A stretch of 64,000 nucleotides of DNA from positions 27,195 through 91,194 of the forward strand of contig JANBRJ010000069.1 of NCBI GenBank assembly GCA_027577595.1. The letters run 5' to 3'. The stretch is from Coemansia sp. RSA 487. Taxonomy: Eukaryota; Kickxellomycota; Kickxellomycetes; Kickxellales; Kickxellaceae. This document shows positions 1 through 64,000 of the stretch, one piece after another. The position numbers were made by a program, and so were the translations under genes. Within the stretch, counting starts at the first letter, position 1; each line of letters begins with the position of its first letter. The notes below the pieces were generated by a model that worked only from the letters and a program-made list of their open reading frames with translations, did no database searches and was not told where the DNA came from.

Positions 1-402
1 TTTGCTAATATCGCTGGCTCTAACGACGAATACCTAAGCATAGCGGTACGACAAGCAGCCAGGGCGCAAAGCAGGAAGCAGAGACAAACAAGGAGAGACA
101 GCTTGAATTGTTGATATCAGGTAAATATTTATCAATTTGAAGATATGGATAACATCCGTACGCGTTGTGCTGTCTTTAGGGGAGAGGGGTCTAACGCCGC
201 ATTGGAACAAATGAAGCTGGAGATCTTTTCTTGCGCTAGGTCTGCTGGATCAATGTATTACCTTTCTTTAAACCAGAAAACAAAAAGGGCACTATTATCT
301 AACACATATGATGTCTTTGATATGTGGCTATCTATTGTGATGCTTTTTTTTTTTTTTTTACAAAAAAAAAAAAATTTGTATTAGATCAAGGGAGACATTA
401 AA
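1..402. other. Left-edge non-coding stretch
   Basis: No gene is recognisable here. The sequence is moderately AT-rich and ends in a T-run followed by an A-run (about 343-374) just before the start codon of the next gene, so it is probably its promoter and 5' leader. A 79-codon open frame from 145 runs into the T/A homopolymers and has no recognisable content. Confidence 0.5.
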
Positions 403-2133
403 ATGGCTGATCGTTTGGCTCGCAGAGGGGAGGAAGAGTACGAGGCAAATGGTAGTATCAAGATTTCGGACGTGGCTGCAGGAGTCGAAGATGCAGTGTC
501 GAGCGCGACAACCATGGCCGAGTCAATGGTGGTCCATGCGGTAGCGTCCAAGGGGGAGGAGGAAGAGGAGGAGGACGGTGACTACGACATGGTAGAGCAC
601 CACGAGGCTGACGAGCATGAGGGGGAAGATGGCGGCGATCTGGAGGATGTGGAAGAGGAGGAGTATGCTGCTGAGCAGGTCGAGTATGCCGACTACGAGA
701 TGGCTGACACCGCTATGGAGCAGGATGCCGAGCAGGTCGAGTATGTAGAGAACGTTGCGGAAACCGATGCAGGCTCGATCCTTGCCACCCAGGAGCACGC
801 CGAGCACCACATTGTTGAGGAAACCGATGCAAATGGCGCTGGGAGCAATACTGTTGGCCATCATGAAGTGGAGTACGGCGGGTATGCTCAGGAAGAGGGC
901 GTGGATAAGGAACACCAGACCGACGGCATGTCCGTCGACGAAGACGGCCATGTGGTGGTGGAGGATCAGCAGCAGCAACACAATGGCCACGAAGGGGGAG
1001 AAGCGGCGCACAGCCAGGCCGGCCATTCGCACGGGATGTATGACGACCAAGGCGACCAGTCCTCGCAGATATACGACTCAAACCATGCAGATGGTGGGCC
1101 AATGGAGTATACCATGATTTCCTCCGATGATGCTGCAAACTCTTCGCTGGCGGCACTTTCGCGGGCAATTTCGTCGAACGTAAGACAGCTTACTGGCGAG
1201 GTGGATACAGAGGATGACCAGCGCTTGCAGCAGCATCGGCAAAGAGAGCACGATGACGACCAGCATGACCATGCGCGCTCTGGGCACCGGCCGCAAGAGC
1301 ACAGCAGCCACGACCAGCAGGATGATGAGCTCCCGCCTGGTGGCTACGACGACGGCGCACAGGAACACACGACAGCACAGCCCTCGACAGAACCAGGCTC
1401 AAACCACAAGACGCCTGTGCGATTCAAAACCCAGGCTCGTCGTCTGGCCGAGGCCGAGGGACCGCGCAGCGTCACTCCGATTAAGCGCCGGATCTCGCGC
1501 TCGCAGGATGCGCAGACAAGCAGCAGGCTCAAGAGCAAGGTGTGGGGATGGTACGAGATCCTGCCCGACGGCTACCGCCAGTGCAAGTTCTGCCCCCAGA
1601 GATATGGACGGCTGACGGCCACGACTATCCTGGCGCGCCATTTCCACAACCGCCACGACGCAAACGCATCGCCAAGCACGACTCCGACGGCGTCTCGAAG
1701 ACCAGCGGGCCTCAGCACTCGTCGCCCTCGGCAGCCGAGTCACTCGCGGGGCAGCCAGAGGGTCATTACCCTTCCGAATGGCCAAGTTATAGACATGACC
1801 GACCCCGACAGCGATTCCGCGTACAACCAAGCGGCGGTGGCTGCAGCTGCAGCTGCGGCGGCGGCGGCGGAAGCCGACTTTAGGGCTTCCGCTGACGACC
1901 AGCCGGGCACGGGCGATGGAGCCGCATCGGCACCCTTGTTCCAGGTCCAGGGAAACGGCGATGCGGCGTATGGGCACGATTCAGCAGACGAAGTCCAGCG
2001 CTCGGAATCGCAGGCGACGCAGCACAGCCCATTCGATGACAATCCGCTTATTGTACAAGGTAAGAACCAGCAGCGTTTTGAGCTATTCCATATCCGCCCG
2101 TGCCGTGCCCTTTACGTGCATGTTGTGGAATAA
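403..2133 (+). CDS. BED-type zinc-finger nuclear protein (3' end uncertain)
   Basis: A 576-codon open frame starting at ATG 403. The N-terminal half is strongly acidic and rich in Glu, Asp, His and Gln (about residues 55-330). A BED-type zinc finger follows: aromatic W381, C394-x2-C397 and H413-x4-H418, a spacing typical of chromatin-associated BED domains. Next come a basic Ser/Arg/Pro stretch and an Ala run near residue 475. Function is inferred to be DNA binding in the nucleus; the target is unknown. The last 24 codons probably read into an intron: a good donor (CAAG/GTAAGA) lies at 2059/2060, and candidate acceptors occur near 2174, 2250 and 2323. The true C-terminus is therefore unresolved. 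The next gene starts about 200 bp downstream on the same strand. Confidence 0.7.
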   Translation: MADRLARRGEEEYEANGSIKISDVAAGVEDAVSSATTMAESMVVHAVASKGEEEEEEDGDYDMVEHHEADEHEGEDGGDLEDVEEEEYAAEQVEYADYEMADTAMEQDAEQVEYVENVAETDAGSILATQEHAEHHIVEETDANGAGSNTVGHHEVEYGGYAQEEGVDKEHQTDGMSVDEDGHVVVEDQQQQHNGHEGGEAAHSQAGHSHGMYDDQGDQSSQIYDSNHADGGPMEYTMISSDDAANSSLAALSRAISSNVRQLTGEVDTEDDQRLQQHRQREHDDDQHDHARSGHRPQEHSSHDQQDDELPPGGYDDGAQEHTTAQPSTEPGSNHKTPVRFKTQARRLAEAEGPRSVTPIKRRISRSQDAQTSSRLKSKVWGWYEILPDGYRQCKFCPQRYGRLTATTILARHFHNRHDANASPSTTPTASRRPAGLSTRRPRQPSHSRGSQRVITLPNGQVIDMTDPDSDSAYNQAAVAAAAAAAAAAEADFRASADDQPGTGDGAASAPLFQVQGNGDAAYGHDSADEVQRSESQATQHSPFDDNPLIVQGKNQQRFELFHIRPCRALYVHVVE

Positions 2134-2337
2134 TGCGGGGGATGCTATCTTTCTTTCCCCCCTAATCTCGCCAGCTGCTGGAAATGCTTTTCTTTATCCG
2201 GTCTTTGTTTTACGAACACTACTATTGCTGCTTTTTATTTCGTTATTCCAGCGCTCTGTTCATTCTGCTAATCTCGCACGACTATACTTTGCAAAGCACC
2301 CAATCCATCTGTGTCGCTTGTAGGGGGATTTTCAGCC

Positions 2338-3219
2338 ATGATGGCCTCGCCGCTTTCTCGTCTTGGGCTGGCGCCCGCACGCAGCGCAATTGCAGCGGTT
2401 GCACAGTTCTGTGCGCAAGGGGACATCCGGAAGAACATGCAGACATGCGTGGATCTCATCGGCGGAGCGGCTCGGAGAGGAGCACAAATGGTGTTTCTTC
2501 CCGAAGCCAGCGACTTTATTGCGGACTCGCGCGACCTGACATCACAGCTTGCGCAGAGCGTGGACGGCGAGTTCATGAAGGAGATCCAGCAGGCGGCTAA
2601 AGACAACGGCATCTGGGTATCCATCGGCATCCACGAGCAGCCGCCGACCAACGAGATGCCATACAACACGAATGCGGTGGTCAGCAACGAAGGCGTTCTG
2701 GTGTCGGTGTACCGCAAGCTCCATATGTTCGACGTCAACGTTAAAGACGGGCCCAGGCTTCTCGAGAGCACCACGACAACACGTGGCGATCGGATCTCCG
2801 AGGTCGTGGACACGCCTGTGGGCAGGCTTGGGTCGTCCGTGTGCTACGATCTGCGGTTCCCGGAGCTGGCCCAGACGCTGCGGCTGCAAGGGGCGCAACT
2901 TCTCAGCTACCCGTCCGCTTTCACAGAGCTCACCGGCGCTGCGCACTGGGAGATGCTGCTGCGCGCGCGTGCGGTCGAGACCCAGACGTATGTGTTTGGT
3001 GCTGCGCAGATCGGCAGGCACAACAGCCGGCGCTCGAGCTATGGCGACGCCATGATTGTCGATCCGTGGGGCACGGTGCTTGCGCGGTGCGCGCGCAACA
3101 CAAATGAGCCGACGCTGGCCACGGCAGAGATCAACCTGGAGTATCTGGACAAGATCCGTCGCGAGATGCCCGTGTTTAACCACAAGCGAACAGATCTTTT
3201 CCCCGAGTACGCTGCGTAA
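2338..3219 (+). CDS. Nit1-type carbon-nitrogen hydrolase (deaminated glutathione amidase-like)
   Basis: A 293-residue single-exon member of the nitrilase superfamily. The Glu-Lys-Cys triad is visible: E56 in FLPEASD, K127 in YRKLHMFD and C169 in SVCYDLRFPEL. Further family marks are WEMLLRARAVETQTY and YGDAMIVDPWG. Length and motifs fit the Nit1 branch, which hydrolyses deaminated glutathione as metabolite repair; the related Nit2 omega-amidase branch is the main alternative. The first in-frame ATG is at 2338, with a second at 2341; an open frame continues a few codons upstream without an ATG. The first 25 residues are basic and Ala/Ser-rich and could be a weak mitochondrial presequence, so dual cytosolic and mitochondrial location is possible. 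Confidence 0.87.
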   Translation: MMASPLSRLGLAPARSAIAAVAQFCAQGDIRKNMQTCVDLIGGAARRGAQMVFLPEASDFIADSRDLTSQLAQSVDGEFMKEIQQAAKDNGIWVSIGIHEQPPTNEMPYNTNAVVSNEGVLVSVYRKLHMFDVNVKDGPRLLESTTTTRGDRISEVVDTPVGRLGSSVCYDLRFPELAQTLRLQGAQLLSYPSAFTELTGAAHWEMLLRARAVETQTYVFGAAQIGRHNSRRSSYGDAMIVDPWGTVLARCARNTNEPTLATAEINLEYLDKIRREMPVFNHKRTDLFPEYAA

Positions 3220-3376
3220 ATATCGATCCACCTTATTTCATGACCCCCCTTTTTTGTTTTGCGACTACTCGCAAGCTGTCTTGCTTTACTTTTTCTTCTA
3301 ACTTAATAACAGCCCTTTTCAACTATATCAAAAAGCTGGATATATTATAGTCAGCATATAATGCCGGAAAATATGC

Positions 3377-3925
3377 TCAGTGGTGGGGGAAATCGAGGCT
3401 ATCGACTGAGCGCAGCTCCTGGCGAGTGATTGTGAGCTGGTCGGCCTTGAACCAGAAGCGGCCGACAAACATCTGGTCTCTGAGAACATACGGCCACCAT
3501 AACGAATCGTCAGCCCACATCTGGTCAAACGGCATCTCGTGGACGTCGAACCACTGCGGCCGCATCTCGTCGCTTTCCTCGGGTTGCCCGGCAAAGGACC
3601 TTGCAAGAAAGACATGGACCTCCATGGCCACCGGGTCGTTTTCAAAGTAAAACAACAGCAGCCCACATTTCTCGGGCTCTTCTGTGCATTGAAGCCCAGA
3701 CTCCTCAAGAAGCTCACGGCATGCCCCTTGTGAGATGGGCTCTTCGGGCTCGACTTTGCCGCCGAATCCGTTGAGCTTGTCCTTGCCAAACCCACGCTTC
3801 TTCATGCCCAGCAGCACTCGATCCCCATTGCTGTTGTCCATGGGGAATATCAGCGTGTAGAGCTTGTGCCGCATCACTTGGTGGTCGGCATCTTCGACGT
3901 GCCTGGCTATTGATCTACTGTCCAT
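3377..3925 (-). CDS. MTH1-like Nudix hydrolase (oxidised purine dNTP pyrophosphatase)
   Basis: A 182-residue single-exon protein close in length and sequence to animal MTH1/NUDT1. It has the full Nudix box: G56-x5-E62-x7-R70-E-L-L-E-E-S-G77. Flanking family landmarks are LLGMKKRGFG and WNGFGGKV-type segments before the box, and ESDEMRPQWF plus a MWADDSLWWP segment after it; in MTH1 these line the purine pocket. The expected role is hydrolysis of 8-oxo-dGTP and 2-OH-dATP to monophosphates to keep the nucleotide pool clean. It sits tail-to-tail with the Nit-type gene (about 160 bp apart). A second, intron-containing MTH1-like gene lies just upstream in the same orientation, so the pair looks like an old tandem duplication. 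Confidence 0.9.
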   Translation of the reverse strand: MDSRSIARHVEDADHQVMRHKLYTLIFPMDNSNGDRVLLGMKKRGFGKDKLNGFGGKVEPEEPISQGACRELLEESGLQCTEEPEKCGLLLFYFENDPVAMEVHVFLARSFAGQPEESDEMRPQWFDVHEMPFDQMWADDSLWWPYVLRDQMFVGRFWFKADQLTITRQELRSVDSLDFPHH

Positions 3926-4167
3926 TTGTTTTCCCTTTCGAGTGCTAGATGAGCCGATGAATGTTTAATGATGCCAGAGTCCCCAAAAACGCTCCTAAGC
4001 AAAGCACAACCTGTGGTTCTACATTTCATTGTACCCAGAAACAGTACACGTTATGGTGTTTATCGTTGCATTTGAAAGCGAAAGCATAGCAATACTTTTT
4101 AGCAGATTGCTGCGACTGCGCTGTGTTTGTAGGGTGCATGCTCCAAGACGTGGCCGACCAAAGGACG

Positions 4168-4790
4168 TCAGACGCACTCGATATTGTATCTGATGATTTC
4201 GGGGTGCGAAAAGGCAAAGCGCGCGACAAACGACTTGCCGCTGAGCATCGTTGGCCACCACAGACGAGCCTCCTTGTATGCCCTGTCGTAGGGGAGGTCC
4301 GGCATATCGAACCACGCTGGCTTCATCTCGTCAGACTCCACGATCAGCCCAGACAGGCCATGCGCCGTGTACACGTATATGATCATACCAGATCCATCCT
4401 TTCGCTTCATGAAAATAACCCCGACATGTCTCATCGTTGCAGCACTTAATCCACATTCCTCCTACCAATATTGAAAACACCAACGAAGCAAAACACTCTG
4501 GCCCAAACATCAGCTATGTGTCGCAATAAACTCAGCGCACAACCCGATATAGCAAACATTGATACCTTTAGCTCACGGCGGGCGCACTCGTCAAAAGTCT
4601 CTTCGGGCTCTACCTTGCCACCAAACCCATTCCAAAGCCCCACACCCATGCCGCGCTTCTTTAATCCGAGCAGAACCTGCGTGCCGTTGTTGGCGCCAAA
4701 CGGGAATATGACTGTGTATTGGCGCGCCGTGTCCTTTACGGCGTCTATTTCCTCGACCAAAGCCGCCTTTACCGTTTCGATTGCCTGCAT
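4168..4790 (-). CDS. Second MTH1-like Nudix hydrolase, intron inside the Nudix box
   Basis: A two-exon gene: exon 1 4566-4790, intron 4462-4565 (104 nt, GT-AG), exon 2 4168-4461, giving 172 residues. Splicing restores a perfect Nudix box, G58-x5-E64-x7-R72-E-L-K/E-E-C-G79, with the junction after K75. The same pocket landmarks as the neighbour are present: LLGLKKRGMG, WNGFGGKV and ESDEMKPAWF. It is clearly a paralogue of the downstream gene but well diverged, and the C-terminus is shorter. Expected activity is a purine dNTP pyrophosphatase; substrate preference may differ. The intron is the main evidence for this model, because neither exon alone has a complete Nudix box. Confidence 0.85.
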
Positions 4791-5531
4791 ACTCTATAGA
4801 TAAAGAAAACGCCTAGCTGTAGCCTTTGCATCCCATAGGGCTTATTGCCCTTTGTGCGCAAAAAGACAAAGCAGTGATTAGCTGTAGATAGTGGAATGCG
4901 TTGGAAATATTCGTTGTAACACAGTCAAAAAGAAACCATTTGTGCACAGCGTAAGAAGCAGACAACAAAAAATAAAGATCTGGGACACTGATTGCTATTC
5001 TTCATAGCTGCAAGCAGCGCTTAGCTTCTAAATGGGCTTACAGAGGAAAGACGAGATCTTGTGGGAAGTCCAAAATAGATACAAACGTGTGGCTGCTGCG
5101 GAAAGTGCCTGACTGGAGAATTTCCAGCAAACACAAGCCATTCATTCACCAACTGTAGTCACTACTAACCAATTGAATGCAAAATACGGGCAGTATAATT
5201 GTGGAAGAGAACAGCCTGTGACGTTTCACAAGCTGTGGCAAAAAGGCACAGAGACGAAGAAAAAAGGACTTGCTATACATTTTTAAAGGGCAACAACACA
5301 TGAGAGGCAACTATTGTGGAGAGGGGCGTTTTACCTTTACTCTCGCTTTCTCTTTCTCTTTCCCTTTCCCTTCTCCCTTCTCCCTTCCTTTCGCCACTTT
5401 TTAATATTTACTTGTGAAGCAAAAATAGATCACTACTTTTCTCTTGTCATTTACACATTTTATATTTATATTTCGTTTTTTTCTTTAGTGTACTTTGTAC
5501 TCTATTGCAACATTATTTGAATTCGTTAAAG
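4791..5531. promoter_or_regulatory. Divergent intergenic region with pyrimidine tract
   Basis: This spacer separates the divergent Nudix gene and the SEC9-like gene. No ORF of interest is present. A long CT-rich tract (about 5336-5400, TTTCTC/TTTCCC units) lies 130-200 bp before the SEC9-like start, typical of fungal core promoters or 5' leaders. Confidence 0.5.
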
Positions 5532-6650
5532 ATGAGCAGCTACGGCAACCACAACGGAAGCTCGTACTCTTCGTCCGACAGGCGGGGCTATGGAGGCCAT
5601 AGCAGCAGTGGTCCTGGCAGAAGAGAGCATGGAGGTGATAGCAACGGCAGCTCTGGCAGAAGAGAAAATGGAGGAGGGAGGTCCTATGGAGATACCAATA
5701 ACAGGAGCTACGGCGATAGCGCTTCATCCAGGCATGGCGGTGGCAGTAGCAGCTTTAGGGAATCGACATCTCTCGCCAGCCACACAACTTCCGGTGGAGG
5801 TGGTGGCAGCAGAAGCAACCCTGCCGGAGTCCGTGGGTATACTTCATCGCGTGATGGCCGCAGCCAGCTTAACGACCGGCCACAGTACTCCAGCCGCTAC
5901 CAGCAGAACGAGAGCTCCTACCAGGACGACGATGACGACGAAGTTGGCATCATCAAGGCCAAGATTCACGAGGCCAAGACCGAGACGCTCGAGTCCTCAC
6001 GCAGGGCCCTGCGCCATGCTGAGCAGGCCGAGAAAACAGGTGCTGACACTCTTGTGCGCCTGGGCCAGCAGACCGAGCAACTCCGTAGCATTGAACGTAC
6101 GCTGGAGCTGACCAGCATCGAAGCCGAAAACTCTGTCGAGAAATCATCCAAGCTGCGCACGCTTAACAAGTCAATCTTCCACATAAGTATGAACAAGCCA
6201 TTCAGCGGCAAGAAGCGCCGCATGCGGGAGCAGATGAAGGTAGAGGCCGAGCAGGAGCGTGTGCGGATGGCTAACGAGCGCAAGACGCAACATACCCAAG
6301 ACTCTCGCCGCCGCATCAACCAATCGGCTGGCGATGGTCCGAGGTACAACGGACCTGAAGGCGTTATGAACGCAAACGGCGAGATTATTTCGTCTAGGAA
6401 CCCGCGTGGCCCGTCAAAGTCCGAGCGCTCCCGCTACACCTTTGAGGACGAGGACCCTGAGCTTGAGGACGAAATCAACGACAATATCGATCAGCTTGGT
6501 GCGTTTACAAGGCGGCTCAAGGAGCTGTCCCTAGCTACAAAGGCCGAGCTGGAAGCCCAGGACGACCCCATGAAGCGCATTGGCGAAACCGCAGACAAGA
6601 CACACGACACAGTTGGAATGGCAAACTTCCACCTCAGCAAGATCAAGTAA
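5532..6650 (+). CDS. SEC9: Sec9/SNAP-25-like Qbc-SNARE
   Basis: A 372-residue single-exon protein starting at ATG 5532; a longer open frame upstream has no ATG. The first 130 residues are low-complexity Gly/Ser/Arg/Tyr-rich. Two SNARE motifs follow. The Qb helix (about residues 140-205) carries a central Gln in the LGQQTEQLRSIE segment. The Qc helix (about 315-370) has the canonical AELEAQDDPMKRI zero-layer Gln and ends at the C-terminus. There is no transmembrane segment and no Cys palmitoylation cluster, as in yeast Sec9 rather than animal SNAP-25. The expected role is the plasma-membrane t-SNARE light chain, pairing with an Sso-type syntaxin and a Snc-type R-SNARE in exocytosis and hyphal growth. 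Confidence 0.9.
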   Translation: MSSYGNHNGSSYSSSDRRGYGGHSSSGPGRREHGGDSNGSSGRRENGGGRSYGDTNNRSYGDSASSRHGGGSSSFRESTSLASHTTSGGGGGSRSNPAGVRGYTSSRDGRSQLNDRPQYSSRYQQNESSYQDDDDDEVGIIKAKIHEAKTETLESSRRALRHAEQAEKTGADTLVRLGQQTEQLRSIERTLELTSIEAENSVEKSSKLRTLNKSIFHISMNKPFSGKKRRMREQMKVEAEQERVRMANERKTQHTQDSRRRINQSAGDGPRYNGPEGVMNANGEIISSRNPRGPSKSERSRYTFEDEDPELEDEINDNIDQLGAFTRRLKELSLATKAELEAQDDPMKRIGETADKTHDTVGMANFHLSKIK

Positions 6651-7257
6651 CCAAAAGCGTTTGTCCAGATAATACACTCTTTAGTACTTTTAGCTTATTG
6701 CTGCTGCTGCATTTCTGTTTCTGTCTTTTATTTTTCATTTGGCCCTTTTTTCAATGGCTGCCCAAGAAATCTATGTTCTTTTTCTTTCAGTATATTAGAT
6801 GTGGATGTGGGTGGGGGTGGGGGATTGTACCTCAGGTTAAACCTTTTGTTTGTTCTCATTTCTCCTCTGCAGTCTAGACGAATCCAGCCCATCAAAGGAG
6901 TCGAACAGTGTGGGTAAGAGCATCATCGGTACTTTAACGAGACTCAGATCAAAAAGCCCCGCCTACCTGTTTGGTTTTGGTGTGTGCGCAGGCTAATTTG
7001 CGCTGCTCGCATTTTATGGGTTGCCAATTGACATCTCACGCCCGGATACTTGGATAGTATAGCTCGTTTGGTGTCAGACAAAAGCCCAGATTCTATGGTT
7101 CTAGCCAAGTTTCCTATATCTTACTTAAATTCGCATATATATGGCCAACGATAAGGTGGCGTTGATTTCACGACTTCTTTACCTGTGGAGTAAAAAAAAC
7201 GCAATCATCATCTCTGTCGTCTACGAATGTTGGATAACTGTTCAACAACACAGAATA
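6651..7257. other. Intergenic, no gene seen
   Basis: 3' flank of the SEC9-like gene, with a T-rich stretch and a short G-rich GTGGGGGT tract near 6808. No convincing coding sequence. Confidence 0.5.
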
Positions 7258-7785
7258 ATGGCATGTTTACCCTTTTCAGAAAAAGAGACATTCAGCTTTG
7301 ACGGAGCCGTGTTTGGCGGTGAGCATAGAAAGCCCCCCTCCCATATGAAGAGACACATGCCATATTGCCCGTGCACCACATAATCACCAGCAACCGATCC
7401 CTCGAGCTGTTCGAACAGACGCCTGCTGGCCCGGATCTTGTGCTCACCGAGTGTTTTGAAGGGGTCATACAGTCCAAGGCCCTGTTTCGCACCAAAAACA
7501 CACTTGCGTCTGCTAGAATCAATCGCTGGTTTTCTCGTGGATGGTCTTTTGTGCATTTGTGCAGTACATACAAGGAGCGTATCTTTTACAGGCAGGATAT
7601 GGACACTGACCGACGTGAACAAGCAAGTAGCTGCAACGTTTAAGCGTCCAAAGCTAAAGCTTATGAATATCGGAACGCTTACTATACACGAACCAGCTGG
7701 CCCAGAGCCCACAGCACCGATTGTACTCACGTGCAAACTGGTATACTGCACAACCGAGTGTACTGGAGTGACCACAGTTGCTTAA
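7258..7785 (+). pseudogene. Frameshifted copy of the downstream LURP-one/tubby-like small protein
   Basis: Three consecutive reading-frame segments together match the intact gene at 8037-8588. The start segment (from ATG 7258) and the end segment are in one frame, and the middle (about 7332-7585) is in another. The switches fall at a C6 run (7333-7338) and a T4 run (7584-7587), so two opposite 1-nt indels would explain it. Shared marks are a GGEH/VGEH segment, KALFRTK versus KALIRSE, a W-x-L-x-D-x-N strand, KLMNIGTLTI versus KRIGKLEI, and a terminal VLTCKLV versus VLSCKLV. Both shifts sit in homopolymers, so sequencing error is a real alternative to a pseudogene. Confidence 0.5.
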
Positions 7786-8036
7786 AGTCAAACACGTAAG
7801 CATGTGATGAGCATAGCTATTGTTTATATTTTTATCTTGTTTGTGTATATGTTTTCATTCTATTCGAAGGCGCAGATGTTCCATTTGAAGGGCTTGGCGC
7901 GTTCATTTTCTACATTTGGAAAAATGACAACCCAGACAATCTGATGCTGTCTTTCTAGACGCCCTCCTTTTCACTTTCTTCCTCTTTCACAGCTCGTTTC
8001 TTATCCTTTCCATACATTTTTACCTGGAGCTAAAAA

Positions 8037-8588
8037 ATGCAGCCAAGCACGGATACTTATACATTCTTTAAAAAAGGGTTAAAAGCAAGAAGCGGACTAG
8101 TGTTTGTTGGCGAGCATGAGCAAATACCAACCGACGGAGAAGAGTCTATCCCTCCTCTGTATAACATCGAAATGAGTCGACAGTCGTTTGAATTGGTTCA
8201 GAACAACTCCAATGAAACACACAAGGTTTTGACAGGCAAATACGAGAACCTCCTCCGGCGCAAAGCGCTAATTCGTAGTGAACACGGCTTATCTTCTGCA
8301 AAGCGTAATGGGGTATTTTCGTGCGGTTGGACTTTTACTTATATGAGCAACGAGTACAAGTGGTCTACTGCCGCATTTAACCGTAGGTGGGTTCTCCGAG
8401 ACATCAACGATAGAGAGATTGCAGAGTTTACGAGGGCGTCACTCGCATTCAAGCGGATTGGAAAACTAGAGATCTACCATGAGCAAACAGAACCAATGGA
8501 TCCTGAATTTGTCGCTATGATAGTGCTTTCCTGCAAGCTTGTGCACAATACTGCCAAAGCTAACGAGAGTCGCTGGTCGAACGGTTAG
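8037..8588 (+). CDS. Small beta-rich protein, LURP-one/tubby-like (DUF6593-type) fold suspected
   Basis: A 183-residue single-exon protein. The C-terminal half has the alternating beta-strand pattern of the fungal LURP-one/tubby C-terminal-like group: a strand with W118-x-L-x-D, then an EIAEF strand (about 127-131), a KRIGKLEI strand (139-146), and a final hydrophobic strand VAMIVLSCKLV (159-169). No signal peptide, transmembrane segment or catalytic motif is visible. The family assignment rests on strand pattern only and is tentative; molecular function is unknown for most members. A diverged, frameshifted copy lies 250 bp upstream in the same orientation, so this is a tandem duplication. 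Confidence 0.6.
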   Translation: MQPSTDTYTFFKKGLKARSGLVFVGEHEQIPTDGEESIPPLYNIEMSRQSFELVQNNSNETHKVLTGKYENLLRRKALIRSEHGLSSAKRNGVFSCGWTFTYMSNEYKWSTAAFNRRWVLRDINDREIAEFTRASLAFKRIGKLEIYHEQTEPMDPEFVAMIVLSCKLVHNTAKANESRWSNG

Positions 8589-10154
8589 TGCCGAGCTCTG
8601 ATAGATTCAAGAAAATGAGGCAATAGGACTTGGTGCATCACTTGTGCATATCCGAACCAAATGTGGAGCAGCCAACAATTCGTTCCAAGCCAATGGCATC
8701 ATAATTAATTCTACGCATCTGCTTACCAGCGTGTTTTGCATATTATATCTATATATTTCTAGCTACATGTTAAGCGCTAATGCCACTTTTACTTTTCAAA
8801 AGCTTCTAATCGAGTTAATGTATATATTCATATCATGTCTGTTTTCATTGAGCAATTCTTGGCCTTTAAACACACGAACTGATGTAACTGAGCCTGGGAC
8901 AGCTCTGCTACATACTCGGGTTAGATCTCCGAGTGGCCAGAAACATGCAAGCCTACAATTTTCTCTTGAGTTGGGTTGAATGGTCTCAGCATACGTCTTT
9001 CATTGGGCTTAATGGTTCCGCTGTGATTCATTGTGTTCGATCCGCCGTACTCGCCGGTGGTCGGTTTGGCGTTGATTGTGGACGTGGTTGGCGCAGTGGA
9101 TGCAACGAAAACAGCTGACGCAATGAGCCAATTGGCGCAACTGGCACTGTTCGGAGAATGATATAAGCTAACCATATTCCAACAACAGTTGTCACGACAA
9201 CCAAGGCAATAAAGAGGCCCAGGGAAAGACCCAACAAAAAGGATAAAGGACACACTCTTAAAAGCAAATAACCAGCCGACATAGGGGCTTTCAAAAATGG
9301 AAATGGATAAAGAAATTAGAACCCGGATAGAACGACTGAGAAAGGAAAAGGCTGCTGGAGGAGGATATGGCAGCTGTGTAGTCTATATGCCTAAAATTTC
9401 AAGTAGAGCAATGCTCTGGTATTACAAGTGATTGTATGCGTTTGATGTAGTTTGTATTACAATGAGCTTGCTCAAATCAAACCATTTGTTTTGTTTGCTC
9501 AAATTAACGCTAATCAATATCGTTATTGTTGATGCTTGTAAAAATGATCTGTTCTGAAAAACCTGCAAAAATAGCTAAACAAGAGCTGCGCCTCTCTTGT
9601 GCATTGTCACTGCAAAACATGTTGCACGTCAGCATCAGATCTTAAAAACCGCATATGTATTTGCTTGTATATTATATTATTTGAATGGCCCATACCATTG
9701 TCACATTCAAACAACAAACACATGAGTAAATTAAATGTCTATCAATTAACCTGTTACCGGGATTTACCACACATCAAGCAACGTCAAAAACTAGTTTAAT
9801 ATGGTTATTTGGTAAACCAATCCTCAAAATTGGCACAATAGCACATGTAATAGTGGCTTGTTACGTTGCGTGTAGGTGGAAAAACATATGTAAACAGCCA
9901 TCACGGCTTTCCCTCCCTGCTTAAAAATGCTGTGAGTGATATGAGATTCATCTACGCTGGCGAAATTGCCTTTGGACACCTGCAACTTTTTTTTGTATAT
10001 AAACAGCAGATGAATCTTTCTTTTACTAGCAACAAACGCTTTCTTCAGAAAATTTGCAATTTTCGCTTTTATCTACATTAAACAGCTACTCTTCCAATAT
10101 ACCAAATCCCTTGCCTATTATCCTTAAATCCGCTTCAGATATTAATGCTTTGAT
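8589..10154. other. Intergenic, AT-rich
   Basis: About 1.5 kb with no supportable gene. A short reverse-strand frame (9028-9282) encodes one hydrophobic helix but loses its apparent continuation to another frame; it is listed under rejected items. Confidence 0.45.
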
Positions 10155-10787
10155 ATGTCAAGATCTAAGAGGACTGCATCAAACGGCAATAATACGCCAA
10201 CCCATTCAGAAACGTCCGCAAACGTTTCAAAGCCGGAGCATCCTTTGTTTCTCTACGTATTTATCAAGGTAGAGGTGGAGTTGTTCGATGCCTTGATCGA
10301 GAATGTTAGGGCAGCGACAGGCGCCTATCCCCATCGTGTCCGGAGAGAAGCGGCTGCCACCGATGAAAACCAGTGGAGTGTCAAATGTAAAGGCGAACTC
10401 CAGTACAATGCGCTCAAGAGGAAGCCGTTTATATGGCACAGAGAGGCGCATTTCTGGCACACGGAGCAACAAACGATCGTGTACTCGCTCATTGTGTGGC
10501 CCTTGAGCGACAAATACGAGCATCTCGTAGTCCCAGAGTTGAATAAGGTTGGAAAGGTGATCGGGATACCAGAGAGTGTGACTCGAAGGGATGTGGACAC
10601 TGGCCACATCAGCTGCATTGTCGAGATTGGCAAAACTAAGGAGGTTCCAACGACACTAACCAGCAGGAGAAAGAAGATTGCAGAGGTTTGTGTAAACTCC
10701 AATGATATAATTTGCGGCACGTGCCTAATGATTTGTGCTGGTCCAAATTGCTGCAGGAGCAAGACAATTGATTCGTTAGCTTATTAG
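10155..10787 (+). CDS. Hypothetical protein
   Basis: A 210-codon ATG-initiated open frame that I do not recognise. The first 35 residues are Ser/Thr/Asn-rich, the centre is mixed charged and hydrophobic with several Trp residues, and the C-terminus has four clustered Cys (CGTCLMICAGPNCC). No transmembrane segment or known motif is apparent. A possible donor (AAG/GTAGAG) near 10268 could mean the frame contains an intron. It lies 127 bp from the 3' end of the convergent KDM5 gene. The length of the frame in an otherwise AT-rich region supports coding, but only weakly. Confidence 0.4.
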   Translation: MSRSKRTASNGNNTPTHSETSANVSKPEHPLFLYVFIKVEVELFDALIENVRAATGAYPHRVRREAAATDENQWSVKCKGELQYNALKRKPFIWHREAHFWHTEQQTIVYSLIVWPLSDKYEHLVVPELNKVGKVIGIPESVTRRDVDTGHISCIVEIGKTKEVPTTLTSRRKKIAEVCVNSNDIICGTCLMICAGPNCCRSKTIDSLAY

Positions 10788-10913
10788 CCATCAAACATCC
10801 TTTAACTTCAGATCATCTCTTCATAACAAAACACAAGAATAAATGACTTGGTCATATAACTAAGCAAACAGAAGCATTGTAAAAATTCAGAAGGTGAAAG
10901 AAAAGTTTACTGA

Positions 10914-17750
<6,837 letters not shown>

Positions 17751-18765
17751 CTATAAATATACGAATAAAGAATAAACGGACTTTTTCCTGTAAAATAAAA
17801 ATAAAAAGAGCGCCGGATGATGGCAAGAAAAATAAAAAACTTTTCAGTCTCTCTCTGGAATATTACGAAAGAAAAAATAGACAAGATTGCGGATTTCAGG
17901 CAATATCTAGCAACAGGATAGCAGATGGAAGATAAGGAAAAGACTCTGACAAAATAGAAAAAAATCCAAGGCGAGATGTTGCAATATAAAATGCCAAGGG
18001 ATAAGCAACAAAGCAACCAAGAACCACCACACTCAGGTATATGACTAAGCAGAAGAAGCTCCTGGATGTTGTATCAACAGGGCATAAAATAAAAAAATGT
18101 CTTCACGAAAAAAAAAAAATAATAATGAAAGGGCAAAATCTCAAAAGTAAAGTCGTATTAAAGAGCTTGGAAATTATTATAAAATGGACAAGTTCAAATA
18201 AAAAAAGGGGAGAGAAAAAAAAGGATATTTAGATATCTTGCCGCAAAGGTCGAATACAGATATTAAAACACTTTATAGGGGGAAGAAAAGGGAGAAGAAG
18301 AATTGAGCCTTGATGCCTCCTCTCTCCCTGCCTACCATCAAAATTTGTGGCTCGTTGAAAAGAAAAAAGCCCATTCCCTTCGTAGATTCCCAGCCAATCA
18401 CCGCCGTCCATATACATGCCAATTTTTGCGTTTGTTTTTTTTTTCTTGTGACGAGATTTTACACATATCTCACCAGTTGACCAACAATCTGTCCTCCTCT
18501 TGCTCTGCCAACAAACATGCTCTGCACATTTTGCTAAATGTTTCTAATGTGTACGATAGCATCGATATGAAAAAACAAATAAACAGGCAAACATATGCTT
18601 TTACCCAAAATCATCAAGCACAAGAAAGCTCTGTTATAGGTTCAAAAAAACCCATGGATCTTTTCAAGTTGAGAAGGGGATTTGGCTGTGTGTGCTTTTC
18701 TTGCTGCTTTTTTTTCTTATTATTATTATTACTATTAATATTTTCTATACTCTTGCTTTTTAAAA
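17751..18765. promoter_or_regulatory. Shared divergent promoter region, KDM5 and TFIIA large subunit
   Basis: About 1 kb of strongly AT-rich sequence with many A-runs and T-runs between two divergently transcribed nuclear regulators. No coding sequence is convincing. The stretch just before 18766 is T-rich with a TATTATTATTATTAC repeat, typical of a fungal core promoter or leader. Confidence 0.5.
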
Positions 18766-19653
18766 ATGTCAAACTCGATTGTGGCCGCAATCTACCGCTA
18801 TGTCATAGACGATGTAGTCCGCAATGTGCAGCCCGATTTCGAGGGCCACGGGGTTGACAATTCGGTGCTTGAGCAACTGCAGCGAAGCTGGGAAACCAAG
18901 ATCATCCAGAGCCGCGTAGCATCATTCCCTGGCGAAGAGGCACACGTCGCCGCCGCCGACTACGCAGCAGCAGCAGCAGACCATATGCATGCGCCAAGCG
19001 ACTACGCCGCATCGTCGCTAGACCACCGAACAAACATGGCGGCACCGCCCAATATTAACTCGGCTGCCTCGCTGGCTTCAATTATGAACAATGACTCGAT
19101 GGCGCCCTCGGCCGCATCGCTGGCTTCGCTAGCGCAGTCCGGCCGAGGCCAGCTGATGGACGACGACGATGACGTTGCTGACGGTGCACACGATTCCCAG
19201 ATTCCTTATACGCGCCATATTCCGCAAAACGACGGCTCTGCAGATACGCCCTCTGCACCATGGCCATCCGACACAGAAAATGCGCTGGCGCAATGGCGTG
19301 CGCTACGCGACGCCCGTCGCCGTGCCATAGTCGCTCAACTCGATGGTGCCGATGATTCTGAAGACGACTCCCCAGCAAACCCGTCCACGCCCCCCACCGC
19401 TGCTACCACTACAGCTATTGCTCCTACGGAAACAGAGGCCCAAGAAGACCTCATCAACTCAGATCTTGATGACACTGACGAGGACGATTATGAAAATGGC
19501 GGCGCCGAAGATATCGAGCACATCATTCTCTGCCAGTATGAAAAGGTCACCCGTACGAGGAACAGGTGGAAATGCGTCCTCCGTGATGGTATCATGTTGA
19601 TAAACGGTCGTGACTACTTGTTCCAGAAGGCTACCGGCGAATTCGAGTGGTAG
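18766..19653 (+). CDS. TOA1: Transcription factor IIA large subunit (alpha/beta)
   Basis: A 295-residue single-exon protein. Residues 1-47 match the N-terminal helical-bundle domain of TFIIA-alpha (IVAAIYRYVIDDVV, then LEQLQRSWETKI). The centre is a low-complexity Ala/Ser/Asp linker with acidic blocks (DDTDEDDYE). The C-terminal 50 residues match the TFIIA beta-barrel half: HIILCQYEKVTRTRNRWKC, then LRDGIMLINGRDYLFQKATGEFEW at the very end. It is expected to pair with the Toa2 small subunit and stabilise TBP on the TATA box during RNA polymerase II initiation. Length is close to yeast Toa1 (286). No intron is needed. Confidence 0.95.
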   Translation: MSNSIVAAIYRYVIDDVVRNVQPDFEGHGVDNSVLEQLQRSWETKIIQSRVASFPGEEAHVAAADYAAAAADHMHAPSDYAASSLDHRTNMAAPPNINSAASLASIMNNDSMAPSAASLASLAQSGRGQLMDDDDDVADGAHDSQIPYTRHIPQNDGSADTPSAPWPSDTENALAQWRALRDARRRAIVAQLDGADDSEDDSPANPSTPPTAATTTAIAPTETEAQEDLINSDLDDTDEDDYENGGAEDIEHIILCQYEKVTRTRNRWKCVLRDGIMLINGRDYLFQKATGEFEW

Positions 19654-19960
19654 TTTATTTAAAAAGAAATAGCTCACCTGTCTTGTTTTCTCTTTCCGCT
19701 TTTCACTTGCTTTCTGTCAACTTTCAAAAACAAAAAAAATGTTGCCTATCTATACACAACATATCGATCATGTCCAACAACATTGCGCTGCAAAAAACTA
19801 TTGAAGATAGCGTAGATCAGTTTGCAGCATTTAGGGAACAGGAGATAATTTGGAGAACAATGAAAATTGGAGTAAAAATATTTAACTTTACTAAAGTGCA
19901 CAAGCCGTATGCTTTCTCCCTTTCCTCGCGGAGAGTTCTTGCGGTCATTAATGCGTAGTT

Positions 19961-22900
19961 TTAGTTGTATTCGCGTGGGCCGCCAGGGCGCTGCCGCGAT
20001 TGCGGGTTTTGCTGATAGTGCTGGTCCTGGTGGCCACCAAAGTCATCGTAGCCGCCATGGTGCTGGTCGCCACCGCCTGGATACGAAAAGTCGTTGTAGC
20101 TTTGGCCATACGGATCGGGATCGCTTCCAAACACGCTGTTGCTATTGACCGACGGGTAGTTTTGTAGTTCGTATTGTTGTGGGTGCAACTGCGGGTGCTG
20201 CTGATGCTGTTGGTGAGGATAGTTGCCAATCGTGCCGCTGCTATCGTAGACCGAGTTTGCAGACGAGTCATTCATGAACGAGTACCCAGGGTGCGACTCG
20301 TAGTACATCGAGTCCTCCACAGAGTTCTTGAGCAGTCCGGCCTTGGCGCTGTCGTCAACCGCCGGCATGTTGTACGACGACCCGTCATCGTACTGCTGCC
20401 TCTCCTTGCGCCGGATCGAACGCAAGCGCTTGCGCTCGTAGTCCTCCCACCGCTTTAGTGGCACCGTAGACGCATCGAACGTGCCTTCGGATGCGCCGTG
20501 GCCCTTGTCCTTGCCTTCGCCCTGCACCTTGCGTGTCTCACCCCACGAAAAGTCGTCAAAGTGCCAGTACGCGTATACCGGCAGCACAAAATTCCAGATC
20601 GGCAGGGCCAGCAGATACACAAACATCCATGCGATATAGATCCACTTGCGCGTCGTGATCATAATCAGCACCGCTGGAAGGAACAGCACAAGAATCAGCA
20701 TCGCAAGCGGCAGGTACGCTGAGATCGAGTTGTACTTTGTTGTGCACGCGCGCACAATGAGAATATACGTCAGCACAACAGCCACAGGCAGCGCAACCGT
20801 ACCCACAAGATCCAAGAAAATCGAAAACTGCATCGAAAGACAGAAGGTGCCGCACAGGTTGCGTACAAGCACAAGCTCCATCAGGTTGTGCACAGTCGAG
20901 TTGATCCACCGACGTCGCTGTGACAGCAGAACTTTGAACTCGTCCGGCACAAGCGTCTTGCAGACCGCCTGAGGCATAAACATCATCTTGCGCGCTGGGA
21001 AGTTGCGCAGCATGAGCGTCGTCAGGAAGCGGTCCTCACCGAGCAGCAAAAGATTCTTTTCGTGCAGTGTCTCGACCACATTCTGCGAGTACTCTTCGCA
21101 AATCTCGGGCTTAGTCAAGATCGGAACCCAGTCATTGCCCTTGCGCGCCTTGAGGCGGTACATGCAGAAACAGCCAGGAAGACACGTCACACCACCAAAC
21201 ACAGATTCGAATGCCTTGCTGAGATGATGCGAAATAAAGTACTCAAAGACCTGGATGGCAGTCACCCACGAGTCACGCTTGTTGGCAATCTTTGTCTCGC
21301 CGCACAGGCCCATGATCATCTGGTCGTTGTTCATGCAGTTCACAAGCAGCCGCAGCGAATCCTTGTACACCTTTGTGTCTGCGTCAACCATCAGCACAAT
21401 CTCAAACAGATCAGGAGTAATTCCCATCAGATGATGGATCTTGCGGAACAGGTCGTAGTGAAGAGGAGCCATGCGATCGTTGTAGATGACACGCGAGAAA
21501 AAGCTCATCAGGATGATCTGCGAGTCACGCTTACCACGATTTCCAGGCTTTGGTGCGTCCTGTTCATCGGGCGTGCCACATTTGACCACAATCAGTGCGG
21601 GTGTGCGATGATCGCCTACACGGTAGTGACCACAATACACCTTGGCCATGTTGTGCTGCTTCGATCCTGCTGCGACGGCCAGGTAGGAGCATGGTTGCGG
21701 GTCAAGGAAGGCATCGTCCTGTTCGATCATATCAATGCAGATATCGGGTGTTGAGCGGTCGTTTCCAGAGCCCTTGATAATGCCATCTGCAACAATGAAG
21801 AGAAGCTTGCGCGAATCGCTGAACTCGGTGTTACAGAGCGAGTCGCACGTGCCACGGATAGATTCCTCGCCCTCAGAGTAGCATGTCACCAGCATGATGG
21901 TGAAAAGCTCGTCCTCCTCGCCCTTCCCGAGCTTGGCTGCAGCTCCACCGGTCTGGGGCTTCTTGCCAGTCCATGGCGCAGCAGCGTTATAAGAAAGCGG
22001 ACGGACCTTGCCGCGAGGCGGGCGACGCACAAGCTGCCACGAGAGGAAGTATTGGAACACAACCGCCATGAAGAAGCGAATCAGCACAATACCACCAATG
22101 ATAATCAACGCAATATAGTTGAACAGATTGACCGAGAAGCATCCTGGTGTGTCCTTGGAAAGCACGCCAGCCTTGAATCGCGCGACCAGACACTTCGATG
22201 CCTGCTTCATCTCAGAGGTGCGCTGGAACAGCAGAGTGGCGTCGACCAGACCAGCATTGGCAGCACCAAAGATGGCCTCGTCCAGCATATCGTTGTCTGC
22301 GGCCTTTCTGTCGACGGCAAACAGATAGGGTGTGAGATTGAGGACCTCGCCGTTGAGCACAAAGTAGCCACTACCCACCTTGTCCCAGTCATAACCGACA
22401 GGACGGTGGTCCAAGGGTTTGAAATTGTTAGCGGTGATGGCACTGTCCTTATCGCCCAGAGGACAGCCGTTGTTGCCGTTATCGTTTACACACGTGTCGT
22501 ACGTTGCAGCACGGAAGTTTTTGAGCTTGTCAGAAGTGCACTCGGACGGGATGGGGATTTTAAAGTAGGAGGTGAGGTCTTGGCCGGGAGACGGAACGAA
22601 GCCCATCGAGACAGTCCAGCGGGCGCTTGTGGTGTCGTATGCATTTCCCAGAATGCCGATGGTGTTGGGTTGTGACTTGTCGCCGTACTGGAAAACATCA
22701 GACTGCTTCTGTGCGACCTTCTCCGGGCAAAAGGTCATTGCCAGGAAGATCGTCACATACACCACTATACAGCACACAAGCACAATGAGCGAAACCAGTG
22801 CGATTTTTTCACGCCATGCCTGCTGCATGCTAGCATCAGACATTCCGCCGAGCTTGGCGAGAAAGATGCCAGGAGCCCAGAAGCTGATGATTTTTGAGTA

Positions 22901-23026
22901 GACCACCCAAGCAGTGAGCTTGCGCTTTTCTTTTGTGATCATGGGTGCCGCTGCTTGGACTCTGTCCTGGCGCACCAGGGTGCGACCGCGCCGGAGCGTT
23001 GCACCACGTTCACCGCGAACAGGCAT
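19961..23026 (-). CDS. Chitin synthase, class IV (Chs3-type)
   Basis: A 1,021-residue single-exon integral membrane glycosyltransferase. N-terminal transmembrane segments occur near residues 75-97 and 305-335, flanking a lumenal or extracellular loop. The GT2 catalytic core shows FTIMLVTCYSEGE, the metal-binding VDADT (D near 548), GEDR, and Q703-R-R-R-W707, the processive chitin synthase signature. Several transmembrane helices follow, then the SWGETRKV segment characteristic of Chs3-type enzymes. The last 110 residues are Gln/His/Gly/Tyr-rich. It makes chitin from UDP-GlcNAc at the plasma membrane. There is no myosin motor, so it is not class V/VII. The start is the first ATG of the frame, before a basic Arg-rich N-terminus. 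Confidence 0.95.
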   Translation of the reverse strand: MPVRGERGATLRRGRTLVRQDRVQAAAPMITKEKRKLTAWVVYSKIISFWAPGIFLAKLGGMSDASMQQAWREKIALVSLIVLVCCIVVYVTIFLAMTFCPEKVAQKQSDVFQYGDKSQPNTIGILGNAYDTTSARWTVSMGFVPSPGQDLTSYFKIPIPSECTSDKLKNFRAATYDTCVNDNGNNGCPLGDKDSAITANNFKPLDHRPVGYDWDKVGSGYFVLNGEVLNLTPYLFAVDRKAADNDMLDEAIFGAANAGLVDATLLFQRTSEMKQASKCLVARFKAGVLSKDTPGCFSVNLFNYIALIIIGGIVLIRFFMAVVFQYFLSWQLVRRPPRGKVRPLSYNAAAPWTGKKPQTGGAAAKLGKGEEDELFTIMLVTCYSEGEESIRGTCDSLCNTEFSDSRKLLFIVADGIIKGSGNDRSTPDICIDMIEQDDAFLDPQPCSYLAVAAGSKQHNMAKVYCGHYRVGDHRTPALIVVKCGTPDEQDAPKPGNRGKRDSQIILMSFFSRVIYNDRMAPLHYDLFRKIHHLMGITPDLFEIVLMVDADTKVYKDSLRLLVNCMNNDQMIMGLCGETKIANKRDSWVTAIQVFEYFISHHLSKAFESVFGGVTCLPGCFCMYRLKARKGNDWVPILTKPEICEEYSQNVVETLHEKNLLLLGEDRFLTTLMLRNFPARKMMFMPQAVCKTLVPDEFKVLLSQRRRWINSTVHNLMELVLVRNLCGTFCLSMQFSIFLDLVGTVALPVAVVLTYILIVRACTTKYNSISAYLPLAMLILVLFLPAVLIMITTRKWIYIAWMFVYLLALPIWNFVLPVYAYWHFDDFSWGETRKVQGEGKDKGHGASEGTFDASTVPLKRWEDYERKRLRSIRRKERQQYDDGSSYNMPAVDDSAKAGLLKNSVEDSMYYESHPGYSFMNDSSANSVYDSSGTIGNYPHQQHQQHPQLHPQQYELQNYPSVNSNSVFGSDPDPYGQSYNDFSYPGGGDQHHGGYDDFGGHQDQHYQQNPQSRQRPGGPREYN

Positions 23027-25834
23027 GTTTTGATGTCCTTTTCGATGGAAAGCAAGCTAAAGAGCTGGTTGCTTGCTCGCTACAAAATGCGATGATGTGG
23101 ATTGATGGAAAGAACGCGTGCTAGCGCTACTAGGAAGCCGGCTCCTACTAAATAATGAGGGTTGAAGAAAACAGACGCAAAGAGAGAGCCAGATAAGTTG
23201 AAGCCGCTCAGCAGCCGCAATAGAGAACAAAGAGAGGAAATAGCACAAATGCAAGAGAGCAAAAGCAGCAAGAGAGCAAGGATGCAAAAATAGACGAGAA
23301 AGAGGAAAAACAAAGAGTTCGGCAGATGATGCTTTTCGACATATGACAAGAAATAAGAGAGGGAAATAGAGACTTTGTCTGAATCCAGGATATACTGAAA
23401 AAAACAAACGAAAAATTATTTTTAAAGATGCACGCGCTCAGCGCAAACAAGTCGCTGCTTTTTTCTGTGGGTACTTTTCTGTATATGTTTGTTGGGTCAA
23501 AGTGTGTGTGAGGGAACAACTCTGGCACAAGGACCAATAACGCAGGCTTTTGGGTGGTTTGTCCTGGATGACAAGCCTGCGAATGGGAGTGGATATTTCT
23601 GTTCTGTGTGTTTGTGTGCGAGGGATCTGATTGATGTGTGGACTGGACTAGTGTTTTTTGTGCCTGAGGGATGAGAGGTTGGCAGTCCCCTCACAGTAAA
23701 GGTTGTCAGCGAATGTTTTTTTTCTATTATTAGACAACGCATCCACTGACGCCACACAGCGTCTGGCCAACCACAAACCCCTCAGTTTTTAGAACAGCCG
23801 CTGGAGGATCATCGCAGTGCATGCATCAGGCCAAGCAGTTTCATACAGGGTGGCACACAAATTCAGAGTACGAACAACTGGAGCAGTTCAGATTCTCCGC
23901 ATATATATCGCTCGAACAACAGAGCAAAAGCGGGGCAGCGCATGACTTTGGAATTCTCTTACCTCTATCGATATCCCTTGTACGAAGGGAAGAAGGCGAA
24001 AAGAAAAGGATTTGACAGGAAAGCAAGAAAAGGAAACGGAAGAGAAATGGTGCTTGGCTTATCGCGCCACAGCCAGCAGAAAGCTATGAACAGACTCGCT
24101 GCAGTGCAATTGTGGAATAGTAGGCAGCTGAATGGGGAATCAGTAGCAACGAAAATCCTTTCAGTATGTATGAGAGCACCCAAACAATGGAGCCAAAGCG
24201 CTTGCGAAACCAATATCAAACTCAGCTGGACGTGCCTGGGATATGGGGAGGTTGCTGAAAAAGAACAACAACAACAACAACAACAACAACAATAACAATG
24301 GTGAAGGAGGGAGCTGTTTGCTTCAATGGATGCAGTAACGACTATGCAGCTTTAGTACAAGAGATAAATAATACAACACCGCCAGAACGGCTCTTGAAAA
24401 AGAAAAGGGGCAAAAATATAGAAACCGATGTTGAGGCTTTTGAACAGAGCGCAGCGAACCTTTTTGCCACATCGGTCGTTTTATATACGCGCTGCCTGTC
24501 GTTTCCAACGAAACTCCATGACGGCTTTGCAAACGGCCATCTCATTTTTCCGACGCAAGGCGTCTGCTTGTCTGTGCCACAAGTAGCTGTATATGTTTAT
24601 TTATTATTAGCACTTTGTTCTGAAGGCTGCCAGATAAGACATGATGTGTGGATGGAGAGGCGTATGCTTTGCCTAATTTTTGACTGCCCCCATCGCTCGC
24701 CAGACCAAGCCGCATCTATTTTAGGCACTGCGTCAAAAAGCAGACATTAACGATAAGAACGCCCATCACAAGCACCAAATCACAAGTACCAATATCAAAA
24801 GGAATGCCAGGGCATTGTTCCCAGCCCAACACTCCTCTGCATTGACACATCAGCCGTCGTTTATTTTGGGCAACAGCCCAACAAATGGAGTCTGTGTGTT
24901 CGCGTGATTAGCATTGGGCAAACAAAAGGTTATATTTGTTCTCTGGATGCGAATGCGTTTCTGCTGTCACTTTATTAACAAGGCGATTATCATCCCATGT
25001 CCTTGAGTATTCGTGTTTTTCACCATGACTCCTCTGTTGTTGCATGTTCTCCAGAGCCTGATAGATTGTGCATATCCACAGTGTTGCTGATTGCCCATAG
25101 CTCTCATATGCTCCATACACTTGGTGTGAAAATGTGGGGGAAAGTTTATTTTCTTGAATTGGGAATATGATGTCTGGATCGCCCCAAATGGGGCCAGCTT
25201 TTCGAGCGATCACATGCTTCACTCTCTAGGCACAGCTATGCTCGGAAGTACTTTCTTTCTTTTATAGTTAAAGAAGCGGCACTTTTGACTTGTTACTACT
25301 GAATCATCAACGACGAGAAAATCCTGCTAGGAAGGAGGCTTCTGCGTCGTTGTTATCCATCTCTAATAGTGCAAATACAAAGTACATTCTGGATTATCGT
25401 AATGGTCGCAGGAAAAATAGACAAATTACGCTCTATATTAATCAACTTGGTTGTGCCTCCGTGCCACACGCCATACACCATGGCTTGGTTGTTTGTCGGC
25501 CAGTTAAAAACGAGTCATCCCGCTCCATTGTTTCGCGGTTCTCATTCGCCGTTGTTTCACCCATTGTGTCCACTATTGCTCTTCAAACAAGGTTACAAAA
25601 TAAAGCTCTATTTTCATATACCTTTCTTGGTTCTATTCTTTTTCTGTTTCGACCTTTTTATATTTTGCTTTGTTTGAACTTCACCTTTTTCCATTTGATC
25701 ATTCAAGGCGGCTCCAGTACAATCGTCCTCCATATCCAGAAACAGTACTGGATTCCTGGATAAATATCCCAAAGGACACATTCTTCTCATTTAGTCATAT
25801 TTATTTCGTTGGGGCAAATATTGAACGTAAAGCG
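23027..25834. other. Large intergenic region upstream of chitin synthase
   Basis: About 2.8 kb between two divergently transcribed genes. It holds an (AAC)n microsatellite (24264-24290). Several frames of 100-157 codons exist, but none has an ATG in good context together with recognisable content. The length suggests extended regulatory sequence, which is not decipherable here. Confidence 0.45.
24264..24290 (+). repeat. (AAC)9 microsatellite
   Basis: Nine perfect AAC units followed by an imperfect AATAAC, in non-coding sequence. Confidence 0.9.
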
Positions 25835-27160
25835 ATGCATCAAATCAGCATGCTTTCGAGAAGTCAAAAGCAGACGGTGGCGCTGCAGAAATACTCGAGG
25901 CCCATGGTCTCTTGCCGCAGACCACTCTGCAACCACCACTCGTGCAACCCTTGCGCCGAACACAATCTTCCATCTTCTTCCTCACACCGTCGCTGCGCGT
26001 TTGAAAAGAAACCCACCACTTATGCTGGTGGTGAAGGCATCTCTGCAAAAGACGTTGCCTTACAGACTGAGTCTTGCATCCGCCGCGACTTTGGATACCC
26101 TGTAAAGTACCACGTAGGCTCATTCCCCTGGCTCCTGAGCGCAGAGCGCCAACGCACGCCAATGGATGACCTCGACGGGACCACCGACACCGGCACAAAC
26201 GCATCGTGCCTTGCGTCGGCTGCCATGCGTTGTCTGCCGCTGTCGACGCGGCATGGCCTGGCACAAACACTCAACCTCCACATAGCCCGTTCCGCGCTTG
26301 GCCAGCGTGCGCTCGACGACCTGTGTGCAGGCGCTACTGCTGCACTGCCGGAGATTGCTCGCCTGCTGACTGCTGCGTCTGCCGGCGACGCTGAGGCGTC
26401 CAGCGGCCTGGAGCACATATTCACAGCGCCGCTCCTTGCGCGCTACCAGAACGACCTGGGTCGCCTGCGCGAGGATAATGTGCACCTGAATCTGCAGGTG
26501 CGCCGCATCAACAGCGCGCAGATCCACCAGCTGCGCACAGAGACTGGGCCGGCCGAGGCATATGCAGCGGCCGATGCCTGCAGATACCAGCAGCAGCAGC
26601 AGAACCAGCAGCAGCAGGAGGTGCTGGATGCTGGGATTGCTGTGTCGGCGCCCAAGCCAATGTCGGTCCTGCGTGCGGGGCTTGCGCGGCAAAAGTACCA
26701 GTACACAAACGTCTTTGGCGCTAGCTATGCTTCCACCGGAAACCACCACCAGCAGAACCAGCAGCAGCAGCCGTCGGACTCGTCGGCGTTGTCACAAGCG
26801 CGCAGCTGGGCCACAGGCATGTGGAACGTTGCAAGCGGCAAGGCGCCCGTACGTGTGCGTGTTGATGTCGAGCTCAATGCCGACATGAGATATCAGCTTA
26901 TCGGCAGACACAAGACGCCGACCGAGTATGACAGGCACAAGGACACAAGCAAGGTTATTGTCGATGACGATGCCACACGCAATCTGATGCTGACGCTTGA
27001 ATCCACAACCGCTACCACCACAGCAGCTAGCAGCAGCAATGGCGACGCAACACAACAGCCAGATTTCCAATGGCGTGTTGCCGATATCGACTATCTGTTG
27101 TCGAGTGAGCAGAGGATCTGGCAAGAGTTTAAAGAAGCAGCCGAATCTCTGGATGTCTAG
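25835..27160 (+). CDS. Unknown, probably mitochondrial protein; copy A of an inverted pair
   Basis: A 441-residue single-exon protein from ATG 25835; M6 is an alternative start. The N-terminus is basic, Ser/Arg-rich and lacks acidic residues, like a mitochondrial presequence. I do not recognise the family. The body contains an FPWLLSAERQR motif, a Thr-rich DGTTDTGTN segment, Ala/Leu-rich helices with coiled-coil character (LREDNVHLNLQVRR), Gln runs, and a VRVRVDVELNADMRYQLIG strand-like segment. Residues encoded by 26153-27114 are almost identical to copy B at 32276-33673 on the other strand, whereas the first 105 residues and the last 15 differ. It may be a mitochondrial inner-membrane or translation-associated protein, but that is only a guess. 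Confidence 0.65.
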   Translation: MHQISMLSRSQKQTVALQKYSRPMVSCRRPLCNHHSCNPCAEHNLPSSSSHRRCAFEKKPTTYAGGEGISAKDVALQTESCIRRDFGYPVKYHVGSFPWLLSAERQRTPMDDLDGTTDTGTNASCLASAAMRCLPLSTRHGLAQTLNLHIARSALGQRALDDLCAGATAALPEIARLLTAASAGDAEASSGLEHIFTAPLLARYQNDLGRLREDNVHLNLQVRRINSAQIHQLRTETGPAEAYAAADACRYQQQQQNQQQQEVLDAGIAVSAPKPMSVLRAGLARQKYQYTNVFGASYASTGNHHQQNQQQQPSDSSALSQARSWATGMWNVASGKAPVRVRVDVELNADMRYQLIGRHKTPTEYDRHKDTSKVIVDDDATRNLMLTLESTTATTTAASSSNGDATQQPDFQWRVADIDYLLSSEQRIWQEFKEAAESLDV

Positions 27161-27369
27161 TGCACTACTCTGTTTAGCACACCACAACAAAATTGTAGTT
27201 TTTTTTGTAGGTATTTATTTCTTCGTAATGTATAACATTTTCTATTATATTTGAAACTAGCTTGAACCATACACATTCAATATCAAAATGGCTTCAAAGA
27301 AGTGATGTTTTTTTGATGTTGATACAGAAAAGAAAGACCTAGATTATTAAAAAAACCAAGCAAACAGGC

Positions 27370-28881
27370 TTATGCCCAGTCAAGACTGCGCTTGACGGCC
27401 TTCTCCCATCCTTCAATCATCTCGGTGCGCTTCTCGCTGGTGATTCCCGACCAGAAGGCAGTGACGTTGGACTGGGCGACCTGGCGCAGCTCGCTCTCGT
27501 CCTTCCAGACACCAACGCCCAGGCCAGCAGCCAGAGCGGCACCAAGTGCGGTGGTCTCGCGCATCTCAGGGCGAACAACCTCGATACCCAGGATGTCGGC
27601 CTGGATCTGCATTGCCTGCTCAGAGTTGGTCATGCCACCGTCGACGCGGAGCCTGCGGAGCTCGTGGCCGCTGTCCTTGCGCATAGCGTCAAGGATGGCG
27701 TGCGACTGGTAGCAGACAGACTCCAGCGTTGCGCGCGCAATGTGGCCGCGCGTGGCGTACTGCGTCAGACCGACGATGCACCCGCGGGCGTCGTCGCGCC
27801 AGTACGGCGCAAACAACCCGGAGAAGGCAGTGACAAAGTACACACCGCCGTTGTCCTTGACAGTGTCGGCAAGGAAGCCGATCTCGGGGGCAGAGACAAT
27901 CAGCCCGACCTTGTCGCGCAGCCACTGGATGGCCGACCCAGCGACGGCAACAGAGCCCTCCAGCGCGTACTTGGGCGTGGCGTTGGCGCCAAGCTTGTAT
28001 CCGACGGTCGTCAGAAGCCCGTTCTTGGAGAAGATCGGCGTCTCGCCGGTGTTAAACAGCATGAAGCAGCCAGTGCCGTAGGTGTTCTTGGCCTCGCCGG
28101 TCTCGAAGCACGACTGGCCGACCATAGCGGCCTGCTGGTCGCCGAGGCAGCCGGCGATGGGCAGACCCTCGAGGCGCCCTGTGTTGATGGTTCCGTAGAT
28201 CTCAGACGACGAGCGGATCTCGGGGAGCTCGCTCTCTTGGACGCCAAAGAAATCCAGGCACTCCTTGCTCCACTTGAACGTCTTAATGTCCATGAGCATG
28301 GTGCGGCTGGCGTTGGTGACATCCGTGACGAAGCTTCCTGTCATCTTGTAGATCAGCCATGCGTCGACGGTACCGAAGCGCAGGGTGCCCTTCTCGCGCG
28401 CCGCCTGGACGGCGGGGATGTTCTCTAGCATCCAGCGCATCTTGACAGCGCTAAAGTACGTGGTAATTGGGAGTCCGCTAATGGTGGCGTAGCGGGTGGC
28501 AGACCCAGCTTCGGCGATCAGCTTGTGCACCAGCTCCTTTGTACGCACATCGTTCCAGATGATGGCGTTAGTCAGCGGCTCACCGGTCTCGATGTCGAAT
28601 GCAATCGTGGTCTCGCGCTGGTTGGTGATGCCGACACCCTTGATCTGCGACGTCTCGTAGCCCAGCGCATTGAAGCGGCGGCACGCGCCGACAATCACCG
28701 TCTCGACCGACTGGAGAATCTGGTTGGGATCCTTCTCGACCCACCCGGCCTTGGCGTAGTGGTTCTCGTATTCGGCCTGGTGGCTGGCAACGATCTGGCC
28801 CTTTACGTTGAAGATGAGGAAGCGGGACGAGGACGTGCCCTGGTCGATAGCACCGATGAAAACTTCGTCAGCCTTGGACAT
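27370..28881 (-). CDS. GUT1: Glycerol kinase
   Basis: A 503-residue single-exon FGGY-family carbohydrate kinase. The N-terminal phosphate-binding loop IGAIDQGTSSSRF, the GITNQRETT segment, the AIIWNDVRT substrate region, the GDQQAAMVGQ motif, NTYGTGCFML and the second FGGY signature (IARATLESVCYQ) are all intact, as is the C-terminal RVDGGMTNS. It transfers phosphate from ATP to glycerol, giving glycerol-3-phosphate for lipid synthesis or glycolysis, probably in the cytosol. Length equals bacterial and animal enzymes and lacks the insertions of Saccharomyces Gut1 (709 aa). It lies convergent with copy A of the mitochondrial-type gene (209 bp between stops). Confidence 0.96.
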   Translation of the reverse strand: MSKADEVFIGAIDQGTSSSRFLIFNVKGQIVASHQAEYENHYAKAGWVEKDPNQILQSVETVIVGACRRFNALGYETSQIKGVGITNQRETTIAFDIETGEPLTNAIIWNDVRTKELVHKLIAEAGSATRYATISGLPITTYFSAVKMRWMLENIPAVQAAREKGTLRFGTVDAWLIYKMTGSFVTDVTNASRTMLMDIKTFKWSKECLDFFGVQESELPEIRSSSEIYGTINTGRLEGLPIAGCLGDQQAAMVGQSCFETGEAKNTYGTGCFMLFNTGETPIFSKNGLLTTVGYKLGANATPKYALEGSVAVAGSAIQWLRDKVGLIVSAPEIGFLADTVKDNGGVYFVTAFSGLFAPYWRDDARGCIVGLTQYATRGHIARATLESVCYQSHAILDAMRKDSGHELRRLRVDGGMTNSEQAMQIQADILGIEVVRPEMRETTALGAALAAGLGVGVWKDESELRQVAQSNVTAFWSGITSEKRTEMIEGWEKAVKRSLDWA

Positions 28882-30710
28882 TGTCTTATCAAATAGTATC
28901 AGGTAAAGTGGTAGTGGTTAAGAAAGATAAAGCAAAGTATACTACGCTTACAAGGCTGGAGGTTTTGGAGATTAGGTGTGGGAAGGGGGGTAAAGAAAGG
29001 TGCTTTTGGTAGCAAGAACAGAATGGGTCTGGACAACAGGCAACAAAAATGAGTGTATGCGTGTGTTCGATTACTGAGAGATAAATATGGCAAGACGCTT
29101 TTTGCCTTGAAGGAAATACAGAGAAAATTGGCTATGGAGGAGGTATTATTGATCACAGGCAAAAGAAGGAACATTTGACGGGCCTCTTCCGCAAACTGTC
29201 TGTTTTATATCTGGCCTGGATGAGGATAATTCTTTCTCTATTATCTTTAGGCGGTGGCGGGTCACGCATGCCATGCACGATACCGCAAGAATATGGAAGA
29301 TGCACAACCCGCCATCCAATTCCTCGTCGTTTTGCTTTTCTCGCATTGGCCGTGTTACTCCCGACTGGTCGTTGCTGTGCAGATAAAAAAAAGTGGCCAC
29401 AGCTCCACTTCCCCTCTTTTCCACTTGCTCCGTGCGAGCAAATCGGTGTTGCGTGCCAATGAATAGAATGTCAGTCAGAGCGGAAGCATCGTTTGTCTTG
29501 GCTCCATGGCAGCCAGGCCAGCCAACCACCATCGATGCCTGGCCCAGTTTAGATTGCCTTGTGCACGCTACCTGCCTTTTCTGGCCACTCTAAACGCCGT
29601 CAATTGCACATCAATTGATGTCGCTCTTCTTTGCTTTCAATAATATACTGCCTTGAGCGCATGCAGCACAGCTACCTCTTCAATCGGTATTTGGACAATC
29701 TGAGGAAGAGCCAGCACTTTTTTCACACATCCAGCAAACAGGCACGAGACACCAAAATTTGGCACAGGGGTTTTGTTCTCAAAAAGAAATGCTGTCTGCG
29801 TTCCAAACATTCTCATGCATTTCTCACATGTCAGAATTTCCGCGCTTTTTACAAGAGATTGGCAACGGGTTGCCGAATGAGATATCTATTTTTAATGGAG
29901 ATAAAATGGTCTTTGCACAACACGCTCTGCTGCCGGCTGATTGCTGTTCTCACGAGACAAATCAGATGTAGATAAAACCTGAATTTGAACAACAAACCAA
30001 CCACACCTTCAATGAAATATAGAGATTGCGACGGACAGATGATTCCGCATCCATAACGAGGCGGCCCCGCTCTTTAAAACGTGAAGACGATTATGGATTG
30101 CTTGTCATTCATATTTTGCCAGCGTTGTACAAACAAGAGATTCACAAAAACGCGGATTTGATCCGTCTGCACATGCATATCGCACGATATTTCTACTGCG
30201 CAAATCTCCCAGCTCATATTGTAAATCGCATTGCACAAGATTGTAACTGCACGAGTCGTCTTCCACTTTTCCAACTTTAAAGATTCTCCACCGGCCCAAA
30301 TCCACCCAATGCAAGAACACCCTCCACCTCGCTCTTAATAAAAAGCCATGACATGTGTTTGGCTACAGCCACAACAACAACTGCAACAATACAGAGCAAA
30401 AGTTTGTGCCTGGTGTTGCCGGTTTAGCTTCAGTTTTGGAAGGTGCGGCAAATCAAACATTTCCCTCATTTGGAATGATTTGAGTAAGAGCATTGTTATC
30501 ACTAGCCAATGACAATATCGGCTCATGAGAAGCCTTTGGATCAGATGGTCCAAGAACGATCGAATGCTACGCAAAGCGGCACAGAAAAGCACCTGTTTGT
30601 TCTTCGGCCTTCGCACTCCCAGCACGATCAATTAATGCAATGATCCCATCAAATTAAAGCAAACCAATTGGTTTTGATACTGGGTGGTTGACAATGGAAA
30701 CATCCACACA
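28882..30710. other. Intergenic region upstream of glycerol kinase
   Basis: About 1.8 kb in which I see no supportable gene. Short frames on both strands (up to 128 codons) lack recognisable content. The first few hundred bases are likely the glycerol kinase promoter. Confidence 0.45.
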
Positions 30711-30830
30711 TACTGTGTTTTGCAAAACTAATTGCGCCAAATAAGAAGGGTGTATACGTGTCGAATGGCGAAAGGTTTGCAGTGGAAATAATGCATTTTG
30801 CGTTCCAAGAAAAAGTCGTTTGTGTCAGTT
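30711..30830 (+). repeat. Dispersed protein-like repeat, copy 1
   Basis: About 110-120 bp shared with 32003-32117 (opposite strand) and 63637-63740 (same strand), starting around TACTGTGTTTTGCAAAACTA. In this copy the frame is open (stop at 30967) and reads AKLIAPNK, then NGERFAVEIMHFAFQEKVV. Differences from copy 3 mostly keep the frame, so the repeat probably derives from a coding element. Confidence 0.7.
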
Positions 30831-31208
30831 GGCGTTATATTTATGCTTGGAAGCAAGAGGCGCAAACTGGGCTTTGCGGAGAAAACAGTTCGCTACACGC
30901 CTGTTATTTCATACTAAAATGGACTGGTTTCTCAGTTCCTGTCTGTGCTCTCGATGTGATTAGTTAATACTGATCCTAATAAAGCCTAACAATCTGAAGC
31001 AACACCACTTCACTACCTTGAACAAGAACAGCAATTAAGCCATACGCTCTTTGCCAGGCGTAGATATGTTGGAAGACTGTCACTCAAATAATGCGTCAGA
31101 GAACATGCTTGTGCGCATGCGTACGCTGATGGATGTTGGTCCACCAAAGGTGTTATATAAATACATTGTGACACCGATTAGGCAACCTAATTTGTGATCC
31201 AGAAATGT

Positions 31209-31270
31209 TGATATGTGAATACGACGGTTGTTATTCATGTATCATATTTACATATCATATTCACATATCA
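31209..31270. repeat. 13-bp perfect inverted repeat (hairpin)
   Basis: Arms 31209-31221 (TGATATGTGAATA) and 31258-31270 are exact reverse complements with a 36-nt AT-rich loop. It lies in the relic region and could be a chance AT-rich palindrome or a mobile-element end. Confidence 0.5.
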
Positions 31271-31420
31271 GGCTTTATATATCTATTTAATAGGCGTTTA
31301 CAGGTATAAATACTTTTGGTTCTACTAGCAATAAATGTGGAGGAACTGGGTTCCATTTTGAATTCACAAGTTCTAAGTATATGTCATTATATTTTTATAA
31401 CACCAGGTCTATCTTATTGA

Positions 31421-31803
31421 CGAATTCAGAAAATCAAAGACTTTCCCGAACTGCCTCACCGGCGCACTCTTGAGAAGTTCCTGAAAGTGCCCAACCCCCA
31501 CCCCTACCAACGAGAGATGATGAAAGAAGTGCTCTGCCACAGTCTCCTTGAGTGCACCAGCGGGCTATGTATGGGGCCGTGGAAGTGGATGGTGCTTTGA
31601 CTCCTCGTTCACACATGTACAACCAAGATCTCGCCGCCGTTCTCAACTTCAGGTGTATTTTCTATGGCCTTCGCGATAACGGCGAGACTCTAGAGCGCTT
31701 TTGTCGCAGTCAGCCTACAGCCATTGCCACCACCAATGAACAGTAGCCCAAGAAGAAAAGGAAGACGATAGCGGCAAAGAAGACGGCAAGGACGAACAAA
31801 TAA
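31421..31803 (+). pseudogene. Decayed fragment resembling the C-terminus of a TnpB/Fanzor-type nuclease
   Basis: Two overlapping frames give a broken protein. Frame 31421-31600 reads a VPNPHPYQRE segment, then a Cys-rich CHSLLEC-x4-C stretch like the zinc ribbon of TnpB/Fanzor proteins. Frame about 31552-31746 reads YNQDLAAVLNFRCIF, then a LRDNGETLERFCR segment, resembling the last RuvC motif (N-R-D plus an Ala/Leu/Asn helix) and C-terminal tail of fungal Fanzor proteins. After an in-frame TAG the same frame continues with PKKKRK and more Lys, like a nuclear-localisation tail, to 31801. The presumed Arg before the RuvC Asp is Gln here, and a frameshift and stop are present, so it is dead. Assignment is from memory of family patterns and is tentative. 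Confidence 0.4.
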
Positions 31804-32002
31804 CAACCACCACGAAACTCAGCCAAGGTTATAGCCGTGGCAAGTCCTAGTTCTAGGGTAGGGGTGCTGTCCCTTTTGCAAGGTGCTCGAATGAGAGCTG
31901 AAAAAGTAAACACCTGTGACTGCTTTTTGACAATGGTACTAATCATTTGTGTTTTCTCTTGTGTTTTCCTGTTTTGCACTGACGCATATGCCATGCCTGC
32001 GT

Positions 32003-32117
32003 AAACGACTTTTTCTTGGAGCACAAAATGCATCATTGCCACCACAAAAACCTTCCACCATTTTACGCATATACATCATTCTTATTCGGCGCAATTAGTT
32101 TTGCAAAACACAGCAAA
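32003..32117 (-). repeat. Dispersed protein-like repeat, copy 2 (inverted, decayed)
   Basis: Reverse complement matches copies 1 and 3 over about 110 bp. In the frame used by the other copies it has an in-frame TAA and loses register. With copy 1 it forms a long imperfect inverted pair flanking 30.8-32.0 kb, which contains the nuclease-like relic. Confidence 0.7.
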
Positions 32118-32275
32118 ATGAAACCCGTCTTCAATCTCCAGAAAAAATATATACATCTGCTGTCAAAAAAGATAACAAACAAGCCATTTAGCATATAGAT
32201 GCAATAGGGCAGTCATTGTGCTTCGGTGATAAATTCTAGTTGTAGATGGTAGAGAATATCAGTTAATTAGGTTTG

Positions 32276-33673
32276 TTAAATGTGCCGTGCCTCCTCCAAC
32301 TCATGCCGGATTCTCTGCTCACTCGACAGCAGATAGTCGATATCGGCAACACGCCATTGGAAATCTGGCTGTTGTGTTGCGTCGCCATTGCTGCTGCTAG
32401 CTGCTGTGGTGGCGGCGGTTGTGGATTCAAGCGTCAGCATCAGATTGCGTGTGGCATCGTCATCGACAATAACCTTGCTTGTGTCCTTGTGTCTGTCATA
32501 CTCGGTCGGCGTCTTGTGTCTGCCGATAAGCTGATATCTCATGTCGGCATTGAGCTCGACATCAACACGCACACGTACGGGCGCCTTGCCGCTTGCAACG
32601 TTCCACATGCCTGTGGCCCAGCTGCGCGCTTGTGACAACGCCGACGAGTCCGACGGCTGCTGCTGGTGGTTCTGCTGGTGGTGGTTTCCGGTGGAAGCAT
32701 AGCTAGCGCCAAAGACGTTTGTGTACTGGTACTTTTGCCGCGCAAGCCCCGCACGCAGGACCGACATTGGCTTGGGCGCCGACACAGCAATCCCAGCATC
32801 CAGCACCTCCTGCTGCTGCTGGTTCTGCTGCTGCTGCTGGTATCTGCAGGCATCGGCCGCTGCATATGCCTCGGCCGGCCCAGTCTCTGTGCGCAGCTGG
32901 TGGATCTGCGCGCTGTTGATGCGGCGCACCTGCAGATTCAGGTGCACATTATCCTCGCGCAGGCGACCCAGGTCGTTCTGGTAGCGCGCAAGGAGCGGCG
33001 CTGTGAATATGTGCTCCAGGCCGCTGGACGCCTCAGCGTCGCCGGCAGACGCAGCAGTCAGCAGGCGAGCAATCTCCGGCAGTGCAGCAGTAGCGCCTGC
33101 ACACAGGTCGTCGAGCGCACGCTGGCCAAGCGCGGAACGGGCTATGTGGAGGTTGAGTGTTTGTGCCAGGCCATGCCGCGTCGACAGCGGCAGACAACGC
33201 ATGGCAGCCGACGCAAGGCACGATGCGTTTGTGCCGGTGTCGGTGGTCCCGTCGAGGTCATCCATTGGCGTGCGCTGACGTTGGGCACTTAGCAGCCAAG
33301 GGAATACCTCCATATAGTATGTTGTAGGTGGGTACGACTCACAACGTGGGATTGGCGTGCCTTCATCATAAAGCGCAGGCCTGACAAAACCGTCAGGCAG
33401 TATGCGCGCCGACGTTACAAAGCGGCGCTTCTTGGTCGCACCTTTGGTGACAATAACAGGCGTGCCAGTGGACTTTACAGCGGGCGGCTGCTTCTTTTGA
33501 CGGGTGTCATCTCCGGCCACCTTTGACGTGTCCGTCTTTTCTGTACTCAAAGAACGAATAGCAGCCAATGTTGTTGCACTGTGCCAGCCTCCTTTTGGCC
33601 GTTGTAAAACGCCACTTGTGAGAGAGCAACCACCAAGGCCACTCCGGGCAACTCCTGCTACTTTACAGAGCAT
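32276..33673 (-). CDS. Unknown, probably mitochondrial protein; copy B of an inverted pair
   Basis: A 465-residue single-exon protein starting at ATG 33673. The first 45 residues are hydrophobic/basic and lack acidic residues, with a plausible presequence cleavage region near the RSLSTEK segment, so mitochondrial import is likely. Residues 55-90 are Lys/Thr-rich. The remainder parallels copy A: FPWLLSAQRQR, DGTTDTGTN, Ala/Leu helices, Gln runs and VRVRVDVELNADMRY. Nucleotides 32313-33274 match copy A (26153-27114) with five mismatches and no gaps. This N-terminus looks more like a complete organelle-targeted protein than copy A's, so B may be the ancestral copy. The family was not recognised. 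Confidence 0.7.
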   Translation of the reverse strand: MLCKVAGVARSGLGGCSLTSGVLQRPKGGWHSATTLAAIRSLSTEKTDTSKVAGDDTRQKKQPPAVKSTGTPVIVTKGATKKRRFVTSARILPDGFVRPALYDEGTPIPRCESYPPTTYYMEVFPWLLSAQRQRTPMDDLDGTTDTGTNASCLASAAMRCLPLSTRHGLAQTLNLHIARSALGQRALDDLCAGATAALPEIARLLTAASAGDAEASSGLEHIFTAPLLARYQNDLGRLREDNVHLNLQVRRINSAQIHQLRTETGPAEAYAAADACRYQQQQQNQQQQEVLDAGIAVSAPKPMSVLRAGLARQKYQYTNVFGASYASTGNHHQQNHQQQPSDSSALSQARSWATGMWNVASGKAPVRVRVDVELNADMRYQLIGRHKTPTEYDRHKDTSKVIVDDDATRNLMLTLESTTAATTAASSSNGDATQQPDFQWRVADIDYLLSSEQRIRHELEEARHI

Positions 33674-35017
33674 GCTGACTACGGTTAGAGTATGAATAAA
33701 ACAAAGGCGCACGATGGAAGGGAAAAAGAAGGCGTGAGATATGCTTTACTCTCAGGTGTCTACGAGAATGAGAATGAGTGATATCGAATCTAGAAGTAGG
33801 TTGAACTGGGGGCGTAACTCGCACAGCTTTACTTTGGGTCAAAAAGTATGCTGGTATTAGAGCGGATATGTGGGTGTTGGATAGTGCAAATATGAAGTAC
33901 GTGGAAGCTAGGCTGGTTGTCGCATCGCAGATAACAAGAAGCCTATTTTTACTTTGCTAAAACAAAAGTGGGTGAAAAAGAAAAAAGTGCAAGAATACGC
34001 AAAGATGATGAAACCAAGGCTCGCGGCGTTTGGGTTTTATATGAAAATGCACTTTCAGGTGGAAAATAAAATCACTTTTTAAAATAAAGGCTTCATCTGT
34101 GCAGCACCAACCACTGCATCAAGCCCTTTTAAGCGCGGTGAACGGAAACAGGGGGCTCTGTTTGATCATCAAAGGGGGGAGAGGATGGGGGGTTTATCAA
34201 TCAAGTCACAACTCCACCTGCGTTGTGTGCGCGCATCTCATACGTTGAACGGCCAGCGAATGACGCCTCTGCATTACATCATATCGCAGCATAAGAGCGC
34301 CTCCTCCTCTTATTGGCCAGCATGTTTCATATATTTTTTTCATCCACGCTTGGGAATCCCAAGCAGTGTGCCACGTGCCTTTTGTTCTCCAAGTCTGGCC
34401 AATGACTGCGCACTAGAGCCTCCGCGCCTTCGGCTCTCAGGCCTTGTGAGCCGTTGATTGTTGCTGCTTGAGCCGGCATGTTCGTGCATACTAATGTCTT
34501 TTATCGAGTTGCTCGCTCGCTAAACAAACATTTGTCTGCGTCCCAAACTGTGTTTGAGGGACGCCATCTTTTCAACAATAGAAAGAACGCTGCCATATAC
34601 AGGTTGTCTCATTGGAATTAAAGGCCTTGAGAGTAAAACCATGCTAGATCCAATAGGGCATGCCCAAACATGGTAAGCGTGTGAAGATCCAAAAATTGGA
34701 TGCAGAGAAAAACATACAAAAAGCAGTCTCACGCTTAAGGCATTGTCAGAGGATTTCACACTGAATGCTTGAGCGGAAAACAAAAATATAATGCATGTGA
34801 CATTCGGGATAAACTAATGTATAGGCGTTTCCATTTTACCAGCCAAGTGACCTGTGCGTGTTACTGTCGTCATCTTCATGTATACACTTGGCACCTAGCT
34901 ATAGATAAAGTAAAACAGCACACCAAGGCTCAAACTAAAAGAACAAGAATGAACTGCTTTGTTGAATCAACATAGATTGAGACTAACCGTTAGGTGAAAA
35001 GAAGTAGCTTGGCCAAC
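33674..35017. other. Intergenic, no gene seen
   Basis: About 1.3 kb covering the upstream flank of copy B and the 3' flank of the GET3 gene. Short frames only, none with recognisable content. Confidence 0.45.
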
Positions 35018-36109
35018 CTACTTTGGAGGCTCAAACGGCTCAACAAGCAGCCGAGAAAAGTCCTTGAGCTTCTCGACACCACGGACCTCGTGTGTCAAAA
35101 GCGGCAAAAGTACAATATGGAAGTCTTCATATAGATCAAAGATTTGCTCCAGATACTTTTGCTGCATTTTGTGTCGGACGTTGCATTGGTCGCAGTTCGA
35201 CTCCTTGGGTGGGAACAGCAGCTGGTTGACCACAATGTTGTGCGTGTCAATGTTGCCTGCAGTGAGCTCTTGCACAAGACGCTCGGTTTCGTAAAGAGAC
35301 AGAAACTCGGAGATGCACACGCAGACAAACGTGGTCTTGTCGGGGTCCTGGAACTGCTGGTTGACCTCATTGATTACTGTGCGCATGCTCTCCAGCTTGG
35401 CAAATATGTCCTCGTGGTTTGCATTCATGCCCATCATCCCCGACATTTGCTGCATCATGGGTCCAAATCTTCCAGAAAGCTGTGACACCTTGGAAAGCGC
35501 CTTTTCGAGAACCGTTGGGAACGACAGAAAACGCAGAGTATGGCCCGTGGGTGCTGTGTCAAAGATGATCACAGAGTACTCCATCGACTTTACAAGCTTC
35601 ATGACTTCGGCAAAGCCCATTGCCTCGTCTACGCCAGGGATAGCAAATGCAAGATCCTGCATTATCGAGTTCATTGCACTGTTGTCCGCACTCTCGATCA
35701 TCTCCTGGATGCTGCTAGTCGGATCAATCTCCATACAGTACAAGTTCTTGAACCCGTTCACAAGCGTCGGGTTCTTGCTAAACTTCTGTCCAAAGGCGTC
35801 CGAAAGATTGTGTGCTGGGTCTGTTGATATCAACAGAACGCTCTCGCGCGCCGCTGCCATCTGCACTGCAAGCGAGGAACTACAAAGAAAAGCAAAAAAG
35901 GACTTTCAAACATTAACAACAATCAACGACGTAAATTAAATTATAACCTGTAACTGCCGAAACGTGCAACAAAAGTAATAACAAGAAGCTTACCTGGTTG
36001 TTGTTTTGCCTACACCGCCCTTTCCTCCAACAAACACCCACTGTAATGATTTCTGGTCAATAACATTTTGAAGAGATGGAGTGAGTTGCTCGAATTCGTC
36101 GTCAGACAT
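35018..36109 (-). CDS. GET3: Get3/ArsA-type ATPase for tail-anchored protein targeting
   Basis: A two-exon gene: exon 1 35994-36109, intron 35880-35993 (114 nt), exon 2 35018-35879, giving 325 residues. Exon 1 holds the deviant Walker A loop [11 protein letters not shown] (residues 28-38), and the junction completes [10 protein letters not shown]. Switch I ([16 protein letters not shown]), the switch II region ([15 protein letters not shown]), a Met-rich client-binding helix segment ([12 protein letters not shown]) and the zinc-binding C-D-Q-C pair near the C-terminal third are all present. It is expected to be a homodimeric cytosolic ATPase that delivers tail-anchored proteins to the Get1/Get2 receptor in the ER. 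Yeast Get3 has 354 residues; the shorter length lies mostly at the C-terminus. Confidence 0.95.
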
Positions 36110-38473
36110 CTTTATTTCAAAGCACAATGTTTTTTTTCCTCAAAATGCTTGTTGATTTCGAAAACTGCACGCAAATTAGTATTTATATAATGCAGACAAG
36201 AGTAAAACGCTAGCAGAACATGATTTTTAAAAAAAAAAAAGTAGAAAAAAGAAGAGAAAAAAGAGACAATACTCTTGCTTGATCAACTTTCATCGATCCC
36301 ACCAGCTTTCCGGTTTTGCCCGCTGCCACCCAAAAAAAATCTCTAGCAATTATCGCAAGACGTTGATCATGAATTTGATATTTGATCAACATATTGATAG
36401 TAAAAGCAGTAGCGTCATGCATTGCATTGCATTTATATCACCACCACACGTTATTGGTGTTTGACGGCTGATATTGCCCGCGTTCGTTCCGCTGTCACAG
36501 TAGGATTTCGGCAAGTAAGAATGCATTTGCAGCAAAAATGAAATAAGAACGCCCAACCTCGGAATTGAACCAAGGCTTGTCTCCCCTTGTATGTGTGTAA
36601 ATGAAGTGATCTCTACAAACGACACGCTGCTCAGAGCGTTCGGCAGCATGGCGGGCCAACCCATGTGACTATAAACGCGCCACATTAGCCAGTTCACATG
36701 CTGAGAGAATCCCTTCTTCTTTCATGTTTTCTCGTAGTAATTTACAATTAGGGCAGGGCTAGCACATAGTGCAAAATGCCTGCAGAGCCAAGAATAAGAG
36801 GGAGGGCATATTGTTTGCAATGTCGTGCTGACAAGAATGGTCAACTGCAACGCATTTCAATTAGACACAACACAGTTGGCGGCGATCATATGTAGCATGT
36901 TTCTTTACTTTAGTTTGTGGATAGGAAGAAAAAGAAGGCGCATTGCAACGTTATTAACATTTGTGCGGCGTATCCTATCTAATTAAAGAGTAGCTTTGCC
37001 TGCATACAAAAGTTGATTGATGACTAACAATACAAGCCCCACTAAATTGAAAACAAGCTGTCGCGAGGTATATTTGCCTGAATTAATTTAGCTCTACTAA
37101 CAACATTCCTTATGTGGCTTAACATCTGTGCTTGTCCCCTTCCATTTCGCGTTGTAATTACGATAATGGTCGCCGCTGCATGTTATTGTAGCCCAATCCT
37201 CGGGGAGGGTGGTTGTCGGCCAACAGCTACGGGTGGATGGACTTTCTCGCATATTTATGTTTAATTTTTCCAGCTTGGTATAAAAATGGATAGGCCGTGC
37301 CAACAATTTTATACACTTACGATATTTTCCAGGTAGCAGTTGTTGTCAGTATTTGAAAATAAGACAGTAGCTCGGCCAATTTAGCGTTTAATTACGTAAA
37401 GTGTAATGCCGAAAGGAGCAGCATGCATCTGTCTAATAGAAAACAAATTTATACTTGTCCCTTTGAAAACAACATACCCATGCATAGCTTATGTTCTGCA
37501 AGCTAAACACCTAACCAATCTTTAATTTACAAAGCTATTAGTTGTGTATATTATATTATCAATTGCCTTTTTGAAATGCCGATAATCAATTGTTATGAAA
37601 TACAACCGTGTATCCTAAATTTCACATGCAAAGAAGCAAGCTAGCAAGGGAGGGGGAGCACCAACTGGGTGCTGCGCTAACTGCGTATTTTTCTACTTTT
37701 TTTTGATCATCTAGATGTCTATTTTTATTACCATTAAATTGTTCAGGCTTAACGCCAAAAGTAGCCAACAAAAGTGCAGTTCTATCAAACGACAACGTAA
37801 ACAAAAGCTAAACTGCACCAACCGCACTCAACACGTTGTTGGCGTGGGCAATAATAATATTTTAATAATACAAAAATACCCAAACGTAAGCGACTCGACC
37901 AGTTGTGTTTGTTCTCAGAGGCAAGTTTTTGTCATTTCTATTGGCACATTGGCTACTTGCTTGGTTAAGGCATTGTAAAAACTAAAGGATCGCAAAAAGA
38001 GGGAGTGTGAAAAATCCCCACCCAGAGTCGAATGACCATATCTATCCGTTTTATTTTACGAATGCCACATATCAATTTGCTTATCCTTTAACAGCTATGA
38101 TACCCTGGCTTTCAATGTATAGTTGATAGTTTGCTAAAAATGTTGCATTGTCATGTCAGGAGACCCCCTCATTCTTTCTATTTTCGACAAACAATAGCTC
38201 TATGAGCCACGAGTTATCAAATAGGTGGTGCCATTATAGCACAAGGAAAGCTAAAAAGAAAAGATGTAGCTGCCATATCTTCATTTGTTTTCAATCGATG
38301 CGCTGGTGGTGCTTTCTCCGCTCATCTTAATATTATAAAGTTCTTAAATTCATTGCCACATCATGAAAATGATATGTATCGCATGCCAAGCTATATAAAA
38401 ATACATACTAATTTGTGTCACATATTTTTCTTTTGTTATTATTTCCGTAGTGTTACATTATAAGGCATCAACA
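36110..38473. other. Large AT-rich intergenic region
   Basis: About 2.4 kb between divergent genes, strongly AT-rich, without a supportable gene. A single Pol III B-box-like motif occurs on the minus strand near 36550-36575 but does not fold into a complete tRNA by eye. Confidence 0.45.
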
Positions 38474-41400
38474 ATGGAGTGCATTATGAATCGAGCACAA
38501 GCAAGAATAGGTGGGCAGGATATTGATTCAAAAATAGGAGCTCAAAAAGGCACCTATACCGAAGCCTCCACATCCGCCCAACAGAATAGCTATACAGCAG
38601 AAGATACTGACTTGTCGTCCAGAAATAAGGTACGAGAACAACAAAATTCATCTGTGCAATTGTTATTTTGGTGGTAAAATTACCGAGCAGTTAATGTACC
38701 ACATGTTTTTGTCTCATTAAATGCTCAATGAAAACAAAAGCTAATACACTATATTGAATGTAGATGGTTTTGACTGCATGTATGCAAGATTCTTTCGTTG
38801 ACGCGGCAATTATTGGTAAGTCGGTAAAGCACCGTTGTCCACATGTTTTGTGTAATTGCGAGATTATTTGCTGGATAAATCCGTTTATCTGTTGTAAAAA
38901 TGTATTTATGTAATCGATACCACAGGCGTGTACAATCCAGGGCCCCCACAGCCAGAAACAAGAGGCGTCTCTGTACACGATCAGTTGCTCATTCATTCCT
39001 TGTCCATATTATACATACGCCCGAAAGCTGGATGTTGCCATATTATATACGTACATTGACCAAAGTTCCCAGCCAAGGCAGACAGATCGGAAACAATTGG
39101 CCAAAAAATACTTGTCAGTTATTCACCGTGCTCCTGTATAATTAGACCAATTACAAAGCATTTTCCACACCATGCAACTGCAATTTGCGATTTTCCTCAT
39201 GCTAATATTTCAACATTTATTTACTGAACGTCAGGTTTCCATTGCGGCTAAACTACCATTTCGCCTCTTCAAATATCGCTATACATGTAGAAAATTCGTT
39301 TAGTGCGAATAGTGACAGCGCGAGTTATGCAGAAGCAAAGCGAAGCGATCCTTCAACAACACTAAGCTGCAGCACCGCAGATGCTGCTGTAGCGACAGTT
39401 GCTAACTTTGCTACAAATATTCCAACATTCAATGTGGCGGACACAGACGGTCAGTGGGATCATGTGTTTATATCAAGCCTCCCTGCCGCCACAACCACTT
39501 CTGACTTGGGCGCCATGCCAGTACAGAATATTCTGCTAGTGAATAGCTCTTCATCAGAAATTGTGCACATTCCCCCAACCACGTCTTCGTCTTATTATTC
39601 AGTTTCTTCCACTGCTCCATTTCAGTCTTTGAATGGGGTCGCCCTTGCTGCCGCCTCAGCATTTTCTGATGCCACCACAATTGCCACACCTACCATTAGT
39701 GCTGCAAGTATCGAGTCAACTCCTGTAAGGTTTGCTAATGCAGCGTCAATGCCCGATGACTTGAATGTTAGAAATGGCAACCAACTCAGCACTATTTCAG
39801 ACACTAATATGACAGAGGCATGCCTGGCATTTGCCCAGAATATTTCCTTTTCAAGTTTGTGCCATCCTTTTGAATTTATTCCAAATATGGATAATTTCCC
39901 CTCTTTTAATAATCTAGCGGGTCCGCTGCATCCGCAAAGCCCACTTGATCAGCGTAGCCAGCAGCAGACCCAGCCACAGGCAACACAAACACAGCAGCAG
40001 CAACATCAATATCAACAACCGTTTGATAGCCACTATCAGCCCCAGCTCCAGCAATCCGGTACGCAGATGGACCAGTCAATGTACTCCTCTGGAAAGAAAA
40101 GCCCTTTTATACATTTGCCAAATCTATTATTTGATATGCCCCCGCTCAGTAATCCTAGTCTAGAAATGGCAACGACAGCATCTGCCTCTAATTTGCCAAC
40201 AGCGCAGATTGAATCTTCCGGCTCAGCAACTGGATACCAGCCTCTCTCCTTTGATGCTATGGCATTTAACAGCGCAAGATCAATTCCAGCCTCAATTGAA
40301 GCAAACTCTAGTGGCGATTCGACAGCTAATGCTGGCAGCGGCAGTATTGACGAAGTGCCTGGTCTAAACCAGCATAATATTGCTGCAAATCCCTCTATAC
40401 CTACTGGAGCAATGCAGCCACTACCAAACTTTCCGCCTTCAATGTCAAATGGTGCTAGTGGATTTTCAAACAGCCCACTATCAGCATCACTGGGGACGCT
40501 ACATGTGCCTGGAAATGGCCAGCAGCCATCGCTTCATCAGCAAGGGCCAGCATTCCGCGCCAACACGCCATCGTTGCCACAGCAAGTGCGACCGTATAAC
40601 ATGATTTTTGGGCTTCCAGGAATGAACAGTGAGCCGCGTGGCCTCTACGATGACCATATGGCATTGCCACCATTTCCACACAACGGCGGGAGCTGGCTGC
40701 GCATCCGGCAGCCAATTGACCTTGTTACTCCGTTGAAAAAACCAATGAACTCATTTTTGCTATATTCAGCAGAGCGGCGCGTACAGCTCCGTCAAACGCA
40801 CCCCGACCTAAACACTACCCAGCAAAGTACCATTCTGGCACGCGAGTGGGCTAATCTTCAGGAAGAGGAAAAAGAAAAGTATCGTGCCGAAGCAAAGCAG
40901 CTCCGTGATGACTACAATGCCCGGCGCGCAGAGCTCAGTTTGAAGCTACAGCAACAGCTTAATCAGCAGCACTTGAATCTAGGGCTGGCTCCGCCGCCAC
41001 CGCCGGTGCAAATGCAGCTGCCATCGGCACAATCACCGCATGGATCTGCTCCGGCACATATGCAGCAATTGGAGTTGTTGGATTCAGGAGTCGCATCTCG
41101 AGACCATCTTTCGCATGTGCATTCGGCAGGCCAGTTTTCGTTTCAGCATCATTTCCCGGGCCCAATGTCCCAAATGCCACAGACCCAGTTTTCTCCGTCA
41201 ACCATTTCCAACCCCCATGCCCAGCAGGTATCTGGTGGAGTTTTCCAGCAGCCGCAGCAGGATAATTTGCATTTACAGCCGCAGGCCACCCCAGGTGGCT
41301 TGTCCGATCCGTTCAGACTGGATGGATCGTTGACAGCGCTGAATCATGTTGTCTCTTCTTCTCCTTCGACAACAGCACCAGGATTCTATAACGGATCGAT

Positions 41401-41593
41401 GCATATGGGCGAAAATTTAGGCCACATGTATGCTATGGACAAGGGCTATGGCACACCCAGGAGCCAAGATCACGATGTACAGGCAGGTGCTACAGGTAAT
41501 GAGCCAGATAAACAAGGTAAATATAAATATGATCAATCGAATCGCATCCACTTTTCTTCTTTAGAAAGCATTTTTGCGGCCACAAAGCGCTAA
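38474..41593 (+). CDS. HMG-box transcription-factor-like protein (first HMG box)
   Basis: Three-exon model: 38474-38629, 38764-38815 and 39291-41593, introns 134 and 475 nt, GT-AG, phases consistent, giving 836 residues. The long last frame lacks an early ATG, which is why the two small upstream exons are proposed. The protein is dominated by Ser/Thr/Asn/Gln/Pro-rich low complexity with poly-Gln. One HMG box lies at about residues 548-620 (LKKPMNSFLLYSAERR, then an ILAREWANLQEEEKEKYR segment), closer to the sequence-specific SOX/MAT style than to HMGB. A likely retained 48-nt intron (41517-41564) lies near the stop. An alternative acceptor at 41648/41649 would join this gene in frame to the next HMG gene. 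Expected role: DNA-bending transcription regulator. Confidence 0.7.
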
Positions 41594-41671
41594 ACTAAAC
41601 AACTTGCTGATCCATATTGCTGCCATCACCAACTATAACTTTGTATAGATAGAAGAATATACGAGCTCGAC

Positions 41672-42502
41672 ATGGGCAACCAAAACAGCATAAGCATGTC
41701 GAATACAGCGCAAAATTCTTCGCACAGCGTCGACTTTCAGCAGAATTATCCACAGGCAAGCAAATCGTTTCACCAGACACCTCAGGACGGCGACCCAAAC
41801 CAAATGAGTGGAGATATATTCAACGCAGCCACTGGGTTTTTCGACGGCACCTTTGACAGCGTCATGAAACCAGGTGGTACTGGGGCTGGCTTTGGAGCAC
41901 TTTCAAACACAGAGTTTAAAGGCATACACCCAACCTGTTCATACACAGATATCGTCGATTTTGCTGCCTCGCTGCCAACAATGTCATGTGGCTCTGTTGC
42001 CGAGTACAAGTACGAGAGCGGAACCTCTACTGACAAAGAAAGAGGCAGTGATTGTGTAAATATGGCAAGAAGCTTTTCTTTTAACCACGACCAGCCTGCC
42101 TCATCCGCGTTAGCCAACAGCAACGGCAGCAATGCCAACACCAACAACAACAACAACAGTAGCGTGCGTGCAGGATCGGTGGCAAAGGCGCGTGCGCGGC
42201 TATCGAGTCCAGCAAAACGCGCTCGCAAAAAAAGCAAAAAGGACCCGGATGCACCAAAGCACCCAATGTCTGCATTCTTATATTATTTAACGTCAGAGCG
42301 TCCGCGGCTAGCCGAGCATCTTGGCGACATGAGCATTGGCCAACAGACAAAGATAATTGCAAAGCGGTGGAAGACGCTGGATGAGACTGACAAGGCGCCG
42401 TGGGAGCGACTTGCACAGCATGACAAAGATAGATATGCTCGCGAACGGCGTGAATACCACGGCGAGACGCGGCAATCCGCAACACCTGCTGCGCCGCACT
42501 AA
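41672..42502 (+). CDS. HMG-box protein (HMGB/NHP6-like second box), possibly an exon of the preceding gene
   Basis: A 276-codon frame from ATG 41672. The first 170 residues are Ser/Asn/Thr-rich; a basic segment (SPAKRARKKSKKDPDAPKHP) leads into an HMG box at about 191-262 with the HMGB-style MSAFLYYL start and RWKTLDETDKAPWERLA helix. Only 78 bp separate it from the stop of the preceding HMG gene, which is little room for a promoter. The frame is open upstream of the ATG back to a good acceptor (TTTGTATAG at 41640-41648). Splicing from 41516 to 41649 keeps phase and would give one 1,095-residue protein with two different HMG boxes. Both models are possible. Confidence 0.7.
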   Translation: MGNQNSISMSNTAQNSSHSVDFQQNYPQASKSFHQTPQDGDPNQMSGDIFNAATGFFDGTFDSVMKPGGTGAGFGALSNTEFKGIHPTCSYTDIVDFAASLPTMSCGSVAEYKYESGTSTDKERGSDCVNMARSFSFNHDQPASSALANSNGSNANTNNNNNSSVRAGSVAKARARLSSPAKRARKKSKKDPDAPKHPMSAFLYYLTSERPRLAEHLGDMSIGQQTKIIAKRWKTLDETDKAPWERLAQHDKDRYARERREYHGETRQSATPAAPH

Positions 42503-42737
42503 CTCTCGCAAATTTTACTTTTTTTCACTTTACCTTTCACTAATACAAACGTCCCTTAATAGAAAGAAAGCACCAGAACAAATCGAAACCATGCAAAATA
42601 CAAGCAAAGGGATGTGTTTTGATATTAGAAGGGAATATTATAAAATGAACATTACGGCAAAGTGCAACATCTACATGCTGATGTGCCAATGCCCCAGACC
42701 ACATCAGCATAAAATACTGTGGATTATTAGTAGAGAG

Positions 42738-45700
42738 TTAGTTATCAGGGTTGGCCACGTAAAAGTGGTGGTTTTGTGAAAATACGGCGTTGATGTCGAT
42801 CGAGTCGCGCAGGTGGTTCGGCACATGTGCTTGGCCTCCAGTTGTGGATACACTGAGAACACTGTTCGCGCTGCTGTTTGACAAACGACGCTGGTTAAAT
42901 GCTGGAGAATTTCCGACCGCTGCTGGCATTATCGGAGGAGCAAGCGACTCCACAGAATTGCTACTTCTGGCATCATTGGCCGTCACCAGTGTCCCTATTG
43001 TAGCAGGCGCCCCGCCCTTCAGCATCGCAGGCTGATCTGCCTTTTTGCCCGCACCCGAATGCAAGGAGAGAAAAGACGTGTCAGGCATTTCTTCCAGCTC
43101 ATCAAAGCGATAGCGGGCAACCGCAGTCGCTGACTCCGTCGGCAGCGTCAGCCGGCTGCCAACAATACGCGGAAGCATTGCCGAGATGTGCGTTGACTTG
43201 CGGGTTGCCGTGCTTCCGGACGTGGTTGGGCGCGACCAAGTGCTATGTTCCATGTTCAGCTCTTGGGAGGCGCGGTCGCCAGCTTCCTCCTTGGCAGTGG
43301 CATCGGCCGATGCCTTGGACTTGGATTTCTTCCGCGCATTGCCATTGGTTGGCCGGCTGCCACTCTGGGAGTTATCACGGTTACGCAATCCAGCAGGCAG
43401 CTCAACATCGTCGAGGTGCATGCGCTTGCTGAGCCTGGAGTCGTTAGCGTTTGCGCTGCCACCCTTGTCCTCCGAATTGGTGCCTGCAAAGAAACCGTAG
43501 TCAAAGCTCGACTCTCTGCTGAGGTCAAACATGATGCGCAAGCTCGTATCGTCTCCTGAGCCCACGATAGGACTCAAATGCTTTATATTCGACAGGCTAA
43601 AGGTGGATTCGCCGTTGTTGGAGCTGTACATGCGGTGCTGTGCTTCGTCGTCTGCCTTTCCCTTATCGGATATCCTAGCAGCGGCTGCAGCCTGGGGCAC
43701 CGGCGCCTTTGCCGAAGCCTCGTCTGCTGCTACCATCGTCCACGGTGTGTTCTGCTCCTGCGAAACCTGCCGCTGGTGCCTGTGCTTTTGCTGGGCTAGG
43801 TATTGGCGATATCGCCGGGTGCCAAACCTACCGGTCAGCTTGCGGCCGAAATTGCGAAGCTCCGTGGACGGCAACATTGTGGTGGTTTCACCCAGGTCCG
43901 ATAGCCGCGGGTGTCTGTTGTAGTAGTGCATGCATCCGATGTAGAGCATTATCAGCAGCACGAGCAGCACGACAAGAGAAGCGACAAACAGGCCAAAGAT
44001 GGTCCCACCTGTGGGCTTTGCACTCTTGTAGTGCACGGTAAGCTTTGAGCGGGCTGCGTTAAACTCATCAACAAACGTCCAGCTGCTCGTGTCCAGTATG
44101 TACAGTCCATAGTCGCCGTCAGCTATGTTTTCGACGCGAGGCAGGACGTAGCCAAACGTAATGATCATGTATGGCCCCGCTTGGGTGGCAGCGTGCGCAT
44201 ATCGGGCGGCCGGGGCGTTTTGGACGTTGGGCGCAGACCATTTCCATGTGGCTGTGTCCAGCACCGCCACATCGCCCATTGCAGAGGTAAAGTCGTTGTT
44301 GGAGCCACCGTGGACCACAATAAGGGTGTTGTTGACAACGGTGGCTACATGGTTGCGTCTGCTGGGCGGCACTGCGCCAGTTGCCGAGCGCCTAACCCAC
44401 GTTTGATCCATGGAGTTGTAGACAAACACCATACCCATGCTAACAAGGCTGGAGCCACTGCTACCACCAAGTACCACCATACTGGTTTCGTTTACAATGC
44501 TTGCCGTGTGGCCCACACGCCCAGATACCTCGGGAGGCAGCGTGGTGCTTGTCCACGCCATCAATTGCTCGTCTTCTCTCGCTGTATCCTTTGCAAACCG
44601 CCGCTCGAGTTCCAGAAGCGCATATTCCTCTTCGTCCTCGGCCCCAGTCGCCTCAGCCTCCATGTACGCGCGTTTGGTAGGCTGCTGGTCTTCAGGTGGC
44701 TCTTTGGCCGCTGATGACGTCTTTTTCGAAGTACTACTTGATCGGGTGGTTGGTGTGCTTTTAGATTTGCTACTCGTCTTGGACATTGACTGCGTGGCTG
44801 TTGTGGCTTTGTCAGACGATACGCTTTCGGAAGCGCTTTCTGACGCTTCTGTGAGCTCTGGCGATGAGGCTGATGCGCTGGCGGGATCTGTAGCAGCCCG
44901 GGTGCTGCTGCTGCTGCTTATGGCGCCTGTGCTCTGCGGTGTGCTTGGGGCGCCTGATGTCCAGAGATTGGTAAATGGCACTGTCGGCGGATTCAAAAGG
45001 GCATCATGTTTTTTGATATCCGTAACCATGCGGAGCGTCGAGTTTGAAAGTACAGAGGTATCTTCGCGCATAGCACCGCCATAGACAATCATGTCACCGG
45101 TAGCGTCGTGCAGCACAGCCGAGTGGTTGACCAGCGGCTGGGGAAAGTTGCCATTCTCGGGGGTGCTCCAGGACTTTATAATGGCGCTAAACAGATGCAC
45201 CGGGGCGGCATCGTCTACGTCCGAGCCATATCCGTCCGGAATCGTACCGCCGAAAAGCACAATCATATTAATGTCCCTATTGATAATAGCCGAATGCCCA
45301 GCTACCAGGGGGCCTTTCTCGGCACATGTAAAGGACCAGGGTGCCATACTCACTGAGAAGCTCATCGACAGATCCAAAGCCAGGCATGCGCTCGCGTAGT
45401 CGGCAGAAGTGTTGCTGTCGTCGACCTTGCCGCCAAATATGTACATGGCTTGGTCTGCGATGGCTGAAGCATGGGCCCACCGCAGAGATACGCCGCCCGG
45501 ATATTGCAGCTGTGTGCTCCTGGGCCGCAGTAGCGCTGTAGCCTCAGCATCCGCAGTTTGCGCGGTCGGGGAGTTGCGGCTTGGTGGCACAGCCACAATA
45601 GCGCCCTGGTTCAGCGTCTCTTCAAGGACGGCAGGCATCCCCACAACATAAAAGCTCCCGTGTAGCGACATGCTGGCCATCATCACTGCAGCAAAGATCA

Positions 45701-45869
45701 CAACGAGCCAGCTACTGCCCCGGCTGTGGGACCGTTGTGGTGGTGCTGCTGGTGCAGTTGCCCTTTGGTAAGGCGCCAGGCCATAGTCTGTGCGGAGCAG
45801 TTGTGTCTGTGTGGGCTGTCTGTGGCCTTTTGGGTGTCGCTTTTCCAGGGCTGGTGGCCGTTGTTTCAT
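42738..45869 (-). CDS. Kelch-repeat membrane protein
   Basis: A 1,043-residue single-exon protein from ATG 45869. A basic cytosolic N-terminus leads to a signal-anchor helix (about 52-75). The outer domain carries kelch repeats (AMYIFGGK, MIVLFGGT, MIVYGGA, then after an insert SMVVLGGS, LIVVHGG) forming a probable beta-propeller. Between the repeat blocks lies a Ser/Thr/Lys-rich, then acidic, insert of about 150 residues. A second transmembrane helix (about 618-645, Val/Leu-rich) precedes a tail of nearly 400 residues rich in Ser, Lys and Gln. It resembles fungal kelch or galactose-oxidase-propeller membrane proteins of unknown role, perhaps surface sensing or polarity. No enzyme motif was seen. 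Confidence 0.8.
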   Translation of the reverse strand: MKQRPPALEKRHPKGHRQPTQTQLLRTDYGLAPYQRATAPAAPPQRSHSRGSSWLVVIFAAVMMASMSLHGSFYVVGMPAVLEETLNQGAIVAVPPSRNSPTAQTADAEATALLRPRSTQLQYPGGVSLRWAHASAIADQAMYIFGGKVDDSNTSADYASACLALDLSMSFSVSMAPWSFTCAEKGPLVAGHSAIINRDINMIVLFGGTIPDGYGSDVDDAAPVHLFSAIIKSWSTPENGNFPQPLVNHSAVLHDATGDMIVYGGAMREDTSVLSNSTLRMVTDIKKHDALLNPPTVPFTNLWTSGAPSTPQSTGAISSSSSTRAATDPASASASSPELTEASESASESVSSDKATTATQSMSKTSSKSKSTPTTRSSSTSKKTSSAAKEPPEDQQPTKRAYMEAEATGAEDEEEYALLELERRFAKDTAREDEQLMAWTSTTLPPEVSGRVGHTASIVNETSMVVLGGSSGSSLVSMGMVFVYNSMDQTWVRRSATGAVPPSRRNHVATVVNNTLIVVHGGSNNDFTSAMGDVAVLDTATWKWSAPNVQNAPAARYAHAATQAGPYMIITFGYVLPRVENIADGDYGLYILDTSSWTFVDEFNAARSKLTVHYKSAKPTGGTIFGLFVASLVVLLVLLIMLYIGCMHYYNRHPRLSDLGETTTMLPSTELRNFGRKLTGRFGTRRYRQYLAQQKHRHQRQVSQEQNTPWTMVAADEASAKAPVPQAAAAARISDKGKADDEAQHRMYSSNNGESTFSLSNIKHLSPIVGSGDDTSLRIMFDLSRESSFDYGFFAGTNSEDKGGSANANDSRLSKRMHLDDVELPAGLRNRDNSQSGSRPTNGNARKKSKSKASADATAKEEAGDRASQELNMEHSTWSRPTTSGSTATRKSTHISAMLPRIVGSRLTLPTESATAVARYRFDELEEMPDTSFLSLHSGAGKKADQPAMLKGGAPATIGTLVTANDARSSNSVESLAPPIMPAAVGNSPAFNQRRLSNSSANSVLSVSTTGGQAHVPNHLRDSIDINAVFSQNHHFYVANPDN

Positions 45870-46853
45870 AATATCAAATGATCGAAACACAACCAGTGTG
45901 TGTTTCGTGGAGCGTAGAGTAGGGGGTTTTTTTGGTAATACGTGTACCAGACTGCTGGTCGACTTTCAAATGCGCCCGGCGTTGCTGCAATTGGGGCTCG
46001 GAATAATATATGCTCAGTGTAATGCGTCGTAATATATCTATTGACGTGTGCCTTTAGAAACGGGTAATTCAGATGTCTGGAACGGAGAGGAGTGGGAAAA
46101 AAAGTTGGAGGCGATGGAAGAAAAGAAGCAAGGAATAACGAAAAAGGGATACTGGCGAAGATGGCTAGCGCTGAGCGCCTTTTTTCAAACAAGGCCAACA
46201 GGCAAGACAATGGGTAAATAATGACAAGGTTGTTATTTGCTTCATAGAAAAACAGATGTGGAAGAAAAAGAAGGCAACCACAAGAAACAAAGGAACCAGA
46301 AGTACTGGCATGGCTCGAAAGGATGGATTTTCACATCTTCGGGTTGTCGAACTTGCAGCACTGCGTAAAAACTGCAGCGAACAAGTTCGTTGCATCCCCA
46401 ATAGACACAATCTTTATTTATTTTTAGTGCCTAGGACTGGAACAGGTGGACACAGGCCAACATATTTGGGCTGGTGCCAGATCCATCGTCAAAGTAACAA
46501 TTCTCATTCTTTTTTACCTGTCTGTTTTCAGCCTCAAGCTCAAAGATCGATTGCTTTTTTTTTTGCAGTGATGCAGATACATGAAAGCCTGCAGCAGGCT
46601 AAGCAGCATGTGTCCGCATGGTCCATTTTTTCTGCTGGCCATGTGGTCCGCAGCATGGTCTGACAAAGAGACCAAGCGAGTCACAGTGAGCGATGCCTTG
46701 CATGTGTGAACCGCCAAAAATAACTCTGTGGCGAAAGAAGAGCATAATGCAAAGGTCAGTTTTTCTAGTTCTTGGCCGATTTAACTGCATTTACCAACGT
46801 GTAAGCATGAAAGCAAAAAAAAACCAACTTGCAAGAAAAAATGTATTGATTTT
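45870..46853. other. Intergenic, no gene seen
   Basis: About 1 kb between the kelch gene's upstream side and the 3' end of the tyrosyl-tRNA synthetase gene. Short frames only, none supportable. Confidence 0.45.
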
Positions 46854-48077
46854 TTAGATTGTTGTGCTTGCAAGCTTCTCTTCGGCGGATTTCACCTCTG
46901 TAGACAGGCTATCGACACCGTTTGTAGCAGCAGCAGCAGCTGGAGTATCTGGCGCAACTAGGCCCTCGGGACGCTTGTTGTGCTTCTTCTTCTGCTTGAC
47001 TGGCTTGGAAGCGGCCTTTGGCGCCGGATATGCCTCGGCCAAAAGCTTCTGCATCTCCGGCTGCTCAAAGTGCTCGCGGATGGGTTCAAGCAGGTTGTTG
47101 ATTGCCGCCGAGACGCTGTTCTTCAGATCGCCAGGGTGTACCTCCTTAGCAGCGAAGTCGCGCTCGAGAGACTCGTAGTCACCGTAGACAGTGTTTCCGC
47201 CGAACTTTTCAGGCCGCTCGACAACAAACTCCGGCTTGGTGTCGCGCAGGCTGCTGATGGGGAATAGCACGTATTTTACAAACATCAGCACTCCGTTGGT
47301 CTCGATGTTGCCCTCCTCGCAGAACGCCTTGTTGATCTTGCTCTTCACGCTCTTCTTGCTGTCCAGCATATCAATCTTGGAATCGGGGTCCGATGACGAC
47401 ATCTTGGCACCCTGCAGCCCAGGAACCATCGGGTTCATCATGTGGATGCGCTTCTTGTACCCCAGGATCGGAAGGTACTTTTCGGCAAACGTGAAGATCT
47501 TGCGCTGATCGACACCACCAAACTGCGCGTCGACACCCAGGTAGTGCTCGTCAAGCGCCTGCATGCCTGGGTACAGCAGCCCAGAGAGCGGCGGCGAGTC
47601 GGACTGCTTGACGACCTCTGCGCCGGCCTTCTTGGCATCGTGCTCGCTTACGCATGACGCTAGCTTGTAGACGTCCATGGTGAACTCTGGCGTCAGCTCG
47701 TAGCTGCTGCCAACCACAAACTCAAGCTTCTCCAGCGGCACGCCAACGGATCTGAGCATGCACTTGATCAGGTGCTCGTAGTACTGTGTGCGCAGCCTGA
47801 CCAGCTCGATCGGCGACTTTAAGTTGTCCAGGAACGCGTGGATGTCGGCGAGCAGGACCTTCACGTGGCACCCGGCACGCAGGAAATCCGCAATCTTGGC
47901 CATTGCCACAAAGTACCCAACGTGCGGCTTTCCCGTCGTCGCTGTTCCCCAGTACAGGCTAACGTCGCGTTCAGCAAGAAGCTTCTTGAGCTCCTCCTCG
48001 CCGAGCACTTCGTGGAGATTGCGCGTTATAAGCTTGAGCTTCTCCTCGGGGGTCATCTGTTCTGTATCGTTGCTCAT
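46854..48077 (-). CDS. TYS1: Cytosolic tyrosyl-tRNA synthetase
   Basis: A 407-residue single-exon class I aminoacyl-tRNA synthetase of the eukaryotic/archaeal type. The HIGH-equivalent is TGKPHVGY (near 49-55), followed by [11 protein letters not shown]. The tyrosine-binding region has [11 protein letters not shown], and a VDQRKIF segment precedes KMSSS (K225-S229, in [15 protein letters not shown]). The C-terminal 50 residues are a Lys-rich ([13 protein letters not shown]) and Ala/Ser tail, comparable to yeast Tys1 (394 aa). There is no EMAP-II domain, unlike the human enzyme. It charges tRNA-Tyr in the cytosol, using ATP and tyrosine. Confidence 0.96.
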
Positions 48078-48489
48078 TGTGTTTTCGGCAGTGTCAGGTG
48101 TGAGTTGGCAGACAGGATGCTTGACAAAAGAAACTGCAATTTCAAAAGCAATATTCCAAGAACTAAAGTCAATAAAGGTAATTTGCGAGATACTGAAAGA
48201 AAAGTTTGGTTTAGTTTTTTAAACGAAAAAAAAAAAACTGCTGCTAAAGTCGCAAAAAAAGTGAGTCATCTCATTGGAGCAGCCCATCGCAAAAACGCAA
48301 AAGACCGGTGGTAACCAGTCTCAGCTAAGCCAACCAAAATCATCTCTATCGATCTTACCAGACCCAGTCAACGTGTCACCAGATCTCTCTGTGTGTACAG
48401 CTTTGAAGATATCCACTGAAATGAGAAATAGAAAGGAACATTACTGATATGAAAAAGAGCAAATAAAAAGGACGACGAGCATGCCTGTC
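48078..48489. other. Short intergenic region
   Basis: Separates the tyrosyl-tRNA synthetase start and the Ecm33-like gene's 3' end. An A-run near 48230 and nothing else recognisable. Confidence 0.45.
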
Positions 48490-49662
48490 TTATACGCAAG
48501 CAGCGAGGAGAGCAAGAGCACCACCAAGAGCCGTAGCAACGATTGCGCTCTGCGAAGCACCCGACGTCTTGGAGTTGTGGCTGCTTCCGCCATCCTCCTC
48601 TCCGCTGTCGGAGGAGCCCTCGACAGTCTCGAGGCTGCATTCAATGCTATCAGCGGCGGACAGCTCCTTGCTGGCCTCCTTGCAGGACAGCTCACCCGTG
48701 CCGGAGAGGCTGACAAGCCCGTCAACGGACTTGAGACTGGGGAAGGTGATGTTGTCAAAGCTGCCCTCGAGCACCATGCTTCCGGGAATGGTGGTGAGCT
48801 TGGGGAAGGTAGTGTCGGAGATGGAGTTGAAGTTGGTGTTGTTGACGACGTTCAGCGAGGTGCCGATCGACTTAAGCTGGGGGAACGAGATCGCCTCAAA
48901 GTCGTTGTCGCTGAGGGTGATCGACTTTTTGGCCTGCGACAGCGAAGCCACTGTCAGGTTCGTGAACTTGTTGGTGTACAGCGAGAAGTCGTCGTCAACT
49001 GTGGCGAGCTTGCTGATGTCGAGGGCGTACGTGTCGGCAAACGACACGTTGCCGCCGACGCTGGTCAGCTCTGCAAACGACACGTTGGCGTTCCTGCCGT
49101 TGTTGGCGATGTTGACGTATCCGCTCATCTCCTCCACAGAGCTAAAGTCGAGCTGGACAAGCTGGTTGTTGGACGCAATCTCGATGTTCGTGGCCTTGGA
49201 AGCAACGAAGGGGTTGAGGCTGCCAATGTGCGTGTTGATGATCTGGAAGTTGCCGATGGAGCTGATGTTTTTGTAGCTGAACTCCTGCAGGCTCGGGTCG
49301 TTGATGATCTGGAGATCGTCAATGGATGTAAGCATCGGGAAGTCGAGCTTGTACACTTTGGTATTGTTGAGCACCTTCAGCGACCCGGTGTTGCTGAGGC
49401 TTGGGAACGCCACGGTCTGCAGGTTGTAAAGGTTTTGGATAATAAGCGACCCGGTGATTTCATCGACTCCGTCAACAGAGATGGTGGTCAGTCCAGCGAT
49501 GCCTTCCTCCTCAAGGCCGTCGATGACAATATCAGCCTTGAACGTCGAGCAGTCGCTGAGAGACTGGAGATCGCTCTGGCTCGAGATGTTGATGTTCTTG
49601 GTGCACGATGTTGCGCCAGCAGCCAGGGCGGCAAGAACAGAGATTGCAATAACGCACTTCAT
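48490..49662 (-). CDS. Ecm33/Sps2-family GPI-anchored cell-wall protein
   Basis: A 390-residue secreted protein. A clear signal peptide (1-19) precedes a C-x-K-N-I-N-I-S-S start of the receptor-L-like, leucine-rich beta-solenoid fold. Repeats of the type (L/V)xxLxxIxGxLxIxNx are seen throughout (for example GSLIIQNLYNLQTVAFPSL and NLQVVNN-like turns), with many N-x-S/T sequons. The C-terminal 60 residues are Ser/Gly/Glu-rich and end in a hydrophobic tail (SAIVATALGGALALLAACV), a GPI-attachment signal. Size and layout match yeast Ecm33 (429 aa), needed for wall integrity and mannoprotein organisation at the plasma membrane or wall. Single exon. Confidence 0.9.
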   Translation of the reverse strand: MKCVIAISVLAALAAGATSCTKNINISSQSDLQSLSDCSTFKADIVIDGLEEEGIAGLTTISVDGVDEITGSLIIQNLYNLQTVAFPSLSNTGSLKVLNNTKVYKLDFPMLTSIDDLQIINDPSLQEFSYKNISSIGNFQIINTHIGSLNPFVASKATNIEIASNNQLVQLDFSSVEEMSGYVNIANNGRNANVSFAELTSVGGNVSFADTYALDISKLATVDDDFSLYTNKFTNLTVASLSQAKKSITLSDNDFEAISFPQLKSIGTSLNVVNNTNFNSISDTTFPKLTTIPGSMVLEGSFDNITFPSLKSVDGLVSLSGTGELSCKEASKELSAADSIECSLETVEGSSDSGEEDGGSSHNSKTSGASQSAIVATALGGALALLAACV

Positions 49663-50673
49663 TGCTTTTCTAGGGGCGGGGTGGTTGACTCGTTAAGCGG
49701 ATGGAAGGAAGGGGGAGAACGAGAGATGGACCGAAACGTGCTTTATACTGCTGAAAAAAAAAAGCTATCAGAAATTAAAGAAGGAAAAATATAAAACGGC
49801 GTTAGCAAAATGCAAGAGGAAGGAACAGAATTTGGGGGAGCTAGTGGTCCTGGCGTTGGCAGTATAATTATGCTCCCACTCTTGCCCGGTTTACGGCGAG
49901 AAGGTGGCACAAGAAAAGGGAACATGCGAAAACCAATAGCCGCCAACAGATATTCGGGGCCAGAGCATGGACATCGTCTTTATTGCGGGTTTTTTTTCAT
50001 TGTACGTTCGTGCTTTCAGCGCTTTGCTTACTGTTTCCGTGTGCGCGTATGTGGGTAGGCTGGGCAAACCAATGGGCCAATGGGAGCAGCACCTAGAACG
50101 AACAGGAGGGAGTGGTGCCCACACACTGGACAAGCTCCCTCAAACTAACAGCGAAAAAAAGACACCATGGCTCAGGTACTCTGCTTACCAGAAATAAAAT
50201 GGAGGTTCTATAGATGCAGAAAAAGGTAAAGGATACGAAAAAGAAAGAGAGAAAAAGGCTATGTTGTGGAAAACTGGCAAAAGCAGAAAGTTTTTGCACA
50301 AGATTTGATAGCTTTCTGGCTATTATTATTGTTGCCACGCTTTTTCTCGCCTTTCTTCCATTGTTTTTGCAAGCATGCACAAAGATATTTTCTCATTTTC
50401 CCGCCTGTGTTGACAGTTTCAAGCAATCCAGCCAATCACATGCAGGAGACCACCAGCCCACTGCCAATCACAAGGCAGTACCTAAATTTGGCACTAATGT
50501 TTTTGGGGGGAAGCGAGATCAGCTCTGCTCTGGATCGCAATGAAGATTTCAAAAGATGGCATTCAAATATAAAGATTGAAAAGCAAAATGCTTGCTGGAA
50601 CTTAAAGCGGACACAAATATCCTATTGCTACCAAACCACTGAAACATTGCTCTCCGTATATAACGTGTATTTT
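49663..50673. other. Intergenic, no gene seen
   Basis: About 1 kb between the Ecm33-like gene's start and the 3' end of TOM40. AT-rich with purine runs; no supportable gene. Confidence 0.45.
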
Positions 50674-51714
50674 CTAGGACTCGAGGTTGAGGCCAATGCC
50701 AAACTTGTTCTCTCCCTTGAGGTGATCAAGCTCACCCGAGATCAGGAACGAAAAGCCAGGCGCAATCTTTTCCTCCAGCAGCATCGACACTTTGCCAAAG
50801 TTGTCGGCCATTGCCCGCACAGTCGACGCCGCAAAGTCGTACTTGACGCCCACGGTACAGCTTGCTTCGCGACGGCCCTGTGATGGCACGTTCAGAACCT
50901 GCAGCTCTGCGCCGGCCTCGCACTTTGGAGACACCTTGTGCCAGTAGGACGCAGAAAGCACGTTGGACGACTGGGTCTGAACCGTAAGCACGCGGTTCTC
51001 CGTTGGCTGGTAGCGCAGCGCAAGCGAAATGCTGCTTTCCTGCACCTTGGGCATCGGCCGCTGGTAGACAAACTCTGCGCCGACGCCTAGCTTGTGCGTG
51101 ATCGACTGCAGATAGCTGGCAATAAAGATACCCGTGTTGTCCACAGGCGAGGCATTGATCGCCTTAATATTGGCTGTGTAGTCTGAGCCCGTGTACTCCG
51201 ACTCCAGCTGCAGCATAGACTGGGAATCGTTGCTCGGATTTAGCTGCGCTTGGCCCTTTAGCTGGAGGTTTTTTGTCAGTGCATAGTTCGCCCGGCCCTG
51301 CAGACTAAGGTCTGTGTCCATCTTTGCGTGCAGAAGCGTGTCCTCGTCTGCGTATACGCCAGCAAATTCGAACAACGACGGCTGGCCTGGAAGCCCGAGC
51401 TTGTACGTGTGCATGGCCTGGAAGTTTGGCGACAGGATCTTGGCAAGATCGGCCTGTCCGCCCTCGATCATAAGGTTCGTCGGCAGGGTCATTTTGATTT
51501 CCTTGTTCAGCATGTCAAACTGGCCTGGGTTTGGAAGCCCTAGACGCATGCGGTGCTGGTTGAGCGCCTTGTAGTAGTGCATCGGGTTCCAAAACTTGAA
51601 GTGCAGTTCCTCCTCCAGGTTCACTTTGGGCTTGATGTTCAGCTCCGAAATGCTCGGCACCGTGACGCTGGTGGCCGTCGATCCTTGTGTTTCTGCAGGC
51701 GAGTACGAAGCCAT
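50674..51714 (-). CDS. TOM40: Mitochondrial outer-membrane import channel Tom40
   Basis: A 346-residue single-exon beta-barrel protein. The N-terminal segment before the barrel contains FKFWNPMHYYKALNQHRMRLGL, similar to the helix-plus-strand entry of fungal Tom40. Barrel strands alternate hydrophobic and polar residues throughout, with no long transmembrane helix. The C-terminal strand KFGIGLNLES is a good beta-signal recognised by the SAM complex. The VGAEFVYQRP and SYWHKVSPKCEAGAEL segments match the family. It forms the protein-conducting pore of the TOM complex through which nuclear-encoded precursors enter mitochondria. VDAC is the nearest alternative, but length (about 283 for VDAC) and motifs favour Tom40. 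Confidence 0.93.
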   Translation of the reverse strand: MASYSPAETQGSTATSVTVPSISELNIKPKVNLEEELHFKFWNPMHYYKALNQHRMRLGLPNPGQFDMLNKEIKMTLPTNLMIEGGQADLAKILSPNFQAMHTYKLGLPGQPSLFEFAGVYADEDTLLHAKMDTDLSLQGRANYALTKNLQLKGQAQLNPSNDSQSMLQLESEYTGSDYTANIKAINASPVDNTGIFIASYLQSITHKLGVGAEFVYQRPMPKVQESSISLALRYQPTENRVLTVQTQSSNVLSASYWHKVSPKCEAGAELQVLNVPSQGRREASCTVGVKYDFAASTVRAMADNFGKVSMLLEEKIAPGFSFLISGELDHLKGENKFGIGLNLES

Positions 51715-52410
51715 TATTTCTATCTAATCTACCTAGTATTTTGCCCTCCGTGGTTTAGCTATGCCAAGGAAAAAAAGAAAGCCCTATAGCGACAACGAAA
51801 CAGGGTGGACAAATGAATAGTTTTTTCGCTGTGGTTAGTAATTGAACTTTGGCTTTTGTGTACTGCTAGCTCTTCAGAACGCGCCTAGCTAGATTTGGTG
51901 CCCGGCGCAGAAGCCGTAGTAGCAGCCCATCGAAAATGTTTAGTAATGCACAAATCGGCTCGATGATTAATAGCTATATTTCCTGTGCAATTCATTGTCG
52001 GATCCGGACAAGAGGCACCGACATGTCAGACATACTTTATCTCGTTATAGACAGACTTTTTATCAGCAAATAGAGAATAGTAATTATTTAAAAACGCTTG
52101 GAAGAGCAAAAAAAAAGATAACACAACAGCCAGAGCATCCTGCAAACATTTTTACTTTTTATGAGCATAAGCTGGGCTTTTTTCTTTTCAGGCAATCCTT
52201 GATTTGCTTGATCTGGATTTATGAAGCAAACACTGAATGTCATCCTCCATTGACTATAAGCGTCTCTCTTGATAATAACTTGGGTTCAGAATTCATTATC
52301 AAAGGAATCAAGGCACAGCCATCCTCAAATGCTATTTATTTATATTGATTCACTTACAAACTACAATCTCCTTAGTCAAGCTAAGCCGCTAGAAAGTACT
52401 TTTTTTTTGC
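51715..52410. other. Intergenic, no gene seen
   Basis: About 700 bp upstream of TOM40 and downstream of the bS6m gene. AT-rich; nothing recognisable. Confidence 0.45.
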
Positions 52411-52891
52411 TTATACGGCATCGCTGATGTTAATCATGTATTTGAGCCTGTCTGTCATCTTGACCACATTGCATCGAACAACGCGAGTGTCAACCTTGAG
52501 CTGGTTCTTTAGCAGCTCAGATGTCTTTGGATTTGTGTAGTAGTGCATAAGCCAGTACGTGCCTCGGGTATGGTACTCCATATGCCGCTTCATCCGATAC
52601 GGCAGCGGCTGGTCCCTGCCCATGTTGACAAATCCGCGAATAGCACCTCCACGATCCAGAACTGTCTCTGCGGATTTTCGGAGGAGCCCTTCAAGCGATT
52701 TCTACAAACAGATACATAAAAGGCAAACTCGTTTGCTGCTGTTAAGTTTTTGATCAACGAAAAAAGAGGTGTTCAATGTAGTGTTAGACATTATCCATCT
52801 GCGGGCATCTATAGTTCTGGCCACCACGCTTTTCAAATCTTACCTGAGTCAGACCTGACCGCGAAATGCACACAAGCTCGTAAAGCGGCAT
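52411..52891 (-). CDS. MRPS6: Mitochondrial ribosomal protein bS6m
   Basis: A two-exon gene: exon 1 52844-52891, intron 52702-52843 (142 nt, GT-AG), exon 2 52411-52701, giving 112 residues. The start MPLYELVCISRSGL is the classic first beta-strand of bS6. It is followed by a helix (KSLEGLLRKSAETVLDRGG), the GFVNMGRDQPLPYRMKRH region, and a YHTRGTYWLMHYYTNP strand. Length is close to bacterial S6 and mitochondrial MRPS6/Mrp17. It is part of the small mitochondrial ribosomal subunit platform next to bS18m. The first exon is only 16 codons, so the gene is easy to miss. Confidence 0.9.
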
Positions 52892-53252
52892 GTCCAATGA
52901 TTCTCCGTATTCGTGTACTCTTCTGATTACTTTAACCTCCCAGCTGCGATTGCACAGAGAACAGTATAAAAGAGGGAGTAGGGTCGAATAGAAAATAAGA
53001 TTTAATAAAAAGATATTTTGAATTGAGCAAGGAAAAGAAAAGAAGCAAAATCATAAGAGAAAAACCACCCTTAATGCCATATTGATTGGTTGATCTGATA
53101 AAAGCTAATCTATCTCTAAGACGCAGATCTAGCTCAGCTCCTTTAACCTTGGGTCATGATCGAATGGAAGAAATGGCTGTAAATCCCTCTCTCTCCCTGT
53201 TAACTAGCGCACCCAAGGAAAAGAAAAGAAAAAGATATTTGTAAAAGCATAT
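52892..53252. other. Intergenic, no gene seen
   Basis: A 361-bp AT-rich spacer holding the bS6m upstream region and the first elongase's 3' flank. No coding sequence. Confidence 0.5.
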
Positions 53253-54119
53253 TTACTTTTTCTTTTTGGATGAAGAACTTTTGCTGTAAGCGGTCTTGAA
53301 AAATTGTAAGAAAAGGTACACCAGAGGAAGAAGGTACGCTGTTAGGATCCACTGACCCTTATTTTGGTTCTGCGTCTGGCAGCCTGGAATAACAAAATAA
53401 ACGACGATAACTGTTAGCCCGAACAAGAACTGGAAAATCTGAAGCGACGTCAAATACCGTTTTCCAGGTGGGTTGAATCCAAGTGCCGTGAGTGCGTAGT
53501 ACGAATACATTATCGTGTGCACTCCTGTATTTTCCCAAACAAGAAACAGACCCGAGCCAGAAGAGTAGTAGTTTGTGATATATGTGACAAGAATAACACC
53601 CGCATGATGGTATATCTGCAAAATTGAGGCTTTGCGTCCCTTCAGAATTATGATGACTGTATCAAGAAGTTCGTAGTACTTGGACAAGTAGAACAGATAC
53701 AGGTGAACAAAAAGCGCAGAATTCCATACAGTACCGTCAGTGTCACACATACCCTCAGAGAAGCCCTTCTTTATCATGTTGTTCACAAACAGCGGAAACA
53801 CGCCGCGGAACGCCCAGGCAGAGTATATAGCCAGAACAGTGTTGTGGACGACGACAAGCATGGTCATCGGCGTCAGGACTTTTTTCTTTGTTATTGAGCC
53901 ATCACTAGAGGCATTTTGGCGCTTGGCTTCAACACGCGACAGCTTGCTTGACTCTGGGCTGAAATAGAACGAGAGAACGGTGTAAACAGCAGAGACAAAA
54001 ACTGGCACCTGCCATTGCATGAAGAATGGATACCAGTCGCCTAAAGGCACATCACTAAGCTGGACATGTGTTCCAGCTGGTGGCTCTATGTGGTAAGCAC
54101 TTGGTGTAGAGGCTGACAT
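53253..54119 (-). CDS. ELO-family fatty acid elongase, copy 1
   Basis: A 288-residue single-exon ER membrane condensing enzyme. Family marks are LYLFYLSKYYELLDTVIIILKGR, the histidine box Q168-I-Y-H171-H172 (QxxHH variant of HxxHH), the MYSYYALTALG segment, and several hydrophobic helices (about 37-55, 85-105, 137-157, 175-190, 205-260). The C-terminus ends in SSSSKKKK, a likely di-lysine ER retrieval signal. It condenses malonyl-CoA with acyl-CoA in very-long-chain or polyunsaturated fatty acid synthesis; chain preference cannot be told. A tandem copy lies 376 bp upstream in the same orientation, near-identical over most of its length. Confidence 0.92.
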   Translation of the reverse strand: MSASTPSAYHIEPPAGTHVQLSDVPLGDWYPFFMQWQVPVFVSAVYTVLSFYFSPESSKLSRVEAKRQNASSDGSITKKKVLTPMTMLVVVHNTVLAIYSAWAFRGVFPLFVNNMIKKGFSEGMCDTDGTVWNSALFVHLYLFYLSKYYELLDTVIIILKGRKASILQIYHHAGVILVTYITNYYSSGSGLFLVWENTGVHTIMYSYYALTALGFNPPGKRYLTSLQIFQFLFGLTVIVVYFVIPGCQTQNQNKGQWILTAYLLPLVYLFLQFFKTAYSKSSSSKKKK

Positions 54120-54495
54120 GTATAGTGTTCGGAAAGCAATAGCGCAGAAACTAGAGTTGGAAAAAGAGTATGACCTTTTAAAAGATATAAATCAGAGCTG
54201 GCACGAAAGATAAGACTAGAAAAGCAACAAACGTGAAGGCTTGGCTTTTTTTCTTGCCTTTGTGCACTTTTCCTTGCTCGTCTTTTGGTATTGTGCATGA
54301 ACAAGTAGGCTCATAAATGCTGAAAATCAGAAACGATTAATACATAAAGCGATGAAGGGTTTTTGTTGGTCCTTGCAGCTCAAGGTGTATTTTGAAACTG
54401 TGATGTGATATAGAGGCGAATAGTATTTATGAATGAGTTATTTTAAAAATGTATTTATAACACTATGTGTATGTAAAAAAAAGTATGCAAGTCAT
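54120..54495. other. Spacer between tandem elongase genes
   Basis: A 376-bp AT-rich spacer; it must carry the promoter of copy 1 and the 3' end of copy 2. No coding sequence. Confidence 0.5.
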
Positions 54496-55347
54496 TCAGT
54501 CGCTCTTTTTCAGTTGCGTACCCTTTCCTGTGTATGTCTGTTTAAAGAATTGCGCAAATAAGTAAATAAGTGGTAGCAGGTACGCTGTCATAATAAGAGG
54601 CCAGGTACGCTGTGCTGGCTTTAAACAGCCAGGGATTAAAAAGTAAACAATAACAACTGCTTGCCCAAACAAGAACTGGAAAATCTGAAGCGACGTCAAA
54701 TACTGCTTTCCAGGTGGGTTGAATCCAAGTGCCGTGAGTGCGTAGTACGAATACATTATCGTGTGCACTCCCGCATTCTCCCAGACAACGAAGACGGAAC
54801 ATGGTGACGTGAAATAGTTGGAAGTGTACATTACAAGAATAACACCCGCATGATGGTATATCTGCAAAATTGAGGCTTTGCGTCCCTTCAGAATTATGAT
54901 GACTGTATCAAGAAGTTCGTAGTACTTGGACAAGTAGAACAGATACAGGTGAACAAAAAGCGCAGAATTCCATACAGTGCCGTCGGTGTCACACATACCC
55001 TCGAAGAAACCCTTCTTTATCATGTTGTTCACAAACAGCGGAAACACGCCGCGGAACGCCCAGGCAGAGTATATAGCCAGAACAGTGTTGTGGACGACGA
55101 CAAGCATGGTCATCGGCGTCAGGACTTTTTTCTTTGTTGTTGAGCCATCACTAGAGGCATTTTGGCGCTTGGCTTCAACACGCGACAGTTTGCTTGACTC
55201 TGGGCTGAAATAGAACGAGAGAACGGTGTAAACAGCAGAGACAAAAACTGGCACCTGCCATTGCATGAAGAATGGATACCAGTCGCCTAAAGGCACATCA
55301 CTGAGCTGGACATGCGTTCCAGCTGGCGGTTCCACGTGGTAGGACAT
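54496..55347 (-). CDS. ELO-family fatty acid elongase, copy 2
   Basis: A 283-residue single-exon paralogue of the adjacent elongase, starting at ATG 55347 (MSYHVEPPAG). The open frame extends about 48 codons upstream but without an ATG. From the N-terminus through the QxxHH box it is nearly identical to copy 1. It then has a short divergent island directly after the box (TSNYFTSPCSVFVVWENA versus TNYYSSGSGLFLVWENT), a second near-identical block (MYSYYALTALGFNPPGK to LFG), and a different C-terminus ending in LKKSD. Expected activity is the same condensation step in fatty acid elongation, perhaps with altered substrate length because the divergent parts lie in and after the post-His-box helices. 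Confidence 0.92.
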   Translation of the reverse strand: MSYHVEPPAGTHVQLSDVPLGDWYPFFMQWQVPVFVSAVYTVLSFYFSPESSKLSRVEAKRQNASSDGSTTKKKVLTPMTMLVVVHNTVLAIYSAWAFRGVFPLFVNNMIKKGFFEGMCDTDGTVWNSALFVHLYLFYLSKYYELLDTVIIILKGRKASILQIYHHAGVILVMYTSNYFTSPCSVFVVWENAGVHTIMYSYYALTALGFNPPGKQYLTSLQIFQFLFGQAVVIVYFLIPGCLKPAQRTWPLIMTAYLLPLIYLFAQFFKQTYTGKGTQLKKSD

Positions 55348-56187
55348 TGGACAAGAGCTATTTGAGTGGGTGGTGTAAGTGTAGGAAAAATATAAAGCAA
55401 AAAAAAAAACTGATCGAGAAGAAAATGACAAAGAATGACAAGCAGGGGCGAAGAGAAAACAGTCTTGGTTTTCAGATTTCGCGTGTTCCAATTTACGTGG
55501 CAGTAAAAATTAAGACGCCAGCCACTCATTTTTAGTTCCGGGAACTGCCACTGACAACAGCGGATTTGATGGTGTAGGAAAAGATACCCTGAAACACTGT
55601 GGGTAATCTTGCTTGTATATTGGGAATTTGTGTCAAGGCTTGGTAGTGATCGTTTCCTGTTCATGGTGCTCAAAACTGCAGACGTTTTCAGCTCACGCAT
55701 TTCAACTTTATCAACACTTTTCCTCAGACTAATTAAAATAACAGCATATGAACTAGTCGACTATCCATTCTTTGGTCCAGAAGCTGCCGTATTCTCTTCT
55801 GTATTTAAATTTGAACCGTGGTCGCGGAGGTGAGTGCTAACTGAGAAGGCAAAAATTAATGGTAAAGGCAACACCACGATCTCTAGATATTATCATATGT
55901 ATGTGCAAATCAACAGAGTAGATGCAATTGGCTTTTTACAATAGCATGATGGCATAAACCTCACATACTTGTTACGCATTTATAAAATAAATAGGCTCTT
56001 GCTCCTAATTTTACCTTTGAAATTATAAAAGGCGGCATAAAGTGCTATTTATTTATTGCTATTGTCAGTCAATAGGCAAATAGAACCAATTACTAGTAAA
56101 TGAAACAGACAACGCGATTGAGCATGTCAGCGACACCGTTTACAATGCCTAGCCGTAAAAAAGAAAAGAAACAGTCTGTTACTTTTG
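55348..56187. other. Intergenic, AT-rich
   Basis: About 840 bp between the elongase copy 2 start and the 3' end of the small secreted-protein gene. No coding sequence recognised. Confidence 0.45.
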
Positions 56188-56403
56188 CTACCACCCATGC
56201 CTCATGCAGTGACGCATACAGTGGCTATAGTTCCATCTGCCAGAGCAGCGCCAGTTACAGCTTCTCCAGCTTGTATTGGGTTCAAGGTTAATCACTTGAA
56301 TTTTTGCGTCCTCCGGCCCAGGAAGGGGCTCTGCGCTGGCAGACGCAATGGCCAATGCACCAACCGAGGAAAGAATAAGGGCAGAAACTGATACAAACTT
56401 CAT
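56188..56403 (-). CDS. Small secreted cysteine-rich peptide (helical-hairpin Cys pattern)
   Basis: A 71-residue frame from ATG 56403. Residues 1-23 form a strong signal peptide (hydrophobic core LILSSVGALAIA, small residues at ASA). The mature part is about 47 residues, with four Cys in the arrangement C49-x3-C53-x8-C62-x3-C66 and a His/Arg-rich end (CMRHCMRHGW). C-x3-C...C-x3-C is the spacing of disulfide-linked helical hairpins (alpha-hairpinin type). The similarity is one of spacing only; function is unknown (antimicrobial, protease inhibitor and effector-like are all possible). A TATA element lies 126 bp upstream. The small size leaves some doubt, but signal peptide plus paired Cys make chance unlikely. 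Confidence 0.6.
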   Translation of the reverse strand: MKFVSVSALILSSVGALAIASASAEPLPGPEDAKIQVINLEPNTSWRSCNWRCSGRWNYSHCMRHCMRHGW

Positions 56404-56528
56404 ATTTGTTGAGCGCAATTACGTTGGATACTTGAATAGAAAGGTTGAAAACCGTTGGAAGGAAAGAAGGGGCAATGTAGTCTCCTGAAGAGCAAAAAAC
56501 AAGTCTGGTTGAAGCCGTATTATCAAGC

Positions 56529-56536
56529 CTTTTATA
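56529..56536 (-). promoter_or_regulatory. TATA box of the small secreted-peptide gene
   Basis: TATAAAAG on the minus strand, 126 bp before the ATG at 56403, a normal distance for a strong fungal core promoter. Confidence 0.5.
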
Positions 56537-57080
56537 GCTATTCTAACGAATAAATTTTACTATTCATATTTACCATCCTAAACGTTGCCACGAAAAAGAT
56601 GCAACATAGTTTATAGAATAGCAGGTAATACAAATACACGTCGATTTAACTGAGAATTAATATTCTATACAGATCACGACAGCGCAAGATATACCAACGA
56701 GAGAATGTTGTCAGTCATCATAGTCCTAGCAGATAAATAACATGGTCGGAACATCAGTTAACATACAGAACCTGTGCCTGCCAGATGCGTAAAGTAAATG
56801 CCATTTTGTCGATCTGGTGCTATAGCACCCCAACCATTTCTGCTTTCTACAGCCTGCAGCCCGCAAGTCCGAAAAATGTGCTGCAGTTTCCGGTACCGTT
56901 GCAGATCCTATCATATAAATATGGTAACTATCAGTTGATTGGCTTATTCTCCGATCGATATCATGAAAACCGAACTGTTGTAATATTTGCGTCAGAGACT
57001 TAGTCAATTTGTCAGCATTTCGTGGTCCTCTTTGCGTTTACACTGGCATTTGATATCAACAGTGAAACCTCTCCAAGCAG

Positions 57081-57090
57081 TATAAAATAA
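57081..57090 (+). promoter_or_regulatory. TATA box upstream of ADH copy 1
   Basis: TATAAAATAA, ending 102 bp before the ATG at 57193; the same position as the TATA box of ADH copy 2, suggesting promoter duplication with the gene. Confidence 0.5.
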
Positions 57091-57192
57091 AAGCTTGTCC
57101 CTCACTCTACGAAATTTCTTTTTATTTTCCATCAAAGCATACCTTTCTATTCGAGTTCAAAATACCAATAGTATTGCAAACGCGTAACAACA

Positions 57193-58263
57193 ATGGTTGA
57201 AGGCAAAATTAACGAGATTCACGGATGGGCCGCTATGAAGCCCGGGCTTACTGTCGAACCTTGATCCTACAAGCCCCGTCCGCTTGGCGAACACGACGTC
57301 GAGATCAAGATCGAGTACAGCGGCATCTGCGGCTCCGATCTGCACACGATCAAGGAGGAATGGAGCGGTACCTCCTATCCTGCAATCGTTGGGCACGAAA
57401 TTGTTGGAAAGATCATTACAAAGGGAGAGAAAGCGACGCACCTCGAGGAAGGCGATCTCGTTGGTGTCGGTGCTCAGGTTTACGGATGCCTCCAGAAAGA
57501 CTGCAATCCCTGCAGCCGCGATCTTGACCCACACTGTCCTAAGAGCGTTTTCACCTACAACACGAAGTATCCCGACGGCGAGCAAGCCCACGGCGGGTAC
57601 GCAGAGGCTGTCCGCGTCGATTCCAACTACGCAATCAAGATTCCTGCTGGCCTGGATCCTGTATATGCACCTCCTCTGATGTGCGCTGGCGCTACGGTGT
57701 TTGCACCGATGCTGCGCAAGGGCGTGAAGAAGGGTGACCGTGTTGGAGTCATTGGAATTGGTGGTCTTGGCCATCTTGCTGTCCAGTATGCCAGTGCGCT
57801 TGGCGCCGAAGTCGTTGCATTTTCGCATTCTCCAAACAAGCGCGAACAATGTCTAAAGCTTGGAGCCTCCAAATTTGTGGATACTTCAAACAAGGAAGAA
57901 GTTGATGCAGTGCGTCGCTCCCTGAACTACTTGTTTGTTGCTTCAAACTCAACGTCTAACCAGTACAATGAGTTTATTTCGTGGATGGACTTTGAGGGGC
58001 AGATTGTCCTGCTTGCGCTTCCAAAGGGCAACATGTCCTTCTCTCCCGGAGAGTTTATCCGGACCGAGGTTGCTATCACCGGTTCTTTGATTGGCGGCGT
58101 CAATGTGCTTAAGAAGACCCTCGAGTTCTCTGCAAAGCACAAGATTCTACCGATTATCGAGCGCTACCCTATGGAAAAGGTGAATGATGCTATTGTCCAG
58201 GTCGACAGCGGCAAGGCTCGTTATCGCGTTGTGCTTGAAAACCCCAAGGATAGCAACCTTTAA
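57193..58263 (+). pseudogene. Zinc alcohol dehydrogenase copy 1 with premature TGA
   Basis: Aligns end to end with the intact gene at 58851-59906. After ATG 57193 the frame reads 23 codons, then TGA (57262-57264) exactly where the intact paralogue has Trp24 (TGG). From 57265 the frame is open to 58263 (332 codons) with every functional residue kept: catalytic-zinc Cys in GICGSD, GHE, the four-Cys structural zinc lobe, and the GIGGLGH Rossmann loop. A single G-to-A change is therefore enough to explain the break, which suggests very recent loss, a sequencing error or readthrough. Re-initiation at a downstream Met would remove the N-terminal catalytic lobe. Confidence 0.8.
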
Positions 58264-58850
58264 ATCTAGTTTTTATCTTGATTGTTGTGCTGACAGTTGC
58301 GAATAAATACGCGTAATTTTGATCAATTGTGTCTAAAGCAGATCAGATCATCATACAGCATGGTCGGAATTAGTTCGGCAAAGTGTCTTCGAAAAGATGT
58401 ATCCTTGAAACACGATTTTGGAAAACTTGTGTCATACCAAAGGATCGGCAAATATTGCAAGGGAAAGCGTTGAAACGCATATATTTTTAAAGTGTAGAAA
58501 CACTATCGGGAAAATGTCGGGACTTTATTTTTCTACTAGTTTAATGAAATAAACATGTCAGCTCTGTTATAGTATTATTCAGCAGTCTTTCCGCTTACGT
58601 GTGTTTTCCATATGTTGCACACACGATGGAATATTTCCCCGCCCAAGTGAAATCCCACCGAGTTCTGTATGCAGAGGCTCCTGTTTCACCACAAGTAGAT
58701 GCCAAAGTGTAAAGTAAAAAGCCCACGCGTATGTGAAACAGGTATAAAAGATGCATTTCTGGCTCGTTTCAGTTGTCGCCATTGCTTCTGATCTTAGCTT
58801 CAGTTTTCAAAGAAATAGCATCATCAACGACATTCTACTATATCTAAGCA
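58264..58850. promoter_or_regulatory. Spacer and promoter between ADH copies
   Basis: 587 bp carrying the 3' flank of copy 1 and the promoter of copy 2, including its TATA box. No coding sequence. Confidence 0.5.
58743..58750 (+). promoter_or_regulatory. TATA box upstream of ADH copy 2
   Basis: TATAAAAG, ending 100 bp before the ATG at 58851. Confidence 0.55.
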
Positions 58851-59906
58851 ATGGTTGAAGGCAAGATCAATGAAATTCACGCTTGGGCTGGCAAGACGCC
58901 AGGGCTTGCGGTCGAGTCCTGGACGTACAAACCTCGTCCACTTGGAGAACATGACGTCGAAATCAAGATCAACTACAACGGTATCTGTGGATCGGACATC
59001 CATACTCTCAAGAATGATTGGGGAAACACCAACTACCCAATTGTTGTCGGCCATGAGATTGTTGGCAAGGTCATCACTGTTGGCGATAAAGTGACTGCCT
59101 TCAAGGAGGGCGACATTGTTGGTGTTGGTGGTCAGATCCATGCGTGCCTCAAGAGCGACTGCAAAGCGTGCAGCCGCGAACTCGATCCCCATTGTCCTGA
59201 AAACATGTTTGTGTTCAACGCAACATACCCCGACGGAACGCCTACACAGGGCGGCTTTGCAGAGGCCGTTCGCGTTGAGGACAACTACGTTCACAAGATT
59301 CCTGCAAGCATCGACCCCGTCTACGCACCTCCTCTTATGTGCGCCGGTCTTACTGTGTATACGCCAATGGTACGCAAGGGTGTAAAGAAAGGCGATCGTG
59401 TTGGCATTGTTGGTATCGGTGGGCTTGGACACTTAGCGATCCAGTTTGCAAAGGCACTTGGTGCTGAAGTAATTGCCCTTTCGCATTCCTCGAATAAGCG
59501 CGAGCAAAGCCTTGCACTTGGCGCTTCAAAATTCGTGGATATCTCAAACAAGGAAGAGGTCGATTCTGTGCGCCACTCGCTAAACCATTTGTTTGTCACT
59601 TCTAGCGCAGAGTCAAACCAGTATAATGAGTTTATTTCGTGGATGGACTTTGAGGGGCAGATTGTCCTGCTTGCGCTTCCGAAAGGAACGATGTCCTTCC
59701 ATCCTGGAGAGTTCATCCAGACCGAGGTCTCCATCACCGGTTCCCTGATCGGTGGAAGAAAGGCCATGAGTGAAATGCTTGAATTTGCAGCCAAGCACAA
59801 CATCCGCCCAATGATCGAACGTTTCCCACTGTCCAAGGTCAACGAGGCTCTTGAATATGTTGACAGCGGCAAGCCCCGCTACCGAGTTGTGCTCGAGTCC
59901 GATTAA
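58851..59906 (+). CDS. Zinc-dependent alcohol dehydrogenase, cinnamyl/ADH6-like (NADP(H) likely)
   Basis: A 351-residue single-exon medium-chain dehydrogenase. Catalytic zinc ligands: C46 (GICGSDIH), H68-E69 (GHE) and C164. Structural zinc lobe: C99, C104, C107 and C115. The dinucleotide loop G188-I-G-G-L-G193 is followed by a Ser-rich SHSSNKREQ segment after the second strand, where an acidic residue would favour NAD; its absence fits NADP(H). It resembles yeast Adh6/Adh7 and plant cinnamyl alcohol dehydrogenases, which reduce a wide range of aldehydes in the cytosol. A same-strand paralogue 587 bp upstream has a nonsense codon. The TATA-to-ATG distance is alike in both. Confidence 0.93.
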   Translation: MVEGKINEIHAWAGKTPGLAVESWTYKPRPLGEHDVEIKINYNGICGSDIHTLKNDWGNTNYPIVVGHEIVGKVITVGDKVTAFKEGDIVGVGGQIHACLKSDCKACSRELDPHCPENMFVFNATYPDGTPTQGGFAEAVRVEDNYVHKIPASIDPVYAPPLMCAGLTVYTPMVRKGVKKGDRVGIVGIGGLGHLAIQFAKALGAEVIALSHSSNKREQSLALGASKFVDISNKEEVDSVRHSLNHLFVTSSAESNQYNEFISWMDFEGQIVLLALPKGTMSFHPGEFIQTEVSITGSLIGGRKAMSEMLEFAAKHNIRPMIERFPLSKVNEALEYVDSGKPRYRVVLESD

Positions 59907-60334
59907 ATAAACATCCGTTTAGCTTCCTTTTATGCGTTGGGTCATAGTTGTAACGCAGTAGCAAATAGCTAGACTGGTATAATTTATTGTTTGAACCGAA
60001 AATCGAAAAGATGGTGCTACTTTGGGAGAAAGAGATATGTGTGCATGACAAAAAAGTTTGCGGAAGCGCCATACAAAAGATACTGGAAGATAAAAAGTAC
60101 GTACTAATAGAATATTCAACTTACAGTTTCTCACTGAAAGCTTCGAAACCCCCAAAAGCCTATTTCCACGCCTTATTACCCTAGAAACGAATCACCTCGC
60201 CAAAACAACTCGAAGAGAAGTATGTCGCAAGGAGTTCTCTTGAGAGGCGTCCATCGCCAGAGATAAATGCGCAAGGCCGCTTATGGCATCAGCAATAGCT
60301 GACACGATACGACACGATACGTGAAGGTTTGTTT
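59907..60334. other. Convergent intergenic region
   Basis: 428 bp between the ADH stop and the reverse-strand membrane-protein gene. It contains a short CGATA-type tandem (TGACACGATACGACACGATACG near 60299); no gene. Confidence 0.45.
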
Positions 60335-61018
60335 TCACTGCCGGTCAGCATGCTTACGCTTGGCAGTCTGTTGCTGCTTCGGTACAGCTGCAGCAGATAC
60401 TGAGGCCGTAGGAGCCTTGCGCTTGGGACGACGAGGACGATGATGACGACGGCGTTCCTTAAACTCTGAAACTCGCGTATTGGGCTCTCTCTCCCGCTGT
60501 TCTTGTTTGTCCACACGTTTAGTTTGTTGCGCCTCACGTAGTTCCTCGAGCCGTTGTTGGGGTTTCAGAAGGCATTGCTCCTCGTGCTCCTTATGCCGTG
60601 CGCTTATCAACACAAAAACATAGCCAAACGCACTTGCGTCAAGAGTACTACAGCATATGAGTGCAATCGGCTGACCAGCTGTCTGGTATGTTCTAGTAAT
60701 TGAAAATTCGTTGTATGTAAACCAGTAATCAAAGATAACGTACACAGTTACATATTGCATTACATTTGTTTTGTGTATATTGTCGTTTATATGCGATAAC
60801 AAAGTATAGATTGGTAGATGTGCTATATAGAAAAGAATTGAATATATAAGCAAATGTACACTTCCTTGCAGCCCTTTTCTTGGAGCTATTTGCCTTTGTC
60901 TGCTCCTTCGTTGCCTGCTTAGGTGTTTCTGGTGTACATGGAGTATGACTTTTACAGTGAGAACAGCCACACTCGCACATAGTATTGCGAGGCATCCTGC
61001 GAATGTTGGTATCCTCAT
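60335..61018 (-). CDS. Polytopic membrane protein, possible C-terminal half of a 7TM receptor
   Basis: A 227-codon frame from ATG 61018. Hydrophobic segments lie at about 6-28 (GCLAILCASVAVLTVKVIL), 55-75 (LLIYSILFYIAHLPIYTLL), 86-100 and 118-140. Basic loops follow the first helix (KHLSRQRRSRQRQ), and a strongly basic, Gln-rich 85-residue tail ends the protein (RRRHHRPRRPKRK). The layout, with a helix, a basic loop, a helix containing a Pro, and a final helix before a charged tail, resembles helices 5-7 of a G-protein-coupled receptor. The expected first four helices are not visible upstream in frame, so this is a truncated gene, a gene with unseen upstream exons, or a different small membrane protein. 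Confidence 0.4.
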   Translation of the reverse strand: MRIPTFAGCLAILCASVAVLTVKVILHVHQKHLSRQRRSRQRQIAPRKGLQGSVHLLIYSILFYIAHLPIYTLLSHINDNIHKTNVMQYVTVYVIFDYWFTYNEFSITRTYQTAGQPIALICCSTLDASAFGYVFVLISARHKEHEEQCLLKPQQRLEELREAQQTKRVDKQEQREREPNTRVSEFKERRRHHRPRRPKRKAPTASVSAAAVPKQQQTAKRKHADRQ

Positions 61019-61833
61019 TTCTGGTTACTGGCAAAGCAAAACCTGTAGACTGAGGTTCAAATGTCTGCAAAAGTTTGGTGTTGTGAGATCTTTTGGTCTG
61101 TTTTCCTGTCACTTCTCCACAACACTTAATCCTCTTTGCTTGGGTCGACCAGGAAGTTTAGGAACTTTGGCTTCAAATCATTTATGATAAGACAAGCGGT
61201 AGAACCAAATCGAGTAAACGTATACAGGAAAACAGCCTCGTGAAGACAGTTTTAGCAATTATTTGTGCGGAATTCCAAGGATGTCAACCAACCAAAGTTC
61301 TAGTGCATGAATTATACTCCATGAAATTATTTTTCGTCTTCCAAGTACATCACGGTTTTTATACTCGTTCAAAAGCTATTTTTCGCCACCCAAGTGTATG
61401 GAATTTTATAATCCTATTATCCTCTAATCCAAAATTCGCCAAACCTCAAATACAGTGTGGGAAGGTTGTGTTTATACAAACCTCCTTTAACAATTTACTG
61501 GTGAGAAAATCCAATAATAGTGGATATACACAAGTATTCCGCAGAAAGGTGTGGAATTATTTTTTTCAATAAAAATTCGTCAGAATTTTTAAGGAACTGT
61601 TCACGTGATGGTGGCTGTTATCTCTAAAATCTTGAAGCGATAACTCTCATTAATTCTATTCTTTTTGGAGGTTTCGCATTGTAATATTTTATACTCTTGT
61701 ATCTGCCAGTGTATTCTACCTATCACCATTAACTGGGCAAAAAACATATAGACACATTTTCTGTTGCAACGTTTGCCTAGATACAGGCAAGGAATAATTG
61801 ACGCACGGGCGGCTTGTACGCAATAAGGAGACT
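61019..61833. other. Divergent intergenic region
   Basis: About 815 bp, AT-rich. It could hide upstream exons of the reverse-strand membrane protein; none could be defined. A 110-codon frame at 61240-61572 has no recognisable content. Confidence 0.4.
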
Positions 61834-63261
61834 ATGATTCGAAATACTGATGATGCAACACTGCCACTGCGTGGCTCAGAAATAGCTATTCGTAGAAGCG
61901 TTTTGCAAGAAGCTGCCTGGCTGACAAAGGCTTCTATCCCGCTTATCGGATCGTACTACCTACATTATTCTTTTGGATTTCTGAACCTGATATCGCTAGG
62001 CAACTGGGGCAGGGAAGCCCTAGGAGCATACGCCCTTGCTAATATGACATGTGCAATACTGGCTTTTGCGCCAGCAACAGGGATTGGGTCGGCGCTCGAT
62101 ACTCTATGTGCGGCGGCATTTGCGCATCCAAGGAGCCGAGGACACGCTGGGCTTAGCCTACAACGTGGACTTGTTGCGGTATCTATATGGTTTTTTGTGG
62201 TATTTCTGCTTATCCAAACAGAAATTTCTTCGATATATGGCTTTATAGGGCAGCAAGAAGAGCTGGCTACATCTGCTACGTCGTACTTGCGTGTTCTTTC
62301 ATTTGGACTATGGCCGTGGATGGCATTCGAGTGTCTAAAAAGGTTCGTTCAAGCAAACACACAAATGCACCTGCCAGCAACTGTTCTCATTGTCGTTTCG
62401 CCTCTCCACTTGCTCAACCACTGGTATTTTATCTGGAGACACCCTGCTGACAAAGTATCGTTCACTGCCGTCGCGTGGATAACTGTCTTTTCGTACTGGG
62501 CAATGTTTCTGGGGCTTGTTGTATGCACTCTTTTCTACGATGCCTTGCGGCCGGCATGGAGATCAAATAACGTAAAGTCGCTAGTGACAACCAGCTTTTA
62601 TTCATTGGCTGTGCCGGCCATGGTCGAGGCATGCGGTGAGTACATGGCATTTGAGTTAATGACATTGCTTGCAACCTATCTCGGACCGATAAGCCTTGCA
62701 GCACAGGCAATTGCCTTCAGCAGTATGTCTATGCTCTATCAGTTGCCTCATGCTGTAGGTGGAGCAGCCGCAGTGCGTATTGGTCGACTTTTAGGCGAGA
62801 GAGATAAGGAAGGGGCACGCTTTGCTGCGTTTGTCTTGGTCGGTGGAGGTTTGGTTTACAGCATATTTGGAGCAGTATTTTTCTTCTTTTATGGTAGCAA
62901 GTGGGTTTCGACCTACACCAAGGATGAAGGTGTTTTAGCTGTCGCATCACGGCTTATATCGATTGCTGTACTTATTGAGTGGACAGATGCTATTAGAGGC
63001 ATCATTCCGGGGATTTTTCGTGGTCTTGGAAAGCAAAGACGAGCCGCGACAATCAATGTTGCTTCATATTATTTTGTCATACTGCCGCTAGGTATCATGG
63101 CTATATTCGTTCTCAGCAAGGGCATAGTTGGGCTATGGGTTGCATTTGCACTGGGAATGTCACTTTTATCGGGATCCTTCATATATTCGGTAGCGACCAT
63201 TGACTGGGATAAAGAAACCGAACGATGCCTTGCCAGGCTATCATCTGAACCAACAGCATGA
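61834..63261 (+). CDS. MATE-family multidrug/metabolite efflux transporter
   Basis: A 475-residue single-exon transporter from ATG 61834; the frame opens about 12 codons earlier without an ATG. About twelve transmembrane helices are arranged in two similar halves. MATE landmarks are the GSALDTLCAAAFAHPRSRGHAG loop after helix 2 and its counterpart GAAAVRIGRLLGERDKEGAR in the second half, plus GIFRGLGKQRRAATINVASYY near the last helices. It belongs to the eukaryotic branch (yeast Erc1, plant DTX, animal MATE) and probably exports organic cations or metabolites by proton antiport at the plasma or vacuolar membrane. Substrate cannot be inferred. Confidence 0.93.
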   Translation: MIRNTDDATLPLRGSEIAIRRSVLQEAAWLTKASIPLIGSYYLHYSFGFLNLISLGNWGREALGAYALANMTCAILAFAPATGIGSALDTLCAAAFAHPRSRGHAGLSLQRGLVAVSIWFFVVFLLIQTEISSIYGFIGQQEELATSATSYLRVLSFGLWPWMAFECLKRFVQANTQMHLPATVLIVVSPLHLLNHWYFIWRHPADKVSFTAVAWITVFSYWAMFLGLVVCTLFYDALRPAWRSNNVKSLVTTSFYSLAVPAMVEACGEYMAFELMTLLATYLGPISLAAQAIAFSSMSMLYQLPHAVGGAAAVRIGRLLGERDKEGARFAAFVLVGGGLVYSIFGAVFFFFYGSKWVSTYTKDEGVLAVASRLISIAVLIEWTDAIRGIIPGIFRGLGKQRRAATINVASYYFVILPLGIMAIFVLSKGIVGLWVAFALGMSLLSGSFIYSVATIDWDKETERCLARLSSEPTA

Positions 63262-63276
63262 TGGGAAGCGATCTAA

Positions 63277-63456
63277 TCCTTTGTTTTTGGCATTTTGGCT
63301 GAAGATAACGATACAGGAACTCAGCATAGCGAGTGTGAGGAGGAGGACAACGAACATGATGCATGAAATAGCGGGATTGATGGGCAAGGCGCTGTAGCAG
63401 ATTCTAAGGACGACAATGCAAGCGAATCGGACGCTGTCGTGGACGAGGATCTGTAA
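63277..63456 (+). other. Acidic open stretch after the MATE gene, interrupted by TGA
   Basis: A frame ending at TAA 63454-63456 reads a highly acidic, Ser/Asp/Glu-rich 60-codon segment (EDNDTGTQHSECEEEDNEHD, then SDAVVDEDL) broken by a TGA at 63364. The composition is unlike random intergenic sequence and may be a decayed gene end. Confidence 0.2.
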
Positions 63457-63636
63457 ATTCCTGATCTAGTCTGCTAATCATGCCCTCGTTTCCTTTTGCA
63501 TCCAGCTTGCATCTGGATTGAATTGAAGCTTACTTGTTTTTTTACGCTTTGCAACAGCTGGACTGTGTAAAGTGTGAAAAGACGAAATAAGCGGATATGT
63601 GCAAGTGAACCATTACCTGTATCTGCTGTTATCTTT

Positions 63637-63740
63637 ATACTGTATCTTGCAAAGCTAATTGCGTCGAATAAGACGTATGTGCCGAATGGTAAAAATTTTG
63701 CAGTGGCGATAACGCATTTTGCATTCCAAGAACGTTTATT
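63637..63740 (+). repeat. Dispersed protein-like repeat, copy 3
   Basis: About 105 bp matching copies at 30711-30830 and 32003-32117. The frame is open and reads AKLIASNK, then NGKNFAVAITHFAFQERL. It lies about 120 bp before the open frame that leaves the window. Confidence 0.7.
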
Positions 63741-63857
63741 TTCCTTTTCACTTTTGTTTCTCCCTAGCTTTCCTTTGACATTTTATTTCTACTAGTAACA
63801 CCAAATACATCTTTCAACACATTATATTAGTTATCTGCTCTTGTTCACCCACCCCTG

Positions 63858-64000
63858 ATGGATGTTGAGGGTACATCAGACACGGGGACACGCATTATAA
63901 AGTGCCCTCTAACATCCCTGGTAAATGACAGAAATGACATTACCAAGGTAAACGACTATGTTGTAGTGGCCAACACAGCCTCTGCACACATGTATGGGCT
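63858..64000 (+). CDS. Start of an unidentified gene or mobile-element ORF, cut by the window edge
   Basis: From ATG 63858 a frame of 47 codons stays open to the end of the window (MDVEGTSDTGTRIIKCPL, then SLVNDRNDITKVNDYVVVANTASAHMYG). The amphipathic content and lack of stops in AT-rich DNA suggest real coding. A pattern of Cys-Pro-Leu followed by a helix is loosely like the N-terminus of TnpB/Fanzor-type proteins, but this is too short to assign. It is partial at the 3' end. Confidence 0.35.
   Translation, partial: MDVEGTSDTGTRIIKCPLTSLVNDRNDITKVNDYVVVANTASAHMYG

Follow-up and report, generated by a model that had tools for sequence, protein, structure and literature searches.

The closest described systems come from yeast and from a copepod. 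In interlocus (ectopic) gene conversion of duplicated genes, a segment is copied and pasted between paralogues, which can leave a near-identical tract in diverged surroundings; the mean lengths estimated for ectopic tracts in yeast run from ~50 to several hundred bp (PMC3924818). The low synonymous divergence of yeast duplicates is commonly put down to conversion (PMC2728529). In the copepod Tigriopus californicus, two paralogues, GOT1p1 and GOT1p2, form a mosaic of low and high divergence that has been ascribed to gene conversion (PMC3728101). Finally, inverted repeats in budding yeast recombine to yield either gene conversion, in which the spacer is kept, or inversion of the spacer (PMC8748988).

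The locus that we analyzed in Coemansia sp. RSA 487 resembles the first of these systems in having a near-identical tract within diverged paralogues, and it resembles the GOT1 pair in its mosaic of low and high divergence. There are also differences. At 962 nt, the tract is longer than the mean ectopic tracts estimated in yeast (PMC3924818). The GOT1 mosaic is backed by several populations (PMC3728101), whereas the present pair is backed by one assembly. The inverted repeats studied in budding yeast are engineered heteroalleles (PMC8748988), whereas the present pair consists of natural, old paralogues. Among the papers listed by our literature searches, none has a title or abstract opening that names this locus or gene pair, and a search on gene conversion in Kickxellomycotina listed no paper.

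The tract and the two genes that carry it

The following features make up the two genes. Coordinates refer to the window, i.e., the whole stretch of 64,000 nucleotides that was analyzed, and the start codon of each open reading frame is inferred.

25835..27160, + strand: paralogue 1, open reading frame of 441 aa
26099..26152, + strand: diverged homologous upstream flank of paralogue 1; contains FPWLLSAERQ and saturated silent sites; partner 33275-33328 (-)
26153..27114, + strand: near-identical tract, copy of paralogue 1; no difference in the first 608 nt
27115..27141, + strand: diverged homologous downstream flank of paralogue 1; partner 32286-32312 (-)
32276..33673, - strand: paralogue 2, open reading frame of 465 aa
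32286..32312, - strand: diverged homologous downstream flank of paralogue 2; partner of 27115..27141 (+)
32313..33274, - strand: near-identical tract, copy of paralogue 2; partner of 26153..27114 (+)
33275..33328, - strand: diverged homologous upstream flank of paralogue 2; holds FPWLLSAQRQ

The genes lie on opposite strands, tail to tail, and ~5.2 kb apart. When aligned, the two tract copies are each 962 nt long and differ by 5 mismatches and 0 gaps. The mismatches, at positions 26761, 26935, 27013, 27014 and 27098, comprise two amino-acid changes (Q/H and T/A) and three silent changes. All five fall within the last 354 nt of the tract, so that the first 608 nt are free of any difference; the chance of such a mismatch-free stretch at the start of the tract is 0.007, and that of a gap of this length anywhere is 0.04.

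The tract has 320 codons, among which 306 are identical, 3 differ silently and 2 differ in the amino acid, with 9 Met or Trp codons set aside. Where the amino acid is the same, the same codon is used at 306/309 positions, repeated Gln codons included, and the tract's dS is 0.013 (NG86). The longest run of same-amino-acid codons lacking a silent difference covers 252 of 323 such codons, a length matched by 0 of 20,000 shuffles. The initial annotation had called for a sliding comparison of identity; in 50-nt bins, there are 48 to 50 matches inside the tract, 30 in the bin directly upstream and 32 in the one that straddles the downstream end, with 8 to 23 in bins farther away.

Searches of the organism's own genome (17,787,467 bases in 184 contigs) found the tract DNA at these two places only. 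A protein search of the same genome at E-values up to 1 likewise returned only paralogues 1 and 2 among the 4 candidates scored, and no third paralogue. The protein matches no family in Pfam or NCBIfam; against PDB sequences, it gave one match at E 0.42, and a second search gave none up to E 10. A pattern search of viral contigs matched 19 stretches, none of which encodes a relative. A structure predicted from the two-row alignment has a mean pLDDT of 34.5, which is too poor for use. The first acidic residue is number 42 of paralogue 1 and number 45 of paralogue 2. Such a late occurrence would fit mitochondrial presequences.

Edges of the tract

In the 12 codons directly upstream of the tract (26117-26152), 1 is identical, 7 differ silently and 3 differ in the amino acid, with one Trp set aside. 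Thus, 7 of the 8 codons for the same amino acid carry a silent difference here, as against 3/309 in the tract (Fisher p=1.6e-11). By NG86 counting, the upstream pS is 0.89 over 18 codons and 1.0 over 12. In fixed register, 33/54 nt match across the upstream flank (26099-26152; p=2e-8 against 25%) and 18/27 nt across the downstream flank (27115-27141; p=6e-6), where the bounds of both flanks were picked after the alignment had been seen. Past both homologous flanks, the fixed-register match is at background, with 10/39, 11/29 and 28/90 nt.

The upstream homologous edge is short, at ~18 codons. N-termini that include FPWLLSA outscore 2000 of 2000 shuffles, while those without it have no detectable similarity, as 553 of 2000 shuffles score equally well. 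Both descriptions in the initial annotation, of a sharp drop in nucleotide match within homologous coding flanks and of N-termini that are nearly unrelated, agree with these results, as does its count of five mismatches and no gap over 962 nt, Gln codons included.

The downstream edge spans 9 codons, and 4 of these encode the same amino acid in both genes, which is too few for a silent contrast. When codon differences of any kind are counted, the downstream side does differ from the tract (p=1.4e-9), and the downstream dS is ~1.0 on 12 codons. The C-terminal residues past the tract, taken alone, are aligned as well by 135 of 2000 shuffles; given this weak protein alignment, homology on this side rests on the nucleotide match in register. 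No significant match was found between the 400-nt 3' flanks, as 85 of 300 shuffles were as good. Of the two edges, the downstream one is the weaker.

Possible origins of the tract

The saturation of silent sites at the upstream edge, next to a tract with a dS of 0.013, points to paralogues that are old and contain one young stretch. Because the fixed-register homology extends to both edges, the breakpoints would lie inside this older homology. The reading frame, too, is preserved over both tract edges. In our judgment, partial ectopic gene conversion between the inverted paralogues is very probably the best explanation. The initial annotation had reached the same reading; it is supported here, and the saturated homologous codons next to the tract give it stronger ground than it originally had. 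Under this explanation, recombination repair between the inverted copies would have copied a stretch of ~1 kb from one gene into the other. This would have replaced, in frame, the larger part of the C-terminal coding region in the recipient. Copying would have stopped upstream near sequence that had already diverged, and downstream where the homology ends. We infer both that the copying proceeded by homologous recombination and that it was recent.

One alternative is that a recent, partial inverted duplication joined a segment of ~1 kb from one gene to unrelated coding sequence on both sides, which would have created a new, chimeric gene. The failure of the 3' flanks and of the N-termini before FPWLLSA to align is what such an event would leave, and an earlier survey, presumably of Caenorhabditis elegans, is cited as having found newborn duplicates to be often adjacent, inverted and structurally heterogeneous (PMC2728529). 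However, at the 5' edge the codons are homologous in register and their silent sites are saturated, and the 3' edge retains its own nucleotide match. A fresh insertion beside unrelated sequence would not be expected to meet old homologues at both ends. Since old homology touches the tract, a fresh chimeric duplication, like a plain recent one, is disfavored, and we regard it as quite unlikely.

It is also important to consider the possibility that a repeat was collapsed or wrongly filled during assembly, giving the copies a false likeness. The identical first 608 nt do exceed a typical short read. Against this, the assembly contains two distinct tract copies with 5 differing sites and dissimilar outer flanks, and both frames are open. 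In addition, an assembler would not readily mix up paralogues whose silent sites are saturated: an assembly error might remove a few differences or swap flanks, and would hardly create the tract. Such an artefact therefore strikes us as scarcely probable.

A recent duplication of the whole gene, in which the tract was under very strong constraint or the ends evolved fast, might account for ends that differ in amino acids as well, but it is contradicted by a silent contrast as sharp as the amino-acid contrast, which argues that protein constraint is not the cause, and we consider it extremely improbable.

Returning to gene conversion, the distribution of differences within the tract suggests one of two histories: a single event after which a few mutations arose, or an older event overlaid by a later, shorter one. 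Because the tract exceeds the yeast ectopic means and its mismatches are concentrated toward the 3' end, it is possible that more than one event gave rise to it. We looked for a sign of the donor in GC3, and found no such signal: the value is 0.69 in the tract, 0.59 and 0.47 in the N- and C-terminal flanks of gene 1, and 0.47 and 0.67 in those of gene 2.

The spacer and other local pairs

Two features were found in the spacer between the inverted copies.

27370..28881, - strand: FGGY-family carbohydrate kinase gene
30707..32116, no strand assigned: element with inverted ends of ~110 nt (30713-30821 and 32003-32113); no open reading frame of at least 150 aa; member of a dispersed repeat family

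The initial annotation had proposed that the pair brackets glycerol kinase and the relic of a mobile element. The spacer indeed holds an FGGY-family kinase gene and a dispersed repeat element, and the name glycerol kinase is consistent with this family assignment. The element's family has at least 115 matching rows, itself included, among the 40 candidates scored of 198. In the copies on contigs C23, C40 and C103, the parts that match either side of ~31030-31445 adjoin each other, so that the copy in the window may carry an extra insert there.

We also surveyed 251,194 nt, i.e., all of contig C69 and positions 1-160000 of contig C1 (~1.4% of the genome), for local near-identical pairs, using megablast with 24-base words and a cut-off of at least 85% identity over at least 200 nt. 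Three pairs emerged. Besides the inverted tract pair, these are two tandem elongase genes in the window and two inverted kinase genes on C1. The latter two pairs are given here, together with a more diverged pair that is discussed below.

53253-54119 and 54496-55347, both - strand: tandem fatty-acid-elongase (ELO family) paralogues; near-identical middle, saturated C-terminal silent sites
C1 5379-7535 (- strand) and C1 23357-25513 (+ strand): inverted 718-aa fungal-type kinase genes (Pkinase_fungal), ~16 kb apart; 96% identical DNA
57265-58260 and 58848-59903, both + strand: tandem alcohol-dehydrogenase-like paralogues; protein ~71% identical, diverged except for one 16-codon identical run

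The elongase pair has 32 silent differences in 224 same-amino-acid codons, with 4 of these differences between codon offsets 10 and 165, a range chosen after looking at the data. Its longest silent-identical run is 54, and 57 of 20,000 shuffles have one as long; in codons 247-286, dS is saturated. This pair thus looks like a second, conversion-like mosaic in the window. The two kinase genes remain near-identical from end to end, except for islands in which amino-acid differences are frequent; 17 silent and 40 amino-acid differences were counted. A third copy, at 88%, lies on contig C32, and C1 and C14 carry weaker, partial relatives. A recent duplication of the whole gene, with diversifying selection on the copies, would be another way to read this pair. 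The fungal family of these kinases, together with the long frames in the standard code, makes a fungal genome likely.

For comparison, we drew five other local pairs from an all-against-all comparison of open reading frames with 27 rows, many of which show the same pairs in another frame. In the five pairs, the longest runs of identical codons are 2, 2, 4, 11 and 16; two of these pairs align over only ~60 codons and have little power. The alcohol-dehydrogenase-like paralogues have 112 silent differences in 227 codons, and their 16-codon run perhaps reflects a very short conversion. Within this small sample of the genome, then, conversion-like mosaics appear to occur more than once, and not in every pair.

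A broader hypothesis would be that the cores of local paralogues are repeatedly homogenized by conversion, whereas their N-terminal or variable parts stay distinct, and that exchanges in the inverted pair also reverse the 5.2-kb spacer, carbohydrate kinase gene included, so that two orientations exist in the population. We consider this combination unlikely, and offer it as speculation.

The process of gene conversion is well known, and this locus is a clean new example of it. With saturated homologous codons lying directly beside a tract of such low dS, the locus would be a natural and sharply drawn record of exchange between neighboring genes in inverted orientation. How old two paralogues in this genome seem to be varies with the part of the gene that is compared, and trees of such genes should therefore be built by segment. 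From the inverted layout, one would also predict that strains may differ in the orientation of the spacer.
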